A stretch of DNA of 64,000 nt. Source: Aliidiomarina haloalkalitolerans (GTDB lineage: Bacteria; Pseudomonadota; Gammaproteobacteria; Enterobacterales; Alteromonadaceae). Made by a program: the position numbers and the translations under genes. The stretch covers positions 806,001-870,000 of the forward strand of contig NZ_PIPI01000001.1 in assembly GCF_003987315.1 (NCBI RefSeq), written 5' to 3'. Numbering within the stretch: position 1 is the first letter of the stretch; every line of letters begins with the position of its first letter. Under the pieces are notes generated by a model that did no database searches, was not told the origin of the DNA, and saw only the letters and a program-made list of their open reading frames with translations. This document shows positions 1 to 64,000 of the stretch, piece by piece.

Positions 1-529
1 CCTCGATATTCATGCGCGCCACAGCCAATGCATCGAGACTAATATCGACGGCATCGACTTCGGCTTCTGCAAATGCATAGGCACAAGCGATGGCGATACA
101 GCCTGAGCCGGTGCATAAGTCTAAGATACGCTCGGGTTCATGGGTCAGCCACGGCTGAAATTGTTTCTCGATAAGTTCCGCAATCGGTGAACGTGGGACT
201 AACACACGCTCGTCGACGTAAAAAGGTAGGTCGCAAAACCACGCTTTGTGGACGAGGTAGGCAGCTGGTACCTTGTCGCGAATGCGCCGGTTGACTAATG
301 CCGCAAGTTGCACTTTTTCGTCATAGGTTAAGCGGCAATCACGGAATTCATACAGCTCTGGAAACGACATCGAAGTGATTGCGGAGAGTAGTAGATTGGC
401 TTCTTCCCAGCCATTCGCTGCACCGTGACCAAAATAGACATCTGCACCATGCAAGGTCGACGCAATGTAGCGCTGCCAGTCAGCAATCGTTAGAAGATCG
501 TCGGTAAGTTGGGCATATTCATGAGTCAC
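1..529 (-). CDS. prmB: 50S ribosomal protein L3 N5-glutamine methyltransferase PrmB (3' end cut by window)
   Basis: This SAM-dependent enzyme methylates a glutamine of ribosomal protein L3 in the cytoplasm. The visible N-terminal 176 residues contain the PrmB-specific stretch AWFCDLPFYVDERVLVPRSP and the SAM-binding motif I DLCTGSGCIAIACAYAF, which closely match E. coli PrmB. The catalytic NPPY motif lies beyond the window. The start is GTG at 529, because an in-frame TAA lies two codons upstream and a GGAGAG Shine-Dalgarno sits 7 bases away. The gene is divergent from smrB, the same arrangement as in E. coli. The FYVDERVLVPRSP context argues for PrmB rather than PrmC. Confidence 0.93.
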   Translation of the reverse strand, partial: MTHEYAQLTDDLLTIADWQRYIASTLHGADVYFGHGAANGWEEANLLLSAITSMSFPELYEFRDCRLTYDEKVQLAALVNRRIRDKVPAAYLVHKAWFCDLPFYVDERVLVPRSPIAELIEKQFQPWLTHEPERILDLCTGSGCIAIACAYAFAEAEVDAVDISLDALAVARMNIE

Positions 530-572
530 GTTTTACTCTCCAAACTAAACGTTTTGTATTGTATAACTGCCT

Positions 573-578
573 ATTATA
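573..578 (-). promoter_or_regulatory. Candidate -10 element for prmB
   Basis: A perfect TATAAT on the minus strand lies about 45 bases upstream of the prmB GTG. No good -35 box is visible at the usual spacing. A small perfect inverted repeat, ATGAT-N5-ATCAT (582-596), lies just upstream and could be an operator or chance. Confidence 0.35.
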
Positions 579-648
579 CGCATGATTTTGTATCATAGGG
601 CGACCAAGAATAGAAAGAAGCACAGAAAACTGTAAGGATTTATCTGCA

Positions 649-1215
649 ATGGCGAAAAAACCTAAGGCTCCGGCGGACACGAAAGCCCCAGAGCAGCTAA
701 GTGCCGAAGAGTTGGCATTATTCCAAGCGGCAGTTGCCGGTGCGACGCCATTGCAACAAGACGAAATACCACCGCCGGCCCCGAAGCTAAAAGCTAAACG
801 AGTTTTTCAGCAACGCCACGAGAAAACCCTCCAGCGGGTGCAAGCCACAGATCCATTCTCTGATCACTTTCAGCCCAATTTACCAACAGGGACCATGCAA
901 TGGGTGGCGACAGGCGACGAGCCCTATTTGGCTAAACGCTTGCGCCGCGGCGATTTTGACCCGGAAATGATTTTGGATTTGCACGGTTACACCAAGGCCA
1001 ATGCGCGCTTAGAGCTTGCCGCTGCAATTGCCGCATGCGTTGCGGAAAACATAGCCTGTTTGTGTGTTGTACATGGTATTGGGCATGGCATTTTACGCCA
1101 ACAAGTACCAGCTTGGCTCACTCAGCATCCGGCGATACGTGCATTCCATCAAGCGCCACTTGAGTGGGGCGGGCAAGGCGCTTTGTTAGTGTTACTGCGT
1201 GTCACTGAAAACTAG
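649..1215 (+). CDS. smrB: SmrB, Smr-domain ribosome rescue endonuclease
   Basis: In E. coli, SmrB cleaves mRNA upstream of the leading ribosome in collided ribosome pairs, feeding tmRNA rescue. This 188-residue protein has the usual family length (183 in E. coli). It has a charged N-terminal tail and a C-terminal Smr domain with the diagnostic LDLHGYTK motif (about residues 108-115) and the VHGIGHG loop (about 141-147), ending in an AFHQAPLEWGGQGALLVLL core. The start has AAGGA about 10 bases upstream. The gene is divergent from prmB and convergent with sixA. The presence of smpB 1.5 kb away is consistent with a shared role in ribosome rescue. Confidence 0.94.
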   Translation: MAKKPKAPADTKAPEQLSAEELALFQAAVAGATPLQQDEIPPPAPKLKAKRVFQQRHEKTLQRVQATDPFSDHFQPNLPTGTMQWVATGDEPYLAKRLRRGDFDPEMILDLHGYTKANARLELAAAIAACVAENIACLCVVHGIGHGILRQQVPAWLTQHPAIRAFHQAPLEWGGQGALLVLLRVTEN

Positions 1216-1239
1216 CAGCTGCCAGTGAAGGCCGACGGT

Positions 1240-1290
1240 TTAAGCGTCCAAACTTAAGCGCCCAAACTTAAGCGCCCAAACTTAAACGCC
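1240..1290. repeat. 14-bp tandem repeat, about 3.6 copies, between smrB and sixA
   Basis: Units TTAAGCGYCCAAAC start at 1240, 1254 and 1268, with a partial degenerate unit at 1282 (TTAAACGCC). The second and third copies are identical and the first differs by one base. The array lies in the 96-bp gap between two convergent genes. It has no strong hairpin or T-tract, so it is not an obvious terminator. The near-identity suggests recent slippage duplication. Confidence 0.9.
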
Positions 1291-1311
1291 ACAAGACCCT
1301 CACTGCGTCGA

Positions 1312-1794
1312 CTAGTCTTGGCAATGCATGCCTTGCCAGAATCCCTGCATTGCTAAAGGTTCTAGGTCAAGTTGCGCAATCCCTGCAGTAGGAAATAGCG
1401 GTGGCTGCACCGTGCGGTCAAGGTACGCCGTGAGATAACAAACAAATGGCATGTGGGAAACGAGCAAGACGTGCTCAGCGGGTTCGATCTGTAATCGTGC
1501 CAACAATGAGCTCGCAAATAACTCTGCATCACCTTCAGGCGTGATTTCACTGGATGTTTCAATCACTTCAGCGGCAACATGTTGAGCGACTTCATGCCAG
1601 GTTTGTTGGGCACGCACGTAAGGGCTGACAATAACTAAGTCAATTTTCTCGACTTGGCTTGCTAACCATTCGCCTGCGGTTTTCGCTTCCTCGTGACCGT
1701 GGGCCGTGAGTTCACGCTCTTGATCAGGTTGCACAACACCGGCACACAGTGTGGGTGAACAAGCTTCACCATGACGCATTACATACAATTTCAT
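1312..1794 (-). CDS. sixA: Phosphohistidine phosphatase SixA
   Basis: SixA is a small histidine-phosphatase-superfamily enzyme that removes phosphate from histidine of phosphotransfer proteins (ArcB HPt and NPr in E. coli). At 160 residues it has the family length. The N-terminal MKLYVMRHGEA motif carries the catalytic RHG at about residues 7-9, and a second catalytic histidine lies in LLVSHMPFV (about residue 113). The start codon directly follows the TAA of rnfH, indicating translational coupling in a ratA-rnfH-sixA unit. It converges on smrB. Confidence 0.9.
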   Translation of the reverse strand: MKLYVMRHGEACSPTLCAGVVQPDQERELTAHGHEEAKTAGEWLASQVEKIDLVIVSPYVRAQQTWHEVAQHVAAEVIETSSEITPEGDAELFASSLLARLQIEPAEHVLLVSHMPFVCYLTAYLDRTVQPPLFPTAGIAQLDLEPLAMQGFWQGMHCQD

Positions 1795-2142
1795 TTACTT
1801 CTGACTCCGCTGTCGATCAGGTCGACCACCGGTGACTTTGTCTGCCCGTCCATCTTCTTTCGCTTGTTCAGCGCGACGACGACGGATTTCTTTTGGATCG
1901 GCAATCAAGGGGCGATAGATTTCGATGCGATCCCCTTGCCGTACCGTATCGGTCGGTTTGCAGGTCTTATTCCAAATACCTACCGCATTGGTTTGTAGAT
2001 CAATCTCTGGAAAATAAACCTGAATTCCCGACTGGATAATCGCATCTGCAACCGTCGTACCTTCGATCACCGAAACTGGAATGATCTTCTGCTTTTCCGG
2101 TGTGCCATACACCACTTCAATACTAATTAAACGTTCAGCCAT
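1795..2142 (-). CDS. rnfH: RnfH-family ubiquitin-like protein (formerly RatB)
   Basis: This 115-residue UPF0125 (beta-grasp) protein carries the family signature GDRIEIYRPLIADPKEIRRRRAEQ near its C-terminus. The homologue is encoded next to ratA in E. coli, and its biochemical role is uncertain. I choose ATG at 2142 (MAERLISIEVVYG), because it matches the E. coli N-terminus and has AGG 9 bases upstream. An ATG at 2148 is an alternative, and a longer frame opening at 2223 is unlikely. The start lies inside the last codons of ratA (overlap of 8 bases), so the two are translationally coupled. Confidence 0.88.
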   Translation of the reverse strand: MAERLISIEVVYGTPEKQKIIPVSVIEGTTVADAIIQSGIQVYFPEIDLQTNAVGIWNKTCKPTDTVRQGDRIEIYRPLIADPKEIRRRRAEQAKEDGRADKVTGGRPDRQRSQK

Positions 2143-2572
2143 GGCCATAAACCTGTCGTGCTCGCGCAGCAAATGCGTCCACCATACGTGTGGTGACTTC
2201 GTTGAAGACTTTACCGAAGGCAAACTGCAACATTTTACTCGAGAATTCGAAGTCTAAGCGCAAAACCACTTTACATGCTTCGGCGTTTAGAGGCTTGAAT
2301 TCCCAGCCGCCGCGTAAGTGCCGAAACGGTCCTTGCACCAATTCCATGGCAATTGCGTGCTCATTCACGAAGGTATTTCGGGTGGTAAACGCATGGCGAA
2401 TGCCTGCCTTACTAATTGACAGTTCGGCGACCATGCTCGACTCGCTTTCTTCCAAAATACGCGCCGCCACACAGCCCGGCACAAATTCCGGATAAGCAGC
2501 AACGTCGTTTACAAGCTCATACATTTGACGGCAGCTATAAGGCACCAAGGCGCTGCGTTCAATTTGTGGCAT
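2135..2572 (-). CDS. ratA: RatA/PasT START-like (COQ10 family) protein
   Basis: This 145-residue protein is identical in length to E. coli RatA. The START/COQ10-type lipid-binding fold is recognisable from MPQIERSALVPYS, a VNDVAAYPEFVPGC segment and a C-terminal FGKVFNEVTTRMVDAFAARA helix. E. coli RatA has been reported to block 70S ribosome association, and PasT has a stress or persister role. The COQ10 relationship also suggests a link with ubiquinone. It is divergent from smpB and heads the ratA-rnfH-sixA unit, the same neighbourhood as in many gammaproteobacteria. Confidence 0.9.
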   Translation of the reverse strand: MPQIERSALVPYSCRQMYELVNDVAAYPEFVPGCVAARILEESESSMVAELSISKAGIRHAFTTRNTFVNEHAIAMELVQGPFRHLRGGWEFKPLNAEACKVVLRLDFEFSSKMLQFAFGKVFNEVTTRMVDAFAARARQVYGHG

Positions 2573-2729
2573 CCAGTTACCTACTTCCTTTCGTCCTGCG
2601 CAACTCCTTTAGCCAATTTACGGCGAGGTTTGGAGCCTAATGCGCACGATGTGTTCAAGATTTCGACAATCGGCGAAGCTGCGCATTCTAACTAATCTAA
2701 AAAGGATGTGCATCTTTTCTTTCAGCCCC

Positions 2730-2758
2730 TTTTGCTAAGGCGCGAGCAAGCGTATAAT
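2730..2758 (+). promoter_or_regulatory. smpB promoter with consensus -10 almost abutting the start codon
   Basis: A perfect TATAAT lies at 2753-2758, with a weak -35 (TTTTGC) 17 bp upstream at 2730-2735. The expected transcription start, about 7 bases past the -10, falls at about 2765. The smpB ATG is at 2766, so transcripts from this promoter would have essentially no leader. Confidence 0.5.
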
Positions 2759-2765
2759 ACGTCTC

Positions 2766-3239
2766 ATGAAACAGAAAAAAAATCCATCATCGACCATCGC
2801 ACTGAACAAAAAAGCTCGCCACGAATATTTCCTCGAAGACAAGATGGAGGCGGGTTTAGAGTTGCAGGGATGGGAAGTCAAAAGTATCCGTGCCGGCAAA
2901 GTCAATATTGCCGACAGTTACGTGATCCTGCGCGACGGCGAAGCTTACTTGCTCGGCTCGCAAATTCAGCCTCTCAACCAAGCCTCAACGCATGTCGTTT
3001 GCGATCCCGATCGCACGCGCAAGTTACTGCTGAAAAAACGTGAGTTAAACACGCTAATCGGTAAAGTTGAGCGCGAAGGCTACACCATTGTAGCCACCGC
3101 TATGTATTGGAAGAAGTGCTGGGTCAAAGTTGAAATCTATTTGGCGAAAGGGAAAAAATCCCACGACAAACGCGATACCATTAAAGATCGCGATTGGGCG
3201 CGCCAAAAAGAACGACTGATGAAGCACCAGCAACGCTAA
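2766..3239 (+). CDS. smpB: SsrA-binding protein SmpB
   Basis: SmpB binds tmRNA and delivers it to stalled ribosomes for trans-translation. This 157-residue protein (E. coli 160) has the core [30 protein letters not shown] and [17 protein letters not shown] motifs. It also has the basic C-terminal tail [17 protein letters not shown] that occupies the mRNA channel. The start is fixed by alignment with E. coli. No Shine-Dalgarno is visible and the promoter -10 lies only 7 bases upstream. The ssrA gene, next to smpB in E. coli, is not found here. The last codons overlap the convergent tadD-like gene by 4 bases. Confidence 0.96.
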
Positions 3240-3658
3240 GGCACATGCGGCGCCTGCAAATGCAATAAAGCTTCGAGCAAAGGTGACCGCTTACTCGTAT
3301 GGGCTTGGCCATTAATTAGTGTCTGCGTGGCTAAACGCAAATACACTAATGCCAAATTATGATGCGCCAATAATAACGAATCATCCCGCAGAATAGCTTG
3401 CTCATAGGCATGTTGTGCTGCATTTAAACGCTGTTGGCGCAGCTGAATATTGCCAAGTAATAACCAGCCTTGCGCATCGTTATCCTGTTGTGCCAGCAAT
3501 CGGTGCAGATAGCTCTCCGCTGCCAATAAATCACCATAGCGATACGCATTTAAAGCTTTCTCTTCAAGTCGACTGACTTCGTCGGAACGCATCGGCGCTG
3601 CACTATTACAGGCACTTAGAAACAATACACTCAAAACCACAATTAAATGAGCTCTCAT
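3236..3658 (-). CDS. TadD-like TPR lipoprotein of the tad locus
   Basis: This predicted lipoprotein has a short hydrophobic leader ending in the lipobox LSAC (Cys17). It is followed by tetratricopeptide-type helices, including a typical [22 protein letters not shown] segment and a second [13 protein letters not shown] repeat. TadD-family lipoproteins assist assembly of the outer-membrane secretin of Flp/Tad pili. At 140 residues it is shorter than most TadD proteins. It is the last gene of the minus-strand tad operon, coupled by a 4-base overlap to the preceding gene, and its stop overlaps that of smpB. Confidence 0.7.
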
Positions 3659-4068
3659 TGGATATCCTCTGCCGGCTGAATGTGAATGGCATGAGGTTGA
3701 CGCTTTAACGCCAATGTATCGGCAGCTAGTTCAATGACTCCTGTTGCTTCTTTACACCAAGCGATTCGGTATGGGCGCAGGGTTTGCTCATGTACCACTT
3801 GTCCGGCGTCATTCAACCAGATTAATTGCAGTGTCTGATGTAAGAAAAAACTATGTACGACGCGACAATTCGGTAGCCAAATGCCACTGCAGCGTTCGCC
3901 CGCATTGCCGCGATGACGCTGGCGCCAACCGAATAGGCGCGGAAAAAACCGCCGAGCTATCCGCAAATAGCCAATAAACAGCCAATGTTCCTGCTGTCGC
4001 ACAGCAAAATTGGCGTAGCTGCCATATTCTCTTAAACGTACATCAAGATATTTATCACGATCTTTCAT
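3655..4068 (-). CDS. DUF192-like protein in the tad locus
   Basis: This 137-residue protein is of uncertain function. Its second half (a VVHSFFLHQTLQLIWLNDAG segment, a following RPYRIA, then VIELAADT) resembles the DUF192 fold often encoded in tad loci. DUF192 has no established biochemical activity. The N-terminal part is basic and hydrophobic (WLFIGYLRIARRFFPRLFGW). I start at ATG 4068, which has GGAGGGG directly upstream; the frame is open to 4161 but that extension overlaps tadC. The stop overlaps the start of the TadD-like gene by 4 bases. The DUF192 assignment is by pattern only. Confidence 0.55.
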   Translation of the reverse strand: MKDRDKYLDVRLREYGSYANFAVRQQEHWLFIGYLRIARRFFPRLFGWRQRHRGNAGERCSGIWLPNCRVVHSFFLHQTLQLIWLNDAGQVVHEQTLRPYRIAWCKEATGVIELAADTLALKRQPHAIHIQPAEDIQ

Positions 4069-4093
4069 AACCCCTCCATGGGCGCAGCAGCGC

Positions 4094-4657
4094 TTAAGTC
4101 TGCCACATAACTTTGGCGGCGATAATGCCGATAAATGGCAACATAGTTGCCGGAAAAACAAATACGATTAACGGTAACAGCAGGCGCACTGGCAATTCTT
4201 GCGCCTGCTGCTCAACCTCTTCCGCTAACGTTTGGCGAAACGATGCAGCTTGTTCGCCTAGTAGGCCTGATAAAGCACCACCATGCTGACTTGATTGAAT
4301 GAGCATGGTTACGAACATACTGACTTCAGCAACAGGATTACGCTCGCGAAAACGTTGCATGGCGTTTACCCATGGCTCGCCAGTGCGCACCGCAGCAACG
4401 ACCATGCGCAGTTCCTTCTGTAAACTGTTATGACTGCCTTGTGACAATAACTGCTGCATCGCAGCCATTAGCGGCAAACCTGCCGTAAGCAGCATGGCTA
4501 AGAGCTCCATCATGGCGGGCAATTGACAACGAACTTGGTGCAAACGCTGTTGCCGCAGTTGGCGCGCGTTAAGAGTCTGATAAAGTGCCGTTGCCACGAT
4601 CATCAAGACAAAACTCAGACAGCCTGTCGCTAACATCGTCACGGCTACGAGTAACAT
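4094..4657 (-). CDS. tadC: TadC, inner-membrane platform protein of Flp/Tad pilus
   Basis: This is a T2SSF (GspF-type) inner-membrane protein that forms the assembly platform with TadB. It has one N-terminal membrane segment and a cytoplasmic helical F domain (LPAMMELLAMLLTAGLPLMAAMQQL). A C-terminal pair of hydrophobic segments (LPVRLLLPLIVFVFPATMLPFIGII) is typical of TadC. At 187 residues it is shorter than the usual roughly 300, lacking most of the N-terminal membrane region. Its ATG shares one base with the tadB stop codon, which implies tight coupling. Confidence 0.85.
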   Translation of the reverse strand: MLLVAVTMLATGCLSFVLMIVATALYQTLNARQLRQQRLHQVRCQLPAMMELLAMLLTAGLPLMAAMQQLLSQGSHNSLQKELRMVVAAVRTGEPWVNAMQRFRERNPVAEVSMFVTMLIQSSQHGGALSGLLGEQAASFRQTLAEEVEQQAQELPVRLLLPLIVFVFPATMLPFIGIIAAKVMWQT

Positions 4658-5514
4658 TACAGCGCCACCTCAATCTTCAGCAATCTTTGCATGAGCCAAT
4701 GTCCGCCAAGCAGCATCACCACCAAGAAAATGGCCAGCCCCCAACCGATCGGGTGTTGACTCAACTTTTCTAGTGATTCACCTTCGATGCCCCAGAGCAC
4801 GAGAAGAATAAACAGCGGCATTGCGGTCATCACTTTGCCCTGCAAACGCCCTTGAGCGCTGAGGCTTTTAATCCGCTGCTCAAGTTGCTGCTTGCGCCGT
4901 AAAGTTTGCGCGAGGCTGTCGAGTAATTGAGCTTGCTTACCACCAAGCGCTTGGCCATGGTCGAGCGCCAGATAAATTCGATGGAGATCGTCGGACGGGT
5001 AGCGTTCGGCAAACACTTTAAATACCACTGGCAAACTCTTACCAAGGCGCAACTGCCGGCTGAGGATTTGTAGCTCCTGCCCCAGTGGTACTGCCATTTC
5101 TGCAGCAGCAAAGGCAATGCCTTGGGCAACTGTGCCGCCGCTGCGTAAGGTTGTCGACAACAGGGTCAACATGGCCGGTAATTGGCGCGTGACTTGTTCT
5201 TGGCGACGCTTTTGCATGCGTTTATAGCCCTGCCATGGCACGAGAATTCCAAGCCCAGTTAGAACGCCAATACTTAACCATGAATCGAGCGTGAAACTGG
5301 CAATGAGGACGATAAAACTAAGCACAATAAACCAGATTAAGACAAGGTCTCGGACGCGCACAAACAAAAACAAAGAGGTCAGGTTATTTTGCCAACGCTG
5401 CTCATAGTGTTGGCGATAATCCTGCAATAAGCCGCGAACCACAACGCAGAGCATAAAACTTAAACTAGCAGCAATTAGCGCTGCTGCTAACGTTGCCCAG
5501 AGCAACTCACTCAT
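4657..5514 (-). CDS. tadB: TadB, inner-membrane platform protein of Flp/Tad pilus
   Basis: This 285-residue T2SSF-domain protein has an N-terminal hydrophobic segment, a central membrane region (about residues 55-95) and a cytoplasmic F domain beginning LPAMLTLLSTTLRSGGTVAQGIAFAA. Two C-terminal membrane segments follow (MPLFILLVLWGI and GLAIFLVVMLLGG). TadB and TadC pair around the TadA ATPase to drive pilin polymerisation. It overlaps tadA by 8 bases and tadC by 1 base, inside the long minus-strand operon. Confidence 0.88.
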   Translation of the reverse strand: MSELLWATLAAALIAASLSFMLCVVVRGLLQDYRQHYEQRWQNNLTSLFLFVRVRDLVLIWFIVLSFIVLIASFTLDSWLSIGVLTGLGILVPWQGYKRMQKRRQEQVTRQLPAMLTLLSTTLRSGGTVAQGIAFAAAEMAVPLGQELQILSRQLRLGKSLPVVFKVFAERYPSDDLHRIYLALDHGQALGGKQAQLLDSLAQTLRRKQQLEQRIKSLSAQGRLQGKVMTAMPLFILLVLWGIEGESLEKLSQHPIGWGLAIFLVVMLLGGHWLMQRLLKIEVAL

Positions 5515-6751
5515 GACTACTCACCTGCTGTAAGCGACGAATTAGCTCACTTCGCTGTGATTCTGCGAGGTCGTCAATAAAGCTGGGGATTTGCCCCGTC
5601 CATTCATGTTGATCCGTTGCTTGGTTATAGCGCATGATTTCCGCTAGCTGCATGACATCACCAGCTTGCCCACGCACTTCGGTTAAGCTGCTGACCACAC
5701 GTTTACCATTGGCAAGACGACAGATTTGCACAATGAGCTGAATCGCACCGGCAATTTGCTGCCGCACCGCATATAACGGTAGGTCAAGCCCAGCCATGAG
5801 CACCATGGTTTCTAGCCGACTTAAGGCGTCGCGCGGTGTATTTGCGTGCAAGGTCGTCATCGAGCCAGCGTGACCTGTATTCATCGCTTGCAACATATCG
5901 AGGCTTTCGCCACCTCGACACTCTCCGACCACAATACGATCAGGACGCATCCGCAAGGCATTCATAACGAGCTGCCGGATCGACACTGCGCCAGCACCTT
6001 CTTGGTTAGCGGGGCGAGCTTCCAAACACACCAAATTTTCATGATGCAGTTTTAGTTCTGCAGCATCCTCAATGGTAATCACCCGTTCGCCTGCATGTAT
6101 GTGATCAGCCAAAACATTAAGGAGCGTGGTTTTGCCGCTACCCGTTCCACCGCTAATCACTAGGTTTTGTCGATGCTTAACACCAATTTCAAGCAGGTCT
6201 GCTAAAAGCGGCGAAATGCTGCCAAAATCAACTAAATTAGCCATGAAAATGCGCTGATTACTGAATTTTCGAATCGTTAAGCAAGCACCAGCTACAGCTA
6301 ACGGAGGTAACACCGCGTTGACTCGTGAGCCATTCGCCAAGCGCGCATCAACCATCGGTGAACTTGCGTCAATGCGTCGACCGAGCGGTGCTACAATGCG
6401 CTCGAGTACTTGCCGCAAAGCGGTTTCATGCATAAATTGCACGTTGCTTAGCTGCAAACGCCCCGACTGCTCGATAAAGATTTGGTTGTAACGATTTACC
6501 ATGATTTCTGACACGGATTCATCGCGCAGCAGCCCCTCAAGTGGACCGAGGCCAACCACATCGTCTAGTACCCGCTGCGTGAGCTGCTGTTCACTCTCTT
6601 CAATTTGCCAATCTCGCCCTTCTCGAAGCTGCTCGCGCAGCCCTTGGCGCACGAGTTCTCGCAATGCATCATCATCGAGTTGAAGCACATCAGTTTGATG
6701 TAAATTCAATGCTTCGACGGTATGGGTGAGTAATTCCGCATAGGTTTTCAT
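5507..6751 (-). CDS. tadA: TadA/CpaF-type secretion ATPase
   Basis: This is the type II/IV secretion hexameric ATPase that powers Flp/Tad pilus assembly at the inner membrane. In the 414-residue form chosen here, the Walker A GGTGSGKT is at residues 201-208. The Walker B-like DRIVVGECRGGE is at about 271-282 and the His box TGHAGSMTTLHAN at about 292-304. The start is ATG 6751, preceded by AAGGAG at ideal distance; an upstream frame to 6793 has no ribosome site. Tad loci usually place tadZ between the secretin and tadA genes, but here only 59 bases separate them. Confidence 0.93.
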   Translation of the reverse strand: MKTYAELLTHTVEALNLHQTDVLQLDDDALRELVRQGLREQLREGRDWQIEESEQQLTQRVLDDVVGLGPLEGLLRDESVSEIMVNRYNQIFIEQSGRLQLSNVQFMHETALRQVLERIVAPLGRRIDASSPMVDARLANGSRVNAVLPPLAVAGACLTIRKFSNQRIFMANLVDFGSISPLLADLLEIGVKHRQNLVISGGTGSGKTTLLNVLADHIHAGERVITIEDAAELKLHHENLVCLEARPANQEGAGAVSIRQLVMNALRMRPDRIVVGECRGGESLDMLQAMNTGHAGSMTTLHANTPRDALSRLETMVLMAGLDLPLYAVRQQIAGAIQLIVQICRLANGKRVVSSLTEVRGQAGDVMQLAEIMRYNQATDQHEWTGQIPSFIDDLAESQRSELIRRLQQVSSHE

Positions 6752-6810
6752 CGGCTCTCCTTGCCTTGTTATCGGTTTAGCGTACTTGTGCAATTAATCT
6801 ACTTGTGGAT

Positions 6811-8325
6811 TTAGCGCTCTTCCATGCCCGTGCAACCGAGTGACTGAAACAACTGCATGAATTCTTGTTGCTGCTCACGCTGAAGCTTTTGTTGACGCTG
6901 CACGCGACTAACATTGCGCGGGGTAACAAACACCACAACTTCCGTATGCTGTTGGCTGTAATCCTCCGCACTGAGCAGGTTGCTGCCCGTTCCTGGGCCA
7001 CTCATCGCACCCGGCAAGCCACTCCGTGTCGAGCTTTCCTCGTAACTGATTAAGCCGGCAACCACCAGCGTTTCACCATCAGCAACCGTGACTGTGGTTT
7101 CGGTACGGCGACTGCGTAATCCGGGTACCCCTTGTACCGCAACACTTAAATCAGGATGGCTAAGCTCACTAATTAGATGGGTGCGAATTTGCTGATCCGC
7201 GAGCAGTTCCGGCAACACATGAAGTTGCACCCCATAGTTTTTAAAGGTGACTTCCGTTTGTCCAAGGCCATTGGTTTGCGGAACAGGAATTTCACCACCG
7301 GCCAAAAAAGTCGCTTGGGTACCACTTTCCACCCGTAGCCTTGGCGTTGCCAAGACTTTACCAGCACCGCGTTCTTGTACTAATTGTAAGATACTGCGCA
7401 AACTCGCCATCCAGCCTAAATAGCTACGTTGTCCCCGCCCCAGTTCCTGTAATAAGTCTTGGTCACCCGGTACTATGTTTAAGTCCATGGCGCCTTCCAC
7501 GCGCCAAAGATCACCTCCAACCCCATCGGCAAGTACTCCGAATACGGGTCCTGCAGCGGTTTGTTGCCAACGTAATCCGAGTTGTTGCAACCAACGGGTA
7601 CTGACTTCGTAAACTTGTACTTCAAGTTCAATAACTTCAGCAATTTCCGGTGTGTAGTGCAAACCATGCAAATCCAGTTGGCTGTGGTGCTTTTGCAGTT
7701 CACTAAATTGAGCAAGTTCTTGCGCATTGACTTCACCGCGCAGAAAAAGAAAACCGTCTTCCCAATGACTGGTTACTGGAGCAAGCTCGCCGAATGTCTC
7801 TTCTGCATGTTCGCGAGCCGTCATGATAGCGCGTACTTGTCGCTCTAATTGGCGATCTTGTCGCGCCACGACACGCACCCGCTTGCTGTGGCGCACACCT
7901 TTGGTTGTCCACCACCACAAATCCACTTCGCCAACTTGCAGTGCCAAAATGAGTAGCTCGCGCTCATTCATTAGGCGTGCTTCAATAATGTCGGTGCGCG
8001 CCATGGCAATGCGTTGAATCTGATCGTGACTGACAATCAGTTCGGCACTATCGACCACTAAACTGAGCGTTGCGATCTCAGCGTCGCTCGCTACGTGTTG
8101 GTTCGCCGCTATAACTTGTTTAGCAGCAACAACTTGGTTCACAGCAAATACTTGGTCGGCAGCAAGCGCTGCCCGATTAAACAATGCGATACAGAGAACG
8201 ATAACGACGACAATCCACAGCGCTTGATTGTTATCTGTTTTGTTATCTGATTTGTTGCCTGCTTGGTTGTCGCTTGGTTGTGGTTGATTGCGAAGCCGTT
8301 CCTCGGCCTTATTTTGGTCCTGCAT
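6811..8325 (-). CDS. rcpA: RcpA/CpaC outer-membrane secretin of the tad locus
   Basis: This 504-residue protein ends in a secretin domain (LATPRLRVESGTQATFLAGGEIPV, then VPGLRSRRTETTVTVADGETLVVAGLI, then the terminal EVVVFVTPR). It should form the outer-membrane channel for Flp pili. It is unusual in two ways. About 35 hydrophilic Asn/Gln-rich residues precede the signal segment (36-50). The region at residues 53-82 is five hexapeptide repeats. I choose ATG 8325, because it begins just after the rcpC stop and follows AGGGTGG; a frame to 8382 would overlap rcpC. The usual IPILGALFRS-like loop is replaced by a Gly/Ser-rich segment. Confidence 0.85.
   Translation of the reverse strand: MQDQNKAEERLRNQPQPSDNQAGNKSDNKTDNNQALWIVVVIVLCIALFNRAALAADQVFAVNQVVAAKQVIAANQHVASDAEIATLSLVVDSAELIVSHDQIQRIAMARTDIIEARLMNERELLILALQVGEVDLWWWTTKGVRHSKRVRVVARQDRQLERQVRAIMTAREHAEETFGELAPVTSHWEDGFLFLRGEVNAQELAQFSELQKHHSQLDLHGLHYTPEIAEVIELEVQVYEVSTRWLQQLGLRWQQTAAGPVFGVLADGVGGDLWRVEGAMDLNIVPGDQDLLQELGRGQRSYLGWMASLRSILQLVQERGAGKVLATPRLRVESGTQATFLAGGEIPVPQTNGLGQTEVTFKNYGVQLHVLPELLADQQIRTHLISELSHPDLSVAVQGVPGLRSRRTETTVTVADGETLVVAGLISYEESSTRSGLPGAMSGPGTGSNLLSAEDYSQQHTEVVVFVTPRNVSRVQRQQKLQREQQQEFMQLFQSLGCTGMEER
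8080..8169 (-). repeat. 18-bp tandem repeat encoding hexapeptides in the secretin N-terminus
   Basis: Four recognisable 18-bp units start at 8098, 8116, 8134 and 8152 on the plus strand (TTGGTT/CNGCAGC pattern), with a fifth degenerate unit at 8080. On the coding strand they read ALAADQ, VFAVNQ, VVAAKQ, VIAANQ and HVASDA, immediately following the hydrophobic signal segment. The first unit contains the probable signal-peptidase site. Confidence 0.8.
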
Positions 8326-8330
8326 CCGTG

Positions 8331-9128
8331 CTACCACCCTATATCGGTTGTTGGTTGTGTTTGTGAACTTGGGACAATCCATTCTACTTTCGGAATACCA
8401 TATAGACGCCGAGGCGACGTGACTTCCTGCTGCCGTGTACGCAGGAATACCAGTAATGACTGTTCCGCATACGCTTCTTGAAAACGCACGGCGTCTTGCA
8501 GCGGAATGGCAACGGTTACTACATTCATACCGCCTCTTTGTTCACCTTCTTGCAAGCGGCCATCGATTGCCAACACTTCCAATGCCGACGCCAACAGCTT
8601 TGTGCCGCCAACAGCGTCCGTATAGAGATCAATCCGGTCGCCAATCTGCAGCGCGTTACCATGATGATCTTCGTCTCTAACTCGAAAGCTAAACGCCGTT
8701 TGCTGTTCGTTCAAGCGACTACTTAAACGGTGATCTTGATACGGCAACAAGTGAATACGCTGCAGCGGTCGGCCGGGCGCTAGCTCGCCAGCGAGATCGT
8801 TACGCAGCACGCGACCAATAATCGACTCAGCATCCTGTGCAAGTATTGCGTCAGCCGCAAGACCATCAGGATGAACCTGACGAACACGCATGTTTTTAGC
8901 GGTAAGTTGCTCCCCTGCGATCAATGCTTGTGCTGGCACCACAACGGCGACTCGTTCATTGGCAATTTGCAACGTTTGATACTCTCGGCGGTACTGTTGT
9001 TGCAAGTCCATCTCCGTTTGCCGAAGATAGTTCTGCAAGACAAACCATGCGAACAACGCCGCCAGCACTCCCACGAGCAACGGGATCAGCAGCCAGAGTT
9101 TACCTTTTAAGCCGGCAGCCAACTTCAT
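8331..9128 (-). CDS. rcpC: RcpC/CpaB Flp pilus assembly protein (SAF domain)
   Basis: This 265-residue protein has an N-terminal membrane anchor (about residues 7-30, LWLLIPLLVGVLAALFAWFVL). A SAF-type region follows (VVVPAQALIAGEQLTAKNMRVRQV...LRNDLAGELAPGRPL), then a GDRIDLYTDA segment, as in CpaB/RcpC. RcpC is a periplasmic partner of the secretin, proposed to contact peptidoglycan. ATG 9128 is chosen because GAGG lies 7 bases upstream and it overlaps the previous stop as ATGA; the frame open to 9158 is less likely. The rcpA start follows 5 bases after its stop. Confidence 0.85.
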   Translation of the reverse strand: MKLAAGLKGKLWLLIPLLVGVLAALFAWFVLQNYLRQTEMDLQQQYRREYQTLQIANERVAVVVPAQALIAGEQLTAKNMRVRQVHPDGLAADAILAQDAESIIGRVLRNDLAGELAPGRPLQRIHLLPYQDHRLSSRLNEQQTAFSFRVRDEDHHGNALQIGDRIDLYTDAVGGTKLLASALEVLAIDGRLQEGEQRGGMNVVTVAIPLQDAVRFQEAYAEQSLLVFLRTRQQEVTSPRRLYGIPKVEWIVPSSQTQPTTDIGW

Positions 9129-9742
9129 TCGCGAACCTCGAGCGTATGGGTTAGCCAAACGACACCCGGTTCCTGTTCCCAGCCTACCACTGAATAAACC
9201 CCTTGGTCGGTCTGGTAACTCAGGACAAAGCTCCCTTGATAGCGGTCATGGATATATGCCGGAGCAACCGCATTGGCCTGCATCTTATCGATCGCTGCAT
9301 AGTAGTGCGTTGCTAACGGTTGATTGGAAATCTCACTGCGGACTTCACCGCTTTGCGAACGATACACATAGACTTCATCACCATGATGTTCCGCATCGGT
9401 GAGTAGCGTCTCAGTCCACAGCAAGTTGTCGTCATGCCACATCAAGGTCAACATAAAGTTGTCACCTAAGCAATCAACTCGCAGCTCATCTGAGCTTGGC
9501 AGGATTAAGCAGTCTTGCACGCCTGCCATCAGTTCTAAAATTGGTTCATGACGCGATTCGAGCAGCCAAATTCTTACGTCGAGACCAAATACTTTGGCGA
9601 CGTCAATAATTTTCTCTGACACTAGAGGCCGCGGCAGATAACTCGGTCGTTCGGTTAAAAACTTTGCTTGCACAGCCCCACTTCCTGCACACAATACAAC
9701 GCCAAAGCTGAGCATGAGCGGATACAAAAATTGAATACGCAT
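9125..9742 (-). CDS. Exported protein of unknown function in tad operon
   Basis: This 205-residue protein is not recognised. It has a clear signal peptide (MRIQFLYPLMLSFGVVLCAGSGAVQA, probably cleaved at AxA). The mature part is soluble, acidic and rich in Trp and Leu, with two cysteines (QDCLIL and VDCLGD) that could form a periplasmic disulphide. It lies between the TadE-like gene and rcpC, coupled to rcpC by an ATGA overlap. That suggests an envelope role in pilus assembly, but this is inference from context only. Confidence 0.65.
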   Translation of the reverse strand: MRIQFLYPLMLSFGVVLCAGSGAVQAKFLTERPSYLPRPLVSEKIIDVAKVFGLDVRIWLLESRHEPILELMAGVQDCLILPSSDELRVDCLGDNFMLTLMWHDDNLLWTETLLTDAEHHGDEVYVYRSQSGEVRSEISNQPLATHYYAAIDKMQANAVAPAYIHDRYQGSFVLSYQTDQGVYSVVGWEQEPGVVWLTHTLEVRE

Positions 9743-9753
9743 GATTTGCTCCT

Positions 9754-10380
9754 TTAGTTACAATTGGCGTTTTGACAACGAGCATGGGCAGGAACGACAT
9801 CCACATCCACATGTCCGACGCGTAATTGGTCAGGGCTAAATTCGCGCGCAAACGGAATTAATCCCAACAGCGATTGAATCTCCTGAAAGCCAAGTTGGTT
9901 CAGAAACTCCGTGGTAGTCAGGGCTTTGGGCCTACTACTTAAGTGCGCTAAGCTCTGGGGCTGCCACGCATTACTTAGACGACTAAAGGTCAGCCAGGGT
10001 TGTTCGGACTCTTCATGCTGCAACTGAACAACAGCTAAGTTGTTGGTTGGTAGTGAAAAGCCACGTTGCGTACTAAGGATGTCCCAGACCGGCGCAATTA
10101 AGTTAGCAAAGGCGTAGTCGCTCGTGGTCCGATAATCAAGTTCATAGTCGTCACCCACCGGAAGTCGAAATTCTTTTTCATAATCTTCAAGTTCACGACT
10201 TTCGAGTCCAGCGGTCGCGCGCAAGGGGTGATCCGCCAATACCACAGGCAGCAACTGTTGTCCGCGCCAGCGCTTCGCTAAACTTTGCTCAACCTGTGGC
10301 ATGGACACCAGTAAGAGAAGCCCAAGTAAACTAATCGCAAGCGTAATTTCAACTAATGCCTGTCCAAAATTCCGTTTCAT
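9754..10380 (-). CDS. TadE-like minor pseudopilin
   Basis: This 208-residue protein starts MKRNFGQALVEITLAISLLGLLLLVSMPQVEQSL. This is a short basic leader, a Gly before a QALVE stretch with the conserved Glu, and one hydrophobic helix, the arrangement of TadE/TadF pseudopilins cut by a prepilin peptidase. The remainder is a soluble periplasmic domain with two C-terminal cysteines. TadE-type proteins are minor pilus components needed for assembly. The 4-base overlap with the upstream TadG-like gene indicates coupling. Sequence similarity beyond the N-terminus is not apparent, so the family is assigned by architecture and locus. Confidence 0.6.
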   Translation of the reverse strand: MKRNFGQALVEITLAISLLGLLLLVSMPQVEQSLAKRWRGQQLLPVVLADHPLRATAGLESRELEDYEKEFRLPVGDDYELDYRTTSDYAFANLIAPVWDILSTQRGFSLPTNNLAVVQLQHEESEQPWLTFSRLSNAWQPQSLAHLSSRPKALTTTEFLNQLGFQEIQSLLGLIPFAREFSPDQLRVGHVDVDVVPAHARCQNANCN

Positions 10381-11624
10381 AATTGCATCCTTAAAAATTC
10401 AAGTTCCCAAATTGGCACAGCAACCGCTCGGGTTTGCCACAGCGCATTGTGCAAATTCGCTCGCTCTCCCCTGCCATCACGACGCTGCCAAAAGTTTCTC
10501 GGGCGCGAGAAATACAGTTGTTGACGACCAACGCCCCAGATCACCGGGACAAAGTGATTGTCTGCGCTTTCATCATTACTATGAGCCACTTCAGGACGCT
10601 TGGAACGCACAACCAAGGTGATCTGTGGCTCGCGATTGCTATCGCTTAAACGATAGAAGTTAGGAATCGAATGGCCGACGCCCAAATTGCGGCCAAAACG
10701 GCCTGCTTCTGCGCTAGCGCGCCGATTGAAGCGATAACTCTCCCCAAAACCGGGGGTGCGACCACGACTCGGTAAACGCTGACGAAAATAGGCCGAACCA
10801 CCGCCAAGAGGCGCTTCCTGCCAACGATAAATGGCATTGACATGAAACGAGAAGGTATCAACGCTTTGCCACTCAATGCGACCAAGCAAGTTTTTTACAT
10901 CCGAGCCTCCGGCTTTATGGGCATAGATAATTGGCCGGGCGTCAAATAGCCGGTACGTTCGACGTTGACTGAACGGGTCGCGGCTTTCCATCGCCATGCG
11001 GATGTAGTCGTTCTGGTCGGTCATATTTGACGTCCGCGTTTGCATTCGCAGCCACAAATATTCCGCATCAATCAGCGTCTGGTGATTAAACATGTGTAAC
11101 TCAAGTTCCGGATCGTTCTGCTCCACCACTTCCGTTGCCGTTGCGATCGTGCTCAACCAGCTGGCTTGATGAAACGTAAACTGTGCCAGTTGCAACATTT
11201 CCACGGTTGATTGCTGCACGATAATCAAGCTCCGCATGGTTCGCTCCATCGGCACGCGCATGCGTTCCACCGCTCGCGCCATATTGAGCGTAACGATATT
11301 CACTTTCGGTATCCATGCGGTGAACTGAGCAATTCGGGTCATACTACGACGATTCATGTCGTACCAAGAATGAATCCCCATGAGCTGACCAATGACAATC
11401 TCATTGGCCAGCATGGCTCGGTTAGTAATACCTTTGAAGTTGAGATCTCGGGCAGCAATGACGGCAACACTTTCAGCCGCATATTCTGCGACTTGCGTTG
11501 CTGCTGACTGCTTTTGTAGCTGACTGGTGAGCTGCACCGTAAGGAGCACAGCCACCAGCAACCCAGCAAACAGCAAGGTCATCGCAACGAGATAGAAACC
11601 TCGATGACGTGAACTTAGGCGCAT
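10377..11624 (-). CDS. TadG-like pilus-locus protein with N-terminal membrane anchor
   Basis: This 415-residue protein begins RHRGFYLVAMTLLFAGLLVAVLLTVQLTSQL, the basic-then-hydrophobic start of Tad-locus TadG/TadE proteins. A long extracytoplasmic region follows, with a helical part (about 40-150) and a Tyr/Arg-rich second half. It has no von Willebrand domain motif that I can see, so it is not a classical full TadG. It lies 2 bases downstream of the pilin gene and overlaps the TadE-like gene. A role as a large minor pilin or tip component is inferred from position. Confidence 0.5.
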   Translation of the reverse strand: MRLSSRHRGFYLVAMTLLFAGLLVAVLLTVQLTSQLQKQSAATQVAEYAAESVAVIAARDLNFKGITNRAMLANEIVIGQLMGIHSWYDMNRRSMTRIAQFTAWIPKVNIVTLNMARAVERMRVPMERTMRSLIIVQQSTVEMLQLAQFTFHQASWLSTIATATEVVEQNDPELELHMFNHQTLIDAEYLWLRMQTRTSNMTDQNDYIRMAMESRDPFSQRRTYRLFDARPIIYAHKAGGSDVKNLLGRIEWQSVDTFSFHVNAIYRWQEAPLGGGSAYFRQRLPSRGRTPGFGESYRFNRRASAEAGRFGRNLGVGHSIPNFYRLSDSNREPQITLVVRSKRPEVAHSNDESADNHFVPVIWGVGRQQLYFSRPRNFWQRRDGRGERANLHNALWQTRAVAVPIWELEFLRMQL

Positions 11625-11626
11625 AC

Positions 11627-11941
11627 TTAATTACCCGAATGGGTACCTTCGTCGTAATTGCCTAAACCGTAGTTTTGGTTTGCAGTACTTGAAGCGGTGT
11701 TGGCCGCTTGTTCTGCTTGACGTATTTGTTGATCAGCGGGCTGGCCAGAAATTTCTTTCGCAACCCCTGCCATCTGCGTGCGTACCGTTTTTCCAAAAAA
11801 CGAATACACACCGATCGCAGCAACCACCACCAGGGCTAATACAACAATATATTCTGTCATCCCTTGGCCGCGCGCATAGCGTGCAGCCTTAGAATAACGT
11901 TGCGGACGTACAGAGTGAGATAAAGCATGATTTTTTGACAT
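11627..11941 (-). CDS. Flp-type (type IVb) pilin-like protein, first gene of tad operon
   Basis: This 104-residue protein has a long basic leader, then GQGMTEYIVVLALVVVAAIGVYSFFG. The G-x(3)-EY pattern and single hydrophobic helix are the hallmark of Flp/type IVb prepilins, with cleavage expected at the Gly. The post-helix tail (about 50 residues, Gln/Asn/Ala-rich, ending GNYDEGTHSGN) is longer than in classical Flp pilins. ATG 11941 is chosen for its GGAGG at 4-5 bases; the frame is open to 12001. It heads an eleven-gene operon, which fits a major pilin, though it could be a TadE-like minor pilin. Confidence 0.7.
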   Translation of the reverse strand: MSKNHALSHSVRPQRYSKAARYARGQGMTEYIVVLALVVVAAIGVYSFFGKTVRTQMAGVAKEISGQPADQQIRQAEQAANTASSTANQNYGLGNYDEGTHSGN

Positions 11942-12059
11942 AGCGCCTCCATGGCACGTGAGTTTTCCGTCACTTAAATTCCCAATTAACCGAGCCAACA
12001 TGGCCGGTCAAAGAGAGCTTAGAGAACGCTATGCAAAAAGAAAAGTGTTGAGCTGCGTT

Positions 12060-12731
12060 TTAATCGATTGCCAAGTATTTATGTAATTGAACGGACAAAC
12101 GCCAGTTCCGTTGCCGACAAATTCTCATCGCCAGTTCGGTCGCATGCGGACGCTGACTAATGGGTTGCAAACAAATGGTTGTGCCCGGTTGTACAGGACA
12201 ATCAAGCAGTAACTGATCAAGTTGCTCGATGTGCTTGTGCATGGCAACCGGGTACTTCACTTCATTTGCACGTAACATGGCATCGGCACGCACCGCATAA
12301 CCGCCGGGCATGTCCACTTTCGGGGACACCGTAACCCATGTTTGCGGGCTCGTTAATACCTCAAATGTACCGCTGGTTTCGATTTGTAAACGATAACCTG
12401 CCGCTTCAAGCACTGCTGCAAGTGGCCGTAAGTCATACATACAGGGTTCGCCGCCGGTAATCACCACATGTTTAGCCGTAAAGCCGAGTGCTTGGATTTG
12501 CGCCAGAATATCGTCTGGACTCACTTCTGCAAATTGTGTGCTCGCTTGTTGCTTGGCCAGCACATCAGTAATGGCAATCCGATCGTCAGCGCTTTTGTCC
12601 CATGTATGTTGCGTATCACACCATGGACAACCGACTGGGCAACCTTGGAGACGAATAAAAATAGCCGGCACACCGGTATACACACCTTCGCCTTGAATTG
12701 TTTCAAACAATTCATTAATTGGGTAAATCAT
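12060..12731 (-). CDS. queE: 7-carboxy-7-deazaguanine synthase QueE
   Basis: QueE is the radical-SAM enzyme that converts 6-carboxytetrahydropterin to 7-carboxy-7-deazaguanine on the queuosine pathway. The 223 residues match the E. coli length. The motif GCPVGCPWCDTQHTWD holds the CxxxCxxC [4Fe-4S] cysteines, with FETIQGEG near the N-terminus. ATG 12731 has AGGAG 4 bases upstream; the frame open to 12830 would extend into the queC leader. It is divergent from queC, the next enzyme of the pathway. No preQ1 riboswitch is evident between them. Confidence 0.94.
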   Translation of the reverse strand: MIYPINELFETIQGEGVYTGVPAIFIRLQGCPVGCPWCDTQHTWDKSADDRIAITDVLAKQQASTQFAEVSPDDILAQIQALGFTAKHVVITGGEPCMYDLRPLAAVLEAAGYRLQIETSGTFEVLTSPQTWVTVSPKVDMPGGYAVRADAMLRANEVKYPVAMHKHIEQLDQLLLDCPVQPGTTICLQPISQRPHATELAMRICRQRNWRLSVQLHKYLAID

Positions 12732-12777
12732 AACGCTCCTGCGGCTTCTGTCAGCTACTTGAATCGGGTAAACTGTG

Positions 12778-12807
12778 ATTATACGTGAGTCGGCATAGCA
12801 GGAGCAA
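12778..12807 (-). promoter_or_regulatory. Candidate queE promoter
   Basis: On the minus strand, TATAAT (12783-12778) lies 18 bp downstream of TTGCTC (12807-12802). The transcript would start near 12771, about 40 bases before the queE ATG. The region overlaps the queC leader, so the two divergent genes share a compact control region. Confidence 0.45.
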
Positions 12808-12811
12808 AAAG

Positions 12812-13498
12812 ATGCAGGAAAAAACTCCAAGTATGAAAAAAGCAGTGGTTATTTATTCCGGTGGCATGGACTCGTTTACTGTGCTGCATCGCGCGATCGC
12901 CGACGGCTTTGAGGTCTATCCATTGTCGTTTCATTACGGCCAACGCCACAGTAAAGAACTGGATTGTGCTGCCGCAGTCTGCGAGCAATTGGGCTTGGCG
13001 CACAAATTAGTGGATATTCGCAGCATCAATACCCTGCTGGCGGGTTCAGCGCTCACTGATGACATTGAAGTGCCGGCGGCCGACTACGCTGAAGGCAATA
13101 TGAAAGCGACTGTCGTTCCCAACCGCAACATGATCTTATTATCGCTCGCGATCGGCTATGCCGTGTCTATTGATGCCGATGAAGTGTATTACGGCGCTCA
13201 TTCCGGTGACCATGATATCTATCCTGATTGTCGCCCCGAGTTTGTCGAAGCCATGAACCAAGTTAGCCAGCTCGCCAATTACAAAGCGATTCCAGTGCGC
13301 TCTCCTTACCTATACAACAGCAAGGCTGAAATTCTCGCCGATGGATTAAGTATGGGCCTTGATTACAGCCAAACCTGGACTTGCTATAACGGCCGCGAAT
13401 TCGCCTGTGGTAATTGCAGTGCCTGCCGTGAGCGACTCGGTGCATTCGCAGCGCATCAGTTGACTGACCCGCTGCGCTACGAAGAACAAGCCAACTAA
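12812..13498 (+). CDS. queC: 7-cyano-7-deazaguanine synthase QueC
   Basis: QueC is the ATP-dependent enzyme that converts 7-carboxy-7-deazaguanine to preQ0. The 228-residue protein has the PP-loop SGGMDS (residues 16-21) and the C-terminal zinc site WTCYN...[14 protein letters not shown] with four cysteines. I choose ATG 12812 because AGGAG sits 7 bases upstream; ATG 12833 ([11 protein letters not shown]) matches the usual family N-terminus but has a poorer ribosome site. It is divergent from queE. Confidence 0.94.
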
Positions 13499-13507
13499 GC
13501 GAACGAC

Positions 13508-14518
13508 TTATTGCGCTCGTTGCGCGAGTAACGTTTGTACGTCCTGCCAACGCTGACTCGCTTGTACGCTTGCAAGTGAGTCAAAGGCACTTTGGCCGGC
13601 CAAAATTTTCACTGGATCACGTTCGGTCATGGGAAACTCGACTGTCTCTAACACAACTCTGGCTTGAGCTTGGTCATTGCACACCAATAACAGATCACAA
13701 CCAGCAGACAGTGCTTTTTCTGCACGTTGACTGATATTTCCAGCGACCGTCGCTCCCGCCATCAAGAGGTCATCACTAATAATCACGCCCTGAAAGCCTA
13801 AATCCTGACGCAGAATTTTCTGCATCCAGAAGCTTGAAAAACCTGCTGGGTCTGGATCAACTTGCGGATAAATCACATGGGCGGGCATCAAGGCTTGGAT
13901 ATGAGGCAGCAGCTCAATAAAAACTTGGGTGTCGAGCTGAAGAATCTCAGCCAAAGGTCGATCATCGACAGGAATATCGATATGCGAGTCAGCAACCACA
14001 GTGCCATGGCCAGGAAAGTGCTTACCTGTGGTGCGCATACCGGCTTCGTGCATACCGCGCATAAACGCTGCAGCGAGCGGCACGATTGCCTTGCTGTCGA
14101 CACCAAACGAGCGATCGCCAATCACAGAACTTGGGCCATGAACATCTAAGACAGGTGCAAAACTATGGTCAACGCCACAAGCCAACAACTCACTCGCCAT
14201 TAACCAACCTAGTTCACGCGCATAAGCGGCATTGCGAGCCGGCTGGTCAGAGAAACTAGCAAGCGATGCCATAGCGGGTATGGCGCTAAAACCCTCGCGA
14301 AAACGTTGCACCCGACCACCTTCGTGGTCAACTGTGATTAAGATTTCCCGCCCTGCCGCTGCTCGAATAGCCTGAGTCAACGCGGCTAGTTGCGCTGGAT
14401 TCTCGTAATTGCGGGTAAATAAAATGACACCTGCAACGCGCTCATGACGCAAGATCTCTTCGTCCTGTGCCGTTAGTTCAGTTCCTTCGATATCGAGGAG
14501 CAATCCAGTATGAAACAT
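13508..14518 (-). CDS. nagZ: Beta-N-acetylglucosaminidase NagZ
   Basis: NagZ is a cytoplasmic glycoside hydrolase family 3 enzyme that removes GlcNAc from anhydro-muropeptides in cell-wall recycling. At 336 residues it is near the E. coli length (341). The family signature KHFPGHG is present, as are TVDHEGGRVQRFREGF and the catalytic-Asp region IISDDLLMAGA. ATG follows AGGA by 5 bases. The gene converges on queC with only 9 bases between stops. NagZ products can induce AmpC beta-lactamases in some species, but no ampR/ampC is in the window. Confidence 0.95.
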   Translation of the reverse strand: MFHTGLLLDIEGTELTAQDEEILRHERVAGVILFTRNYENPAQLAALTQAIRAAAGREILITVDHEGGRVQRFREGFSAIPAMASLASFSDQPARNAAYARELGWLMASELLACGVDHSFAPVLDVHGPSSVIGDRSFGVDSKAIVPLAAAFMRGMHEAGMRTTGKHFPGHGTVVADSHIDIPVDDRPLAEILQLDTQVFIELLPHIQALMPAHVIYPQVDPDPAGFSSFWMQKILRQDLGFQGVIISDDLLMAGATVAGNISQRAEKALSAGCDLLLVCNDQAQARVVLETVEFPMTERDPVKILAGQSAFDSLASVQASQRWQDVQTLLAQRAQ

Positions 14519-14756
14519 AAAAATCCTATACTTAACAAATGCATGCTAACGGACATTCGACCGCGAGAAAGCTGTAATTGAACGAAAACTGTTATTTCAA
14601 AGTATCTAAAATATGACTATGCTAGGAACAGACACGTTCCTTGTATGTATGGATGCTACAACAAGCATGCCGATACACGAACCAGCTATAGAAAAGTGAA
14701 TCTTATACCAGATTTACGGTCTATGTTGTAAAGACTTCGCCAGCGAGATGATTGCC

Positions 14757-16118
14757 ATGTTAACAACCAAACAATTTTTACTCACCACCCTCAGCGCTGG
14801 CTTATTAGCAGCCTGTGGCAGCGATTCGGTCTTAACCGGAGATTCTCCGAATCTCGGCAATGCACAGTGCTCGGTCGTTGGACAAAACCAACAACTGCTT
14901 AGTTTTATGGAGAATCGTTACTTGTGGCTCGACGATATGCGCCGCAACGTGAACCCAGCAAACCATGGTAGCATTTATCAAATGCTTGATGCCTTGCGCG
15001 CACCGCAAGATATTTTCTCTTTTATTCTCACCGAAAGTGAATATCAAGAGCGCTACATCGATGCGGTATTTTTTGGCTTCGGCTTCGGGCGTCGCGACCG
15101 CACCGACTTAGGTGTTATCCAAATTACTTATGTCTATGAAACGTCGCCAATTGCGCAAGCAGGTGTGCGTCGTGGTGACGAAATTACTGCCGTCAACGGC
15201 GTCAGTATGGCGACTTGGTTTAATCGCATTGCAAGTGGCCAAGCCACTTGGGTTGATGTCTTTGGGCCCAACGAAGATGGTGTCGAGCGTGAGTTCACTT
15301 GGCGCCGCCCTGACGGCACAATGCTGACTGAAACCGTGCGCAAAACCCAAGTCGAAACCAACACCGTCATGGCCGTTGACCGCTTTAATGTGGACGGCAA
15401 AGAGGTCGGTTATTATGTCTTTGATAGTTTCATCAACCGCTCCGAAGACGATTTAAATGACACTTACGACCAATTAATTGGTGTTGACGAGCTAGTCATT
15501 GACCTTCGTTACAATGGCGGCGGTTTGGTGCGTGTCGCCAACCAATTAGCCAGCCAAGCGGCTTGGAATAACGTCGACGGCGAAATCTTCTTAACTTACC
15601 AGTACAATCGGAATTTCAACGACGAAGATTATTTATTTAGCCTCGGTCGTGGTATTGAGCGTTTAAATCTTGATCGCGTTTATGTGCTCACCACGGGTGC
15701 TAGCTGTTCATCATCGGAGCTGGTGATAAACTCGCTGAAGCCATTCGTTGAAGTCGTCACCATTGGTCAACCAACCTGTGGTAAGCCTGTTGGCCAACAA
15801 CCCGGGCAAATTTGTGACAAGATCGTCTTTGCGATTACCTTCCAAACCGTAAATGCCGACGGTGAAGGTGATTACTTCGATGGCTTGCCGGTGAATTGTG
15901 CAGCCAGCGACACCATCGTTGGTGACTGGGGCGTGGTTGGCGACCCATTACTCGATAGCGCACGTTACCATATCGCGAACGGACAATGCCCTGGCACTGC
16001 CGGTGTGAGTGATGTCGACGGCGCAATGACACTTAGTACGGATGAAACGGTTTCTCGTGGCATCCCAGAACAGTGGCAAGAGCATCCGCTGCTTTGGAAG
16101 TGGCGTCACGAGCACTAA
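14757..16118 (+). CDS. S41-family (C-terminal processing type) peptidase lipoprotein
   Basis: This predicted lipoprotein (lipobox LLAAC, then GSDS) has a PDZ-like region (SPIAQAGVRRGDEITAVNGVSM) and an S41 catalytic domain. LVIDLRYNGGG, the TGASCSSSE stretch with the likely nucleophile Ser, and GQPTCGKPVG with the general-base Lys are all visible. Such enzymes cleave periplasmic proteins at C-termini; the substrate is unknown. The start could be ATG 14748 or ATG 14757; I prefer 14757 because GAGATGA lies 5 bases upstream. Several extra cysteines near the active site suggest disulphides. It is flanked by a strong terminator shared with fadE. Confidence 0.85.
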   Translation: MLTTKQFLLTTLSAGLLAACGSDSVLTGDSPNLGNAQCSVVGQNQQLLSFMENRYLWLDDMRRNVNPANHGSIYQMLDALRAPQDIFSFILTESEYQERYIDAVFFGFGFGRRDRTDLGVIQITYVYETSPIAQAGVRRGDEITAVNGVSMATWFNRIASGQATWVDVFGPNEDGVEREFTWRRPDGTMLTETVRKTQVETNTVMAVDRFNVDGKEVGYYVFDSFINRSEDDLNDTYDQLIGVDELVIDLRYNGGGLVRVANQLASQAAWNNVDGEIFLTYQYNRNFNDEDYLFSLGRGIERLNLDRVYVLTTGASCSSSELVINSLKPFVEVVTIGQPTCGKPVGQQPGQICDKIVFAITFQTVNADGEGDYFDGLPVNCAASDTIVGDWGVVGDPLLDSARYHIANGQCPGTAGVSDVDGAMTLSTDETVSRGIPEQWQEHPLLWKWRHEH

Positions 16119-16205
16119 TGTGTCAGGACTTGCGCTTCAACACTGATTGCAAGCACGAGTGCCTGAACATGAGATAAGCACCGGCACAACAGAGCTGATA
16201 GCTAG

Positions 16206-16246
16206 AAAAAAACCGTGATTCAAGTTGAATTGAACCACGGTTTTTT
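16206..16246. terminator. Bidirectional Rho-independent terminator (S41 peptidase / fadE)
   Basis: A run of A's, then CCGTGATTCAA paired with TTGAACCACGG around a short GTTGAA loop, followed by TTTTTT. A/T tracts on both sides allow termination in both directions between the two convergent genes. Confidence 0.88.
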
Positions 16247-16306
16247 GTTGTCACTATTTGCTGACATGACTTGTTAACACGACAGTTTTCGCAAATGAAG
16301 CAGCTG

Positions 16307-18622
16307 CTAAACAACATCGCGGGCGATGTAACGACCTTTGCTCATCGCTTCTGGCTCAAAACTATCGACTGCAATGGCACGCTGTCGTAAGCGCTCAGCA
16401 ACCGCAAAACGTTGGCCCTGTTCGACCGTAATTACATCGGCTGCAATTGCTGCCTCAGCCAGTGCATCGCCACTCAAATTGCTGTCTAAAACGCCCTGTT
16501 TCTGCGCTTTATAAACCTTCTTGAACACAGCTTCGTTCTCATGCATATGCAGGAACGCAAGTTCCATATGGCCAGTGACATCATTCTCGTCATCTTGCCA
16601 ATAACTTAAGAAGGTGTGCCGCTCACGTAATACGCCCGGCTCCATCATTGACTCTGCAATCTGCTGAGCGTAATCATCCGCTGGACGGTCATAACGGTTA
16701 CCCCAAGGGAACACTAAGAAGGATAAAACGCGACCCATCCAACGCTTCGGGAAGTTCTTGAAGAAGCCGCGGAACGCTTGCCCAATCAAGTGTAACTGCA
16801 ATTGCATGGCATAATGCACATAAGGCAAATCAGCAACCTGACGACCATCATCTTCAAATCGCTTGAGAATGGCGGAGCCAATATACAAGTGGCTCAATAC
16901 GTCACCAAGACGCGCTGAAATCATTTCTTTGCGCTTAAGGTCGCCACCCATGGTCAACATCGCAACGTCTGCACATAACGCCAACGCCCGACTCATGCGC
17001 GAGAGCTGTTGATAGTAGCGAATCGTTTCACCACCAACCGGCGCATTGGCAAAACGCGCACCGGTAAGACCATGCCACACACTCGCGAATACATTACTGA
17101 TGGCGAAGCCAATGTGCTTGATCAAAAGCTGATCAAAACTGCGCAGACCAGCCTCTTCATCGCTGTCAGCAGCAGCTTCCATTTCTGCCAGAACATAAGG
17201 GTGACAGCGTGTTGCACCCTGGCCAAAAATCATTAAATTGCGGGTTAAAATATTCGCTCCCTCAACCGTAATCGAGATTGGAATGCCCATGTAGTTTGAC
17301 GCAAGGTAATTCAGAGGGCCCATTTGAATGCCTTTACCCGCATGCACGTCGAGGCCATCGTTTAACACTTGTCGGCCCATTTCAGTCATGTGGTATTTCG
17401 TCATTGCCGTAATCACGGATGGGCTATAGCCTTCATCAAGTGCGGTTAACGTTAAGCGCCGCATTGATTCGATACTGTAGTTGAGGCCACCAATTCGGCC
17501 CATGGCTTCCTGCACACCTTCAAACTTGCCAATAGGCAAGCCAAACTGTTGGCGAACATAGGCATAAGCGCCGGTGAAGCGTTGGACATTGTGGCCCGTG
17601 GCAGTGGCAAGCGCCGGCAAAGAAATTCCTCGCCCTGCAGACAGACACTCAACGAGCATGCGCCAACCTTTGCCCGCGTAATCGACGCCACCGATAATCC
17701 AGTCCAGTGGAATAAATACATCTTTACCGTAGGTGGTGCCGTTCATAAATGCTTGCATTAATGGTAAATGACGGTCACCGATTTCGACACCCGCGTGGTT
17801 AGTTGGAATTAACGCACAGGTAATGCCGATATCTTCTTTGTCGCCGATGAGCTGTTCGGGGTCATATAACTTAAAGGCCAAGCCTAATACCGTTGCGACC
17901 GGCGCCAACGTGATATAGCGCTTACTCCAATTCAGTTTTATGCCAACGACTTCTTCACCGTTAAACTCACCTTTGCAGACCACACCGGTATCTGGGATAC
18001 CGCCAGCGTCGGAACCTGCTTCCGGCCCTGTTAATGCAAAGCATGGGATTTCTTGACCTTTTGCCAAGGCTGGCAACCAATGTTCTTTTTGCTCCATGGT
18101 TCCATAATGGGTGAGCAATTCGCCCGGCCCAAGCGAGTTCGGCACCATGACGGTGACGGCTGCTGATAGTGAACGTGTCGCAATCCGCGAAACAATGTGT
18201 GAATTGGCACTAGCAGAGAAATCTAAGCCGCCATACTCCTTGCCAATGATCATTGCGAAGAAACGATGTTCTTTTAAATGTGACCAAACTTCAGGCGGCA
18301 AGTCATGGACTTCTGTATTGATTTTAAAGTCGTCGAGCATGGCCAGTAGCTGCTCAAGTGGTCCATCAATGAAAGCCTGTTCTTCCGCTGTAAACTGATG
18401 CGGCTTCGTCTTTAAAAGCTTAAACCAGTCTGGACGACCGGAAAAAAGCTCACCGTCCCACCACACGTCACCTGCTTCCATCGCTTCGCGTTCAGTCGCT
18501 GACATGGGTGGTAGTATCTTCTTAAAAACCTGAAAAACTGGCTTCGATATCAGACTGCGGCGGATATCCGGTACCCCAAATACAATCAGTACGGCCACCA
18601 GTAAAATAAGTAATATGGACAT
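16307..18622 (-). CDS. fadE: Acyl-CoA dehydrogenase FadE
   Basis: This is the FAD-dependent first enzyme of fatty-acid beta-oxidation, converting acyl-CoA to enoyl-CoA. The 771-residue protein has the FadE-type N-terminal membrane segment (MSILLILLVAVLIVFGVP) and the acyl-CoA dehydrogenase core (FALTGPEAGSDAGGIPD, then LNWSKRYITLAPVA and GAYAYVRQQFGLPIGKFEG). It ends with the long FadE-specific C-terminal domain, and the length is close to E. coli (814). ATG 18622 has GAGGAG 7 bases upstream; the frame open to 18655 lacks a site. It lies 50 bases downstream of a PsrA-like repressor and is probably co-transcribed. Confidence 0.94.
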   Translation of the reverse strand: MSILLILLVAVLIVFGVPDIRRSLISKPVFQVFKKILPPMSATEREAMEAGDVWWDGELFSGRPDWFKLLKTKPHQFTAEEQAFIDGPLEQLLAMLDDFKINTEVHDLPPEVWSHLKEHRFFAMIIGKEYGGLDFSASANSHIVSRIATRSLSAAVTVMVPNSLGPGELLTHYGTMEQKEHWLPALAKGQEIPCFALTGPEAGSDAGGIPDTGVVCKGEFNGEEVVGIKLNWSKRYITLAPVATVLGLAFKLYDPEQLIGDKEDIGITCALIPTNHAGVEIGDRHLPLMQAFMNGTTYGKDVFIPLDWIIGGVDYAGKGWRMLVECLSAGRGISLPALATATGHNVQRFTGAYAYVRQQFGLPIGKFEGVQEAMGRIGGLNYSIESMRRLTLTALDEGYSPSVITAMTKYHMTEMGRQVLNDGLDVHAGKGIQMGPLNYLASNYMGIPISITVEGANILTRNLMIFGQGATRCHPYVLAEMEAAADSDEEAGLRSFDQLLIKHIGFAISNVFASVWHGLTGARFANAPVGGETIRYYQQLSRMSRALALCADVAMLTMGGDLKRKEMISARLGDVLSHLYIGSAILKRFEDDGRQVADLPYVHYAMQLQLHLIGQAFRGFFKNFPKRWMGRVLSFLVFPWGNRYDRPADDYAQQIAESMMEPGVLRERHTFLSYWQDDENDVTGHMELAFLHMHENEAVFKKVYKAQKQGVLDSNLSGDALAEAAIAADVITVEQGQRFAVAERLRQRAIAVDSFEPEAMSKGRYIARDVV

Positions 18623-18672
18623 AATCCAACTCCTCGAATGCCCTTGTGTCACCAATCTACTTTAATAGTAGT

Positions 18673-19308
18673 CTAGTTTTGCGCTTCTGGATCCACCGCT
18701 GAAATTCCTGCGGCAACGAAAGGTAATAGTTTTAGGAAGGTCTCTTCGGCCTGTGTTGCTTCGCCAAAGTCAGCTAGGGCTATCTCACGCAATGCTTGGC
18801 CGGAAACCTGAGCAAAGAGCATGGCGCCAAGGCTAAAGTGCAAGCGCCAAAATAGCGTTTTACGACTCAAATGTGGATTCGCGGTTTGAATCATTTCGAA
18901 GAAACCTTGAACCACGTGGCCATAATGAGTCATGGTGAATTTCCGCAAATGACCTTGGATTTCGCTATAAGCGTAACCAAGTAGCCGCAAATAAATAACC
19001 GGCCCATCAAGGCGTACCTGCCGCAATGCGATTAATGGCTGGGTCATGCACGCCAGTACATCCGTGGTCGTGTAGTTTGGTTGCTCAGCTAAACGCTGCA
19101 ACTCGACTTCTAATGCCGGTAGGAAGACCATTTGATAGCGCGCCATTACCGCCTGAATTAAGGATTTCTTCGAGCCAAAATGATAATTGACCGACGCTAA
19201 ATTGACGTCCGCCTCGGATGTTATTTGGCGCAGCGACGTCTGTTCGAAACCGTGTTCGGAGAACAGCTTTTCTGCGGCAAGAATAATTTTATCTTTAGTT
19301 TTGACCAC
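18673..19308 (-). CDS. psrA: PsrA-like TetR-family fatty-acid-responsive regulator
   Basis: TetR-family repressor with an N-terminal helix-turn-helix (ILAAEKLFSEHGFEQTSLRQIT...VNLASVNYHFGSKKSLIQAV). This matches Pseudomonas PsrA, which releases DNA on binding long-chain fatty acids. The ligand-binding domain covers about residues 60-211. I choose the GTG at 19308, giving an N-terminus in line with PsrA. The frame continues to a GTG at 19338, but that codon lies inside the predicted operator. It sits upstream of fadE on the same strand, so the natural model is autoregulation and control of beta-oxidation. Confidence 0.82.
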   Translation of the reverse strand: MVKTKDKIILAAEKLFSEHGFEQTSLRQITSEADVNLASVNYHFGSKKSLIQAVMARYQMVFLPALEVELQRLAEQPNYTTTDVLACMTQPLIALRQVRLDGPVIYLRLLGYAYSEIQGHLRKFTMTHYGHVVQGFFEMIQTANPHLSRKTLFWRLHFSLGAMLFAQVSGQALREIALADFGEATQAEETFLKLLPFVAAGISAVDPEAQN

Positions 19309-19327
19309 GACCCGTGGCACCTCACAT

Positions 19328-19345
19328 TTAAAACGCACGTTTAAT
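19328..19345. promoter_or_regulatory. Predicted PsrA operator
   Basis: TTTAAAACGCACGTTTAA contains AAAC-N4-GTTT, the inverted repeat known for PsrA sites (G/CAAAC-N2-4-GTTTG/C in Pseudomonas). It lies just upstream of the psrA start, the right position for autorepression of psrA-fadE. This is a match by eye. Confidence 0.6.
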
Positions 19346-19397
19346 TTGCAGTCAATTTAACGTACTTATGAGGTTGCAGCAAGTCCGATGTGCATCA

Positions 19398-19420
19398 GCC
19401 CCGACCAAATGAATCGGGGC
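19398..19420 (-). terminator. Hairpin downstream of kdsA
   Basis: GCCCCGA and TCGGGGC form a perfect 7-bp GC-rich stem around a 9-base loop, 25 bases past the kdsA stop. No T-tract follows on the minus strand, so it may be a processing or 3'-stabilising hairpin rather than an intrinsic terminator. Confidence 0.4.
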
Positions 19421-19444
19421 TTAGGGGATGTTAATGAAGGGATT

Positions 19445-21186
<1,742 letters not shown>

Positions 21187-21211
21187 TTTGCATTACAAGC
21201 TGCGAGGGTGA

Positions 21212-22309
21212 TTACTCACCACCCTCCGCCAATGCTGCGAGCAGATCCGCTTGATGCTCTTGAATGATAGGTTCGAGAAGCAGCTGTAACGATCCTTCCA
21301 ATACTTCGTCAAGACGATACAGGGTCAGGTTAATCCGATGGTCAGTCACTCGCCCTTGCGGATAATTATAGGTGCGGATTCGTTCTGAACGGTCACCACT
21401 GCCAACTAATGAGCGCCGAGTACTTGCTTCTGCGGCCTGACGTTTAGCGTCTTCCGCTGCTTGTAAACGAGACACTAACACCGACATCGCCTTGGCTTTG
21501 TTTTTGTGTTGCGAGCGCTCGTCCTGACATTCAACCACCACACCGGTGGGAATGTGGGTAAGCCGTACAGCAGAATCAGTTCGGTTGACGTGCTGGCCGC
21601 CTGCCCCCGACGCTCGGTAGGTGTCAATCCGCAAGTCGGCTGGGTTAATCTCAATCGCTTCGGCCTCTGGGATTTCCGGCAATACCGCAACGGTGCATGC
21701 GGATGTGTGAATCCGCCCTTGCGATTCAGTTTCCGGCACGCGTTGAACGCGGTGCCCACCCGATTCGAATTTAAGCTGGCCGTAAGCACCATCACCTTGA
21801 ACGTGCATGATGATTTCTTTGAAGCCACCATGCTCACCTTCATTCGCGCTTATCACGTTGGTGCGCCAGCTATTGCGCTCTGCATAACGGCTGTACATAC
21901 GGAATACATCGCCAGCAAAAATTGCCGCTTCGTCACCACCTGCTCCAGCGCGAATCTCAACGTAACAAGCGCGATCATCATTCGGATCTTTCGGTAACAA
22001 AAGAATCTGTAACTCATCGGTTAACTTGCTTTGGCTCGCTTTTGCAGCAGCAACTTCTTCTTCCGCAAGCTCACGTAGTTCAGCGTCGCCTTCTTGTAAC
22101 ATTTCTTGTGCAGTCGCTAAGTCTTCCGCTGCTTGTTGATAAGCACGAAAACACTTCACGGTTTCTTCTAAATGCGCATATTCCTTCGACAGCGCACGAA
22201 ACTTGTCCTGATTACTAATAATTGTCGGGTCACCGAGTAACACTTCGAGTTCTTCGTGACGTTCCAGCAAGCCTTCTAATTTGCTTACTAATGAAGCTTT
22301 TAGCATCAA
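21212..22309 (-). CDS. prfA: Peptide chain release factor 1 (RF1)
   Basis: RF1 reads UAG and UAA and releases the nascent chain. The 365-residue protein has the peptidyl-hydrolysis motif [16 protein letters not shown] with the GGQ tripeptide, an N-terminal helical domain and the [20 protein letters not shown] segment. The start is ATG 22309 or ATG 22306. It directly follows hemA (stop 22310) as in E. coli. The next gene is not prmC, whose product normally methylates the GGQ glutamine, so that function must be encoded elsewhere if present. Confidence 0.96.
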
Positions 22310-23569
22310 TTAATCCTGTGCAGTTTCGTTAAGTAGTTTTTGATAAGCCGCCAATGCCGCCAAGTCTTTTTGCTTTCCAGCTTCTTGAATCGCGCGGGTC
22401 GGTTTATGCATTAAAGTATTGGTTAGGCGTTGGGTCAATTCTTGGACCACTTGTTGCGGGTCCTTGCCGGCTTGTAAGGCCACGAGTGCGCGTTCTTTCA
22501 ATTGCTCTGCGACCTCGTTATTTTGCTGTCGATATTGTCTTAACAAATCAACACTGTTCAGGCTTTCCATCCACGCATTAAAATCAACAACGTACTGAGC
22601 AATAATATCTCGCGCTTCCGCGGCCGCTTGCTGCCGTTGCTCCATATTGCGACTAACAATCGACTGTAAATCGTCGACCGTATATAAATAAATGTCGTCT
22701 AATTCACTCACCTGCTCTTCGACGTCGCGCGGTACCGCAAGATCCACCAATAACATGGGTTTGTGCTTGCGTTTGCGAATAGCGCTTTCCACCAAACCTT
22801 TACCGATAATCGGCACAGGACTAGCGGTCGAACTGATGACGATATCAGATTGTGGCAGTAATTCCGGCAAACTCGATAGAGCATAGGCTTCACCGCCGAC
22901 ATGGCGGGTTAATTCCTCTGCTCGCGCAACCGTGCGATTCGCCACCCGTAATGTTTTCACACCCTGCTCACGCAAGTGTCGCGCCGCTAACTCGGCGGTT
23001 TCACCGGCGCCGACTAAGAGGACTTGAGTTTTCTCTAGGTTGGTAAAAATATGCTTAGCTAAATTGACCGCCGCATAGGCGACTGACACTGCGTTTTGGC
23101 CGACATTGGTTTCGGTCCGAATCACCTTAGCAGCAGCAAATGTCGACTGAAATAAACGCTCAAATACCGTGCCGACCGTACCGGCGTCACGCGCATTTTG
23201 AAAAGCTTGTTTCACCTGACCGAGTATTTGCGGCTCGCCCAACACTAAAGAATCAAGACCAGCAGCCACGGCCATTAAGTGCTCAACTGCCGCGCTATCG
23301 GCATGATGATAAACATATTTGCGCAGCTCTTCGGTGGGAACTGCATGGAAAGTCGCAAGCCAGTCAACAATCGCATCCATTTCACTGGCGTCCGCATGGC
23401 AATAAAGCTCGGTACGATTGCAGGTAGACACAATCACGGTTTCACTGACACGACCTTGCTGCACCAACGACTTCAGCGCCAGCTCCAAGTGTTCGGGCTG
23501 GAAAGCGACGCGTTCGCGAATATCAACGGAAGCCGTTTTGTGATTAACGCCTAAAGCTAAGATGGTCAT
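22310..23569 (-). CDS. hemA: Glutamyl-tRNA reductase HemA
   Basis: HemA reduces Glu-tRNA to glutamate-1-semialdehyde, the first step of C5-pathway heme synthesis. The 419-residue protein matches E. coli (418). It contains MTILALGVNHKTASVDIRERVAF, the catalytic-Cys motif IVSTCNRTELYCH, SLVLGEPQILGQVKQAF and an NADPH-binding VLLVGAGETAELAA segment. The C-terminal dimerisation helix is intact. The ribosome site is weak. It heads the hemA-prfA unit and is divergent from lolB, the classic gammaproteobacterial arrangement. Confidence 0.96.
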   Translation of the reverse strand: MTILALGVNHKTASVDIRERVAFQPEHLELALKSLVQQGRVSETVIVSTCNRTELYCHADASEMDAIVDWLATFHAVPTEELRKYVYHHADSAAVEHLMAVAAGLDSLVLGEPQILGQVKQAFQNARDAGTVGTVFERLFQSTFAAAKVIRTETNVGQNAVSVAYAAVNLAKHIFTNLEKTQVLLVGAGETAELAARHLREQGVKTLRVANRTVARAEELTRHVGGEAYALSSLPELLPQSDIVISSTASPVPIIGKGLVESAIRKRKHKPMLLVDLAVPRDVEEQVSELDDIYLYTVDDLQSIVSRNMEQRQQAAAEARDIIAQYVVDFNAWMESLNSVDLLRQYRQQNNEVAEQLKERALVALQAGKDPQQVVQELTQRLTNTLMHKPTRAIQEAGKQKDLAALAAYQKLLNETAQD

Positions 23570-23630
23570 AGCAAATGAAATTTAAAACCTCGTGCCCTGC
23601 GCGCTTGGCTTGATCGTGCAGTTGCAAAAA

Positions 23631-23677
23631 TGCATACATCAATGCATACAATAATTCGAATGGTCGCTATTGTATGC
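23631..23677. repeat. Direct and inverted TGCATACA repeats in hemA/lolB divergent region
   Basis: TGCATACA occurs at 23631-23638 and again at 23643-23650, a 12-bp period. GCATACAAT (23644-23652) is mirrored by ATTGTATGC (23669-23677), a perfect 9-bp inverted repeat with a 16-base spacer. The right arm contains the likely hemA -10, so it could be an operator. Confidence 0.6.
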
Positions 23678-23697
23678 GAGTTACGCCCGCAATTAAA
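23669..23697 (-). promoter_or_regulatory. Candidate hemA promoter
   Basis: On the minus strand, TTTAAT (23697-23692), a 17-bp spacer and TACAAT (23674-23669). Transcription would start about 95 bases upstream of the hemA ATG, leaving a leader that contains the TGCATACA repeats. Confidence 0.35.
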
Positions 23698-23786
23698 GCA
23701 TTGGCCGAACATAGCAATAGCGAAAAAAACTGCCTACAATGGCGTTTTCGTCTTTGCCGTACCCTTTTTTGTTTCGAGGTTGGTTT

Positions 23787-24533
23787 ATGTCTTCGTCGCT
23801 GTTGCGAGTTTTTAGCATCTTCTTGTTAACCCTAGCGCTATTTGGCTGTAGCGCACGGCCACCGAGTATCGAGAATACCTTGCGCAGCCACCAAATTGAC
23901 CAGCGTTTACATCAAGCGCATCAAGAGGATATCGCGCAGATCAACGGCTACCAAATTACCGGTCAGGTGGCATTTTTTAATGACGCTGACGGCAGTCGTG
24001 ATGCCGGTCGCTATAGCTGGAATCACAATGAAACCACAACATCCTTTCGACTTTTTCATCACCTAAGCGGTACCTTGGCTCGAATTGAACAAGATGAAAA
24101 TGAAAGCCGATTTATTGACCGTCATGGCAATGTTTTTCGGGGTAACGATTTAACCACCTTGCTTTGGCAGCACACCGGAATGGTTATTCCTTTTGAATTA
24201 CTTCAGAGCGCAATACTAGGTCAGCAACCCGATCAGCAACACCAAGTTCGCCTAAGCCAACGCTTGTGGTATCCAGACGGCACCTTAGCGCATTATCAAG
24301 CGAGCTACCCGATCTGGACAGGCGGCGAAGAGCGCTGGCAGGTGTTATTGGGCGATTACCAGTTAGTCAGTACCAACACCAACAGTGTTTTACTGCCTCA
24401 TTTTATAGAAGCAACTCAAGATCAATTGCGTGTGCGTTTGACGATTAGTCGTTGGCGGGATGTGAGTCGGGCTGATGTCACTAGCCTTGATATCACCAAG
24501 TTGGCTGCGATTGAAGGCTCTGACAGAGAATGA
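23787..24533 (+). CDS. lolB: Outer-membrane lipoprotein receptor LolB
   Basis: LolB accepts lipoproteins from LolA and inserts them in the outer membrane. The 248-residue protein has a signal peptide ending in the lipobox LFGCSA and a LolA/LolB-type beta fold ([54 protein letters not shown]). ATG 23787 has GAGG 7 bases upstream; the frame is open to 23739. It is followed by ispE with a 4-base overlap and then prs, the conserved lolB-ispE-prs order. Confidence 0.9.
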
Positions 24534-25405
24534 AACAACTCACTCTCCCAGCACCAGCGAAACTCAATCTTTTTTTGCACATTACCGGTCGACGCGACAA
24601 TGGTTATCACGAACTTGAGACCCTGTTTCAGTTTTTAACTATCGCAGATACGCTTGAATTTACGCTCAATGACGACGGTGTTATCCGCTTAAATAGTGAT
24701 TCGCCAGAACCCATTGCCCTCGCTGATAATCTAATATACCGAGCTGCGCAGGCACTGCAGCCGTATTGCGCCAACTCAAAGTTGGGTGCGGATATCAAAC
24801 TGACCAAGCGTCTACCCATGGGGGGCGGTGTCGGTGGTGGTTCATCCGACGCGGCGACAACCCTGCTTGCATTGAATCAACTTTGGAATCTACAACTCAG
24901 TCCAAGCAAACTTGCCGCCATTGGCTTAGCTCTCGGTGCCGATGTGCCCGTTTTTGTCCATGGCCAAGCAACCTTTGCCCGTGGCGTTGGTGAGCAATTT
25001 TTACCAGCAACACCGAAAGAAAGTTGGTATTTGGTCGTTCATCCGCAAGTTCACGTCAGTACTGCAGAAATATTTCAACATTCGGATCTGCCGCGCTCAA
25101 CTGCAAAATTACCAGAGCCTACGCGGCATTGCTCGGACTTAGCATGGCTTGAATTACACAATGACTGTGAAAAATTGGTCTGCTCACTAAACCCACAGGT
25201 TGCCAGCGCCCTCGAGTGGTTGTTAAAATACGCTCCGTCCAGATTGACGGGGACCGGAGCCTGCGTGTTTGCTGTTTTCTCCACCCAACAGCAAGCGGAG
25301 CAAGCTTTGCGAGAGCTTCCGGAGCAGTATCGGGGGTTTGTCGCCCAAGGAGTGAATCACTCACCTGCTCACGTGGCTCTAGCGCAAGCGCTTCAGTCGG
25401 AGTAA
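24530..25405 (+). CDS. ispE: 4-diphosphocytidyl-2-C-methyl-D-erythritol kinase IspE
   Basis: IspE is a GHMP-family kinase that phosphorylates CDP-methylerythritol on the MEP isoprenoid pathway. The 291-residue protein has [25 protein letters not shown] at its N-terminus, the ATP-binding [17 protein letters not shown] loop (about residues 96-112) and a C-terminal [12 protein letters not shown] motif. It overlaps lolB as ATGA, so it is translationally coupled. Confidence 0.95.
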
Positions 25406-25495
25406 CGAGTGGCCGGCACCTCCTCGCGACAACATTCGGAAGCCAAGATACCTGTCGTAATCCGCTCATAACTTACAAACTGGTCGAGGTTAACC

Positions 25496-26443
25496 GTGCC
25501 TGACATGAAGCTCTTCGCTGGCAATGCAACACCCGAGCTAGCCCGCAAGATCGCTGATCGCCTATACATCAAACTTGGTGATGCTGATGTAGGTCGTTTC
25601 AGTGACGGCGAAATCAGTGTTCAAATCAATGAAAATGTTCGCGGCTCAGACGTCTTTATTATCCAATCCACTTGCGCGCCTACCAATGACAACTTAATGG
25701 AATTAATCGTCATGGTTGATGCGTTGCGCCGCGCTTCGGCGGGTCGTATTACAGCTGTTATTCCCTACTTTGGTTATGCTCGGCAGGATCGCCGCGTGCG
25801 CTCTGCTCGTGTGCCAATTACAGCGAAAGTAGTTGCCGACTTCCTCTCGAGCGTTGGGGTCGACCGCGTTCTAACGGTTGACCTGCACGCTGAACAGATT
25901 CAAGGGTTCTTCGATGTGCCGGTTGATAACGTATTTGGCAGTCCGGTCATTCTCGAACACATGAAGCAGCAGTCTTGGGATTCCCCTGTGATGGTTTCAC
26001 CAGATATTGGTGGCGTCGTACGTGCACGGGCGATGGCTAAACTAATGAATGACGCTGATTTAGCCATCATCGATAAACGCCGCCCGAAAGCGAACGAATC
26101 GCAAGTGATGCACATTATCGGTGACGTCAACGGTCGCGACTGTGTGATGGTCGACGACATGATCGACACCGGCGGTACCTTGTGTAAAGCAGCTGAAGCA
26201 TTGAAGAAGAATGGTGCGAAGCGCGTATTCGCCTATGCCACTCACCCAGTGTTCTCAGGAAACGCATACGAAAACCTGAAGAACTCTGTGATTGACCAAG
26301 TCGTTGTGACCGATTCAATTCCGCTGTCGGAACAAATGAAATCGCTCGACAAAGTTACCCAACTAACCCTGAGTGGTATGCTCTCGGAAGCCTTGCGCCG
26401 AGTCAGCAACGAAGAGTCAATTTCAGCGATGTTCGAGTACTAA
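25496..26443 (+). CDS. prs: Ribose-phosphate pyrophosphokinase Prs
   Basis: Prs makes PRPP from ribose 5-phosphate and ATP for nucleotide, His and Trp synthesis. The 315-residue protein is nearly identical to E. coli Prs, with [16 protein letters not shown], the [18 protein letters not shown] flexible loop and the PRPP-binding [12 protein letters not shown]. It starts at GTG 25496 behind GAGG, followed by an in-frame ATG at codon 4; the family N-terminus supports the GTG. A strong terminator closes the lolB-ispE-prs unit. Confidence 0.97.
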
Positions 26444-26467
26444 ACTCAACTGTAACGTCTGCAAGAA

Positions 26468-26498
26468 AAGCCAACGCATGCAATGCGTTGGCTTTTTA
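26468..26498 (+). terminator. Rho-independent terminator after prs
   Basis: AAGCCAACGCAT pairs perfectly with ATGCGTTGGCTT around a 3-base loop, followed by a T-run. It can serve both prs and the convergent transporter gene. Confidence 0.9.
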
Positions 26499-26529
26499 AT
26501 TTTAGGTCGGTGATAAACAACTACTCAAT

Positions 26530-27072
26530 TCAGCGCTCTGTTGGCTGCAAGCGAATCACGAGCGCGACGCCGCCAAGAATCACCAAAGAACTCAAAACAA
26601 TTCGTAATGTCAGCGGTTCGTTGAGTAAAAATACCCCGGCCACCGCAGTTATCACCGGCACACTGAGCTGTAACGTTGCTGCACTCGTTGCGCGTAACAT
26701 CGGTAATACCGCATACCAAAGTGCGTAGCCAGCGCCTGACGCAATTGCACCTGAGAGAATCGCATAGAATGCGCCCGTTGCGGCGGATATACTCACATAC
26801 GCAAACGAAAATCCGGCGGCATAAACAAACAGCATGCAAGCTGACTGCCAATTTCCCTTACTCAGGATTTGAATGGTTGCGAACCGTTGGCGGCTCATGA
26901 CAATACAAGCGAGCATCAACGCCCCCGAAATTAAACGCAGTGAAGTAAAACTCGCTGCGTCTATATCGGTTTCCAGTAACGCGGCTCGGCACAAGAGCGA
27001 ATTCGCTGCGAAAGCCAGCATGGCCAATGCTGTCCATGCCATAGTACGCAATGAACTCGCAACTAAACTCAT
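26530..27072 (-). CDS. EamA/DMT-type transporter with internal deletion
   Basis: This 180-residue membrane protein matches the first three helices of EamA-type transporters (MLAFAANSLLCRAAL and the FSFAYVSISAATGA end of helix 3). At about residue 101 (near 26772) it jumps straight to the C-terminal part (FYAILSGAIASGAGYALWYAVLP, then AATLQLSVPVITAVAGVFLLNEPLTLRIVL). Roughly 100-110 residues, about four helices spanning both EamA repeats, are missing without loss of frame. Six hydrophobic segments remain. It may be a decayed gene or a functional mini-transporter. No ribosome site is obvious. Confidence 0.7.
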   Translation of the reverse strand: MSLVASSLRTMAWTALAMLAFAANSLLCRAALLETDIDAASFTSLRLISGALMLACIVMSRQRFATIQILSKGNWQSACMLFVYAAGFSFAYVSISAATGAFYAILSGAIASGAGYALWYAVLPMLRATSAATLQLSVPVITAVAGVFLLNEPLTLRIVLSSLVILGGVALVIRLQPTER

Positions 27073-27079
27073 GCCAGAC

Positions 27080-27523
27080 TTAGCCGCGTCGTTTGGTTGC
27101 TAGCCACAAAGCAATGAAAAGTGCGAACACATTCACACCAAAATAGAATGGCTGATGACTCTCGAAGAAAGACGCACTGAAGGCACTGCCAAAGTGGAGA
27201 TTAAAATGATAACCCCAGTTCGACGGTTGCAGAATGAAGGTGATGAAGCCACCTGCCGCGAAAAAGTAACCAAAAACAGGTGAGCTTAATACCGGTACTT
27301 GAATGAGCCAGTACCAGAAGCCCATGCGGGCACCACTTGGATGATTCTCGAAGATTCGAATACCACACCAAACACCCCAAGCGTAAATTAAGAGAAATGC
27401 GGCATACAGCAACATGGCCAAGGTATTGCTAATTTTGACCATTTCACCGGCAATAAGCACCATGCCGACAAAACTACCACCGAGCGTTAACGTACCAAGA
27501 ATGCGTTGTTGCAAACGTCCCAT
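27080..27523 (-). CDS. Small four-helix membrane protein of unknown function
   Basis: This 147-residue protein is not recognised. It has about four membrane segments (LGGSFVGMVLIAGEMV, LAMLLYAAFLLIYAWGVWCGI, PVFGYFFAAGGFITFIL, FGVNVFALFIALWLA). A conserved-looking aromatic loop (GFWYWLIQVP) and a basic C-terminus (TKRRG) follow. A helical membrane topology with both ends inside is plausible. AAGGA precedes the ATG by 11 bases. It lies 7 bases upstream of the truncated transporter and may share its transcript. Confidence 0.6.
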   Translation of the reverse strand: MGRLQQRILGTLTLGGSFVGMVLIAGEMVKISNTLAMLLYAAFLLIYAWGVWCGIRIFENHPSGARMGFWYWLIQVPVLSSPVFGYFFAAGGFITFILQPSNWGYHFNLHFGSAFSASFFESHQPFYFGVNVFALFIALWLATKRRG

Positions 27524-27697
27524 AATGAGATTTTTCCTTATTCGTTATTATTGTTAGCTTTTTATAAGTTGCTGCAGATTACCGCAACTTTCTTTAAAAG
27601 ATAATAACCAAAGAATAATTTTACGCTTGAATTGATCCGCTCGACGCCTCATATACCTATACAACATTTATTTACTTGTTCTGCCTACGGAGTTTGT

Positions 27698-28741
27698 ATG
27701 GCCCTTACTGCTTTATTTCAACCTATCACCCTCAACGACGAACTAACGCTGCCTAATCGTATCACCATGGCTCCGTTAACCCGTTGTATGGCCGATCCAG
27801 GGCTTGTCCCGACTGAGCAAATGGCCGAGTACTATGGACGTCGCGCCGAAGCCGGCTTGATTATTTCTGAAGCCACGATTATTCGTGCCGATGCCCAAGG
27901 CTACCCGGACGTACCCGGAATTTTTACCACTGAGCAAATTGAAGGCTGGAAAAAAGTCACTGCCAAAGTGCATGCCAATGGCGGCAAGATCTTTATGCAG
28001 CTTTGGCACGTCGGTCGCGTTGCGCATTCTTATTTTTCCGGCCTACCGCCGGTTGCGCCCAGTGCAATTCGACACGAAGGCACCCTGCCACGCATGCGTG
28101 ATTTAAGTTATGAAACTCCGAAAGCGCTCACTTCTGACGACATTCAAGTGCTGGTGAATGATTATGTCACGGCTGCTAAAAATGCGATGGCGGCAGGCTT
28201 TGATGGTGTTGAAATTCATGGTGCCAATGGTTATTTGATTGACCAGTTTTTGCATTACGACACCAACAAACGAGATGACGAATACGGCCAAACCCCGGAG
28301 AATATGAGCCGCTTTGCGCTCGCTGTCGTCGACGCCGTCAGTGCTGCCGTTGGCGCCAAACGCACAGCCTTGCGGATTACTCCGGGCGCCTACGCCCACA
28401 TTCAGCCCGACCCACGTGACCGCGAGGTCTTTGACTACTTCATTGAGCAGCTTAATCAGCGCGAGCTTGCCTACTTACATCTTGGAATATTTGACGACAG
28501 CCTCGAGTTTGACTTTCTTGGCGGCCGCTCCAGTCAGTATATCCGTGAACACTATCGTGGCACCTTCATGAATGTTGGTGGTTTAACGCCTGACACCGCT
28601 GCTGCCGGTATCGAGTCCGGTGCATTTGACCTTGCTGCGATCGGCCGATTGTTTATTGCCAACCCTGACTTTGTTAAGCGTGTTCAAGACAACCAGCCGT
28701 TGGTTACTTACAAGCCAGAAATGCTCGCTGAATTGGTTTAG
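27698..28741 (+). CDS. Old Yellow Enzyme family NADPH-dependent ene-reductase
   Basis: This FMN-dependent flavoprotein reduces activated alkenes, and some relatives (NemA) reduce nitrate esters or N-ethylmaleimide. The 347-residue TIM-barrel has PITLNDELTLPNRITMAPLTRCMAD, the substrate-binding pair in FDGVEIHGANGYLIDQFLH and a C-terminal FMN-phosphate site (NVGGLTP...DLAAIGRLFIANPD). ATG 27698 has GGAG 5 bases upstream; the frame open to 27632 is unlikely. It is divergent from the unknown membrane gene. The exact substrate cannot be told. Confidence 0.9.
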   Translation: MALTALFQPITLNDELTLPNRITMAPLTRCMADPGLVPTEQMAEYYGRRAEAGLIISEATIIRADAQGYPDVPGIFTTEQIEGWKKVTAKVHANGGKIFMQLWHVGRVAHSYFSGLPPVAPSAIRHEGTLPRMRDLSYETPKALTSDDIQVLVNDYVTAAKNAMAAGFDGVEIHGANGYLIDQFLHYDTNKRDDEYGQTPENMSRFALAVVDAVSAAVGAKRTALRITPGAYAHIQPDPRDREVFDYFIEQLNQRELAYLHLGIFDDSLEFDFLGGRSSQYIREHYRGTFMNVGGLTPDTAAAGIESGAFDLAAIGRLFIANPDFVKRVQDNQPLVTYKPEMLAELV

Positions 28742-28746
28742 TCTCC

Positions 28747-28776
28747 TTGCTCTAAAAGCGCATTCGGTGTTAGAAT
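28747..28776 (+). promoter_or_regulatory. rplY promoter (extended -10)
   Basis: TTGCTC (28747-28752), an 18-bp spacer, and TAGAAT (28771-28776) preceded by TGT, an extended -10. The start point is predicted near 28783. The -10 lies within a GCGCATTC/GAATGCGC inverted repeat (28758-28780). Confidence 0.6.
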
Positions 28777-28782
28777 GCGCGA

Positions 28783-28829
28783 CCCCTGAATTCAGGGGCT
28801 TCTACTGTGTTCTGGTCGCGGAGCACAGT
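28783..28829 (+). promoter_or_regulatory. Structured 5' leader of rplY (two hairpins)
   Basis: The predicted transcript begins with a perfect palindrome CCCCTGAATTCAGGGG (28783-28798). A 9-bp stem follows, ACTGTGTTC (28804-28812) with GAGCACAGT (28821-28829), including one G-U pair. The ribosome site CGGAGAAAC lies just after. Autogenous control or 5'-end protection is possible; no known riboswitch class is recognised. Confidence 0.5.
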
Positions 28830-28852
28830 CCATTAATTTTCGGAGAAACGAA

Positions 28853-29494
28853 ATGAGTCAACCAGTTTACGAATTCAACGCTGAAATCCGTACTGACTTG
28901 GGTAAAGGTGCGAGCCGCCGCCTGCGTCACGAAGGTAAAGTTCCTGCCATTCTTTATGGCGGTGATAAAGAAGCTGTGTCTTTAACTTTAATCCATGACA
29001 AAATCATTAACGCTGCAGACCACGAAGGTTTTTACAGCCACATTTTGACTTTGCACATTGATGGTAAAAAGCACCAAGCAATCTTGAAAGACGTTCAGCG
29101 TCACCCGTTCAAGCCAAAAATCACTCACTTAGACTTCCAACGCGTCAGCGCGAAAGAAGAACTTCACACCAACGTACCTTTACACTTCATTGGTGAAGAA
29201 GCAGTGAAAAAAGCTGGCGGCGTTGTTGTTCACCAGTTGAACGACATCGAAATCACTTGTTTACCAAAAGACCTGCCTGAGTTCATCGAAATTGATGTAT
29301 CTGGCTTAGGCGTTGGTGACAACATTCACTTGAGCCAAGTTACTGCACCAAAAGGCGTTACTTTCGTTGAACTAACGCGCGGCGCTGATCACGACTCAGT
29401 GGTTGTAACCGTGAGCAAGCCGAAAGGCGAAAAAGTTTCTGACGATGCTCCTGAAGCACCAGAAACTGACGTAGCAGGCGAAGACAAAGAATAA
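28853..29494 (+). CDS. rplY: 50S ribosomal protein L25, Ctc long form
   Basis: This 5S-rRNA-binding ribosomal protein, 213 residues, is the long Ctc/TL5-type with an N-terminal L25 domain ([21 protein letters not shown]...[15 protein letters not shown]) and a C-terminal beta domain (about 100-185). An acidic tail [17 protein letters not shown] ends the protein. E. coli has only the short form (94 residues). GGAG precedes the ATG. It is followed by pth and ychF, a common ctc-pth-ychF operon. Confidence 0.95.
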
Positions 29495-29511
29495 TCTGCG
29501 GAATCGTATCG

Positions 29512-30102
29512 ATGTCAGCAGACATTCGTCTCATCGTGGGCCTGGGAAATCCAGGCCCCGAATATACAGCAACCCGGCACAATGCCGGGTTCTGGTTTGT
29601 TGAAGACCTTGCTCGGCAATTCAACGCACCGTTGAGCCCTGACAGTAAGTACTTCGGTCAAACCGCTCGCTTAGGCCCTCCCTATAGCGATACTCGCCTC
29701 CTCTTGCCGATGACCTTCATGAATAAAAGCGGACAAGCTGTAGGCGCAATGGCGAACTTTTTTAAAGTCACGCCCGAACAAATTCTCGTGGTTCACGATG
29801 AGCTCGACCTGCCGCCCGGAGTGGCGAAGTTTAAACAAGGTGGAGGTCATGGTGGCCATAACGGCTTAAAAGACATTATCCGAGCACTTGGAAATAACAA
29901 TAATTTCCATCGTTTAAGAATCGGTATCGGTCATCCCGGTCACGCCTCTCAAGTGACGGGTTATGTGCTTGGCAAAGCGCCGAGCCAAGAGCAACAGCTC
30001 ATAGACGACGCCGTGCGAGCGTCTTTACGCGGTGTCGAAATTGCCTTGCGCGACGGCTGGACCGCCGCCAAGCAATACTTACATTCCATCAAACCTGAAT
30101 AA
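29512..30102 (+). CDS. pth: Peptidyl-tRNA hydrolase Pth
   Basis: Pth recycles peptidyl-tRNAs dropped by ribosomes. The 196-residue protein has [23 protein letters not shown] with the catalytic His at residue 23, [11 protein letters not shown] and the [16 protein letters not shown] loop. Its length and motifs match E. coli (194). It lies 17 bases after rplY and 14 bases before ychF, consistent with one operon. Confidence 0.97.
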
Positions 30103-30116
30103 GTTGGACTGCACTC

Positions 30117-31208
30117 ATGGGATTTAAATGCGGAATCGTTGGTTTACCCAACGTTGGAAAATCAACCCTCTTTAATGCTTTGACCAAAGCCGGCATCGAC
30201 GCTGCGAACTTCCCGTTCTGTACCATTGAGCCCAACACAGGCGTGGTGTCAGTACCAGATACACGCTTAACCGCATTGGCCGACATCGTCAAACCACAGA
30301 AGCTCATTCCAACGACGATGGAGTTCGTGGATATCGCGGGCTTGGTTAAGGGCGCATCGAAAGGTGAAGGTTTAGGTAACCAGTTTCTTGCCAACATTCG
30401 CGAAACCGATGCCATTGGCCACGTCGTGCGCTGCTTCGAAGACGACAATATTGTCCATGTTGCTGGTAAAGTGAATCCACTCGACGACGTCGACACCATC
30501 AATACCGAATTAGCGTTGGCAGACCTCGACTCGGTTGAAAAAGCAATTCACCGTCTTGGCAAAAAAGCCAAAGGTGGCGACAAGCAAGCGAAAGCCGAAA
30601 TGGACGTGCTTGAGAAGTTGTTACCGGCGTTATCAGAAGGTCAAATGGCGCGAGCTGTCGAGCTGACTGATGACGAGCGTAAAGTCATTCGTTCTTTTAA
30701 CTTATTGACGTTAAAGCCGACCATGTACATTTGTAACGTGAGTGAAGATGGTTTTGAGAATAACCCTCACCTCGAGACAGTACGCAAGATGGCCGAGAGC
30801 GAAAACGCTATTGTTGTACCAGTCTGTGCTGCAATTGAATCAGAAATTGCAGAGCTTGACGACGAAGACAAGGAAGAGTTCTTGTCGAGTATGGGTCTTG
30901 AAGAGCCCGGCTTAAATCGAGTCATCCGTGCTGGTTATGAACTGCTTAACTTGCACACCTATTTTACTGCGGGTGTGAAAGAAGTGCGGGCGTGGACGAT
31001 TAAAAAGAATTCGACCGCACCACAAGCGGCTGGCCGTATTCATACTGATTTCGAAAAAGGCTTTATTCGCGCTGAAGTCGTTGGTTACGACGACTTTATT
31101 AACCACAATGGCGAACAAGGTGCCAAAGACGCTGGTAAGTGGCGCTTAGAAGGCAAAGAGTACATTGTGAAAGATGGCGACGTTATTCATTTCCGCTTCA
31201 ACGTTTAA
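30117..31208 (+). CDS. ychF: Redox-regulated ATPase YchF (Obg-family P-loop NTPase)
   Basis: YchF/OLA1 is an Obg-related NTPase that prefers ATP, binds ribosomes and modulates stress responses. At 363 residues it equals the E. coli length. The P-loop [35 protein letters not shown] (switch II) and the C-terminal TGS-like domain ([31 protein letters not shown]) are intact. It follows pth closely and ends before a strong terminator. Confidence 0.97.
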
Positions 31209-31231
31209 ACACTCGACGTCAGAGTAAGTCC

Positions 31232-31269
31232 AAAAAAGCTGCCCTTCAAGTTGAATTGGCAGCTTTTTT
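31232..31269. terminator. Terminator between ychF and truncated hemoglobin gene
   Basis: AAAAAAGCTGCC pairs with GGCAGCTTTTTT, A/T-tracted on both sides, so bidirectional. The loop region TTCAAGTTGAATTG is identical to that of the fadE/S41 terminator. Confidence 0.88.
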
Positions 31270-31285
31270 ATTGCCTGCTAGATGC

Positions 31286-31738
31286 TTATCGCCCAACAAT
31301 CTCGTCATGCATCGGCGCCAACAGCGCAAGCAACCGGTTTTGAGCTGATATCGAAATATTCAAGTCGTCCATCGCTAACTGCAGCCCCTCCACCAGTGCA
31401 TTAAAGTCACTGCGTGTCACGCCCATGCCAGTATGCGATTTAACCATATCATCGCCCGTGTATGTACACGGACCACCGGCCAACTCACAAATTTGTTCAC
31501 TAAGTTTTTCGTGTAAACGCACAACATCAATATCCATAAAATGATGACGAATGCGGCGGTCTTCAGCGACGTTAAACAATAATTCTTCGACTAATTTTTC
31601 AATGCCGTCTGTACCACCTAAAGCGTCATACAAGGAATCATTTGCATGCGCTACCGTACTAGTTATCGGAGAAAAACCGATCGCAACTATGAAGATTAAG
31701 CCAACGAGATGAATACAACCTGTTTGTAATTTATTCAT
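31286..31738 (-). CDS. Exported group 1 truncated hemoglobin
   Basis: The N-terminus is a signal peptide (hydrophobic LVGLIFIVAIGF, probable cleavage AHA-ND). A 2-on-2 globin follows: LYDALGGTDGIEKLVEELL, the CD-region Phe in HHFMDID, ELAGGPCTYTG and the proximal His in MVKSHTGMGVTRSDFNALVE. Group 1 truncated globins bind O2 or NO, and several detoxify NO. Export to the periplasm is unusual, as is Phe at the expected B10 Tyr position (ELLFNVAED). A strong GGGGGAGGG ribosome site precedes ATG. It is the last gene of a four-gene unit. Confidence 0.87.
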   Translation of the reverse strand: MNKLQTGCIHLVGLIFIVAIGFSPITSTVAHANDSLYDALGGTDGIEKLVEELLFNVAEDRRIRHHFMDIDVVRLHEKLSEQICELAGGPCTYTGDDMVKSHTGMGVTRSDFNALVEGLQLAMDDLNISISAQNRLLALLAPMHDEIVGR

Positions 31739-31747
31739 ACCCTCCCC

Positions 31748-32590
31748 CTAAAACGACGCTTGCAAGTTCAAGTAATAGCCCGTTTGATTGTCGGCTCCTG
31801 CAATTGAACCTAAATCGAGAAATGCACCCACGAGAGCAACGCGCTTCGACGGAAACCAAGCAATGAAAGCTGACATTGCATCGTCCTCACGAGCAAAACT
31901 CAAATTATTCGGCTTTTGTCGGTACTCAAGTCCAATTGCCAACGAACGATGCAGAAACACACCCGTCGCCGCTTCAACACGAACATCATAACTATCATTC
32001 AAATCGCCCCCAAAGCCGAGCAGTCCAAACTGATTCGCTCGAGTGGCGCGAACCGTCACATTCGCAAGCCAAGTTCTGTCTAATGGTCCAGCAAGCCAAA
32101 CCTTGCTCGCTGCAATGTAAGCCTCCCAGTCATTCTCTCGCTGCGAACCAACGAGTTCAGGAATGTCATAACGGGTATTTCTTTTATAGAGCGCTCCAAC
32201 GCTGACTTGGGGCATTGCGGTGTAAATTAAATCGCCAGCAACGCGATATTTCATACCAAAAACTTGTTGGCGCAATTCGGCACCGAGATTTTCAAGCGTA
32301 AATTGTTGGGCCGCTATCGATATTTCGAAACGGTTTTTATATGAAAAACTTGCGGCCGTTACATCGAGGCGATAATCATCAACTTGTGCACGAGTCAGCG
32401 CGACCGTGCCACCCATTTCATCATCTTCCGTGTAACCACTAATCACCGCCCATGGGACTAATCCGCCACCGGCAGCTCCCTCCGTGGTGGTCGCTCCGCC
32501 CGTCGCCAATAAGCGCCCTTCGGCCGCTTCAGCTCCCCATGGGAGGAAAGCCAATAAAGCGCTGGTCATTACTATCTGTTTTATCTTCAT
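31748..32590 (-). CDS. DUF3034 family, predicted outer-membrane beta-barrel-like protein
   Basis: This 280-residue protein has a signal peptide (LLAFLPWGAEAAEG). Alternating hydrophobic strands run through most of the protein, ending in the aromatic YYLNLQASF, as in outer-membrane barrels. GGATTTEGAAGGGLVPWAVISGY, RATRANQFGLLGFGG and the FIAWFPSKR stretch are, as I recall them, DUF3034 signatures. The function of the family is unknown. It sits between the GGDEF/EAL gene (12 bases) and the truncated hemoglobin gene (9 bases), so it should be co-transcribed. Confidence 0.75.
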   Translation of the reverse strand: MKIKQIVMTSALLAFLPWGAEAAEGRLLATGGATTTEGAAGGGLVPWAVISGYTEDDEMGGTVALTRAQVDDYRLDVTAASFSYKNRFEISIAAQQFTLENLGAELRQQVFGMKYRVAGDLIYTAMPQVSVGALYKRNTRYDIPELVGSQRENDWEAYIAASKVWLAGPLDRTWLANVTVRATRANQFGLLGFGGDLNDSYDVRVEAATGVFLHRSLAIGLEYRQKPNNLSFAREDDAMSAFIAWFPSKRVALVGAFLDLGSIAGADNQTGYYLNLQASF

Positions 32591-32602
32591 AGAGATCCCA
32601 TT

Positions 32603-34921
32603 TTAACCCTGTGACTGCTTCAGCCATTCCGTTAATTCTGCTGCTGATATAGGACGGCTAAACCAATAACCTTGAAATACATCACAATCATACTGGCGCA
32701 GCAAATTTGCGGTTGCTTCATCTTCAATCCCTTCTGCAACAACTTTTAAGCCGAGCTGATGCGCCATTTGAATCGTCGACTGCACAATCGTTTGGTCGCC
32801 CTCATGTTGGCTCAAATTCATGATAAAGCTGCGGTCAACTTTTAATTCTGTTGCCGGCATGTCGCGCAATTGCGCTAACGATGAATAGCCAGTTCCGTAA
32901 TCATCAATGGCAACTTTAACCCCAGCGGACCTTAGTTTGCTGAGTTGCGCTAAGGCTTTCTCCGGTTCGCTGATTACTGCACTTTCAGTGACTTCGACGG
33001 TTAGCAAATCAGCCTGAACATTGGCTGCGGCGAGCGCACCAAAAACTTCATCAAGTAGTTGCGGTTCCATTAAGTCGCGAGCCGATAGATTAACCGAAAG
33101 TTGAAGTCCCGGCTGCACGACTTGCCAGCTTGCAAGTTGCTGAATGCTGCTATGCAGTACCCAACGGGTGATTGCAAAAATATTTCCTGATTGCTCTGCT
33201 AAGGGAATAAATTCAGCTGGACTGACAAAACCAAGTACCGGATCGTTCCAACGAATTAAAACTTCGACACTCAAGGTGTGTCCACTTTGACTATCAATCT
33301 GTGGTTGGTACACAAGAGAAAATCGTTTTGCTTCGATCGCTTGCGGGATGGCTGCTGAAATCGCCAATGTTCGCAAGTAAGGCTTATCTTCGCCCTCTTG
33401 ATATTCTGCAAAACTGCTCTTCATTTGCTTTGCCTTGTTTCGCGCAAATTGGGCTAAGCGAACCAATTCATCTCGAGAACTTGCCTGACGTGGTGCCTCC
33501 GCAGCTCCGGCGCTCAGTGTGATGCCGTAACTCACTTCCGCAACAATAACCGGTTCCGACGCCTGCTCGATCAACGACTTTAACTCGATCGCTGCGTGTG
33601 CCGTTGAGCCGTCATAAGTCAGAATGAATTCATCACCCTGTAATCGGAAAAGTTTGAAGCGATCGTCAGCTAATTGCTGTAAACGCTGAGAAAAAACTAC
33701 CAAAAGAGCGTCACACACACTGCGCCCAAACATCTCATTCAAGCGGCGGAAATTATCGAGATTTAAGACAATAACAGTCCAATCTTGTTGACTGACTAGA
33801 CGTTGCTCTGCAACCTCATGAAACGCCCGCTGGTTGGGTAAGCCGGTTAAGACGTCATGTTGTGACTGAAACCAGATTTTTTGTTCGCGATCTGCAATCG
33901 CATTTTGCATGCTATCGAGTGCAAGCGCTAAGAGGCCAATTTCATCGCGACCTTGGTGAGGGATTTTCTGCTCATACTTACCACGAGCAATAGCGTCTGA
34001 TACCTTTGCAAGGTTTCGTAGCGGCTGAACAAAGCGTCGACTCGCAATGAGTGTTACTGCAACTGTGATTAAAAGCGTTAAGATGACAATCGCCAACAGT
34101 TGCGTTCGCAAGACGGTAAAGGGTTCCGCGGCGGCAGTTTGACTTGCGGTCAGCAGAATATCGATAGGATATTCGGCCACATCGCTACTCCCACCACTTA
34201 ATGTCAACCAGCGTCCCGCTTTTGATTCTGCTTGAAAAAACAAGTCCAGTTCGTTTGCCATTAATGCCTGTTGCAGGTCATTTTGAATCTCTGCTTGAGC
34301 AGAAGAAATTACCTTAGGTTGTGCGGTATTTCGACCAATCACAAAATGCACATACGAATTCGTCAATTGTTGTAATTGTTCTGCAAGCGCACGATCAACA
34401 GCGAAACCTAACGTGAGCCAACCAAGTAAATGCGGCGCTCTTATCGGCACCCAAACCACTTGAAACAATTCACCCTCAGCAAGAATCATCACGCCGCCTT
34501 GCGCATGTTGCGCCGATCCGTCGAGGGTCATATAGCGATTTAATCGAGAACGTTCTTCAGTGCTCATTTCGTGACTAGCTAAGACCGTGCGTTGTTGCGG
34601 GTCGAGCAACATAACCAGTTCCGCATTTAAGCGTTGGGCGTGGTTTGTGAGGGCGGAAATAATAGTTTCTTCATCCTCACTAACTAACGCTTGGCGAAAT
34701 CCAAAATCATCGGCCAACACAAAAGCAGCCTGCCGCAGTTGCTGATCACGATAATCGATCACTTGCGTCAGGACTCGCTCACTTACCGCTAACTCACGAT
34801 CCGTGTGGACAGTAATACTTTGGTTCGTCGCAAACACAATGGCCACAACCACAACAAAAAGAGCGGCAGCAATGCAACTTGCGATAAGAAGGAGCAAACG
34901 GGTCCGAAAATTAATGACCAC
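32603..34921 (-). CDS. Membrane c-di-GMP phosphodiesterase: periplasmic sensor, HAMP, degenerate GGDEF, EAL
   Basis: Two membrane helices (about 8-30 and 272-294) bracket a periplasmic, Cache-like sensor of about 240 residues. A HAMP linker (295-345) follows, then a GGDEF domain whose signature is QGDEF (428-432), probably inactive as a cyclase. The EAL domain from about 520 has EVL (553-555), NLSARDL, TVEVTES, DDYGTGYSSL, the catalytic-Lys LKVDRSFI stretch, AEGIED and QGYWFSRP, so it looks active. It probably hydrolyses c-di-GMP in response to a periplasmic signal. GTG 34921 has AGGAG 8 bases upstream and lies within the end of the cupredoxin gene. Confidence 0.88.
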   Translation of the reverse strand: MVINFRTRLLLLIASCIAAALFVVVVAIVFATNQSITVHTDRELAVSERVLTQVIDYRDQQLRQAAFVLADDFGFRQALVSEDEETIISALTNHAQRLNAELVMLLDPQQRTVLASHEMSTEERSRLNRYMTLDGSAQHAQGGVMILAEGELFQVVWVPIRAPHLLGWLTLGFAVDRALAEQLQQLTNSYVHFVIGRNTAQPKVISSAQAEIQNDLQQALMANELDLFFQAESKAGRWLTLSGGSSDVAEYPIDILLTASQTAAAEPFTVLRTQLLAIVILTLLITVAVTLIASRRFVQPLRNLAKVSDAIARGKYEQKIPHQGRDEIGLLALALDSMQNAIADREQKIWFQSQHDVLTGLPNQRAFHEVAEQRLVSQQDWTVIVLNLDNFRRLNEMFGRSVCDALLVVFSQRLQQLADDRFKLFRLQGDEFILTYDGSTAHAAIELKSLIEQASEPVIVAEVSYGITLSAGAAEAPRQASSRDELVRLAQFARNKAKQMKSSFAEYQEGEDKPYLRTLAISAAIPQAIEAKRFSLVYQPQIDSQSGHTLSVEVLIRWNDPVLGFVSPAEFIPLAEQSGNIFAITRWVLHSSIQQLASWQVVQPGLQLSVNLSARDLMEPQLLDEVFGALAAANVQADLLTVEVTESAVISEPEKALAQLSKLRSAGVKVAIDDYGTGYSSLAQLRDMPATELKVDRSFIMNLSQHEGDQTIVQSTIQMAHQLGLKVVAEGIEDEATANLLRQYDCDVFQGYWFSRPISAAELTEWLKQSQG

Positions 34922-35597
34922 GCTGCAATCTCCTGCGAAAACGCGACTCTAATTCCGATTCTTCGCGTGCGGGAGGAGCTTCAATTGCAAGACGAAAAGG
35001 CTCTGTTAAGGCAATCTCAGTGAGTGCTATCGGTGCTAAACCGGCCGCTGCCATCCAAGGATGCCAGAGATACCAACCGTCAAAAACGTCGAGCATCGAC
35101 ACATCAATATTCCCCGCCTTATCACTTTCGTAAAATTGCCCAGAGCTACTGACAATAATATGACCAATCATGTCATCGTGAATATTACAGCCAACCACGA
35201 TGTAGCCAGCATTCGGGAAATCAATCGTTGGTGCGGTACTGTTGCCGTACAATTCCAAATCAAAAGAGCGTGCCGTTGAAAATGAAAAAACATGATGGCG
35301 AATAGAGTCACTGTTGGGAAACTTGACCGTGTCACCGGCTTGGATCATCAATACAGCTGGAACGAATTGCCGTTGTACTTGGTCCATGATGTGCTCTACC
35401 TGAGCTGTATTCTCGGCACTCGGCGAAGTATCAAACAAGACTGCACCGACTAACGGGGCATCGTTCGCATCAAGTAGTTGCAACTGTGAGCTATACTTTT
35501 GGTTCTCAATCTGGTCGTTCAATCCAATTGGGTTAGCAATCGGCTTGGCAACGAAAAAAAGGGCAAGCACCAAGGTAGCAGCCGTTAATTTATTCAA
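34911..35597 (-). CDS. Exported cupredoxin-like (plastocyanin/methylamine-utilisation type) protein
   Basis: The mature protein contains a cupredoxin region with GDTVKFPNSDSIRHHVFSF and YIVVGCNIHDDMIGHIIV. The His, Cys, His and Met needed for a type 1 copper site are all present (RHH; C-x2-H-x2-M). The N-terminus is a signal peptide. The best start is TTG 35597 (MNKLTAATLVLALFFVA) with GGAG 9 bases upstream; the frame continues to a GTG at 35630 without ribosome site. Such proteins are usually small electron carriers or copper sensors. It is first in the unit with the EAL, DUF3034 and globin genes, overlapping the EAL start by 11 bases. Confidence 0.82.
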   Translation of the reverse strand: MNKLTAATLVLALFFVAKPIANPIGLNDQIENQKYSSQLQLLDANDAPLVGAVLFDTSPSAENTAQVEHIMDQVQRQFVPAVLMIQAGDTVKFPNSDSIRHHVFSFSTARSFDLELYGNSTAPTIDFPNAGYIVVGCNIHDDMIGHIIVSSSGQFYESDKAGNIDVSMLDVFDGWYLWHPWMAAAGLAPIALTEIALTEPFRLAIEAPPAREESELESRFRRRLQRGH

Positions 35598-35751
35598 TTC
35601 GTTGAACTCCGAGGTCAATAAAACGCTCACACGTTTCTGAAAACATTATGTGATAAGCTAAATGCAAACACCTATAGACTGCAAATAATTCTTTTTCCTA
35701 TTTTTATGACTATGGTTTATGAATCGCATCATTAAACGGAGTGAAGGTGAC

Positions 35752-37137
35752 ATGGCTGAGAAATTTCGAACTGAAAGCGACAGTATGGGTAGCGTGGAAG
35801 TGCCTTTTGATGCGCAGTGGAGCGCGCAAACCCAGCGCGCAATCAATAATTTTAAAATCAGTGGGCTTACTCTGCCGTTTGCCTTCATTCGCGCTGTTGC
35901 ATTAATTAAATATTGTGCCGCAGAAGCAAACAGTGAGCTTGGTTTACTCAGTCAAAAGAAAGCCGATGCCATCATGCAAGCCGCTCTTGAAGTTTTTGAA
36001 GGCCGTTGGCAAAACCAATTTCCGGTGGATGTGTTTCAGACAGGCTCAGGTACCAGCACAAACATGAACGTGAATGAAGTGTTGGCCAATCTTGCCAAGC
36101 GAAATTCTGGTGTGGAAGTGCACCCAAATGATGACGTCAATTTAGGCCAAAGCAGTAACGATGTCATTCCAACTGCAATTCAAGTGAGTGCCGCTCGTCG
36201 AATTCAACGGAAATTATTACCGGCAATGGCCCGCTTGCGTCAGACCATTCAACAGCAAGCGCAAGCGCATCAAACAACTGTAAAAACCGGTCGCACCCAT
36301 TTAATGGATGCGATGCCATTAACGCTTGAGCAAGAATTGATGGCTTGGGATGCACAACTTGAGCAAGCCCAACAGCGCTTAGAAGCGATATTGCCGCAGT
36401 TATATAGTTTGCCACAAGGTGGCACAGCAATTGGCACTGGTATTAACGCGCATCCTGATTTCGCTGCCCTATTCTGTCAGTCGATGGAGAACTTTACTGA
36501 GCTGCCCTTCACTAGCGCTGCCAATAAATTTGCTGGCATTGCTGGTCAGGATGTTGCGGTTGCTACTGCCGGTATCATGAGTTCTGTAGCGACCGTCATG
36601 ATGAAAATCGCCAATGACTTACGCTGGATGAATTCGGGGCCACTTGCTGGCTTGGGCGAGATTAGTTTGGCGCCACTGCAACCTGGCTCAAGCATTATGC
36701 CTGGAAAAGTCAACCCGGTGATTCCGGAAGCCGTTGCCATGGCCTGTGCGCAAGTATTTGGTAATCAAACAACCATCAACGTCGCTGGCCAAAGTGGTAA
36801 TTTCCAACTCAACGTGATGCTCCCTGTTATTGCTTATAATCTTTTGCAGAGCATTGAGCTGATGTGGAAGAGCGCAAACACACTTGCTGAGCAATGTATT
36901 GCTGATTTTACCGTGAACCACGAACAACTGAATGCCGCCTTGGAACGTAACCCAATTCTAGTCACCGCACTCAATCCAGTGATTGGTTACAATCAAGCGG
37001 CGGCCATCGCCAAAACAGCTTATCAAGAAAATCGACCTATTCTCGAAGTCGCGGTCGCCATGACGGATTTAAGTGAGTCAGAACTAAAACGCTTGCTCGA
37101 CCCGTTAAAACTAACCGAAGGAGGATTATCCAAATGA
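35752..37137 (+). CDS. fumC: Fumarate hydratase class II FumC
   Basis: FumC is the iron-independent fumarase of the TCA cycle. The 461-residue protein carries the family signature GSSIMPGKVNP and the substrate-binding FQTGSGTSTNMNVNEV and KTGRTHLMDAMPLTLEQE stretches. ATG 35752 (MAEKFRTESDSMG) follows AAGGTGAC; an upstream frame to 35719 adds a non-conserved extension. It overlaps the following SDR gene as ATGA. It is divergent from the cupredoxin gene. Confidence 0.95.
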   Translation: MAEKFRTESDSMGSVEVPFDAQWSAQTQRAINNFKISGLTLPFAFIRAVALIKYCAAEANSELGLLSQKKADAIMQAALEVFEGRWQNQFPVDVFQTGSGTSTNMNVNEVLANLAKRNSGVEVHPNDDVNLGQSSNDVIPTAIQVSAARRIQRKLLPAMARLRQTIQQQAQAHQTTVKTGRTHLMDAMPLTLEQELMAWDAQLEQAQQRLEAILPQLYSLPQGGTAIGTGINAHPDFAALFCQSMENFTELPFTSAANKFAGIAGQDVAVATAGIMSSVATVMMKIANDLRWMNSGPLAGLGEISLAPLQPGSSIMPGKVNPVIPEAVAMACAQVFGNQTTINVAGQSGNFQLNVMLPVIAYNLLQSIELMWKSANTLAEQCIADFTVNHEQLNAALERNPILVTALNPVIGYNQAAAIAKTAYQENRPILEVAVAMTDLSESELKRLLDPLKLTEGGLSK

Positions 37138-37802
37138 GTCAGTTGAACGTTTTAATCACGGGTGCTAACCGTGGGATTGGTTTACAACTTGCAAAACAAT
37201 ACGCTGAGTCTGGAGCCAAAGTTTTCGCAACTTGTCGCAAGCCAAGTGCCGAGCTCGAGCGCAGCAAAGTCGAGATTATCAGCAATATCGATGTTGCCGC
37301 TCCAGACGCGCCACAACAAATTAGCCAAGCGTTGGGCGATGAAAAAATTGACTTGTTGATTAACAATGCAGGCATCTTAACCCGTGAAACCTTAGACGAT
37401 GCGCCAGCGGAAGATATTCAACAACAGTTCAAGGTGAATGCCTTAGCGCCTTTAATGATCACTCTCGGGTTACTCCCGCACTTAAACAAGCATGCGAAGG
37501 TCGCGATGATCACCAGCCGCATGGGGTCTTTAACCGATAACGGCAGTGGTGGTTACTATGGCTATCGAATGTCGAAAGCAGCGTTAAATGCCGCAGGTGT
37601 TTCACTTGCTCGAGATTTAAAAGATCACGGTATTGCCGTCGCACTGCTACATCCAGGTTACGTGCAAACCGATATGGTCAACAACACCGGTGACATTTCT
37701 GCTGCGGAGTCGGCCCAACGCCTACGCCAACGAATCGACGAACTGAGCATGGCAAATAGTGGAACTTTCTGGCACAGTAACGGAGAAGTTTTACCGTGGT
37801 AA
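37134..37802 (+). CDS. Short-chain dehydrogenase/reductase (C-factor-like)
   Basis: This 222-residue classical SDR has the cofactor motif TGANRGIGLQLA (about residues 10-21), NNAG (about 79-82) and the catalytic YGYRMSKAALN (Tyr and Lys spaced by three). MITSRMGS carries the catalytic Ser region. It resembles C-factor/CsgA-type SDRs, but the substrate is unknown. Its ATG overlaps the fumC stop, so it is translated with fumC. The final HSNGEVLPW resembles the end of other members of this subgroup. Confidence 0.85.
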   Translation: MSQLNVLITGANRGIGLQLAKQYAESGAKVFATCRKPSAELERSKVEIISNIDVAAPDAPQQISQALGDEKIDLLINNAGILTRETLDDAPAEDIQQQFKVNALAPLMITLGLLPHLNKHAKVAMITSRMGSLTDNGSGGYYGYRMSKAALNAAGVSLARDLKDHGIAVALLHPGYVQTDMVNNTGDISAAESAQRLRQRIDELSMANSGTFWHSNGEVLPW

Positions 37803-37846
37803 TTATTTTGCGCTGAGTTCGAATGGATCGAGCGCTGCGCAAACTT

Positions 37847-37892
37847 GCTCAACAAAATTGAGCAGTAAATTGAATATTTTGCTGCTCTTTTA
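37847..37892 (+). terminator. Terminator-like hairpins after the SDR gene
   Basis: TGCTCAA (37847-37853) pairs with TTGAGCA (37859-37865). Alternatively, GAGCAG (37861-37866) pairs with CTGCTC (37883-37888), which is followed by TTTT. The two stems are mutually exclusive. Confidence 0.45.
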
Positions 37893-37953
37893 GCCATTTC
37901 AGTGTTTTTTTGAGCAGTTGACAGTGAAATACATTTTTTTTTCCGAAAAGGTG

Positions 37954-37982
37954 TTGACTGCACGGCGGTGGATTCGCATAAT
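37954..37982 (+). promoter_or_regulatory. tRNA operon promoter
   Basis: TTGACT (37954-37959), a 17-bp spacer, and CATAAT (37977-37982), then a GC-rich discriminator (ACGCGCCGC). This is typical of stable-RNA promoters under stringent control. The first tRNA begins 39 bases after the -10. Confidence 0.75.
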
Positions 37983-38021
37983 ACGCGCCGCTGAGACGCA
38001 CAGAAAGTACATCAGTAAAAC

Positions 38022-38098
38022 GGCTACGTAGCTCAGTTGGTTAGAGCACATCACTCATAATGATGGGGTCGCAGGTTCGAATCCCGCCGTAGCCACCA
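38022..38098 (+). tRNA. tRNA-Met (CAT), elongator type
   Basis: 77 bases including encoded CCA. GGCTACG pairs with CGTAGCC. The anticodon loop CTCATAA carries CAT, and the T-loop is GGTTCGAATCC. It is nearly identical to E. coli metT. First of five tRNAs. Confidence 0.96.
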
Positions 38099-38121
38099 AC
38101 TGATTCACTTCGTTTTTATGG

Positions 38122-38206
38122 GCGGGAGTGGTGGAATTGGTAGACACGCTGGATTTAGGTTCCAGTGCCTCACGGCGTGAGAGTTCGAGTCTCTCCTTCC
38201 GCACCA
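38122..38206 (+). tRNA. tRNA-Leu (TAG)
   Basis: 85 bases including encoded CCA, with the long class II variable arm (TGCCTCACGGCGT). The acceptor GCGGGAG pairs with CTTCCGC including a G-U pair, and the anticodon loop is ATTTAGG with TAG. Confidence 0.96.
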
Positions 38207-38232
38207 AAAACGAAATGATAAAGAACGTCAGT

Positions 38233-38307
38233 TGGGGTATAGCCAAGCGGTAAGGCAGCGGGTTTTGATCCCGCCATTCCCAGGTTCGAATCCTGGTACC
38301 CCAGCCA
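38233..38307 (+). tRNA. tRNA-Gln (TTG), copy 1
   Basis: 75 bases including encoded CCA. TGGGGTA pairs with TACCCCA, and the anticodon loop TTTTGAT carries TTG. It is identical to the next copy. Confidence 0.96.
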
Positions 38308-38365
38308 CTTTCTGTCCGAGCGCGTTCCATGACACTATGGCACTTCAGCAAGTAAGATCTTCTGC

Positions 38366-38440
38366 TGGGGTATAGCCAAGCGGTAAGGCAGCGGGTTTTG
38401 ATCCCGCCATTCCCAGGTTCGAATCCTGGTACCCCAGCCA
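38366..38440 (+). tRNA. tRNA-Gln (TTG), copy 2
   Basis: 75 bases, base-for-base identical to the copy 133 bp upstream. The spacers are not alike, so only the gene and not a larger block is duplicated or kept identical by conversion. Confidence 0.96.
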
Positions 38441-38461
38441 TTTAGTCCGAAGCATCGAGTT

Positions 38462-38548
38462 GCGGTGGTGGCGGAATTGGTAGACGCGCTAGCTTCAGGT
38501 GCTAGTGTCCGAAAGGATGTGTGGGTTCGAGTCCCACCCTCCGCACCA
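38462..38548 (+). tRNA. tRNA-Leu (CAG)
   Basis: 87 bases including encoded CCA, with a class II variable arm. GCGGTGG pairs with the terminal CCTCCGC with slight mismatching, and the anticodon loop TTCAGGT carries CAG. Last of the cluster; no clear terminator follows. Confidence 0.95.
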
Positions 38549-38703
38549 ACTCACGCTTCGGTACTTCAGTTCTCAGTTACATTCCCTTGTTGTTCGTAAA
38601 GCCCCTAGTTTTCTGTTCCCAAGTTAGCTTTTTTAGCGACGAATACGATTGGTCGCTCATAGTACAAACCACAGCACAACCCACTGTGTGATGACGAGCA
38701 ACG

Positions 38704-39933
38704 CTAGCGCTGCCCCGCCATTTTCCCAAGTAATTCACGCACGCCCGGTAATGTTTGTAAACCAACGAAGCCAAGCCGACGGGTCCACTGCAGCAGCGGA
38801 TTGCGACTACGAAAAACCCGTGCCACAGCGTCTAAGCCTTGCCCCATGGCGATATTCGTAACCTGACGGCGACGCAACACACGTTCTATCTTGCTATCGA
38901 ACGCCGTGTCTTCATCGGTCACTTGCTGCAACAATTCATTTAAAGCAGCAACGTCGCGTAAACCTAAATTAACCCCTTGCCCGGCCAGTGGATGAATTGC
39001 ATGCGCTGCATCGCCTATAAGTAGCGCTCGTTGTTGACGGTCAAACGTGCGAATAGCTTGCTGGTGCTGCAGCGGGAAGCTTGCATAATTCAACAGTTCA
39101 AATTCACCAAGTTCCGCAGCAAACCTCGCCTGTAATACCTCCGCGACACCATTTTTTGCACGCTGCCAAGCCTGAATAACAGGGCTATCAGCATATACAA
39201 TTAAACAAGCTTGGTTCGCGCTGAGCGGTAATAGCGCATGCACTTCTCGGTCGGCAAAGGTTTGCCAGGTGCGTTCGCCGGCTGGTTCGTTTAATTGCAC
39301 CACACTCAATAAACAACGTTCGTGATAGGAAGCTCCGACCGTCCCCATTCCCAATGCGCGCCGTGCATGAGATTGAGCACCATCAGCAACAATCAAACGA
39401 GCATAGGGTACGGTAGCAAGCGTGTCGTCTGACATTTTAATCATGACGGCGGGGTCCTCAGACTGATTATTAAGTCCGGCAAAACTTGCAGCTAGCAACT
39501 CAACACCCGGCGTAGACTGCAGACGCTGCAATAAACAGGCCTGCAACAAATTGTTTTCGACCATAAAGCCTAAAGGCTGCTTTGGCTTCGCTTCATTCTG
39601 AGCCGCAACAAGGCCACCAAATTCGAGCCAGTCGCCGCCATTTTCACGCACCGCCAATTGGTTAAATGGCTGCGCACGCAAAGCGACAACCTGCGACCAC
39701 ACCCCAAGCTCTTCGAGTAATGCGATATTGTCAGCAGTTACCGCGGATATACGTAGATCATAAGGTTGGGCTGTATAGTCTGCGTCTGTTTTAATCGATA
39801 GCATCTGTTCTAATTGCGGCTCAAGCACAACGACTCGACGACCACTCTCGGCGAGACTCAGAGCCATTGCCGCGCCGACCATACCGCCACCGACCACGAC
39901 CCATGCTGCTTGTTGTGTTGGGTTATTTTTCAT
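38704..39933 (-). CDS. ubiF: UbiF-type FAD-dependent ubiquinone biosynthesis hydroxylase
   Basis: This is a UbiH/UbiF/Coq6-family monooxygenase that hydroxylates an aromatic ring position in ubiquinone synthesis. The 409-residue protein has the FAD-binding VVVGGGMVGAAMALSLAESGRRVVVLE motif, RLIVADGAQSHARR and the family signature LLIGDAAHAIHPLAGQGVNLGLRDV. The position next to the Met/Leu/Gln tRNA cluster and close to miaB mirrors E. coli ubiF, which supports the ring-C5/C6 hydroxylase role over UbiH or UbiI. ATG 39933 is preferred; a GTG at 39948 is possible. Confidence 0.85.
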   Translation of the reverse strand: MKNNPTQQAAWVVVGGGMVGAAMALSLAESGRRVVVLEPQLEQMLSIKTDADYTAQPYDLRISAVTADNIALLEELGVWSQVVALRAQPFNQLAVRENGGDWLEFGGLVAAQNEAKPKQPLGFMVENNLLQACLLQRLQSTPGVELLAASFAGLNNQSEDPAVMIKMSDDTLATVPYARLIVADGAQSHARRALGMGTVGASYHERCLLSVVQLNEPAGERTWQTFADREVHALLPLSANQACLIVYADSPVIQAWQRAKNGVAEVLQARFAAELGEFELLNYASFPLQHQQAIRTFDRQQRALLIGDAAHAIHPLAGQGVNLGLRDVAALNELLQQVTDEDTAFDSKIERVLRRRQVTNIAMGQGLDAVARVFRSRNPLLQWTRRLGFVGLQTLPGVRELLGKMAGQR

Positions 39934-39990
39934 GCTGAAACTCACCACCTTATGTTTTGTCTGTTTGCATTATGCCATAATTAGGCCATT

Positions 39991-40902
39991 GTGAATCGCT
40001 GTCATCTGGAGTCCACGCTGAATCCGGTCATTCTTGCATCATTGCTGCTATTACTTGCTGAGCTTTGTTTTGCTGGCACGAGTGCCATGGTTAAACATCT
40101 CGGCAGCGATATTCCGTCGACACATCTGGTTTTTTTTCGTAACTTTTTTGCTCTTTTAGTCTTGTTACCATGGCTTTATAAGCGGCGCGCTACAGCATTC
40201 AAAACGACACAGTTAAAATTACACCTGTTGCGATGCGTAACCGGTATCGGTGGCATGTACCTCTTCTTTTACGTGATCACCCAAGTTGAATTAGCCAAAG
40301 CAACTCTCGTCCTTTTAATGGCACCGTTTATTATTCCGGTCATCAGTTGGTTTTGGTTTAAAGAGCGGGTCTCGGCAAAACTTTGGTTCGCGATAGCGTT
40401 TGGCTTCTTAGGCGTTATCGTCTTTCTCAATCCATTCAGTGGCCCCTTCCCGATTATTATGTTTGTCGCACTGATTGCTGCTGGACTCGCTGCGTGGGCA
40501 AAAACCGTGGTGCGGCGACTCTCGGTTCATGAGTCACCAAGTAAAATCGTTTTTTACTTTTCTTTTTTCGCGACACTGCTGACCGCAATACCCGTTTTGG
40601 TCAATTGGCAAAACCTAACCACCCAATTATGGCTTGGCGTCATGATCATGGGGGTTTTCGCAGTTGCTGGTCAGTTGGCAATGACGCGGGCATTTGCCCT
40701 TGCTTCGCCCTCGCAAATCGGTGTGTTTACTTATAGTTCAGTCTTGTTTGCTGCGCTTATCGGTTACCTCGTATGGGGCGAAGCCTTTACTATTCACATG
40801 CTCATTGGCTCGCTCATTATCATCGGTGCTGGCTATATTGCGATTCGTTCTGGGCGCAGTCCTGCAATTAAAATACCACCCACGGGTACAACCAACCCAT
40901 AG
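39991..40902 (+). CDS. EamA/DMT superfamily transporter
   Basis: This 303-residue inner-membrane protein has ten hydrophobic segments and two EamA repeats (ELCFAGTSAMVKHLG, RCVTGIGGMYLFFY...ATLVLLMAPFIIPVISWFWFKERV; then ASPSQIGVFTYSSVLFAALIGYLVWGEAF). Members export or import metabolites, but the substrate is unknown. It starts at GTG 39991 with TAGG 5 bases upstream. It sits between ubiF and miaB, a position without such a gene in E. coli. It is a full-length counterpart to the deleted transporter at 26530-27072, though of a different subgroup. Confidence 0.85.
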   Translation: MNRCHLESTLNPVILASLLLLLAELCFAGTSAMVKHLGSDIPSTHLVFFRNFFALLVLLPWLYKRRATAFKTTQLKLHLLRCVTGIGGMYLFFYVITQVELAKATLVLLMAPFIIPVISWFWFKERVSAKLWFAIAFGFLGVIVFLNPFSGPFPIIMFVALIAAGLAAWAKTVVRRLSVHESPSKIVFYFSFFATLLTAIPVLVNWQNLTTQLWLGVMIMGVFAVAGQLAMTRAFALASPSQIGVFTYSSVLFAALIGYLVWGEAFTIHMLIGSLIIIGAGYIAIRSGRSPAIKIPPTGTTNP

Positions 40903-40985
40903 CGCTGCGCAGATGGTAGCCACTTTGCTGTGAACCATGTAGAATATGCTCCCCTTAGCACACGCGGTAAATGAAGACGAAGGTT

Positions 40986-42419
40986 ATGAGCAAAAAGGTC
41001 TATATCAAAACCTGGGGCTGCCAAATGAACGAGTATGACTCGGCAAAAATGGCAGACTTACTCCACGCCCATATGGGTTATGAGCCAGCTGCAGAAGCTG
41101 AAGAAGCCGATTTAATTCTTTTGAATACTTGTTCTATTCGGGAAAAGGCCCAAGAAAAAGTATTCCATCAGTTAGGTCGCTGGAAGCTTTTGAAACAAGA
41201 CAAACCCGATTTAATTATCGGCGTTGGCGGCTGCGTTGCCTCTCAAGAAGGTGCGGCTATTCGTCAACGTGCGCCTTATGTCGACTTAGTTTTCGGCCCG
41301 CAAACGTTGCATCGTTTACCGGCAATGATTAAAGAACTCGGTGAAGGCAAAGAATCCGTTATTGACGTCTCTTTCCCTGAAATTGAAAAATTTGACCGCT
41401 TACCCGATCCAAAAGCTGAGGGTCCAACTGCGTTTGTTTCCATTATGGAAGGCTGCAGCAAGTACTGTACTTTCTGTGTGGTGCCATACACCCGCGGTGA
41501 AGAAGTCAGTCGTCCAGTTGACGACGTCTTGTATGAAATTGCGCAACTTGCTAGCCAAGGTGTGCGGGAAGTAAACCTACTCGGTCAAAACGTGAATGCG
41601 TTCCGTGGTGAGCATTTCGATGGCAGTATCTGTACTTTCGCAGAATTACTGCACTTAGTCGCCGCCATCGATGGTATTGACCGCATTCGCTACACCACAT
41701 CGCACCCAGTTGAGTTTACTGACGATATTATTGCCGCCTACGAGACAATTCCGGAGCTGGTGAACCATTTACATTTACCGGTGCAAAGTGGTTCTGACCG
41801 TGTGCTAGCACTGATGAAGCGTGGTCATACGGCCATCGAATATAAGTCACAAATTCGCAAGTTGAAGAAAGTGCGTCCGAACTTGGCGATGAGCTCAGAT
41901 TTTATTATCGGTTTTCCAGGTGAAACGGATGCAGACTTCGAAGCGACAATGGACCTGATTCAAGCTATCGACTTCGACCTGAGCTTTAGCTTTATTTATA
42001 GTGCGCGTCCGGGCACGCCAGCCGCCGACTTGCCAGACGACGTCAGTGAAGACACCAAAAAGCAACGGCTGCAATTGTTGCAAGCTCGCATCAATCAACA
42101 AGCTCAGCGTCATGCACGACAAATGCTCAATACCGAACAGCGTATTTTGGTCATAGGCCCGTCGAAAAAGAACCCAATGGAGCTCAGTGGTCGCACCGAG
42201 AACAACCGAGTTGTAAACTTTGTTGGTCGCCCCGACATGATCGGCAAGTTTGTCGATGTCGTCATCACTGAAGCATTACCGAACTCACTGCGCGGTGATA
42301 TTATTCGCGAAGAACACGAAATGGGCCTGCGCGTTGATACTGCACCGCACGCCATTTTAGCGAAGAATAGCGAGAATACCGACGCATTGGGCGTCACGAC
42401 ATTCAATCCAGCGTCATAA
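40986..42419 (+). CDS. miaB: tRNA methylthiotransferase MiaB
   Basis: MiaB is a radical-SAM enzyme with two [4Fe-4S] clusters that adds a methylthio group to i6A37 in tRNA. It has the N-terminal MTTase domain ([34 protein letters not shown]), the CxxxCxxC radical-SAM motif in [11 protein letters not shown], and a C-terminal TRAM domain. ATG 40986 aligns with the E. coli start, and a frame to ATG 40971 also exists. It heads the miaB-ybeZYX-lnt unit. Confidence 0.95.
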
Positions 42420-42432
42420 ACGAGGAATCTAG

Positions 42433-43512
42433 TTGAGCACGTCTATCGACAGTTTTGATCTTTACTTAGAGCCTGCCGACTCACAACGGCTGGCAAGTCT
42501 TTGCGGTCCATTCGACGACAACATCCGCCACATCGAGCGCCGTTTAGGCGTCGAAGTGATTTACAAAGACAATCACTTTCGGATTATTGGACAGGCTGCG
42601 GGTATTCAAGCAACCCGCGACATATTAACGAACCTATATGTCGAAACTGCGCCAGTTCGCGGTAAGCAGCGTGACATCGAGCCGAATCAAGTGCATCTTG
42701 CCATTCAAGAAAGTAATGCACTGGAACAGGACGAATCGCCGGACGATGATCCGGTTACTTTGATCAAAACCAAGCGTGGCTTAATTAAACCTCGCAACAA
42801 AAACCAGCAAGAATATGTGCGGGCGATCGTGACCAATGACATTAACTTTGGCATTGGCCCAGCTGGTACCGGTAAAACCTACTTAGCAGTCGCTGCTGCC
42901 GTTGATGCGCTCGAACGCCAAGAAGTACGCCGGATTTTATTAACGCGCCCGGCGGTAGAAGCCGGAGAAAAGCTTGGCTTCTTACCCGGTGACCTCGCTC
43001 AAAAAGTCGACCCGTATTTGCGCCCTCTTTACGATGCGCTCTTCGAAATGCTGGGCTTTGAAAAAGTCGAAAAACTTATCGAACGCAGTGTTATTGAAAT
43101 TGCGCCGCTCGCCTACATGCGTGGGCGCACATTGAACGATGCGTTTATTATTCTGGATGAAAGCCAAAATACCACGACGGAACAAATGAAAATGTTCCTG
43201 ACCCGGATCGGCTTTAATTCAAAGGCCGTAATTACCGGTGATATTACACAAATTGACTTACCTCGAGGCCAAAAATCAGGTTTACGACAAGCCATTGAAG
43301 TGCTGAACGATGTCGAAGGTATTAGCTTTACCTTTTTCAACGCCAAAGATGTTGTTCGCCATCCGGTCGTCCAACGCGTGGTCGTCGCTTATGAGAAATT
43401 TGACAGTGAGAGCCAAGCCAAAGCTAATGCTGCCGCAAAGGAACGTAAAGCCGCACAAAACGTCGCTCAAGCGCAGTCAATCAGTAGCGGAGCGCACAAA
43501 AATAATGGCTAA
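42433..43512 (+). CDS. ybeZ: PhoH-family ATPase YbeZ
   Basis: This PhoH-like P-loop ATPase is the partner of the YbeY endonuclease in rRNA and RNA metabolism. The 359-residue protein has an N-terminal KH-like part and the PhoH ATPase with [15 protein letters not shown] (Walker A) and [11 protein letters not shown] (Walker B). The translation start is TTG at 42433, set by GAGGA 6 bases upstream and no better codon nearby. The stop overlaps the ybeY start. Confidence 0.94.
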
Positions 43513-44017
43513 TTATATTGATATCCAATGGCATGACGACTGGCCTGAAAGCTTAAGTGTAGAAATGCGTCAACGTCTGCCAAGCACCGAGCAACTGACT
43601 GCTTGGGCAGAAGCCGCTCTAGCGGCTGTCGATCAAAGCGATGCCGAACTAACCATACGCGTGACCGACGACGCCGAGGTTCAAGAACTGAATCGCGACT
43701 ACCGCGGTAAAGACAAGCCCACCAACGTCTTGTCGTTTCCATTTGTTGCGGATCTCCCCGAAGGAGCTGAATTCGATATTCCTCTGCTTGGCGATATTAT
43801 TATCGCTGAACCGACTGTGGCAGCCGAAGCCGCTGCGCAGGGCAAAGTTTATTGGCATCACTTTGCGCATTTAGTTGTGCATGGTACCTTGCATTTGCTA
43901 GGTTATGACCACATAGAAGAACAACAAGCAGAAGCGATGGAAGCACTTGAGCGTGTGATTCTTGCTGGTTTAGGTATTCCTGACCCGTATCAAGACACAG
44001 AAATAGTGCGCGACTAA
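43505..44017 (+). CDS. ybeY: Endoribonuclease YbeY
   Basis: This zinc metallo-endoribonuclease acts in 16S rRNA 3' maturation and 70S quality control. The 170-residue protein carries the three-His zinc motif [15 protein letters not shown], with [17 protein letters not shown] and [13 protein letters not shown] 43505 overlaps the end of ybeZ by 8 bases; the frame is open to 43310 but that extension lies inside ybeZ. Confidence 0.95.
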
Positions 44018-44074
44018 GTGAGCCTATGCTAATCTGCAATTTCGATTTTTTTGCCACGGAGCGAACGACCATCG

Positions 44075-44935
44075 ATGAACGATGACAAACCCCACCCAAG
44101 TAGCGGTTCATCAAAACGTACTTGGGCTCAAAAACTATTCCAAGCATTTAATGGTGAACCGAACACTCGTGAGGAACTCGTTGATTTAATTCAAGATGCC
44201 GAGCATCGTGACTTAATCGACATCGATACCAAAGAAATGATCGAAGGCGTACTCGATGTTGCCGAACTGAAAGTTCGCGACATCATGATCCCTCGTTCAC
44301 AAATGGTCACGATCGACAAAAATCAATCGGTTGAAGAGTTTTTGCCGATTGTCATTCAAACCCAACATTCGCGTTACCCTGTCGTCAGCGAGAACAAAGA
44401 TCACATCGAAGGCATTTTGCTTGCGAAAGACCTACTCGCATATGGTTTTCACCTCGTCGACGAGCCTTTTTCTCTCGAGCAAGTCATGCGCCCTGCAGTG
44501 ATTGTGCCGGAAAGTAAGCGCGTGGACGCTTTGCTGAAAGAGTTTCGTTCTAAGCGCTATCACATGGCCATCGTTGTTGACGAATATGGCGGCGTTTCAG
44601 GTCTTGTCACCATTGAAGATATTCTTGAAGAGATCGTCGGTGATATCGAAGACGAAACTGATGAAGACGAAAGCCGTGGTGATATTCGCCGTATTAGTGC
44701 GCATCGCTTTAACGTTAAAGCGCTCACCACAATTGAAGACTTCAACCACTATTTCCGAACTGATTTTGCCGATGATGAATACGACACCATCGGCGGTCTG
44801 GTCGCACATAGTTTTGGTCATTTACCAGAAATAGGTGAGTCCGTCTTTATTGGCGAATTAAACTTTAAAGTAACCGCTGCCGATCGTCGTCGAATTCAGC
44901 AACTGCAAGTGACCTTGCCAGCCGACGACAAATAA
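44075..44935 (+). CDS. ybeX: CorC/YbeX-family CBS-domain protein
   Basis: This 286-residue cytoplasmic protein has two CBS domains (DIMIPRSQMVTID...RYPVV; and VMRPAVIVPES...MAIVVDEYGGVSGLVTIEDILEEIVGDIEDE) and a C-terminal CorC_HlyC transporter-associated domain. YbeX/CorC was linked to magnesium-cobalt efflux, and newer E. coli work links it to ribosome metabolism. ATG 44075 is chosen; the upstream TTG at 44051 is unlikely. It is the third gene of the ybeZYX set. Confidence 0.92.
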   Translation: MNDDKPHPSSGSSKRTWAQKLFQAFNGEPNTREELVDLIQDAEHRDLIDIDTKEMIEGVLDVAELKVRDIMIPRSQMVTIDKNQSVEEFLPIVIQTQHSRYPVVSENKDHIEGILLAKDLLAYGFHLVDEPFSLEQVMRPAVIVPESKRVDALLKEFRSKRYHMAIVVDEYGGVSGLVTIEDILEEIVGDIEDETDEDESRGDIRRISAHRFNVKALTTIEDFNHYFRTDFADDEYDTIGGLVAHSFGHLPEIGESVFIGELNFKVTAADRRRIQQLQVTLPADDK

Positions 44936-44959
44936 AGCCGGTAATCGTTTTCGCAAACA

Positions 44960-46513
44960 ATGACAAAGGTGTCTTTGGTGTTGTTACAATCTGTGCAAAA
45001 GAAACTAATTCAGCCCCGTTGGCGATATGGGTTAGCGCTCCTTGCAGGCGCTTTACTAACCTTCAGTTATGCGCCCTTTTCACAAGCTTGGCTGACCCCT
45101 ATTTTACTCTGCTTGTGGCTGCTCTTGTTAGTCCGCAGCCAGACTGCAAAGCAAGCTGCGTTAACGGGCTTTAGTTTTGGCTTCGGTTGGTTTGCAGCTG
45201 GCATCAGTTGGGTTTATGTCAGTATTGACCAGTTCGGCGGCACGCCCATGCTGGTTTCAGTGTTAATTATGGCCCTGCTGTGTGCCTATCTCGCTGTCTA
45301 TCCGACGTTAGCAGCTTGGACCTGGTTTAAACTCCGACGTTACACCAGTGGCTTGAGCTTGTTTGTCTTGCCATTCATTTGGTTAGTCAGCGAATTCTTG
45401 CGTGGCTGGCTGCTGACGGGTTTTCCTTGGTTAGGTCTCGGCTATACGCAAACTTTCTCGGCGTTAGGCAATCTCGCCCCACACCTTGGCGAGCTCGGCA
45501 TCACCTTAGCTTTGTGGTTGATCGCACTCGGACTAACCTACTTTATCCTACATCGTCGCTATGAATGGCTATTTTTGCCATTGGTTGTCGTTCTGTTCGC
45601 TTGGAACGCGCCACGCCTCAACACCCTTGAGTACACCGGCGAACAAACCTCTGTGGCGCTCGTACAAGGAAATGTTGTCCAAGACCTCAAATGGGACGCC
45701 GAACAACAATGGCCTAATTATGACACCTACGTCGAGCTGACTCAGCCTTATCTCGAACATGACTTGATTATCTGGCCGGAGTCAGCAATTACTTTCATTG
45801 AGCCGCTCGCACAAAGGCCGTTGGCAAACCTAAATCAGTTACTATTAGCGGAAAAGACCACACTGATTAGCGGGATTATTGATTTAGATCGCTACACGGG
45901 TGAGTTTTACAACAGTATGATTGTCATGGGTGAACAACCGAGTGGTGGTTGGTATTACGGTCACGAGAATCGCTATCAGAAGCACCAGCTCTTGCCAATT
46001 GGCGAGTTTGTGCCGTTTGAAAGCCTCTTACGTCCGTTAGCGCCGTTATTCAATTTACCGATGTCATCGTTTAGTCGCGGCAGTTACTTGCAATCGAACT
46101 TGAATGCCAACGGGATTAATATCGCCGCCAACATTTGCTACGAGGTGGCTTTTGCACGACAAATTCGTGCCAATGTGAATGCCGACACCCATTTTTTACT
46201 AACCATTAGCAATGATACGTGGTTTGGGGATTCCCACGGACCCCATCAACACTGGCAAATTGCTGCCATGCGGGCGCGCGAATTGGGACGACCCATGTTG
46301 CGAGCAACAAACAATGGGATTACTGGCGTGATTGATCACACCGGAGCGACGTTAACTAAGATACCGCAGTTTACTGAGGCGGTCGCAACGACGAACGTTC
46401 TGCACGTGACCGGCATGACCTATTTTGCCCGTTTTGGCGACACACCTGTCTGGCTAATTGCGTTGTTTCTTGCCAGCGTGAGTTGGCGCTGGAAAAAGCG
46501 AAATTCAGCGTAG
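44960..46513 (+). CDS. lnt: Apolipoprotein N-acyltransferase Lnt
   Basis: Lnt is an inner-membrane enzyme that adds the third acyl chain to lipoproteins. The 517-residue protein has six to seven N-terminal membrane helices and a periplasmic nitrilase domain with the Glu-Lys-Cys triad (IIWPESAITF, ENRYQKHQLLPIGEFVPFE, ANICYEVAF). The start is ATG 44960 with no strong ribosome site; in-frame GTGs a few codons downstream are alternatives. It follows ybeX by 24 bases. Confidence 0.95.
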   Translation: MTKVSLVLLQSVQKKLIQPRWRYGLALLAGALLTFSYAPFSQAWLTPILLCLWLLLLVRSQTAKQAALTGFSFGFGWFAAGISWVYVSIDQFGGTPMLVSVLIMALLCAYLAVYPTLAAWTWFKLRRYTSGLSLFVLPFIWLVSEFLRGWLLTGFPWLGLGYTQTFSALGNLAPHLGELGITLALWLIALGLTYFILHRRYEWLFLPLVVVLFAWNAPRLNTLEYTGEQTSVALVQGNVVQDLKWDAEQQWPNYDTYVELTQPYLEHDLIIWPESAITFIEPLAQRPLANLNQLLLAEKTTLISGIIDLDRYTGEFYNSMIVMGEQPSGGWYYGHENRYQKHQLLPIGEFVPFESLLRPLAPLFNLPMSSFSRGSYLQSNLNANGINIAANICYEVAFARQIRANVNADTHFLLTISNDTWFGDSHGPHQHWQIAAMRARELGRPMLRATNNGITGVIDHTGATLTKIPQFTEAVATTNVLHVTGMTYFARFGDTPVWLIALFLASVSWRWKKRNSA

Positions 46514-46568
46514 TCAATTCATAGTAAAGATTATACACTTAAGAGCTAGTCAAGTTGAGGATATGAGC

Positions 46569-46781
46569 ATGATGAGTCATTTGTTTGATGCAGTTTTATT
46601 TACTGGTCTCGTAGCTGCTGCAGGTTTAGGGATTGCATATTTAATCGTCGGCTTTTTACCTGCGCCAGAAAGTACCGAAGAGCACGCCAAAGTAAAATAC
46701 CGCATCGAGAATTTCTTTTTTGGCATTGGCGGTATCGTCGTTGCATTGGTTTTATGGTTGGGCATCATTTTTAATAGCTAA
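46569..46781 (+). CDS. Small two-helix membrane protein between lnt and leuS
   Basis: This 70-residue protein is not recognised. Two hydrophobic helices (ALFTGLVAAAGLGIAYLIVGFLP-like, about 8-30, and FFFGIGGIVVALVLWLGIIF, about 46-66) flank a short charged loop (ESTEEHAKVKYRIEN). GAGG at 46557-46560 sits 8 bases before ATG 46569; ATG 46563 is also in frame but too close. The good ribosome site and clean topology support a real gene. The position suggests a role in envelope or energy metabolism, but this is only a guess. Confidence 0.65.
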   Translation: MMSHLFDAVLFTGLVAAAGLGIAYLIVGFLPAPESTEEHAKVKYRIENFFFGIGGIVVALVLWLGIIFNS

Positions 46782-46851
46782 ATCGTTTCAATCGAATCGA
46801 AGAGCTAGCCCATTTAAAGTAAGCCATTAAAATTAAGCCAGCCAATTTTAA

Positions 46852-49990
<3,139 letters not shown>

Positions 49991-49992
49991 CT

Positions 49993-51099
49993 ATGCAAGT
50001 TTATCCCGAACGCCTGCCGCAACAGTTACAAGACAAGCTTGTGCCTGTCTATTTGGTGTTTGGAGACGACCCCTTTCTCGTGGCCGAAGCCTGCGATCGC
50101 ATTCGCCAGGCCGCCAAAACACAAGGGTTTGACGAACGCAAACGGCTCGTTCAGGACAAAGACTTTGACTGGCACACACTGTTTGAAAGCAGTCAGACGC
50201 TATCTTTATTCAGTAGCCAACAGCTGATTGAACTCGAATTACCTGAATTAAAACTTGGTCGCGAGGGTGGCAAAGCCTTAATTGATTTTGCCGCGCAACA
50301 GGCTCCAGATCAGCTCTTATTATTGTTTGGGCCACAACTGAAAAAAGCTCACAAAGACAGTAAATGGTTCAAGACTTTGAGCCAGAACGGGGTCTTTGTT
50401 CCGGTTTACACGCCGAGCCTTGCGCAATTACCGAATTACATCCGCACTCGAGCGCAACAATTGCAATTGCAGCTAAGTAACGATGCAGTCCAGCTTCTTG
50501 CAAGTCTGTATGAAGGGAATTTACTGGCTCTCCAGCAAAGCCTCGAAAAATTGCAATTACTCTCTCTCGACAGCGCCAATACGCCAGCGAGCGAATTGCA
50601 GGCCGACCAGGTTCAGAGTATGGTTGAAGACAATAGTCGCTACGACCTTTTTGCTTTGCAAGACGCCATCTTGAATCAGGACTACGGCGCATTCGTGCAT
50701 TGCCTACAGCGACTACTCGAGACCGGTACCGATATTGTTCTCGTGCATTGGCTGCTCCTACGGGTACATAATAGTTTAAAGAAGGTTCGCCACGCCCAAC
50801 GGCAGAATAAGCCGTTAAAAGCAGCAATGGAGTCTGAGCAAATTTGGGACAAGAATCAGTCTGCGTTTTTAGCCCTATTAGCTGCCGATAGTCCGACGCG
50901 AAACCATGCTCGAATTGAACTTTTAGAGCGGCTCGAACTTGCAATTAAACGCGATAGTGGCGAAGATCCAATCATCTTAGCCCTGCATGCAGGACTTCTA
51001 TTTTTTCAGCAAGGAAATCGTGCGCTTGCACTTAATACCTATGCCAAAGACGAATTCTACAGCAACTCGCCATATAGCCATTTTGGGTGGAACCTTTGA
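49993..51099 (+). CDS. holA: DNA polymerase III delta subunit HolA
   Basis: This clamp-loader delta subunit opens the beta clamp. The 368-residue protein starts MQVYPERLPQQL with LVPVYLVFGDDPFLVAEACDRIR, a degenerate AAA+ fold without a Walker A, as expected for delta. QSLEKLQLLSL and the C-terminal LLERLELAIKRDSGEDPIILAL helical collar fit the family. It begins 2 bases after lptE and overlaps nadD. Confidence 0.94.
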   Translation: MQVYPERLPQQLQDKLVPVYLVFGDDPFLVAEACDRIRQAAKTQGFDERKRLVQDKDFDWHTLFESSQTLSLFSSQQLIELELPELKLGREGGKALIDFAAQQAPDQLLLLFGPQLKKAHKDSKWFKTLSQNGVFVPVYTPSLAQLPNYIRTRAQQLQLQLSNDAVQLLASLYEGNLLALQQSLEKLQLLSLDSANTPASELQADQVQSMVEDNSRYDLFALQDAILNQDYGAFVHCLQRLLETGTDIVLVHWLLLRVHNSLKKVRHAQRQNKPLKAAMESEQIWDKNQSAFLALLAADSPTRNHARIELLERLELAIKRDSGEDPIILALHAGLLFFQQGNRALALNTYAKDEFYSNSPYSHFGWNL

Positions 51100-51727
51100 C
51101 CCCGTTCACTGGGGACACCTCAAACCTGTTCTTGCCCTAGCCGACCAATTCGATTGGCAACGTATTCATTTGTTGCCGACCTGCGCGCCACCTCATCGCG
51201 CGCAACCGCAAGTGCTCGATACCCACCGTTTAGGGATGCTCGATGCTGCTGCAACACTCGATAGTCGTTTCCATGTCGATGATTGGGAGCTACGCCAAGG
51301 TCTACCCTCGCGCACGCTACCAACTCTGAAACATTTTCATCAAGAATGTCCCGATGCCTGCCTATACTTTGTTATCGGCATGGACAGTCTACTCAACTTG
51401 CCTGAATGGCTGCATTGGGAGCGATTATTTGATTACGCAAATTTCGTGGTGATGCCGCGCCCTGGCTATCAGCTCGAACAATGTCGCCCAGAACTGACTG
51501 AGCTATTGCAGCAACGTCAAGTCAGTGCCGACGAATTCAGAGGTGGCGTCGGTAAAATATATCTAGCCGAGTGCGAACCGGTCGATAGTTCCGCAACGGA
51601 ACTGCGTGAACAACTGGTTAATCTAACCGAATGCCCTGCCATGTTACCAGAGCCAGTCTGGGACTATATCCGCACCCATAACCTCTACGCCATGAGCAAT
51701 AATAACGATGCGGCCTTAAACAATTAA
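51041..51727 (+). CDS. nadD: Nicotinate-nucleotide adenylyltransferase NadD
   Basis: NadD makes nicotinic acid adenine dinucleotide on the NAD pathway. The 228-residue protein has ILGGTFDPVHWGHLKP with the HxGH motif, a PTCAPPHR loop and a C-terminal VDSSATELREQL (equivalent of ISSTxxR). The start is taken as ATG 51041, which overlaps holA by 59 bases; no good ribosome site is visible, and a GTG at 51020 behind AAGGA is an alternative. It follows holA as in E. coli; the E. coli cobC gene is absent here. Confidence 0.93.
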   Translation: MPKTNSTATRHIAILGGTFDPVHWGHLKPVLALADQFDWQRIHLLPTCAPPHRAQPQVLDTHRLGMLDAAATLDSRFHVDDWELRQGLPSRTLPTLKHFHQECPDACLYFVIGMDSLLNLPEWLHWERLFDYANFVVMPRPGYQLEQCRPELTELLQQRQVSADEFRGGVGKIYLAECEPVDSSATELREQLVNLTECPAMLPEPVWDYIRTHNLYAMSNNNDAALNN

Positions 51728-51751
51728 AGATGGCTTTACCCGCCTTCATGC

Positions 51752-51780
51752 TGCACCGCGGACCGAACTCGTGGTACACT
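51752..51780 (+). promoter_or_regulatory. Candidate rsfS promoter (extended -10)
   Basis: TACACT (51775-51780) is preceded by TGG, an extended -10, with a poor -35 (TGCACC) 17 bp upstream. It would start transcription about 30 bases before the rsfS TTG. Confidence 0.4.
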
Positions 51781-51815
51781 TGCGCGGTTAAAAATTCATG
51801 AGGAGTAAGTGAACC

Positions 51816-52133
51816 TTGCAAACTGAACAATTGCGCGATTTCGTTGTCGATAAAGCAGACGATTTAAAAGCCCGTGACATTCAAGTATTAGATGTTCGGA
51901 AAAAAACTGATGTAACTGATTTTTTAGTTATTTGCTCGGGAAATTCAAAAACACACGTTCGCAGTATTGCTAGCCATGTTGCTACTGAAGCAAAACACGC
52001 CGGCGAAGCTCCACTTGGTGTCGAGGGTGAAAACGACGGCGAATGGGTGTTAGTTGATTTTGGTACCGTGGTGGTGCATGTCATGCAGGATGCAACACGC
52101 GACTTCTACCAACTAGAGAAACTTTGGGGTTAA
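51816..52133 (+). CDS. rsfS: Ribosomal silencing factor RsfS
   Basis: RsfS binds L14 and blocks subunit joining in starvation. The 105-residue protein closely matches E. coli RsfS (LRDFVVDKADDLKARDIQVLDV, ICSGNSKTHVRSIA, PLGVEGENDGEWVLVDFGTVVVHVMQ). Translation starts at TTG 51816, as in E. coli, behind AGGAG. It is followed 9 bases later by rlmH. Confidence 0.95.
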   Translation: MQTEQLRDFVVDKADDLKARDIQVLDVRKKTDVTDFLVICSGNSKTHVRSIASHVATEAKHAGEAPLGVEGENDGEWVLVDFGTVVVHVMQDATRDFYQLEKLWG

Positions 52134-52142
52134 TTCACTCGC

Positions 52143-52613
52143 ATGCGTTTGCAGCTAATTGCCGTTGGCAACAAAATGCCCGACTGGGTCAGCACTGGCT
52201 ACCACGAGTATGCCAAACGCATGCCCCCTGAATTACCACTGGAACTGATCGAAATTACCGCGGGTAAGCGAGCAAAAAAAGCCGATATTGCCAAACTTAC
52301 GCAGCAAGAAGGTGAAAAGATGCTCGCGGCCTTGAAAGGCCCAACCCACGTTGTCACACTCGAAGTGAACGGCAAACCATGGGACACCCATAAGTTGTCG
52401 CAGCGACTTCAGCAATGGCAACTCGACGGCCGCAATGTTGCCTTTATGGTCGGCGGCCCAGAAGGCCTCGCACCAGAGGTGCAAGCGCGCAGTGACGAAC
52501 GCTGGTCGTTATCGCCACTGACCTTGCCACATCCGATGGTGCGTGTCATTCTTGCGGAAGCTTTGTTCCGCGCATGGAGCTTATTAAATAACCACCCTTA
52601 TCATCGCGAATAA
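52143..52613 (+). CDS. rlmH: 23S rRNA pseudouridine-1915 N3-methyltransferase RlmH
   Basis: This SPOUT-fold methyltransferase modifies pseudouridine 1915 in helix 69 of 23S rRNA. The 156-residue protein starts [16 protein letters not shown] and carries the SAM-binding knot [13 protein letters not shown] and the C-terminal LNNHPYHRE. The stop is 2 bases before the mrdA ATG. Confidence 0.96.
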
Positions 52614-52615
52614 TA

Positions 52616-54625
52616 ATGCCAAAAAAACGCGTCGCTATTAGAAATCATCAAGCCGAGGCCGCTTTATTTAGCCGCCGCGCCGTAGTGACATTGGGTATCG
52701 TTTTCGTCGTCTTCTTGGTGTTGTTGAACAATCTCTACACCCTCCAAGTTAAAAACTTTCAAGAATTTCAAACGCGTTCCAACAGCAACCGCATTATGGT
52801 CTTACCGGTAGCGCCAAATCGTGGGCTTATTTACGATCGCAACGGTGTCCTACTTGCTGACAATATTCCAGTTTACAGCCTTGAAGTATTACCCACAGAA
52901 GTTCACGACTTGCGGGCGACACTTGAAGAACTGCAAACGATTCTAGAACTCGATGCCAACGTGGTCGATGACTTTTATCAACGTTTGCGCCAAGCACGCC
53001 GCTTCCCGCAGGTAACCTTCGCCGAACAACTGACGGAAGACCAAGTCGCTCGATTCGCTTCCATTCAGCATCGATATCCAGGTATTAATGTCGAAGGCCG
53101 CTTGCAGCGTTTTTATCCACACCGTGAGCTCTTTACCCATGCGCTTGGCTATGTTGGCCGAATTAACCAGCAAGATGTTGCGCGCCTGCGTCAGCAAGAA
53201 ATTTATGCAAACTACGCCGCCACCCGAAATATCGGCAAGCTTGGTATCGAACGTTACTACGAAAACCTCCTCCACGGTCAGGTCGGTTATCAAACCGTTG
53301 AAGTAAACAACCGTGGTCGCGTGGTGCGTACTCTCGACTTTACCCCTCCACAGCCGGGTCAGGATATTTACCTGGAAGTCGACATTGGTATGCAGCAGCT
53401 CGCTCAGTATCAACTTGGCACGCGGCGTGGGGCGATTGTCATTCTCGATGCAAATAACGGCGCTGTTCTGGCCTTGTATTCGAATCCGGGCTACGATCCG
53501 AACTTATTCGTCAACGGTATTTCAAGCGCGGATTATCGTGAGCTCTTGAATAACCCTGCTAACCCGCTAATCAATCGAGCAACCCAAGGCCGTTACCCGC
53601 CCGCGTCAACGATTAAGCCTCACTTAGGCTTACTTGGGCTCGAACAAGGTGTAATTACTGCCGAAACACGTATTTGGGATCCAGGTTGGTATCAACTTGA
53701 GGGTGTTTCTCGCCGTTTCCGCGACTGGCGCCAACACGGCCACGGCTGGGTCAATGTCACTAAAGCAATCGCTGAGTCATGCAATACCTTCTATTATGAT
53801 CTCTCGCATAAGCTTGGCATTGATGAAATCTCCTCGTTTATGCGACGCATGGGGTTTGGCGAACGCACCGGCATTGATATCGCCGAAGAAAGCCCTGCTC
53901 TGATGCCTGACCGTGGTTGGAAACGCGCTCGCTTCAATGAACCTTGGTATCAAGGTGAAACCTTATCAGTAGGCATCGGCCAGAGTTTCTGGACCGTCAC
54001 GCCTTTGCAATTAGCGACGTCGACTAGCGTACTCGTGACCAACGGACGACGCATTCAACCTAGCCTATTACATGCGGTTGGTGAAGGAGAGCAACGGACG
54101 ACTCGCGAACTCATTGAGCAAGAACCGATTGTGCTGCGCAATCCGCAAGCTTGGCAAACCATTCGTCGCGGCATGGAAATGACCCACACCGATCAGCACG
54201 GGACTGCCCGCAATGCATTTCGGGGCGCAACCTATACTAGTGGTGGAAAAACCGGCACGGCTCAGGTCGCAGCGCTCAGTGATGAAACCAACGAACGCCC
54301 AGATATCGAAGATGTCGCCGAACACTTGCGTGATAACGCCACCTATATTGGCTATGCGCCAGCAGACAAACCAGAAATTGTCATTGCCATGGCCATTGAA
54401 AACGTTGGTGGTGGTGGCCGTAATGCAGCTCCTATCGCACGTGCACTGATGGATTATTACTTCGCTGACGAAGAAAGCCGTCAGGCACTACTCAAAGCAC
54501 AAGCAGAAAATTATCGTCAGCTTCTTGCCGAGGCAGAAGAAAGAGCGGCTGCACGCGCGCAAGCTCGTGCCGCAGCAGAGCAAGAAGCGAATCGGAGGCA
54601 AGCGCAAGATGATGCAAACCACTGA
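52616..54625 (+). CDS. mrdA: Penicillin-binding protein 2 (MrdA), elongasome transpeptidase
   Basis: PBP2 is a class B PBP that crosslinks peptidoglycan with RodA during rod elongation. The 669-residue protein has an N-terminal membrane helix (VVTLGIVFVVFLVLLNNLY) and the transpeptidase motifs PPASTIKP (SxxK), ESCN (SxN) and SGGKTGTAQV (KTG). The C-terminal 45 residues are a charged, Ala/Gln/Arg-rich predicted coiled coil (AEAEERAAARAQARAAAEQE), longer than in E. coli. It overlaps mrdB by 17 bases. Confidence 0.96.
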   Translation: MPKKRVAIRNHQAEAALFSRRAVVTLGIVFVVFLVLLNNLYTLQVKNFQEFQTRSNSNRIMVLPVAPNRGLIYDRNGVLLADNIPVYSLEVLPTEVHDLRATLEELQTILELDANVVDDFYQRLRQARRFPQVTFAEQLTEDQVARFASIQHRYPGINVEGRLQRFYPHRELFTHALGYVGRINQQDVARLRQQEIYANYAATRNIGKLGIERYYENLLHGQVGYQTVEVNNRGRVVRTLDFTPPQPGQDIYLEVDIGMQQLAQYQLGTRRGAIVILDANNGAVLALYSNPGYDPNLFVNGISSADYRELLNNPANPLINRATQGRYPPASTIKPHLGLLGLEQGVITAETRIWDPGWYQLEGVSRRFRDWRQHGHGWVNVTKAIAESCNTFYYDLSHKLGIDEISSFMRRMGFGERTGIDIAEESPALMPDRGWKRARFNEPWYQGETLSVGIGQSFWTVTPLQLATSTSVLVTNGRRIQPSLLHAVGEGEQRTTRELIEQEPIVLRNPQAWQTIRRGMEMTHTDQHGTARNAFRGATYTSGGKTGTAQVAALSDETNERPDIEDVAEHLRDNATYIGYAPADKPEIVIAMAIENVGGGGRNAAPIARALMDYYFADEESRQALLKAQAENYRQLLAEAEERAAARAQARAAAEQEANRRQAQDDANH

Positions 54626-55730
54626 AGAACGCCAGCGTAATCCTTGGCTTGCCAAAGTGCACTTGGACGGCCCTCTGTTGCTCGGCTTAATTGCCTTAGC
54701 GATTATTAGCTTATTTGTCATCTACAGTGCCGGTGGGCAAGACAGTGGTCTGGTCCAGCGCCAAGCAATTCGAATGGGCGTGTCGTTTTTCATCATGCTG
54801 ATTGTTGCCCAAATCAACCCCAAGACTTTCCGCCATTACGCCCTTCCCATCTACCTTGTTGGCGTGCTTTTGTTGGTTGCGGTTCTGCTCTTTGGTGAAG
54901 TTGGTAAAGGCGCCCAGCGCTGGCTCGATATTGGGGTGACACGTATTCAGCCTTCTGAAATTCTCAAGTTATCCGTGCCGATGCTCATGGCATGGTATTG
55001 CTCTCGCTCCCAGATTCCCATTCGCTTGCAGCATGTTGCTTTAGGCTTGATTTTTATCTTAGTGCCAACCTTGCTGATTGCGAAGCAACCCGATTTAGGT
55101 ACCGCCATCCTAGTCGCAAGCTCCGGTTTTTTCGTTCTGTTTTTGGCGGGCATGAGCTGGCGTACAGTCACCTCGGGTGGCCTTTTAGCTGCTGCATCTC
55201 TGCCCATATTTTGGTTCTTTCTATTACGCGATTATCAACGCCAACGGGTATTAACTTTCTTAAATCCAGAAACGGATCCGCTTGGCTCCGGCTACCACAT
55301 TATTCAGTCGAAAATAGCGATTGGCTCTGGCGGCGTCGAAGGCAAAGGCTGGCTGCAAGGCACACAATCACAGCTTGAATTCTTACCGGAGCGGCATACC
55401 GACTTCATTTTCTCGGTATTTGCCGAAGAGTTTGGCTTTTATGGCGTCATTGGATTGTTAATCCTCTATGGTTTTGTCATTTTCCGTGGCATGCTAATTT
55501 CAATGCGAGCGCAAAGTAATTTTAACCGCCTTCTTGGCGGTAGTATTACGCTCACATTCTTTATATACGTGTTGGTAAACATCGGCATGGTGTCCGGATT
55601 ACTACCCGTGGTGGGCGTCCCCCTGCCACTCATCAGTTACGGTGGTACCTCCATGGTCACCATGATGGCAGGTTTTGGCATTCTTATGGGCATTGCCACC
55701 CACCGCCGATTGGTTATTAGTCCTAGTTAA
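54609..55730 (+). CDS. mrdB: RodA (MrdB), SEDS glycosyltransferase of the elongasome
   Basis: This SEDS-family membrane glycosyltransferase polymerises lipid II with PBP2. The 373-residue protein has about ten helices and SEDS motifs (GEVGKGAQRWLDIGVTRIQPSEILKLSVP, KQPDLGTAILVASSG, FLPERHTDFIFSVFAEEFGF with the conserved Glu/Asp region, and PLISYGGTSMV). ATG 54609 has CGGAGG 10 bases upstream and lies within the end of mrdA; the frame open to 54525 is unlikely. Confidence 0.96.
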   Translation: MMQTTEERQRNPWLAKVHLDGPLLLGLIALAIISLFVIYSAGGQDSGLVQRQAIRMGVSFFIMLIVAQINPKTFRHYALPIYLVGVLLLVAVLLFGEVGKGAQRWLDIGVTRIQPSEILKLSVPMLMAWYCSRSQIPIRLQHVALGLIFILVPTLLIAKQPDLGTAILVASSGFFVLFLAGMSWRTVTSGGLLAAASLPIFWFFLLRDYQRQRVLTFLNPETDPLGSGYHIIQSKIAIGSGGVEGKGWLQGTQSQLEFLPERHTDFIFSVFAEEFGFYGVIGLLILYGFVIFRGMLISMRAQSNFNRLLGGSITLTFFIYVLVNIGMVSGLLPVVGVPLPLISYGGTSMVTMMAGFGILMGIATHRRLVISPS

Positions 55731-55747
55731 TTACGTAAGGAATTTGT

Positions 55748-56731
55748 ATGCTCAAAACGATTATTCCCGCGCTCGCTGCCTCCTGCGCACTCTTATTCTC
55801 TGTTCCAGTCACTGCAAACGACTGGTCTCCAGCTGAACGTGAGTTCATTACGCAAATGGAAACTGAGCACAATATTCCACGCGCTAAGACAGAAGAATTA
55901 CTGCGCCAAGCGCAATTAAGCCAACCCATTCTTGATGCAATTAGTCGTCCGTGGGAAGCGCGACCTTGGCACCAGTATTACCCTATCTTTCTAACTGAGC
56001 GTCGTTTGCAACAAGGCATTGAATTTTGGGCGAAACATGAAGACACCCTCGCTCGGGCGGAAGAAAAATTTGGTGTGCCGGCTGAAATTATCGTCGCCGT
56101 ACTTGGTGTGGAGACGTTTTACGGCAATGTCATGGGTACCCATCGTGTGCTCGATGCTTTATATACACTAGGTTTTCACTACCCGCCGCGACAAACCTTT
56201 TTCCGTAGCGAATTGCGCCAGTTTATTTTGCTTGCAACAGAAGAGAACATTGACCCAACCACGATCAAAGGTTCCTATGCCGGCGCCATGGGCTACGGAC
56301 AGTTCATTTCATCGAGCTACCGACACTATGCCGTTGATTTTGACGGTGATGGCGTACGTGACCTGATGGGAAATGTCGTTGACGGTATTGGCTCAATTGC
56401 GAACTATTTTGCCGAGCACAGATGGCAGTCAAACCAGCCGGTTGCAATTCCTGCTTGGGTTGGAGCTGAAACGCCAGTCACTGAGCTCACCGCTGGCCGC
56501 GGCCAAGTACTCACTCATACGGTAGGGGAACTCAAGGCTGCAGGTGTGAAGTTCATTACCGCCATGCCAGATGAAACTCGCGCACGCCTGTTTGCGTTTG
56601 AGGAAGCTGACGGTTCACACTCCTATTGGGTGGGATTACCGAACTTCTATGCCATTACTCGTTATAACCACAGCCCGCTGTATGCGATGGCTGTTTATCA
56701 ATTAGCACAGCAACTCCGAGCGCACCGATAA
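55748..56731 (+). CDS. mltB: Membrane-bound lytic murein transglycosylase B (MltB)
   Basis: MltB cleaves peptidoglycan glycan strands to 1,6-anhydro products. The 327-residue protein has an export signal, the catalytic Glu in VLGVETFYGNVMG, GSYAGAMGYGQFISSSYRHYAVDFDGDGVRDL with the EF-hand-like calcium loop, and a C-terminal ITRYNHSPLYAMAVYQLA. The leader could be read as lipoprotein-type (AASC at 13) or SPase I-type (VTA-N). The E. coli rodA-rlpA block has no mltB, but a lytic transglycosylase gene at this point is common in other gammaproteobacteria. Confidence 0.93.
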   Translation: MLKTIIPALAASCALLFSVPVTANDWSPAEREFITQMETEHNIPRAKTEELLRQAQLSQPILDAISRPWEARPWHQYYPIFLTERRLQQGIEFWAKHEDTLARAEEKFGVPAEIIVAVLGVETFYGNVMGTHRVLDALYTLGFHYPPRQTFFRSELRQFILLATEENIDPTTIKGSYAGAMGYGQFISSSYRHYAVDFDGDGVRDLMGNVVDGIGSIANYFAEHRWQSNQPVAIPAWVGAETPVTELTAGRGQVLTHTVGELKAAGVKFITAMPDETRARLFAFEEADGSHSYWVGLPNFYAITRYNHSPLYAMAVYQLAQQLRAHR

Positions 56732-56741
56732 GGAGTCGATT

Positions 56742-57530
56742 ATGCAGCAGTCGTTGGTTTTGTCGCTGATATCTATGTTCGCAGTACTCGGATTGAGTGC
56801 CTGTGCGAGTAGTCCGAATGCTGGGACTGAGCGCTATCGAACCGCTCAAGATTATGCGCCACCACGAACACCAACTGCTGCTGAATTGTTTCCCCTGACG
56901 CCGCGACTTGAGCCGCTATCGCAGCGCGGCAACCTACCTTATCAAGTGAATGGGCAAGCTTATTCGGTTCGTGACACTGCCGAGGGATACTTTGCCGAAG
57001 GCATTGCGTCTTGGTACGGTAAAAAATTCCATGGTCATTTAACCTCGAATGGCGAGTTTTATGACATGTATAGCTTGAGCGCTGCGCATAAAACCTTGCC
57101 ATTACCAAGTTGGGTGCGTGTGACTAACTTGAACAATAATAAATCGGTGATTGTTCGTGTGAATGATCGCGGCCCATTTCATGCTGAGCGGATTATCGAC
57201 TTGTCATTCTCGGCCGCCTATGCGCTTGATATGCACCTACACGGTACCGCGCCGGTGCGAGTAGAAGCGATCGAGTTCGATCAACCCACGCCTGTTAGTA
57301 CCCAGCAAACCTATATCCAAGTCGCCGCCGCACGCGAATTAAATAATTTAGAAGCGTTGCGCCTGCGTTTACAAGAAATTTATGACCTCGATGCAACTAC
57401 TCGCGTGCATCAAGGTCTGAATCGGTTGATACTAGGTCCCTTTGACGATCGTCAAACCATCTACTGGATGAACCGCCTGCAAGCAGACGGCTTTGAAGGG
57501 ATATTCCGTTTACCGCAGGAACGCCTGTAA
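56742..57530 (+). CDS. rlpA: Septal-ring lytic transglycosylase RlpA (DPBB-SPOR)
   Basis: This lipoprotein (lipobox LSAC, then ASSP) has a double-psi beta-barrel domain (EGIASWYGKKFHGHLTSNGEFYDMYSLSAAHKTLPL...VRVNDRGPFHAERIIDLS). The catalytic Asp region is followed by a C-terminal SPOR domain (about residues 188-262) that binds denuded glycans at the septum. At 262 residues it is shorter than the E. coli protein. It lies 10 bases after mltB, making a probable pair of cell-wall hydrolases. Confidence 0.93.
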   Translation: MQQSLVLSLISMFAVLGLSACASSPNAGTERYRTAQDYAPPRTPTAAELFPLTPRLEPLSQRGNLPYQVNGQAYSVRDTAEGYFAEGIASWYGKKFHGHLTSNGEFYDMYSLSAAHKTLPLPSWVRVTNLNNNKSVIVRVNDRGPFHAERIIDLSFSAAYALDMHLHGTAPVRVEAIEFDQPTPVSTQQTYIQVAAARELNNLEALRLRLQEIYDLDATTRVHQGLNRLILGPFDDRQTIYWMNRLQADGFEGIFRLPQERL

Positions 57531-57578
57531 AAACGGAATAAATTATGCAGCAGAGTTAGTTACTCGGAATCACCATTT

Positions 57579-57587
57579 TGCTATACT
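57579..57587 (+). promoter_or_regulatory. Candidate dacA promoter (extended -10)
   Basis: TGC followed by TATACT forms an extended -10 in the 142-bp gap between rlpA and dacA. No convincing -35 is present. The leader would be about 80 bases. Confidence 0.4.
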
Positions 57588-57672
57588 CGTTGCCCATAAT
57601 CTGTGCCCTGATAAAGTCGCATACAGTGCAGGCTATTCGCCTAACGCAAAACAACAGAGAACGTATTCGATC

Positions 57673-58845
57673 ATGAAAAATAGCCGTTTAGTTGCAAGTC
57701 TCGTTGCCGCGGTCACCCTGACCGTCACTCATTTCACCATTCCCGCTCATGCACAAGGCGTAGTCCCGCCGACCCCAACTGTGAATGCCAAAGCATGGGT
57801 GCTCATGGACTATAAAACCGGTCAGATCATAGCCGGTGAAAATATCGACGAAGGCCATGGACCTGCTTCTTTAACTAAGATGATGACGAGCTATATCATC
57901 GGCAAAGAAATCAAAAGCGGCAACATTAGTCTCGATGACGAAGTAACCGTAAGCCGCAATGCGTGGGCACGTAACTTCCCAGGTTCGTCACTAATGTTTA
58001 TTGAAGTGGGTCGCCAAGTCCGCGTCGAAGACTTGAACCGTGGTATTATTATTGCCTCAGGTAATGACGCTTGTGTCGCTATGGCCGAGCACATTTCTGG
58101 AACTGAAGACGCCTTCGCCAACCTGATGAATGCCTACGCCCGTGAACTTGGTATGCACAACACCGTCTTTGCCAATAGCCACGGCTTGCCACATCCTGAT
58201 CAAATCACCACAGCGCGCGACATGGCTGTCCTTGCGCAAGCATTAATTCGCGACGTCCCAGAAGAATACGCCATCTATGCTGAACGTGAATTTACCTTTA
58301 ACGGTATTCGCCAGTACAACCGCAATTCATTATTGTGGGATCGCAGCCTGAATGTCGACGGTATTAAAACTGGGTTTACCAGTGAGTCAGGCTATAGCCT
58401 TGTCACCTCCGCAGTGGACGGCGATACTCGCTTGATTACCGTTGTTATGGGTACCGCAAGCGAGCAAGCGCGTGCGGCTGAAAGTAAAAAACTACTGAAC
58501 TATGGTTTCCGTTACTACGAAACGGTGACAGCTTATGAGGCCGGTGAACAATTAGTGAGCCAGCGGATTTGGGGCGGTTCTGTTGACGAGATTCGTTTAG
58601 GCACAGGAACTGAAGTTGTGGTTACGTTGCCACGTGGCCAACGTCAGAACTTACGCGCTAACTTTGTTCTCGATCGCACGCTTGAAGCGCCGCTCGCTGC
58701 TGGCGAAGTGGTTGGCACGGTAAATCTAACTTTAGGTGACCGTGACATTGCCAGCTTCCCGCTCGTCACCCTGCAAGCCGTTGAAGAAGGTGGTTTCTTC
58801 AAACGGATTATCGATAGCATTAAGAAGAGCTTCAGCGACGAATGA
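57673..58845 (+). CDS. dacA: D-alanyl-D-alanine carboxypeptidase DacA (PBP5)
   Basis: DacA removes the terminal D-Ala from peptidoglycan pentapeptides. The 390-residue protein has a signal peptide (AHA-Q), ASLTKMM (SxxK), ASGND (SxN) and IKTGFT (KTG), and a beta-rich PBP5 C-terminal domain. The amphipathic membrane anchor FFKRIIDSIKKSF ends the protein. ATG 57673 is chosen; the long frame to 57493 overlaps rlpA. Its stop overlaps dat as ATGA. Confidence 0.95.
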   Translation: MKNSRLVASLVAAVTLTVTHFTIPAHAQGVVPPTPTVNAKAWVLMDYKTGQIIAGENIDEGHGPASLTKMMTSYIIGKEIKSGNISLDDEVTVSRNAWARNFPGSSLMFIEVGRQVRVEDLNRGIIIASGNDACVAMAEHISGTEDAFANLMNAYARELGMHNTVFANSHGLPHPDQITTARDMAVLAQALIRDVPEEYAIYAEREFTFNGIRQYNRNSLLWDRSLNVDGIKTGFTSESGYSLVTSAVDGDTRLITVVMGTASEQARAAESKKLLNYGFRYYETVTAYEAGEQLVSQRIWGGSVDEIRLGTGTEVVVTLPRGQRQNLRANFVLDRTLEAPLAAGEVVGTVNLTLGDRDIASFPLVTLQAVEEGGFFKRIIDSIKKSFSDE

Positions 58846-59678
58846 GCCTGATTTATCTCAATGGGGACTATGTTCCTCATGAACAAGCAAAAATCTCCGT
58901 CTTTGATCGGGGATTTTTGTTTGCCGATGGTATTTACGAAGTGGTGCCTATTTATAATCGCCAGCCATTTATGTTTGACGGCCATATGCAACGTCTGCAG
59001 AACAGCCTGCACGAAGTTGGTATAACTCCACCGTTAAGCTCAAATGAATGGCGCAGCATCCTTACTCACCTGCTAACAGAAGAGGCGCTTGACCACGCGA
59101 TTCTCTATTTGCAGATTACCCGTGGTAGTGAGTTCCCTCGTAATCATTCCCCAAGTCCTGATATCCAACCGACTGTGATGGCGTACTTAGTACCTTTCAC
59201 TCCACCCGTTGGCGAACCAACGCCGGTGCGTGTTGAATTGCTTGAGGACATTCGCTGGTTACGCTGTGATATCAAATCAATCAGTTTACTCGGTAACATC
59301 TTGTTAAAACTCCAGTCCACAGCTGGGGGTGCTCAAGAGCCGATTCTTCACCGCGCCGGGCGTATTACCGAAGGTGCGTCGTGCAATTACTTTATCGTCA
59401 AAGACGGTGTGCTCATCACACCACCTGCGGATAGCTTAATTCTTGCCGGATTGACTCGCCAACACGTCTTGAAATTGGCTGCTGACGCCCATATAAAGGT
59501 GCGAGAAGCAGCGTTCTCAACCGCTGAACTGTATGCCGCCGATGAGTGTTTTATGACCAGTGCCACTCGGGAAATCATCCCTGTTGGGCAAGTTGGACAA
59601 GAAGTCATTGGTAATGGTCAGTGCGGTCCTGTGACCCGCACTTTGATCGAACGATTTAGAGCAAGTCGCCCACGGTGA
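58842..59678 (+). CDS. dat: D-amino acid aminotransferase (class IV PLP)
   Basis: This fold-type IV PLP enzyme interconverts D-Ala and D-Glu type amino acids. The 278-residue protein has YLNGDYVPHEQAKISVFDRGFLFADGIYEV, the PLP-lysine region CDIKSISLLGNILLK, and GASCNYFIVKDGVLITPP. Its placement between dacA and ybeD suggests it reuses the D-Ala released by DacA or feeds D-Glu to cell-wall synthesis. The D-specificity is inferred from family and context; a branched-chain aminotransferase is less likely. Confidence 0.88.
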   Translation: MSLIYLNGDYVPHEQAKISVFDRGFLFADGIYEVVPIYNRQPFMFDGHMQRLQNSLHEVGITPPLSSNEWRSILTHLLTEEALDHAILYLQITRGSEFPRNHSPSPDIQPTVMAYLVPFTPPVGEPTPVRVELLEDIRWLRCDIKSISLLGNILLKLQSTAGGAQEPILHRAGRITEGASCNYFIVKDGVLITPPADSLILAGLTRQHVLKLAADAHIKVREAAFSTAELYAADECFMTSATREIIPVGQVGQEVIGNGQCGPVTRTLIERFRASRPR

Positions 59679-59693
59679 CTTGAGGAGTAATGC

Positions 59694-59957
59694 ATGAATA
59701 CCAAATTTGACGAGTTGCTCGACTTTCCGTGTGACTTTACTTTTAAAATCATGGGCGTTGCCACACAAACTCTCGCAGACGAAGTCATTGCGGTGATTCA
59801 AGAGCATGCGCCTGGTGATTACAGCCCAGAGATTCGGCCGTCGAGCAAAGGTAACTATTATTCGGTATCGGTTTCTGTGGTCGTTACCAGTAAACTCCAC
59901 GTTGAAACATTATATCGATCCTTATCTGATATCGACGACGTACGTTACGTCTTATAA
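59694..59957 (+). CDS. ybeD: YbeD family (DUF493) protein
   Basis: This 87-residue ACT-like protein of unclear role is conserved beside lipB across gammaproteobacteria. [21 protein letters not shown] and the [13 protein letters not shown] stretch are diagnostic; length and sequence match E. coli YbeD. GAGGAG precedes ATG. It lies 15 bases after dat and 39 before lipB. Confidence 0.94.
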
Positions 59958-59996
59958 GTCACATTCGCTTGTGCGAGCTAAAAAAGAACACGGAAC

Positions 59997-60647
59997 ATGA
60001 ATCGACTAACTATTCGTCAGCTCGGTCGTATGGATTACGAGCCAGTCTGGAAGAAAATGCAAGCTTTTACCGACGCTCGCGATGAGTCAACCGTTGATGA
60101 GCTGTGGGTGGTCGAACACCCACCTGTTTTCACGCAAGGACAAGCGGGGAAAGAAGAGCATTTGCTTGCGCCCGGTGATATCCCTGTGGTTCCTGTCGAT
60201 CGTGGCGGGCAAGTGACCTATCACGGACCGGGGCAAGTCGTGGTATACTTTATGCTCGACATTCGCCGGCGCAAAATGGGCGTTCGCGAACTTGTCACAC
60301 AAATTGAGAATTCGATTGTGAATATGTTGGCGCAGTACGGTGTCACCGCTGCCCCAAGACCTGATGCACCCGGTGTGTACATTGGTGCAGAAAAAGTATG
60401 TTCACTCGGACTAAGGATTCGGCGCGGCTGTTCTTTTCATGGTTTAGCCCTTAACGTCAACATGGACTTATCACCGTTCCTGCGCATTAACCCTTGTGGT
60501 TATGCAGGGATGGTCATGACACAAACAAGCGCCCATGGCGGGCCAACCACATTTGCAGAAGCTGCTGAGCTGGTCACATCCGAATTTGCTCGCCTGCTGC
60601 AATACTCTGAAATCGACGAACAAACAGGTTTACCAGAACATGGCTAA
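59997..60647 (+). CDS. lipB: Octanoyl-[acyl-carrier-protein]:protein N-octanoyltransferase LipB
   Basis: LipB moves octanoate from ACP to lipoate-dependent enzyme domains. The 216-residue protein has [35 protein letters not shown] and the catalytic Cys in [10 protein letters not shown], with a partner Lys in [15 protein letters not shown]. It overlaps lipA by 8 bases, so insertion of the octanoyl group and of sulphur are coupled genetically. Confidence 0.95.
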
Positions 60648-61668
60648 TTCAGACGTAGTAAAAGTTGAGCCAGTAAGTCAACAAACTAGCGCGAAACAAA
60701 CTGCCGCTAAAAGTGCACGTATTGAGGCGGGTACCAAGCTCCGTGACGCTGACAAAATGTCTTTGATTCCGGTACAAATTGTTCCTGTTGAACGTGAACA
60801 AATGCTTCGCAAGCCTGAGTGGTTGAAAGTGAAGTTGCCAGCGTCAACTGAGAAAATTGATAACATTAAGAAAGCGATGCGTAAGCATGGGCTGCATTCT
60901 GTGTGCGAGGAAGCTTCCTGCCCTAACCTACCAGAATGTTTTAACCATGGTACCGCAACGTTTATGATTCTCGGCGATATTTGTACCCGTCGCTGTCCGT
61001 TTTGTGACGTTGCCCACGGTCGTCCATTGCCGCCAGATCCGCAAGAAGCACACAAGCTGGGACTGACCATTCGCGACATGGGCGTTAAGTATGTCGTTGT
61101 TACCTCTGTCGATCGTGATGATTTGCGCGATGGTGGAGCACAACATTTCGCCGATTGTATCCGTGAGATCCGTGCCCACAGTCCTGGGATTCGCGTTGAA
61201 GTACTCGTGCCTGATTTCCGTGGTCGTATGAACGTGGCTTTAGATATTCTTGAAGGTGAAGCGCCTGACGTCTTTAACCATAACTTAGAAACCGTGCCGC
61301 GCTTATATAAAGCAGCTCGTCCAGGCGCCAACTATCAGTGGTCGCTAGATTTATTGAAGCTATACAAAGAGCGCCGCCCAGATGTGCGTACCAAGTCAGG
61401 ACTAATGGTCGGTCTTGGCGAAACCAACGAAGAAATTTTAGAAGTCATGGAAGACCTGCGCCGTCACAACGTCGACATGTTAACGATTGGGCAGTACCTG
61501 CAACCGAGCCGTCACCATATTCCGGTTGCACGTTATGTTACCCCAGACGAATTTGCCATGTTTAAGCGCGAAGCTGACAAGATGGGCTTTACCCAAGCTG
61601 CATCTGGCCCACTTGTGCGTTCGTCCTACCATGCTGATTTACAGGCCGCTGGTATTGAAGTGAAATAA
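60640..61668 (+). CDS. lipA: Lipoyl synthase LipA
   Basis: This radical-SAM enzyme inserts two sulphurs into the octanoyl chain. The 342-residue protein has both clusters: the auxiliary [12 protein letters not shown] motif and the radical-SAM [10 protein letters not shown]. The C-terminal [12 protein letters not shown] completes the pattern. ATG 60640 lies inside the end of lipB; the frame is open to 60535. The N-terminal 35 residues are a variable extension. A terminator follows, closing the block. Confidence 0.96.
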
Positions 61669-61703
61669 GCTTAAATAACCTTAGGTGAATTCACTAAATC
61701 ATG

Positions 61704-61729
61704 AAAGGAGGCAACCTAGCCTCCTTTTT
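61704..61729 (+). terminator. Rho-independent terminator after lipA
   Basis: AAAGGAGGC (61704-61712) pairs with GCCTCCTTT (61719-61727) around a 6-base loop; the T-run continues to 61729. Confidence 0.92.
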
Positions 61730-61855
61730 CATTTCTAGTTCACTGCGCCGAAACGCCATCCATCGCTAATTTCATCAATTAATCTCATCAGGCTAGCCAT
61801 CCGCATTAAAATCAGGTTTCATGGTGAATTGTTTCATACTTCAGGGAGACCTCTC

Positions 61856-64000
61856 ATGGCACGTTTAGTTAGTGCATTCGCACTTTTGTGCTTCATATTT
61901 AGTAGCGTCGCTTTTGCGAATCCGGTTCACACCGGTTACCAAGAGCCCGCTCAAGAAATTATCGATATCGTCGATGCGGCGCCAGCTCCTGGTGCTAGCC
62001 TTAGTCCGAATGGGGATGTTCTTCTCGTTCTTGACTACCCTGCGCTGCCAACCTTAGTGGACTTGGCTGCCAGTGAATACCGCTTGGCCGGGATGCGAAT
62101 TAATCCTGACAACCAAACCATAAGCCAAAGTCGTTATGTGTCAGGCTTTCGCCTGCTAAATATCGCTGATGGCTCCAGCCGGACTATTCGTGGTCTGCCG
62201 CAAAACATGCGCGCTATGGGCATGAGCTGGTCACCGGATGGCAAAACCATTGCATTCTTGAATATGGAACAGAACGGCACCTACTTATGGCGCATTGACG
62301 TTGAACGAGGTCGCGCTAGCCAGTGGAGCAAAGCTGCAGTTAATGCGGTTTGGGGCGCGCAAATCGAGTGGAGCCATGACTCGCAATCGGTCTATACGTT
62401 ATTAGTTGACGCGAAGCGCGGCGCAGCACCACAACGTTCACGCGTACCTGCAGCACCGGTTGTAACTGAATCTCGTGGCCGTTCAGCACCTGCTCGGACG
62501 TATCAAGACCTCCTCGCCGATAGCCACGACGTTGCTCTTTTCGACTATTATTTTTCTAGCCAAGTTGCTCGCATCGACCAACGTGGTCGCAGCCACAACC
62601 TTGGTAAAGTTGGTGTGATTAACAACATCAGCCTGGCGCCAAATAGCGAGTTTATCCTCGTCACTGCGCTGCAAAAACCATATTCTTATGCGGTGCCACA
62701 CTTCCGTTTCGCGCGCAATACAGTCGTTTGGGATAAGCAAGGTAAGCCAGTCTATACCGTTGTTGAACAAGGTGTGGCGGACAACTTACCGATCGGTTTC
62801 GACGTCGTTGTTCCGGATCGTCGTAGCATTAGCTGGCGTAACGACGCTGACGCGACCCTAGTTTGGGCGGTTGCCGGCGATGGCGGTAACTCACGCGCCC
62901 CCGCTGATATTCGCGACCGCGTTTATCAATTACCTGCACCATTTAACGCAGAGCCTAAGTTATTAGCAGAATTAGAAACTCGCTACGCGCGTTTACTAGC
63001 AGCTGACGGCAATACCGCTCTCGTGTGGGAACGCTGGTGGGCTGAGCGTCAAGAGCGTTTATGGCGCATAAGTCCAGACGGTGACGCTGAACCAGTGCTT
63101 GTTTGGGAACGCGCTTATGACGACAGCTACAATGATCCAGGTCAGCCGTTAACCACCACCTTAGAAAATGGTCGCCGCGTGCTGCTGCTCGATGACGGTC
63201 ACTTAATTCTAACTGGTACAGGCGCCTCAGACGAAGGTGATCGTCCATTCATTGACCGTCGCAACCTCTTAACAGGCGAAACAGAGCGTCTCTGGCGTTC
63301 AGAAGCACCTTATTACGAGCGCCCATGGTCACTGATCGATTTAGAGAACAAGGTATTCTTAACCCAGCGTGAAAGCGTCGATACGCCACCTGACTTCTAC
63401 CTTCGTAATCTGACTGATGAGAGCTTAGTGGCATTAACTAATACTGCCCACCCAATGCCTCATACCTTGGACATCAGCCGTGAATTAGTTAATTATGAGC
63501 GCGCGGACGGTCTACCGATGTCAGCGAACCTATTCTTACCAGCCGGTTATGACCAAGAGCGCGATGGCCCATTACCAACCATCGTATGGGCTTATCCGCG
63601 TGAGTATCGCAGCACAGCTGCCGCAGCTCAGGTAAGTGGTTCACCCTATCGCTTTAATCGCATTAGTTATTGGAATCCGCAATTCTTAGCCACTCAAGGC
63701 TATGCGGTATTTGACGCAGCAACCATGCCGATTGTCGGTGAAGGTGACGAACTCCCGAACGATACCTTTATTGAACAGTTAATTATGAACTCAGAAGCTG
63801 TCATCAATTACGGTGTTGAGCGTGGCGTTAGTGATCGAAATCGCTTTGCATTAGGCGGCCATTCGTATGGTGCATTCATGACTGCAAACGTGCTTGCTCA
63901 CTCAGACCTGTTCCGTGCAGGTATCGCCCGTAGCGGTGCATACAACCGGTCGCTTACTCCGTTTGGTTTCCAGCGCGAAGAGCGGACCATTTGGGATGAC
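61856..64000 (+). CDS. S9-family (prolyl oligopeptidase-type) exported peptidase, 3' end cut by window
   Basis: The open frame runs to the window edge (715 residues seen). A signal peptide (LLCFIFSSVAFA-NP) is followed by a beta-propeller region of WD-like strands (SLSPNGDVLLVLDYPALP, MSWSPDGKTIAFLN, IEWSHDSQSVYTL). An alpha/beta-hydrolase domain from about residue 560 carries the nucleophile elbow GGHSYGAFM (Ser670). The Asp and His of the triad lie beyond the window. LSPNGDVLLVLDYPALPTL resembles glutamyl-peptidase-like members of S9. ATG 61856 follows AGGGAG. Confidence 0.9.
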   Translation, partial: MARLVSAFALLCFIFSSVAFANPVHTGYQEPAQEIIDIVDAAPAPGASLSPNGDVLLVLDYPALPTLVDLAASEYRLAGMRINPDNQTISQSRYVSGFRLLNIADGSSRTIRGLPQNMRAMGMSWSPDGKTIAFLNMEQNGTYLWRIDVERGRASQWSKAAVNAVWGAQIEWSHDSQSVYTLLVDAKRGAAPQRSRVPAAPVVTESRGRSAPARTYQDLLADSHDVALFDYYFSSQVARIDQRGRSHNLGKVGVINNISLAPNSEFILVTALQKPYSYAVPHFRFARNTVVWDKQGKPVYTVVEQGVADNLPIGFDVVVPDRRSISWRNDADATLVWAVAGDGGNSRAPADIRDRVYQLPAPFNAEPKLLAELETRYARLLAADGNTALVWERWWAERQERLWRISPDGDAEPVLVWERAYDDSYNDPGQPLTTTLENGRRVLLLDDGHLILTGTGASDEGDRPFIDRRNLLTGETERLWRSEAPYYERPWSLIDLENKVFLTQRESVDTPPDFYLRNLTDESLVALTNTAHPMPHTLDISRELVNYERADGLPMSANLFLPAGYDQERDGPLPTIVWAYPREYRSTAAAAQVSGSPYRFNRISYWNPQFLATQGYAVFDAATMPIVGEGDELPNDTFIEQLIMNSEAVINYGVERGVSDRNRFALGGHSYGAFMTANVLAHSDLFRAGIARSGAYNRSLTPFGFQREERTIWDD

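Follow-up and report, generated by a model that had tools for sequence, protein, structure and literature searches.

The window analysed here is a stretch of 64,000 nucleotides from Aliidiomarina haloalkalitolerans (contig NZ_PIPI01000001.1). A first-pass annotation of it had described four consecutive minus-strand genes spaced by -11 to 12 bases, and all four open reading frames are present (Table 1). Presumably, they form one operon and are read into one transcript. Folding of the 71 bases at 31215-31285 (-22 kcal/mol, z-score -3.34) revealed a terminator-like hairpin, which may be shared with a convergent plus-strand gene ending at 31208. This hairpin was missed by the scan for terminator-like sites, which found 6 sites in the region against 5.3 expected, probably because the loop limit was 8. 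For sigma-70, 4 sites were predicted in the region where 6.0 would be expected, and comparison by eye of 17 Idiomarina-type regions upstream of the cupredoxin gene (two of them identical) gave no consistent common promoter motif.

Table 1. Features of the four-gene locus (positions in the window).
Feature	Position	Strand	Remarks
Cupredoxin (type 1 copper protein, exported)	34911-35597	-	TTG start; ORF open back to GTG 35630
dCache-HAMP-GGDEF-EAL receptor	32603-34921	-	GTG start; 11-base overlap with cupredoxin; Pfam, EAL motifs
Receptor part: TM helix, periplasmic dCache sensor domain and second TM helix	34052-34921	-
DUF3034 protein with Gly-rich N-terminal segment; predicted outer-membrane beta-barrel of 12 strands	31748-32590	-	Gap to receptor 12
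Exported group 1 truncated haemoglobin, apolar distal pocket, Cys84/Cys91	31286-31738	-	Gap to DUF3034 9
Terminator-like hairpin just 3' of globin	~31231-31270	-	13 pairs and U tract (folding)

The cupredoxin scored 19.4 bits with the Pfam family Cupredoxin_1, under the cut-off of 27. Nevertheless, the earlier reading of a type 1 copper protein with four ligands holds: the His/Cys/His/Met set occurs in this order (HCHM) in 97 of 104 distinct homologues, the other rows being three HCHS and four split fragments, and the family profile matched cupredoxins in the PDB (E 1.3e-7), the CuNiR cupredoxin domain and amicyanin among them. The N-terminus of the translated ORF is hydrophobic. Relatives in plasmid records are mostly named 'methylamine utilization protein'. 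Type 1 copper sites are usually electron carriers, in which the copper is tightly held.

The Pfam scores of the receptor were 256.7 bits for EAL, 85.3 for GGDEF, 60.9 for dCache_3 and 49 for HAMP. The residues that we take to fill the EAL motif roles are E553 (EVL), N611, E643/E646, D673-D674, K694 and E730. E553 is present in 67 of 68 distinct rows, which take in some neighbouring GGDEF-EAL proteins, with a gap in the remaining one; the other motifs were judged from the 14 commonest forms. The GGDEF signature reads QGDEF in the window, departing from the GG[D/E]EF of active diguanylate cyclases, and varies among 72 rows, LGGDEF being the commonest (22). Both observations of the first-pass annotation, intact EAL motifs and a degraded GGDEF, were thus confirmed. 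The conserved EAL motifs support the prediction of a c-di-GMP phosphodiesterase, and the degenerate GGDEF domain is probably regulatory. The only sensor-domain match in the window receptor was dCache_3; CHASE4 was not matched there, and among related receptors it lay under the cut-off in L015 and L016 and over it in L133. The translated receptor has no CXXCH, and its Pfam matches do not include MHYT, the domain of a family of copper-linked GGDEF-EAL proteins.

Searches of the PDB gave no convincing sequence relative of known structure for either the sensor domain or the DUF3034 protein, and their folds were therefore predicted. The sensor domain models as a dCache fold with LuxQ as the nearest structure. 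The DUF3034 protein, with 331.6 bits for PF11231 (cut-off 25), models as a 12-stranded outer-membrane barrel. For both, a family outside the fold lists could also fit. The barrel-like character proposed earlier is retained, with the correction that the predicted location is the outer membrane, so that the unit would span both membranes.

The globin matched Bac_globin (PF01152) with 53.6 bits (cut-off 21) and begins with a signal-like N-terminus in the translated ORF. The proximal F8 His (His102), Cys84 and Cys91 are found in 80 of 80 distinct homologues. The PF01152 match, F8 His and N-terminus agree with the assignment to exported group 1 truncated haemoglobins, and the invariant cysteine pair probably stabilises the protein as a disulfide. 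Tyr at B10 occurs in none of the 80 homologues, E7 is Leu, Phe, Ile or Val in 78 and Tyr in two, and E11 is apolar in 79. The family therefore lacks the hydrogen-bond network of Tyr B10 and Gln E7/E11 that marks TrHbN-1, the type with high O2 affinity, and has the hydrophobic B10, E7 and E11 that define TrHbN-2 according to the available part of PMC11904497, where low-affinity O2 binding is expected of such apolar pockets. O2 could apparently not form its usual hydrogen bonds in such a pocket, so stable O2 storage would be less likely than the binding of NO or another redox ligand.

The first-pass annotation proposed to check whether the neighbourhood is conserved. Among 87 distinct DUF3034 loci (3 duplicates removed, 12 loci with a flank shorter than 3.5 kb kept), the globin is present in 80, the cupredoxin in 74, the sensor in 62 and the full set of four in 61, on mechanical ORF calls that may miss genes at high-GC loci (a cupredoxin is possibly hidden in L024 and L030). 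When the short-flank loci were left out, the counts were 70, 67, 56 and 55 of 75. Such joint recurrence is far beyond chance and extends to many unrelated proteobacteria, so the idea of a linked unit clearly survived this check. In the genus of the window, the cluster is all-or-none (13 of 17 with it). Co-occurrence in the sensor-tree table is biased, since loci L002-L055 were gathered by DUF3034 similarity and the search for many of the G loci likewise started from DUF3034 or the cupredoxin; less biased counts come from two genome sets, which share two genomes (G000 and G017). DUF3034 and the globin are common to an identical 25 of 58 relatives, and the cupredoxin and the sensor to an identical 32 of these 58. 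Globin with DUF3034 and cupredoxin with receptor are two sub-modules, each of which also occurs without the other. Moreover, 12 loci (including L054, with a short flank) have the cupredoxin, globin and DUF3034 but no receptor within 6 kb; therefore, this trio may have a separate function as well.

A link to NO respiration was considered as well and is not supported: NnrS (PF05940) is present in 12 of the 25 relatives with DUF3034 and in 21 of the 33 without, and NirK exceeded the cut-off in 3 of the 58, of which one has the cluster.

The cupredoxin lies within 3 kb of 35 of the 39 sensor hits in the 58 relatives and of 20 of the 23 in a class sample, as read off the tables by hand. At many loci, the two are paired without DUF3034 or the globin. 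The outputs of the paired receptors are GGDEF-EAL, histidine kinase, class III cyclase, Ser/Thr kinase or none; labels were assigned manually for L105, L131, L133, L138 and L139-L141 (with a Pfam run for every one of these receptors except that of L141, whose cyclase label was taken over from L140), and the class without output was set by frame length, with four of its members (L015, L016, L020 and L033) inspected at sequence level. The raw count of output changes was 7, before two rows were dropped (a broken copy and a contig end) and one was relabelled by hand; it comes from a quick sensor tree, in which 26 of the 85 inner branches are open. Across distant proteobacteria, the pairing outlasts both gene-order rearrangement and exchange of the output domain.

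The neighbourhood is conserved, the cupredoxin stays beside the receptor despite output replacement, and a functional link is well supported. Of the relay from copper and haem proteins to c-di-GMP proposed earlier, this link and the phosphodiesterase output are supported; the NO-linked genes NnrS and NirK do not track the cluster. No described system of this make-up was found in the literature, a weak negative for a search that took in few subscription journals; DUF3034 is mentioned in 2 papers of the collection searched, in neither case in the title or the abstract, and the unit is not described in the available parts of PMC3770913 and PMC2631029. The four genes appear to be an undescribed sensor that connects the outer membrane with the inside of the cell.

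Based on the observed gene content, conservation and motifs and on the predicted folds, we consider it about an even chance that the operon is an envelope-spanning sensory unit with the cupredoxin as co-receptor; the docking, electron transfer, ligand and direction of response in the following pathway are what we infer. The DUF3034 barrel would allow the entry or anchoring of something at the outer membrane, and together with the globin it would be the input side of the window's version. The exported globin may bind a haem ligand in its apolar pocket, NO or another redox ligand being likelier. The cupredoxin and the globin probably exchange electrons or contact each other. The LuxQ-like periplasmic domain of the receptor would then read the state of its dedicated cupredoxin partner and not merely a free small molecule; the cupredoxin is proposed as this partner because the pairing survives output-domain swaps and because of the LuxQ-like fold. 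Finally, hydrolysis of c-di-GMP by the EAL domain would change its local level, most likely as a drop favouring departure from the surface.

Two other explanations are each rather unlikely. The trio could be an envelope redox or metal device that imports, exports, oxidises, detoxifies or stores copper, haem, NO or peroxide, with the receptor as a co-travelling regulator and not a reader. However, an enzyme-only trio leaves unexplained the many cupredoxin-sensor pairs lacking DUF3034 and globin, and no recurrent detoxification or uptake gene was found among the neighbours selected for the Pfam scan. The other explanation, given the same weight, is an NO sensor for biofilm dispersal, in which NO would bind the globin haem, the cupredoxin would keep the haem reduced or relay its state, and the phosphodiesterase would lower c-di-GMP. 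The distal pocket, which is apolar at B10/E7/E11 in 78-79 of the 80 homologues while the proximal His is retained, is consistent with this, and the NO-binding Cache domains described in the available part of a preprint (PMC12889525) make periplasmic NO sensing into such outputs plausible. Against it stand the missing co-occurrence with NnrS and NirK among the 58 relatives and the low O2 affinity likewise expected of TrHbN-2 pockets.

It is somewhat less likely still that the receptor is switched by the holo form of the cupredoxin, once this has been loaded with periplasmic copper, with the globin and barrel in protective or accessory roles. The cupredoxin does keep company with the receptor in every output type seen, and a different GGDEF-EAL protein, of P. 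aeruginosa PA14, has a copper-binding periplasmic domain (PMC13277305, available part). Yet the tight hold of type 1 sites on copper and their usual role in electron transfer argue against such loading, the joint inheritance of globin and DUF3034 with the cupredoxin is left unexplained, and copper-resistance genes were not recognised among the selected neighbours scanned, except for a CusB/HlyD-type match in L044. An ordinary one-component Cache phosphodiesterase that binds a small molecule directly, with its neighbours as unrelated passengers of one transcript, is very improbable: both fold and Pfam mark the domain as a normal dCache, but the cupredoxin pairing outlasts changes of gene order and output in distant proteobacteria.

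Returning to the cupredoxin as co-receptor, we tentatively suggest, at somewhat less than even chance, a new class of transmembrane signalling. In it, dCache receptors whose outputs can be exchanged (c-di-GMP, class III cyclase, histidine kinase and Ser/Thr kinase) would share a blue-copper protein as their dedicated co-receptor in the periplasm. The window's subfamily would add an exported haem globin and an outer-membrane barrel, so that events of haem-ligand or redox chemistry on the outside of the cell are relayed to c-di-GMP. To our knowledge, many Cache-domain c-di-GMP receptors have no known input, and little is known of the role of exported globins. The conserved cluster offers a concrete, testable input for both and also gives DUF3034 a function. 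Should the cupredoxin be the co-receptor, signal readers placed before several unrelated outputs would include copper/redox proteins besides periplasmic binding proteins, and database entries of this kind labelled 'methylamine utilization protein' would seem to be components of signalling.

Several known systems share single elements with this unit. In the IsmP-ImcA iron module (PMC10904736) and the PA14 CHASE4 heme/copper sensors (PMC13277305) of P. aeruginosa, the metal is bound by the domain itself; the available parts mention no globin or barrel partner, and the word 'cupredoxin' is absent from the main texts. The sCache_heme NO sensors, according to the available part of the preprint PMC12889525, similarly place periplasmic haem NO sensing before GGDEF/EAL, kinase and MCP outputs, but hold the haem covalently by CXXCH within the Cache domain, whereas in the window the putative haem protein is a separate globin; 'cupredoxin' and 'globin' do not occur in that text. 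The TrHbN-2 globins, such as Shewanella benthica HbN (PMC11904497, available part), are likewise of group 1 with hydrophobic B10/E7/E11, and the best PDB matches of the window globin align like this protein. Unlike them, the window globin is exported, has the invariant Cys84/Cys91 pair and lies in a conserved operon; 'periplasm' and 'signal peptide' are absent from the SbHbN paper. FapF, KdgM/NanC and other 12-strand outer-membrane barrels resemble the predicted fold of DUF3034 but have different partners and no convincing sequence relation to it in the PDB. In LuxP-LuxQ, the AI-2 receptor of Vibrio, the periplasmic domain of a membrane receptor also reads a separate periplasmic protein; LuxQ is the best structural match of the modelled window sensor, and LuxP-LuxQ complexes are among the matches. 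In contrast, the partner in the window is a cupredoxin and not a LuxP-type binding protein, and the unit has an EAL output, an exported globin and a predicted outer-membrane barrel.

Based on the ORFs and on Pfam matches for three of the four proteins, the cluster of four minus-strand genes reported in the first-pass annotation was confirmed. The GGDEF-EAL membrane protein, the DUF3034 protein and the truncated haemoglobin matched by large margins, and the cupredoxin scored under the cut-off with Cupredoxin_1 (19.4 vs. 27). The cupredoxin and GGDEF-EAL ORFs overlap by 11 bases, and gaps of 12 and 9 bases precede DUF3034 and the globin, respectively. The hairpin beyond the globin may terminate transcription from both sides, since a convergent plus-strand ORF stops at 31208. 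The genome is 2.68 Mb in size and gave a single match to the globin profile at E 1e-5; by this locus, its closest named relatives are Idiomarina (82% identity). An odd minus-strand ORF (38055-38441) is accounted for by the tRNA genes that occupy this region.

Positions of the four-gene cluster and other features in the window
Feature	Position	Strand or location	Basis
Four-gene cluster (cupredoxin, GGDEF-EAL membrane protein, DUF3034, truncated haemoglobin)	31286-35597	minus	ORFs
Strong hairpin	~31231-31270	3' of globin	folding of the region
Five tRNA genes (Met, Leu, Gln, Gln, Leu)	38022-38548	plus	

A DUF3034 search of genome_contigs gave 54 loci from alpha-, beta- and gammaproteobacteria. 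Together with the loci from related genomes, minus three duplicates and with the window included, these make up 87 distinct DUF3034 loci, of which 80 contain the globin, 74 the cupredoxin and 62 the sensor (the Cache receptor) within 6 kb. All four genes occur in 61 of the 87, and in 51 they are accompanied by an EAL domain within 6 kb; the condition that the first-pass annotation named as refuting, no conserved neighbourhood in related genomes, did not hold. The order cupredoxin-receptor-DUF3034-globin is found in Idiomarina, Pseudoalteromonas and others, whereas Achromobacter and Rhodanobacter have DUF3034-globin-cupredoxin-receptor; a third arrangement, with DUF3034 divergent from globin-cupredoxin-receptor, occurs in several MAGs and in two further genomes. 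Within the window's genus, 13 of 17 genomes possess all four genes (one of them, G002, with broken copies) and four possess none. Broken cupredoxin, sensor or DUF3034 copies, with internal stops or split frames, were seen in some relatives (loci L029/L100, L101 and L031), reflecting decay or assembly error.

Four of 13 matching plasmid records are described here. The Caballeronia annotations list a DUF3034 family protein, a group 1 truncated hemoglobin, a methylamine utilization protein and an EAL domain-containing protein, the last replaced by a short cache-domain protein on the second Caballeronia plasmid. The same neighbours are present on a plasmid of the alphaproteobacterium Novosphingobium, where the cupredoxin is annotated as a carboxypeptidase regulatory-like domain-containing protein. 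The Comamonas plasmid carries just the cupredoxin and the EAL protein, adjoining a DUF4394 protein. Elsewhere, other signalling genes are found near the cluster: it adjoins a PilZ/YcgR protein (L028:12613-13527) or a chemoreceptor (L011:9375-10994), and GGDEF-profile matches lie upstream of the cupredoxin in L012 and L013. Two Rhodospirillales MAGs (L051, L052) have DUF3034 without the other three genes; it adjoins allophanate hydrolase and biotin-dependent carboxylase genes in L051, and L052 contains frames of matching sizes.

The distribution of the genes points to two sub-modules. It was analyzed in 58 relatives (own genome included) and in 229 genomes sampled from the class, two genomes being common to both sets. 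Among the relatives, DUF3034 was found in 25, and a globin above 100 bits in exactly the same 25, always at most 0.3 kb apart; five other globin matches reached at most 74.8 bits. The cupredoxin and the sensor shared an identical 32 genomes, with a cupredoxin match within 3 kb of 35 of 39 sensor matches and a sensor match within 3 kb of 35 of 42 cupredoxin matches. In the class sample, DUF3034 occurred in 12 genomes: the globin was adjacent in eight, about 10 kb off in one (G176) and missing from three, one of these a contig-end fragment. A single genome (G230) had a globin (134 bits) without DUF3034. A cupredoxin match lay within 3 kb of 20 of 23 sensor matches, one of the other three being at a contig end. 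In reverse, a sensor lay beside 20 of 63 cupredoxin matches, but beside 17 of the 18 above 100 bits; the remaining matches (<90 bits) look like the wider cupredoxin family.

That the cupredoxin is the receptor's partner is argued mainly by its retention while the receptor output changes. Besides GGDEF-EAL, the outputs beside a cupredoxin include PAS-GGDEF-EAL (L128), a histidine kinase (L138), a class III cyclase (L139, L140 and, by similarity, L141) and a Ser/Thr kinase (L105, L131, L133). A quick sensor tree (88 distinct rows, two artefact rows omitted) gave at least four output changes (raw count 7). In Rhodanobacter, Oleiagrimonas and unclassified MAGs (L015-L021, L025, L033), the receptor ends shortly past the second membrane helix, with no GGDEF-EAL; such a receptor either has no output or hands the signal on through another protein. 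In L128, L129 and L130, Ser replaces the axial Met of the cupredoxin (HCHS), the sole ligand changes among 104 rows, and the paired GGDEF-EAL receptors are longer (frames of 926, 1061 and 918 residues; PAS confirmed in L128).

Sixteen further cupredoxin loci (L112-L127) were fetched from relatives, none with DUF3034 or the globin nearby. The receptor adjoins the cupredoxin in 12 of them (L112-L115, L119-L126; e.g., L112:5733-9962, L125:1874-6138), and in ten of the 12 a gene of ~400-450 codons follows. This parallel unit often coexists with the full cluster in one genome. No Cache receptor accompanies the cupredoxin in the other four (L116, L117, L118, L127), two of which (L117 and L127) have a gene of ~410-420 codons directly behind it. 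Two of six scanned ~400-450-codon genes match the porin family BBP2 just below the cut-off, and Porin_5 is matched by the gene that follows the receptor in L105, a locus with DUF3034 but no globin next to it.

Against a receptor-centred unit, 12 of the 87 DUF3034 loci hold the globin and the cupredoxin as well but lack a receptor within 6 kb. If these are no search miss, the trio has a receptor-independent role. One such locus (L044, Aquabacterium) has a CusB/HlyD-type membrane-fusion gene (8886-10100) directly after DUF3034, an arrangement that would suit transport. Five Marinomonas loci (L031, L032, L038, L040, L041) show cupredoxin-DUF3034-globin with no Cache receptor nearby. In L032, the one locus of the five scanned with Pfam, the upstream genes encode a response regulator, a histidine kinase and a solute-binding protein, and the trio is followed downstream by an ArsP-type permease gene. 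Cupredoxin copies without a receptor also occur among relatives.

Globin positions were assigned by ungapped alignment to S. benthica HbN, as numbered in PMC11904497. In the window's group 1 truncated globin, B10, E7, E11 and F8 are Leu54, Leu75, Leu79 and His102. The E7 and E11 assignments agree with the M. tuberculosis HbN numbering. F8 His, Cys84 and Cys91 are invariant in 80 distinct homologues; B10 is I/L/M/V/A in 79 (Gln in one), E7 is L/F/I/V in 78 (Tyr in two) and E11 is apolar in 79 (Gln in one). E14 (residue 82; window 31367-31738) departs from the apolar character of the pocket, being polar or Tyr (Q/H/Y) in 79 of 80. With F8 His kept and B10, E7 and E11 apolar, the sequences lead us to expect haem binding without the usual Tyr/Gln hydrogen-bond network. 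A hydrophobic stretch precedes the domain in all 81 distinct N-termini, 30 of which have a lipobox-like motif.

As the simplest reading of the pairings and predicted folds, the predicted DUF3034 barrel and the globin would form an outer-membrane part and the cupredoxin and receptor an inner-membrane part, the two meeting at the cupredoxin. A haem-ligand or redox signal is favoured. NO fits the apolar distal residues of the globin, and such an input is plausible for periplasmic Cache receptors given the Cache domains that bind NO in PMC12889525, but NnrS and NirK did not track with the cluster among the 58 relatives. Copper may also be the signal, since PMC10904736 and PMC13277305 report that iron, heme and copper are sensed by c-di-GMP proteins through their Cache-like CHASE4 domains. 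The proposed periplasmic copper/heme relay to c-di-GMP is partly supported and now more specific: the cupredoxin-receptor pairing survives output swaps. The 12 receptor-less trio loci count against the relay, and the NnrS and NirK distribution counts against a link to NO. As far as the literature was searched, itself to a limited extent, neither the assembly nor a cupredoxin-receptor pairing with swapped outputs has been described; the components all belong to known families.
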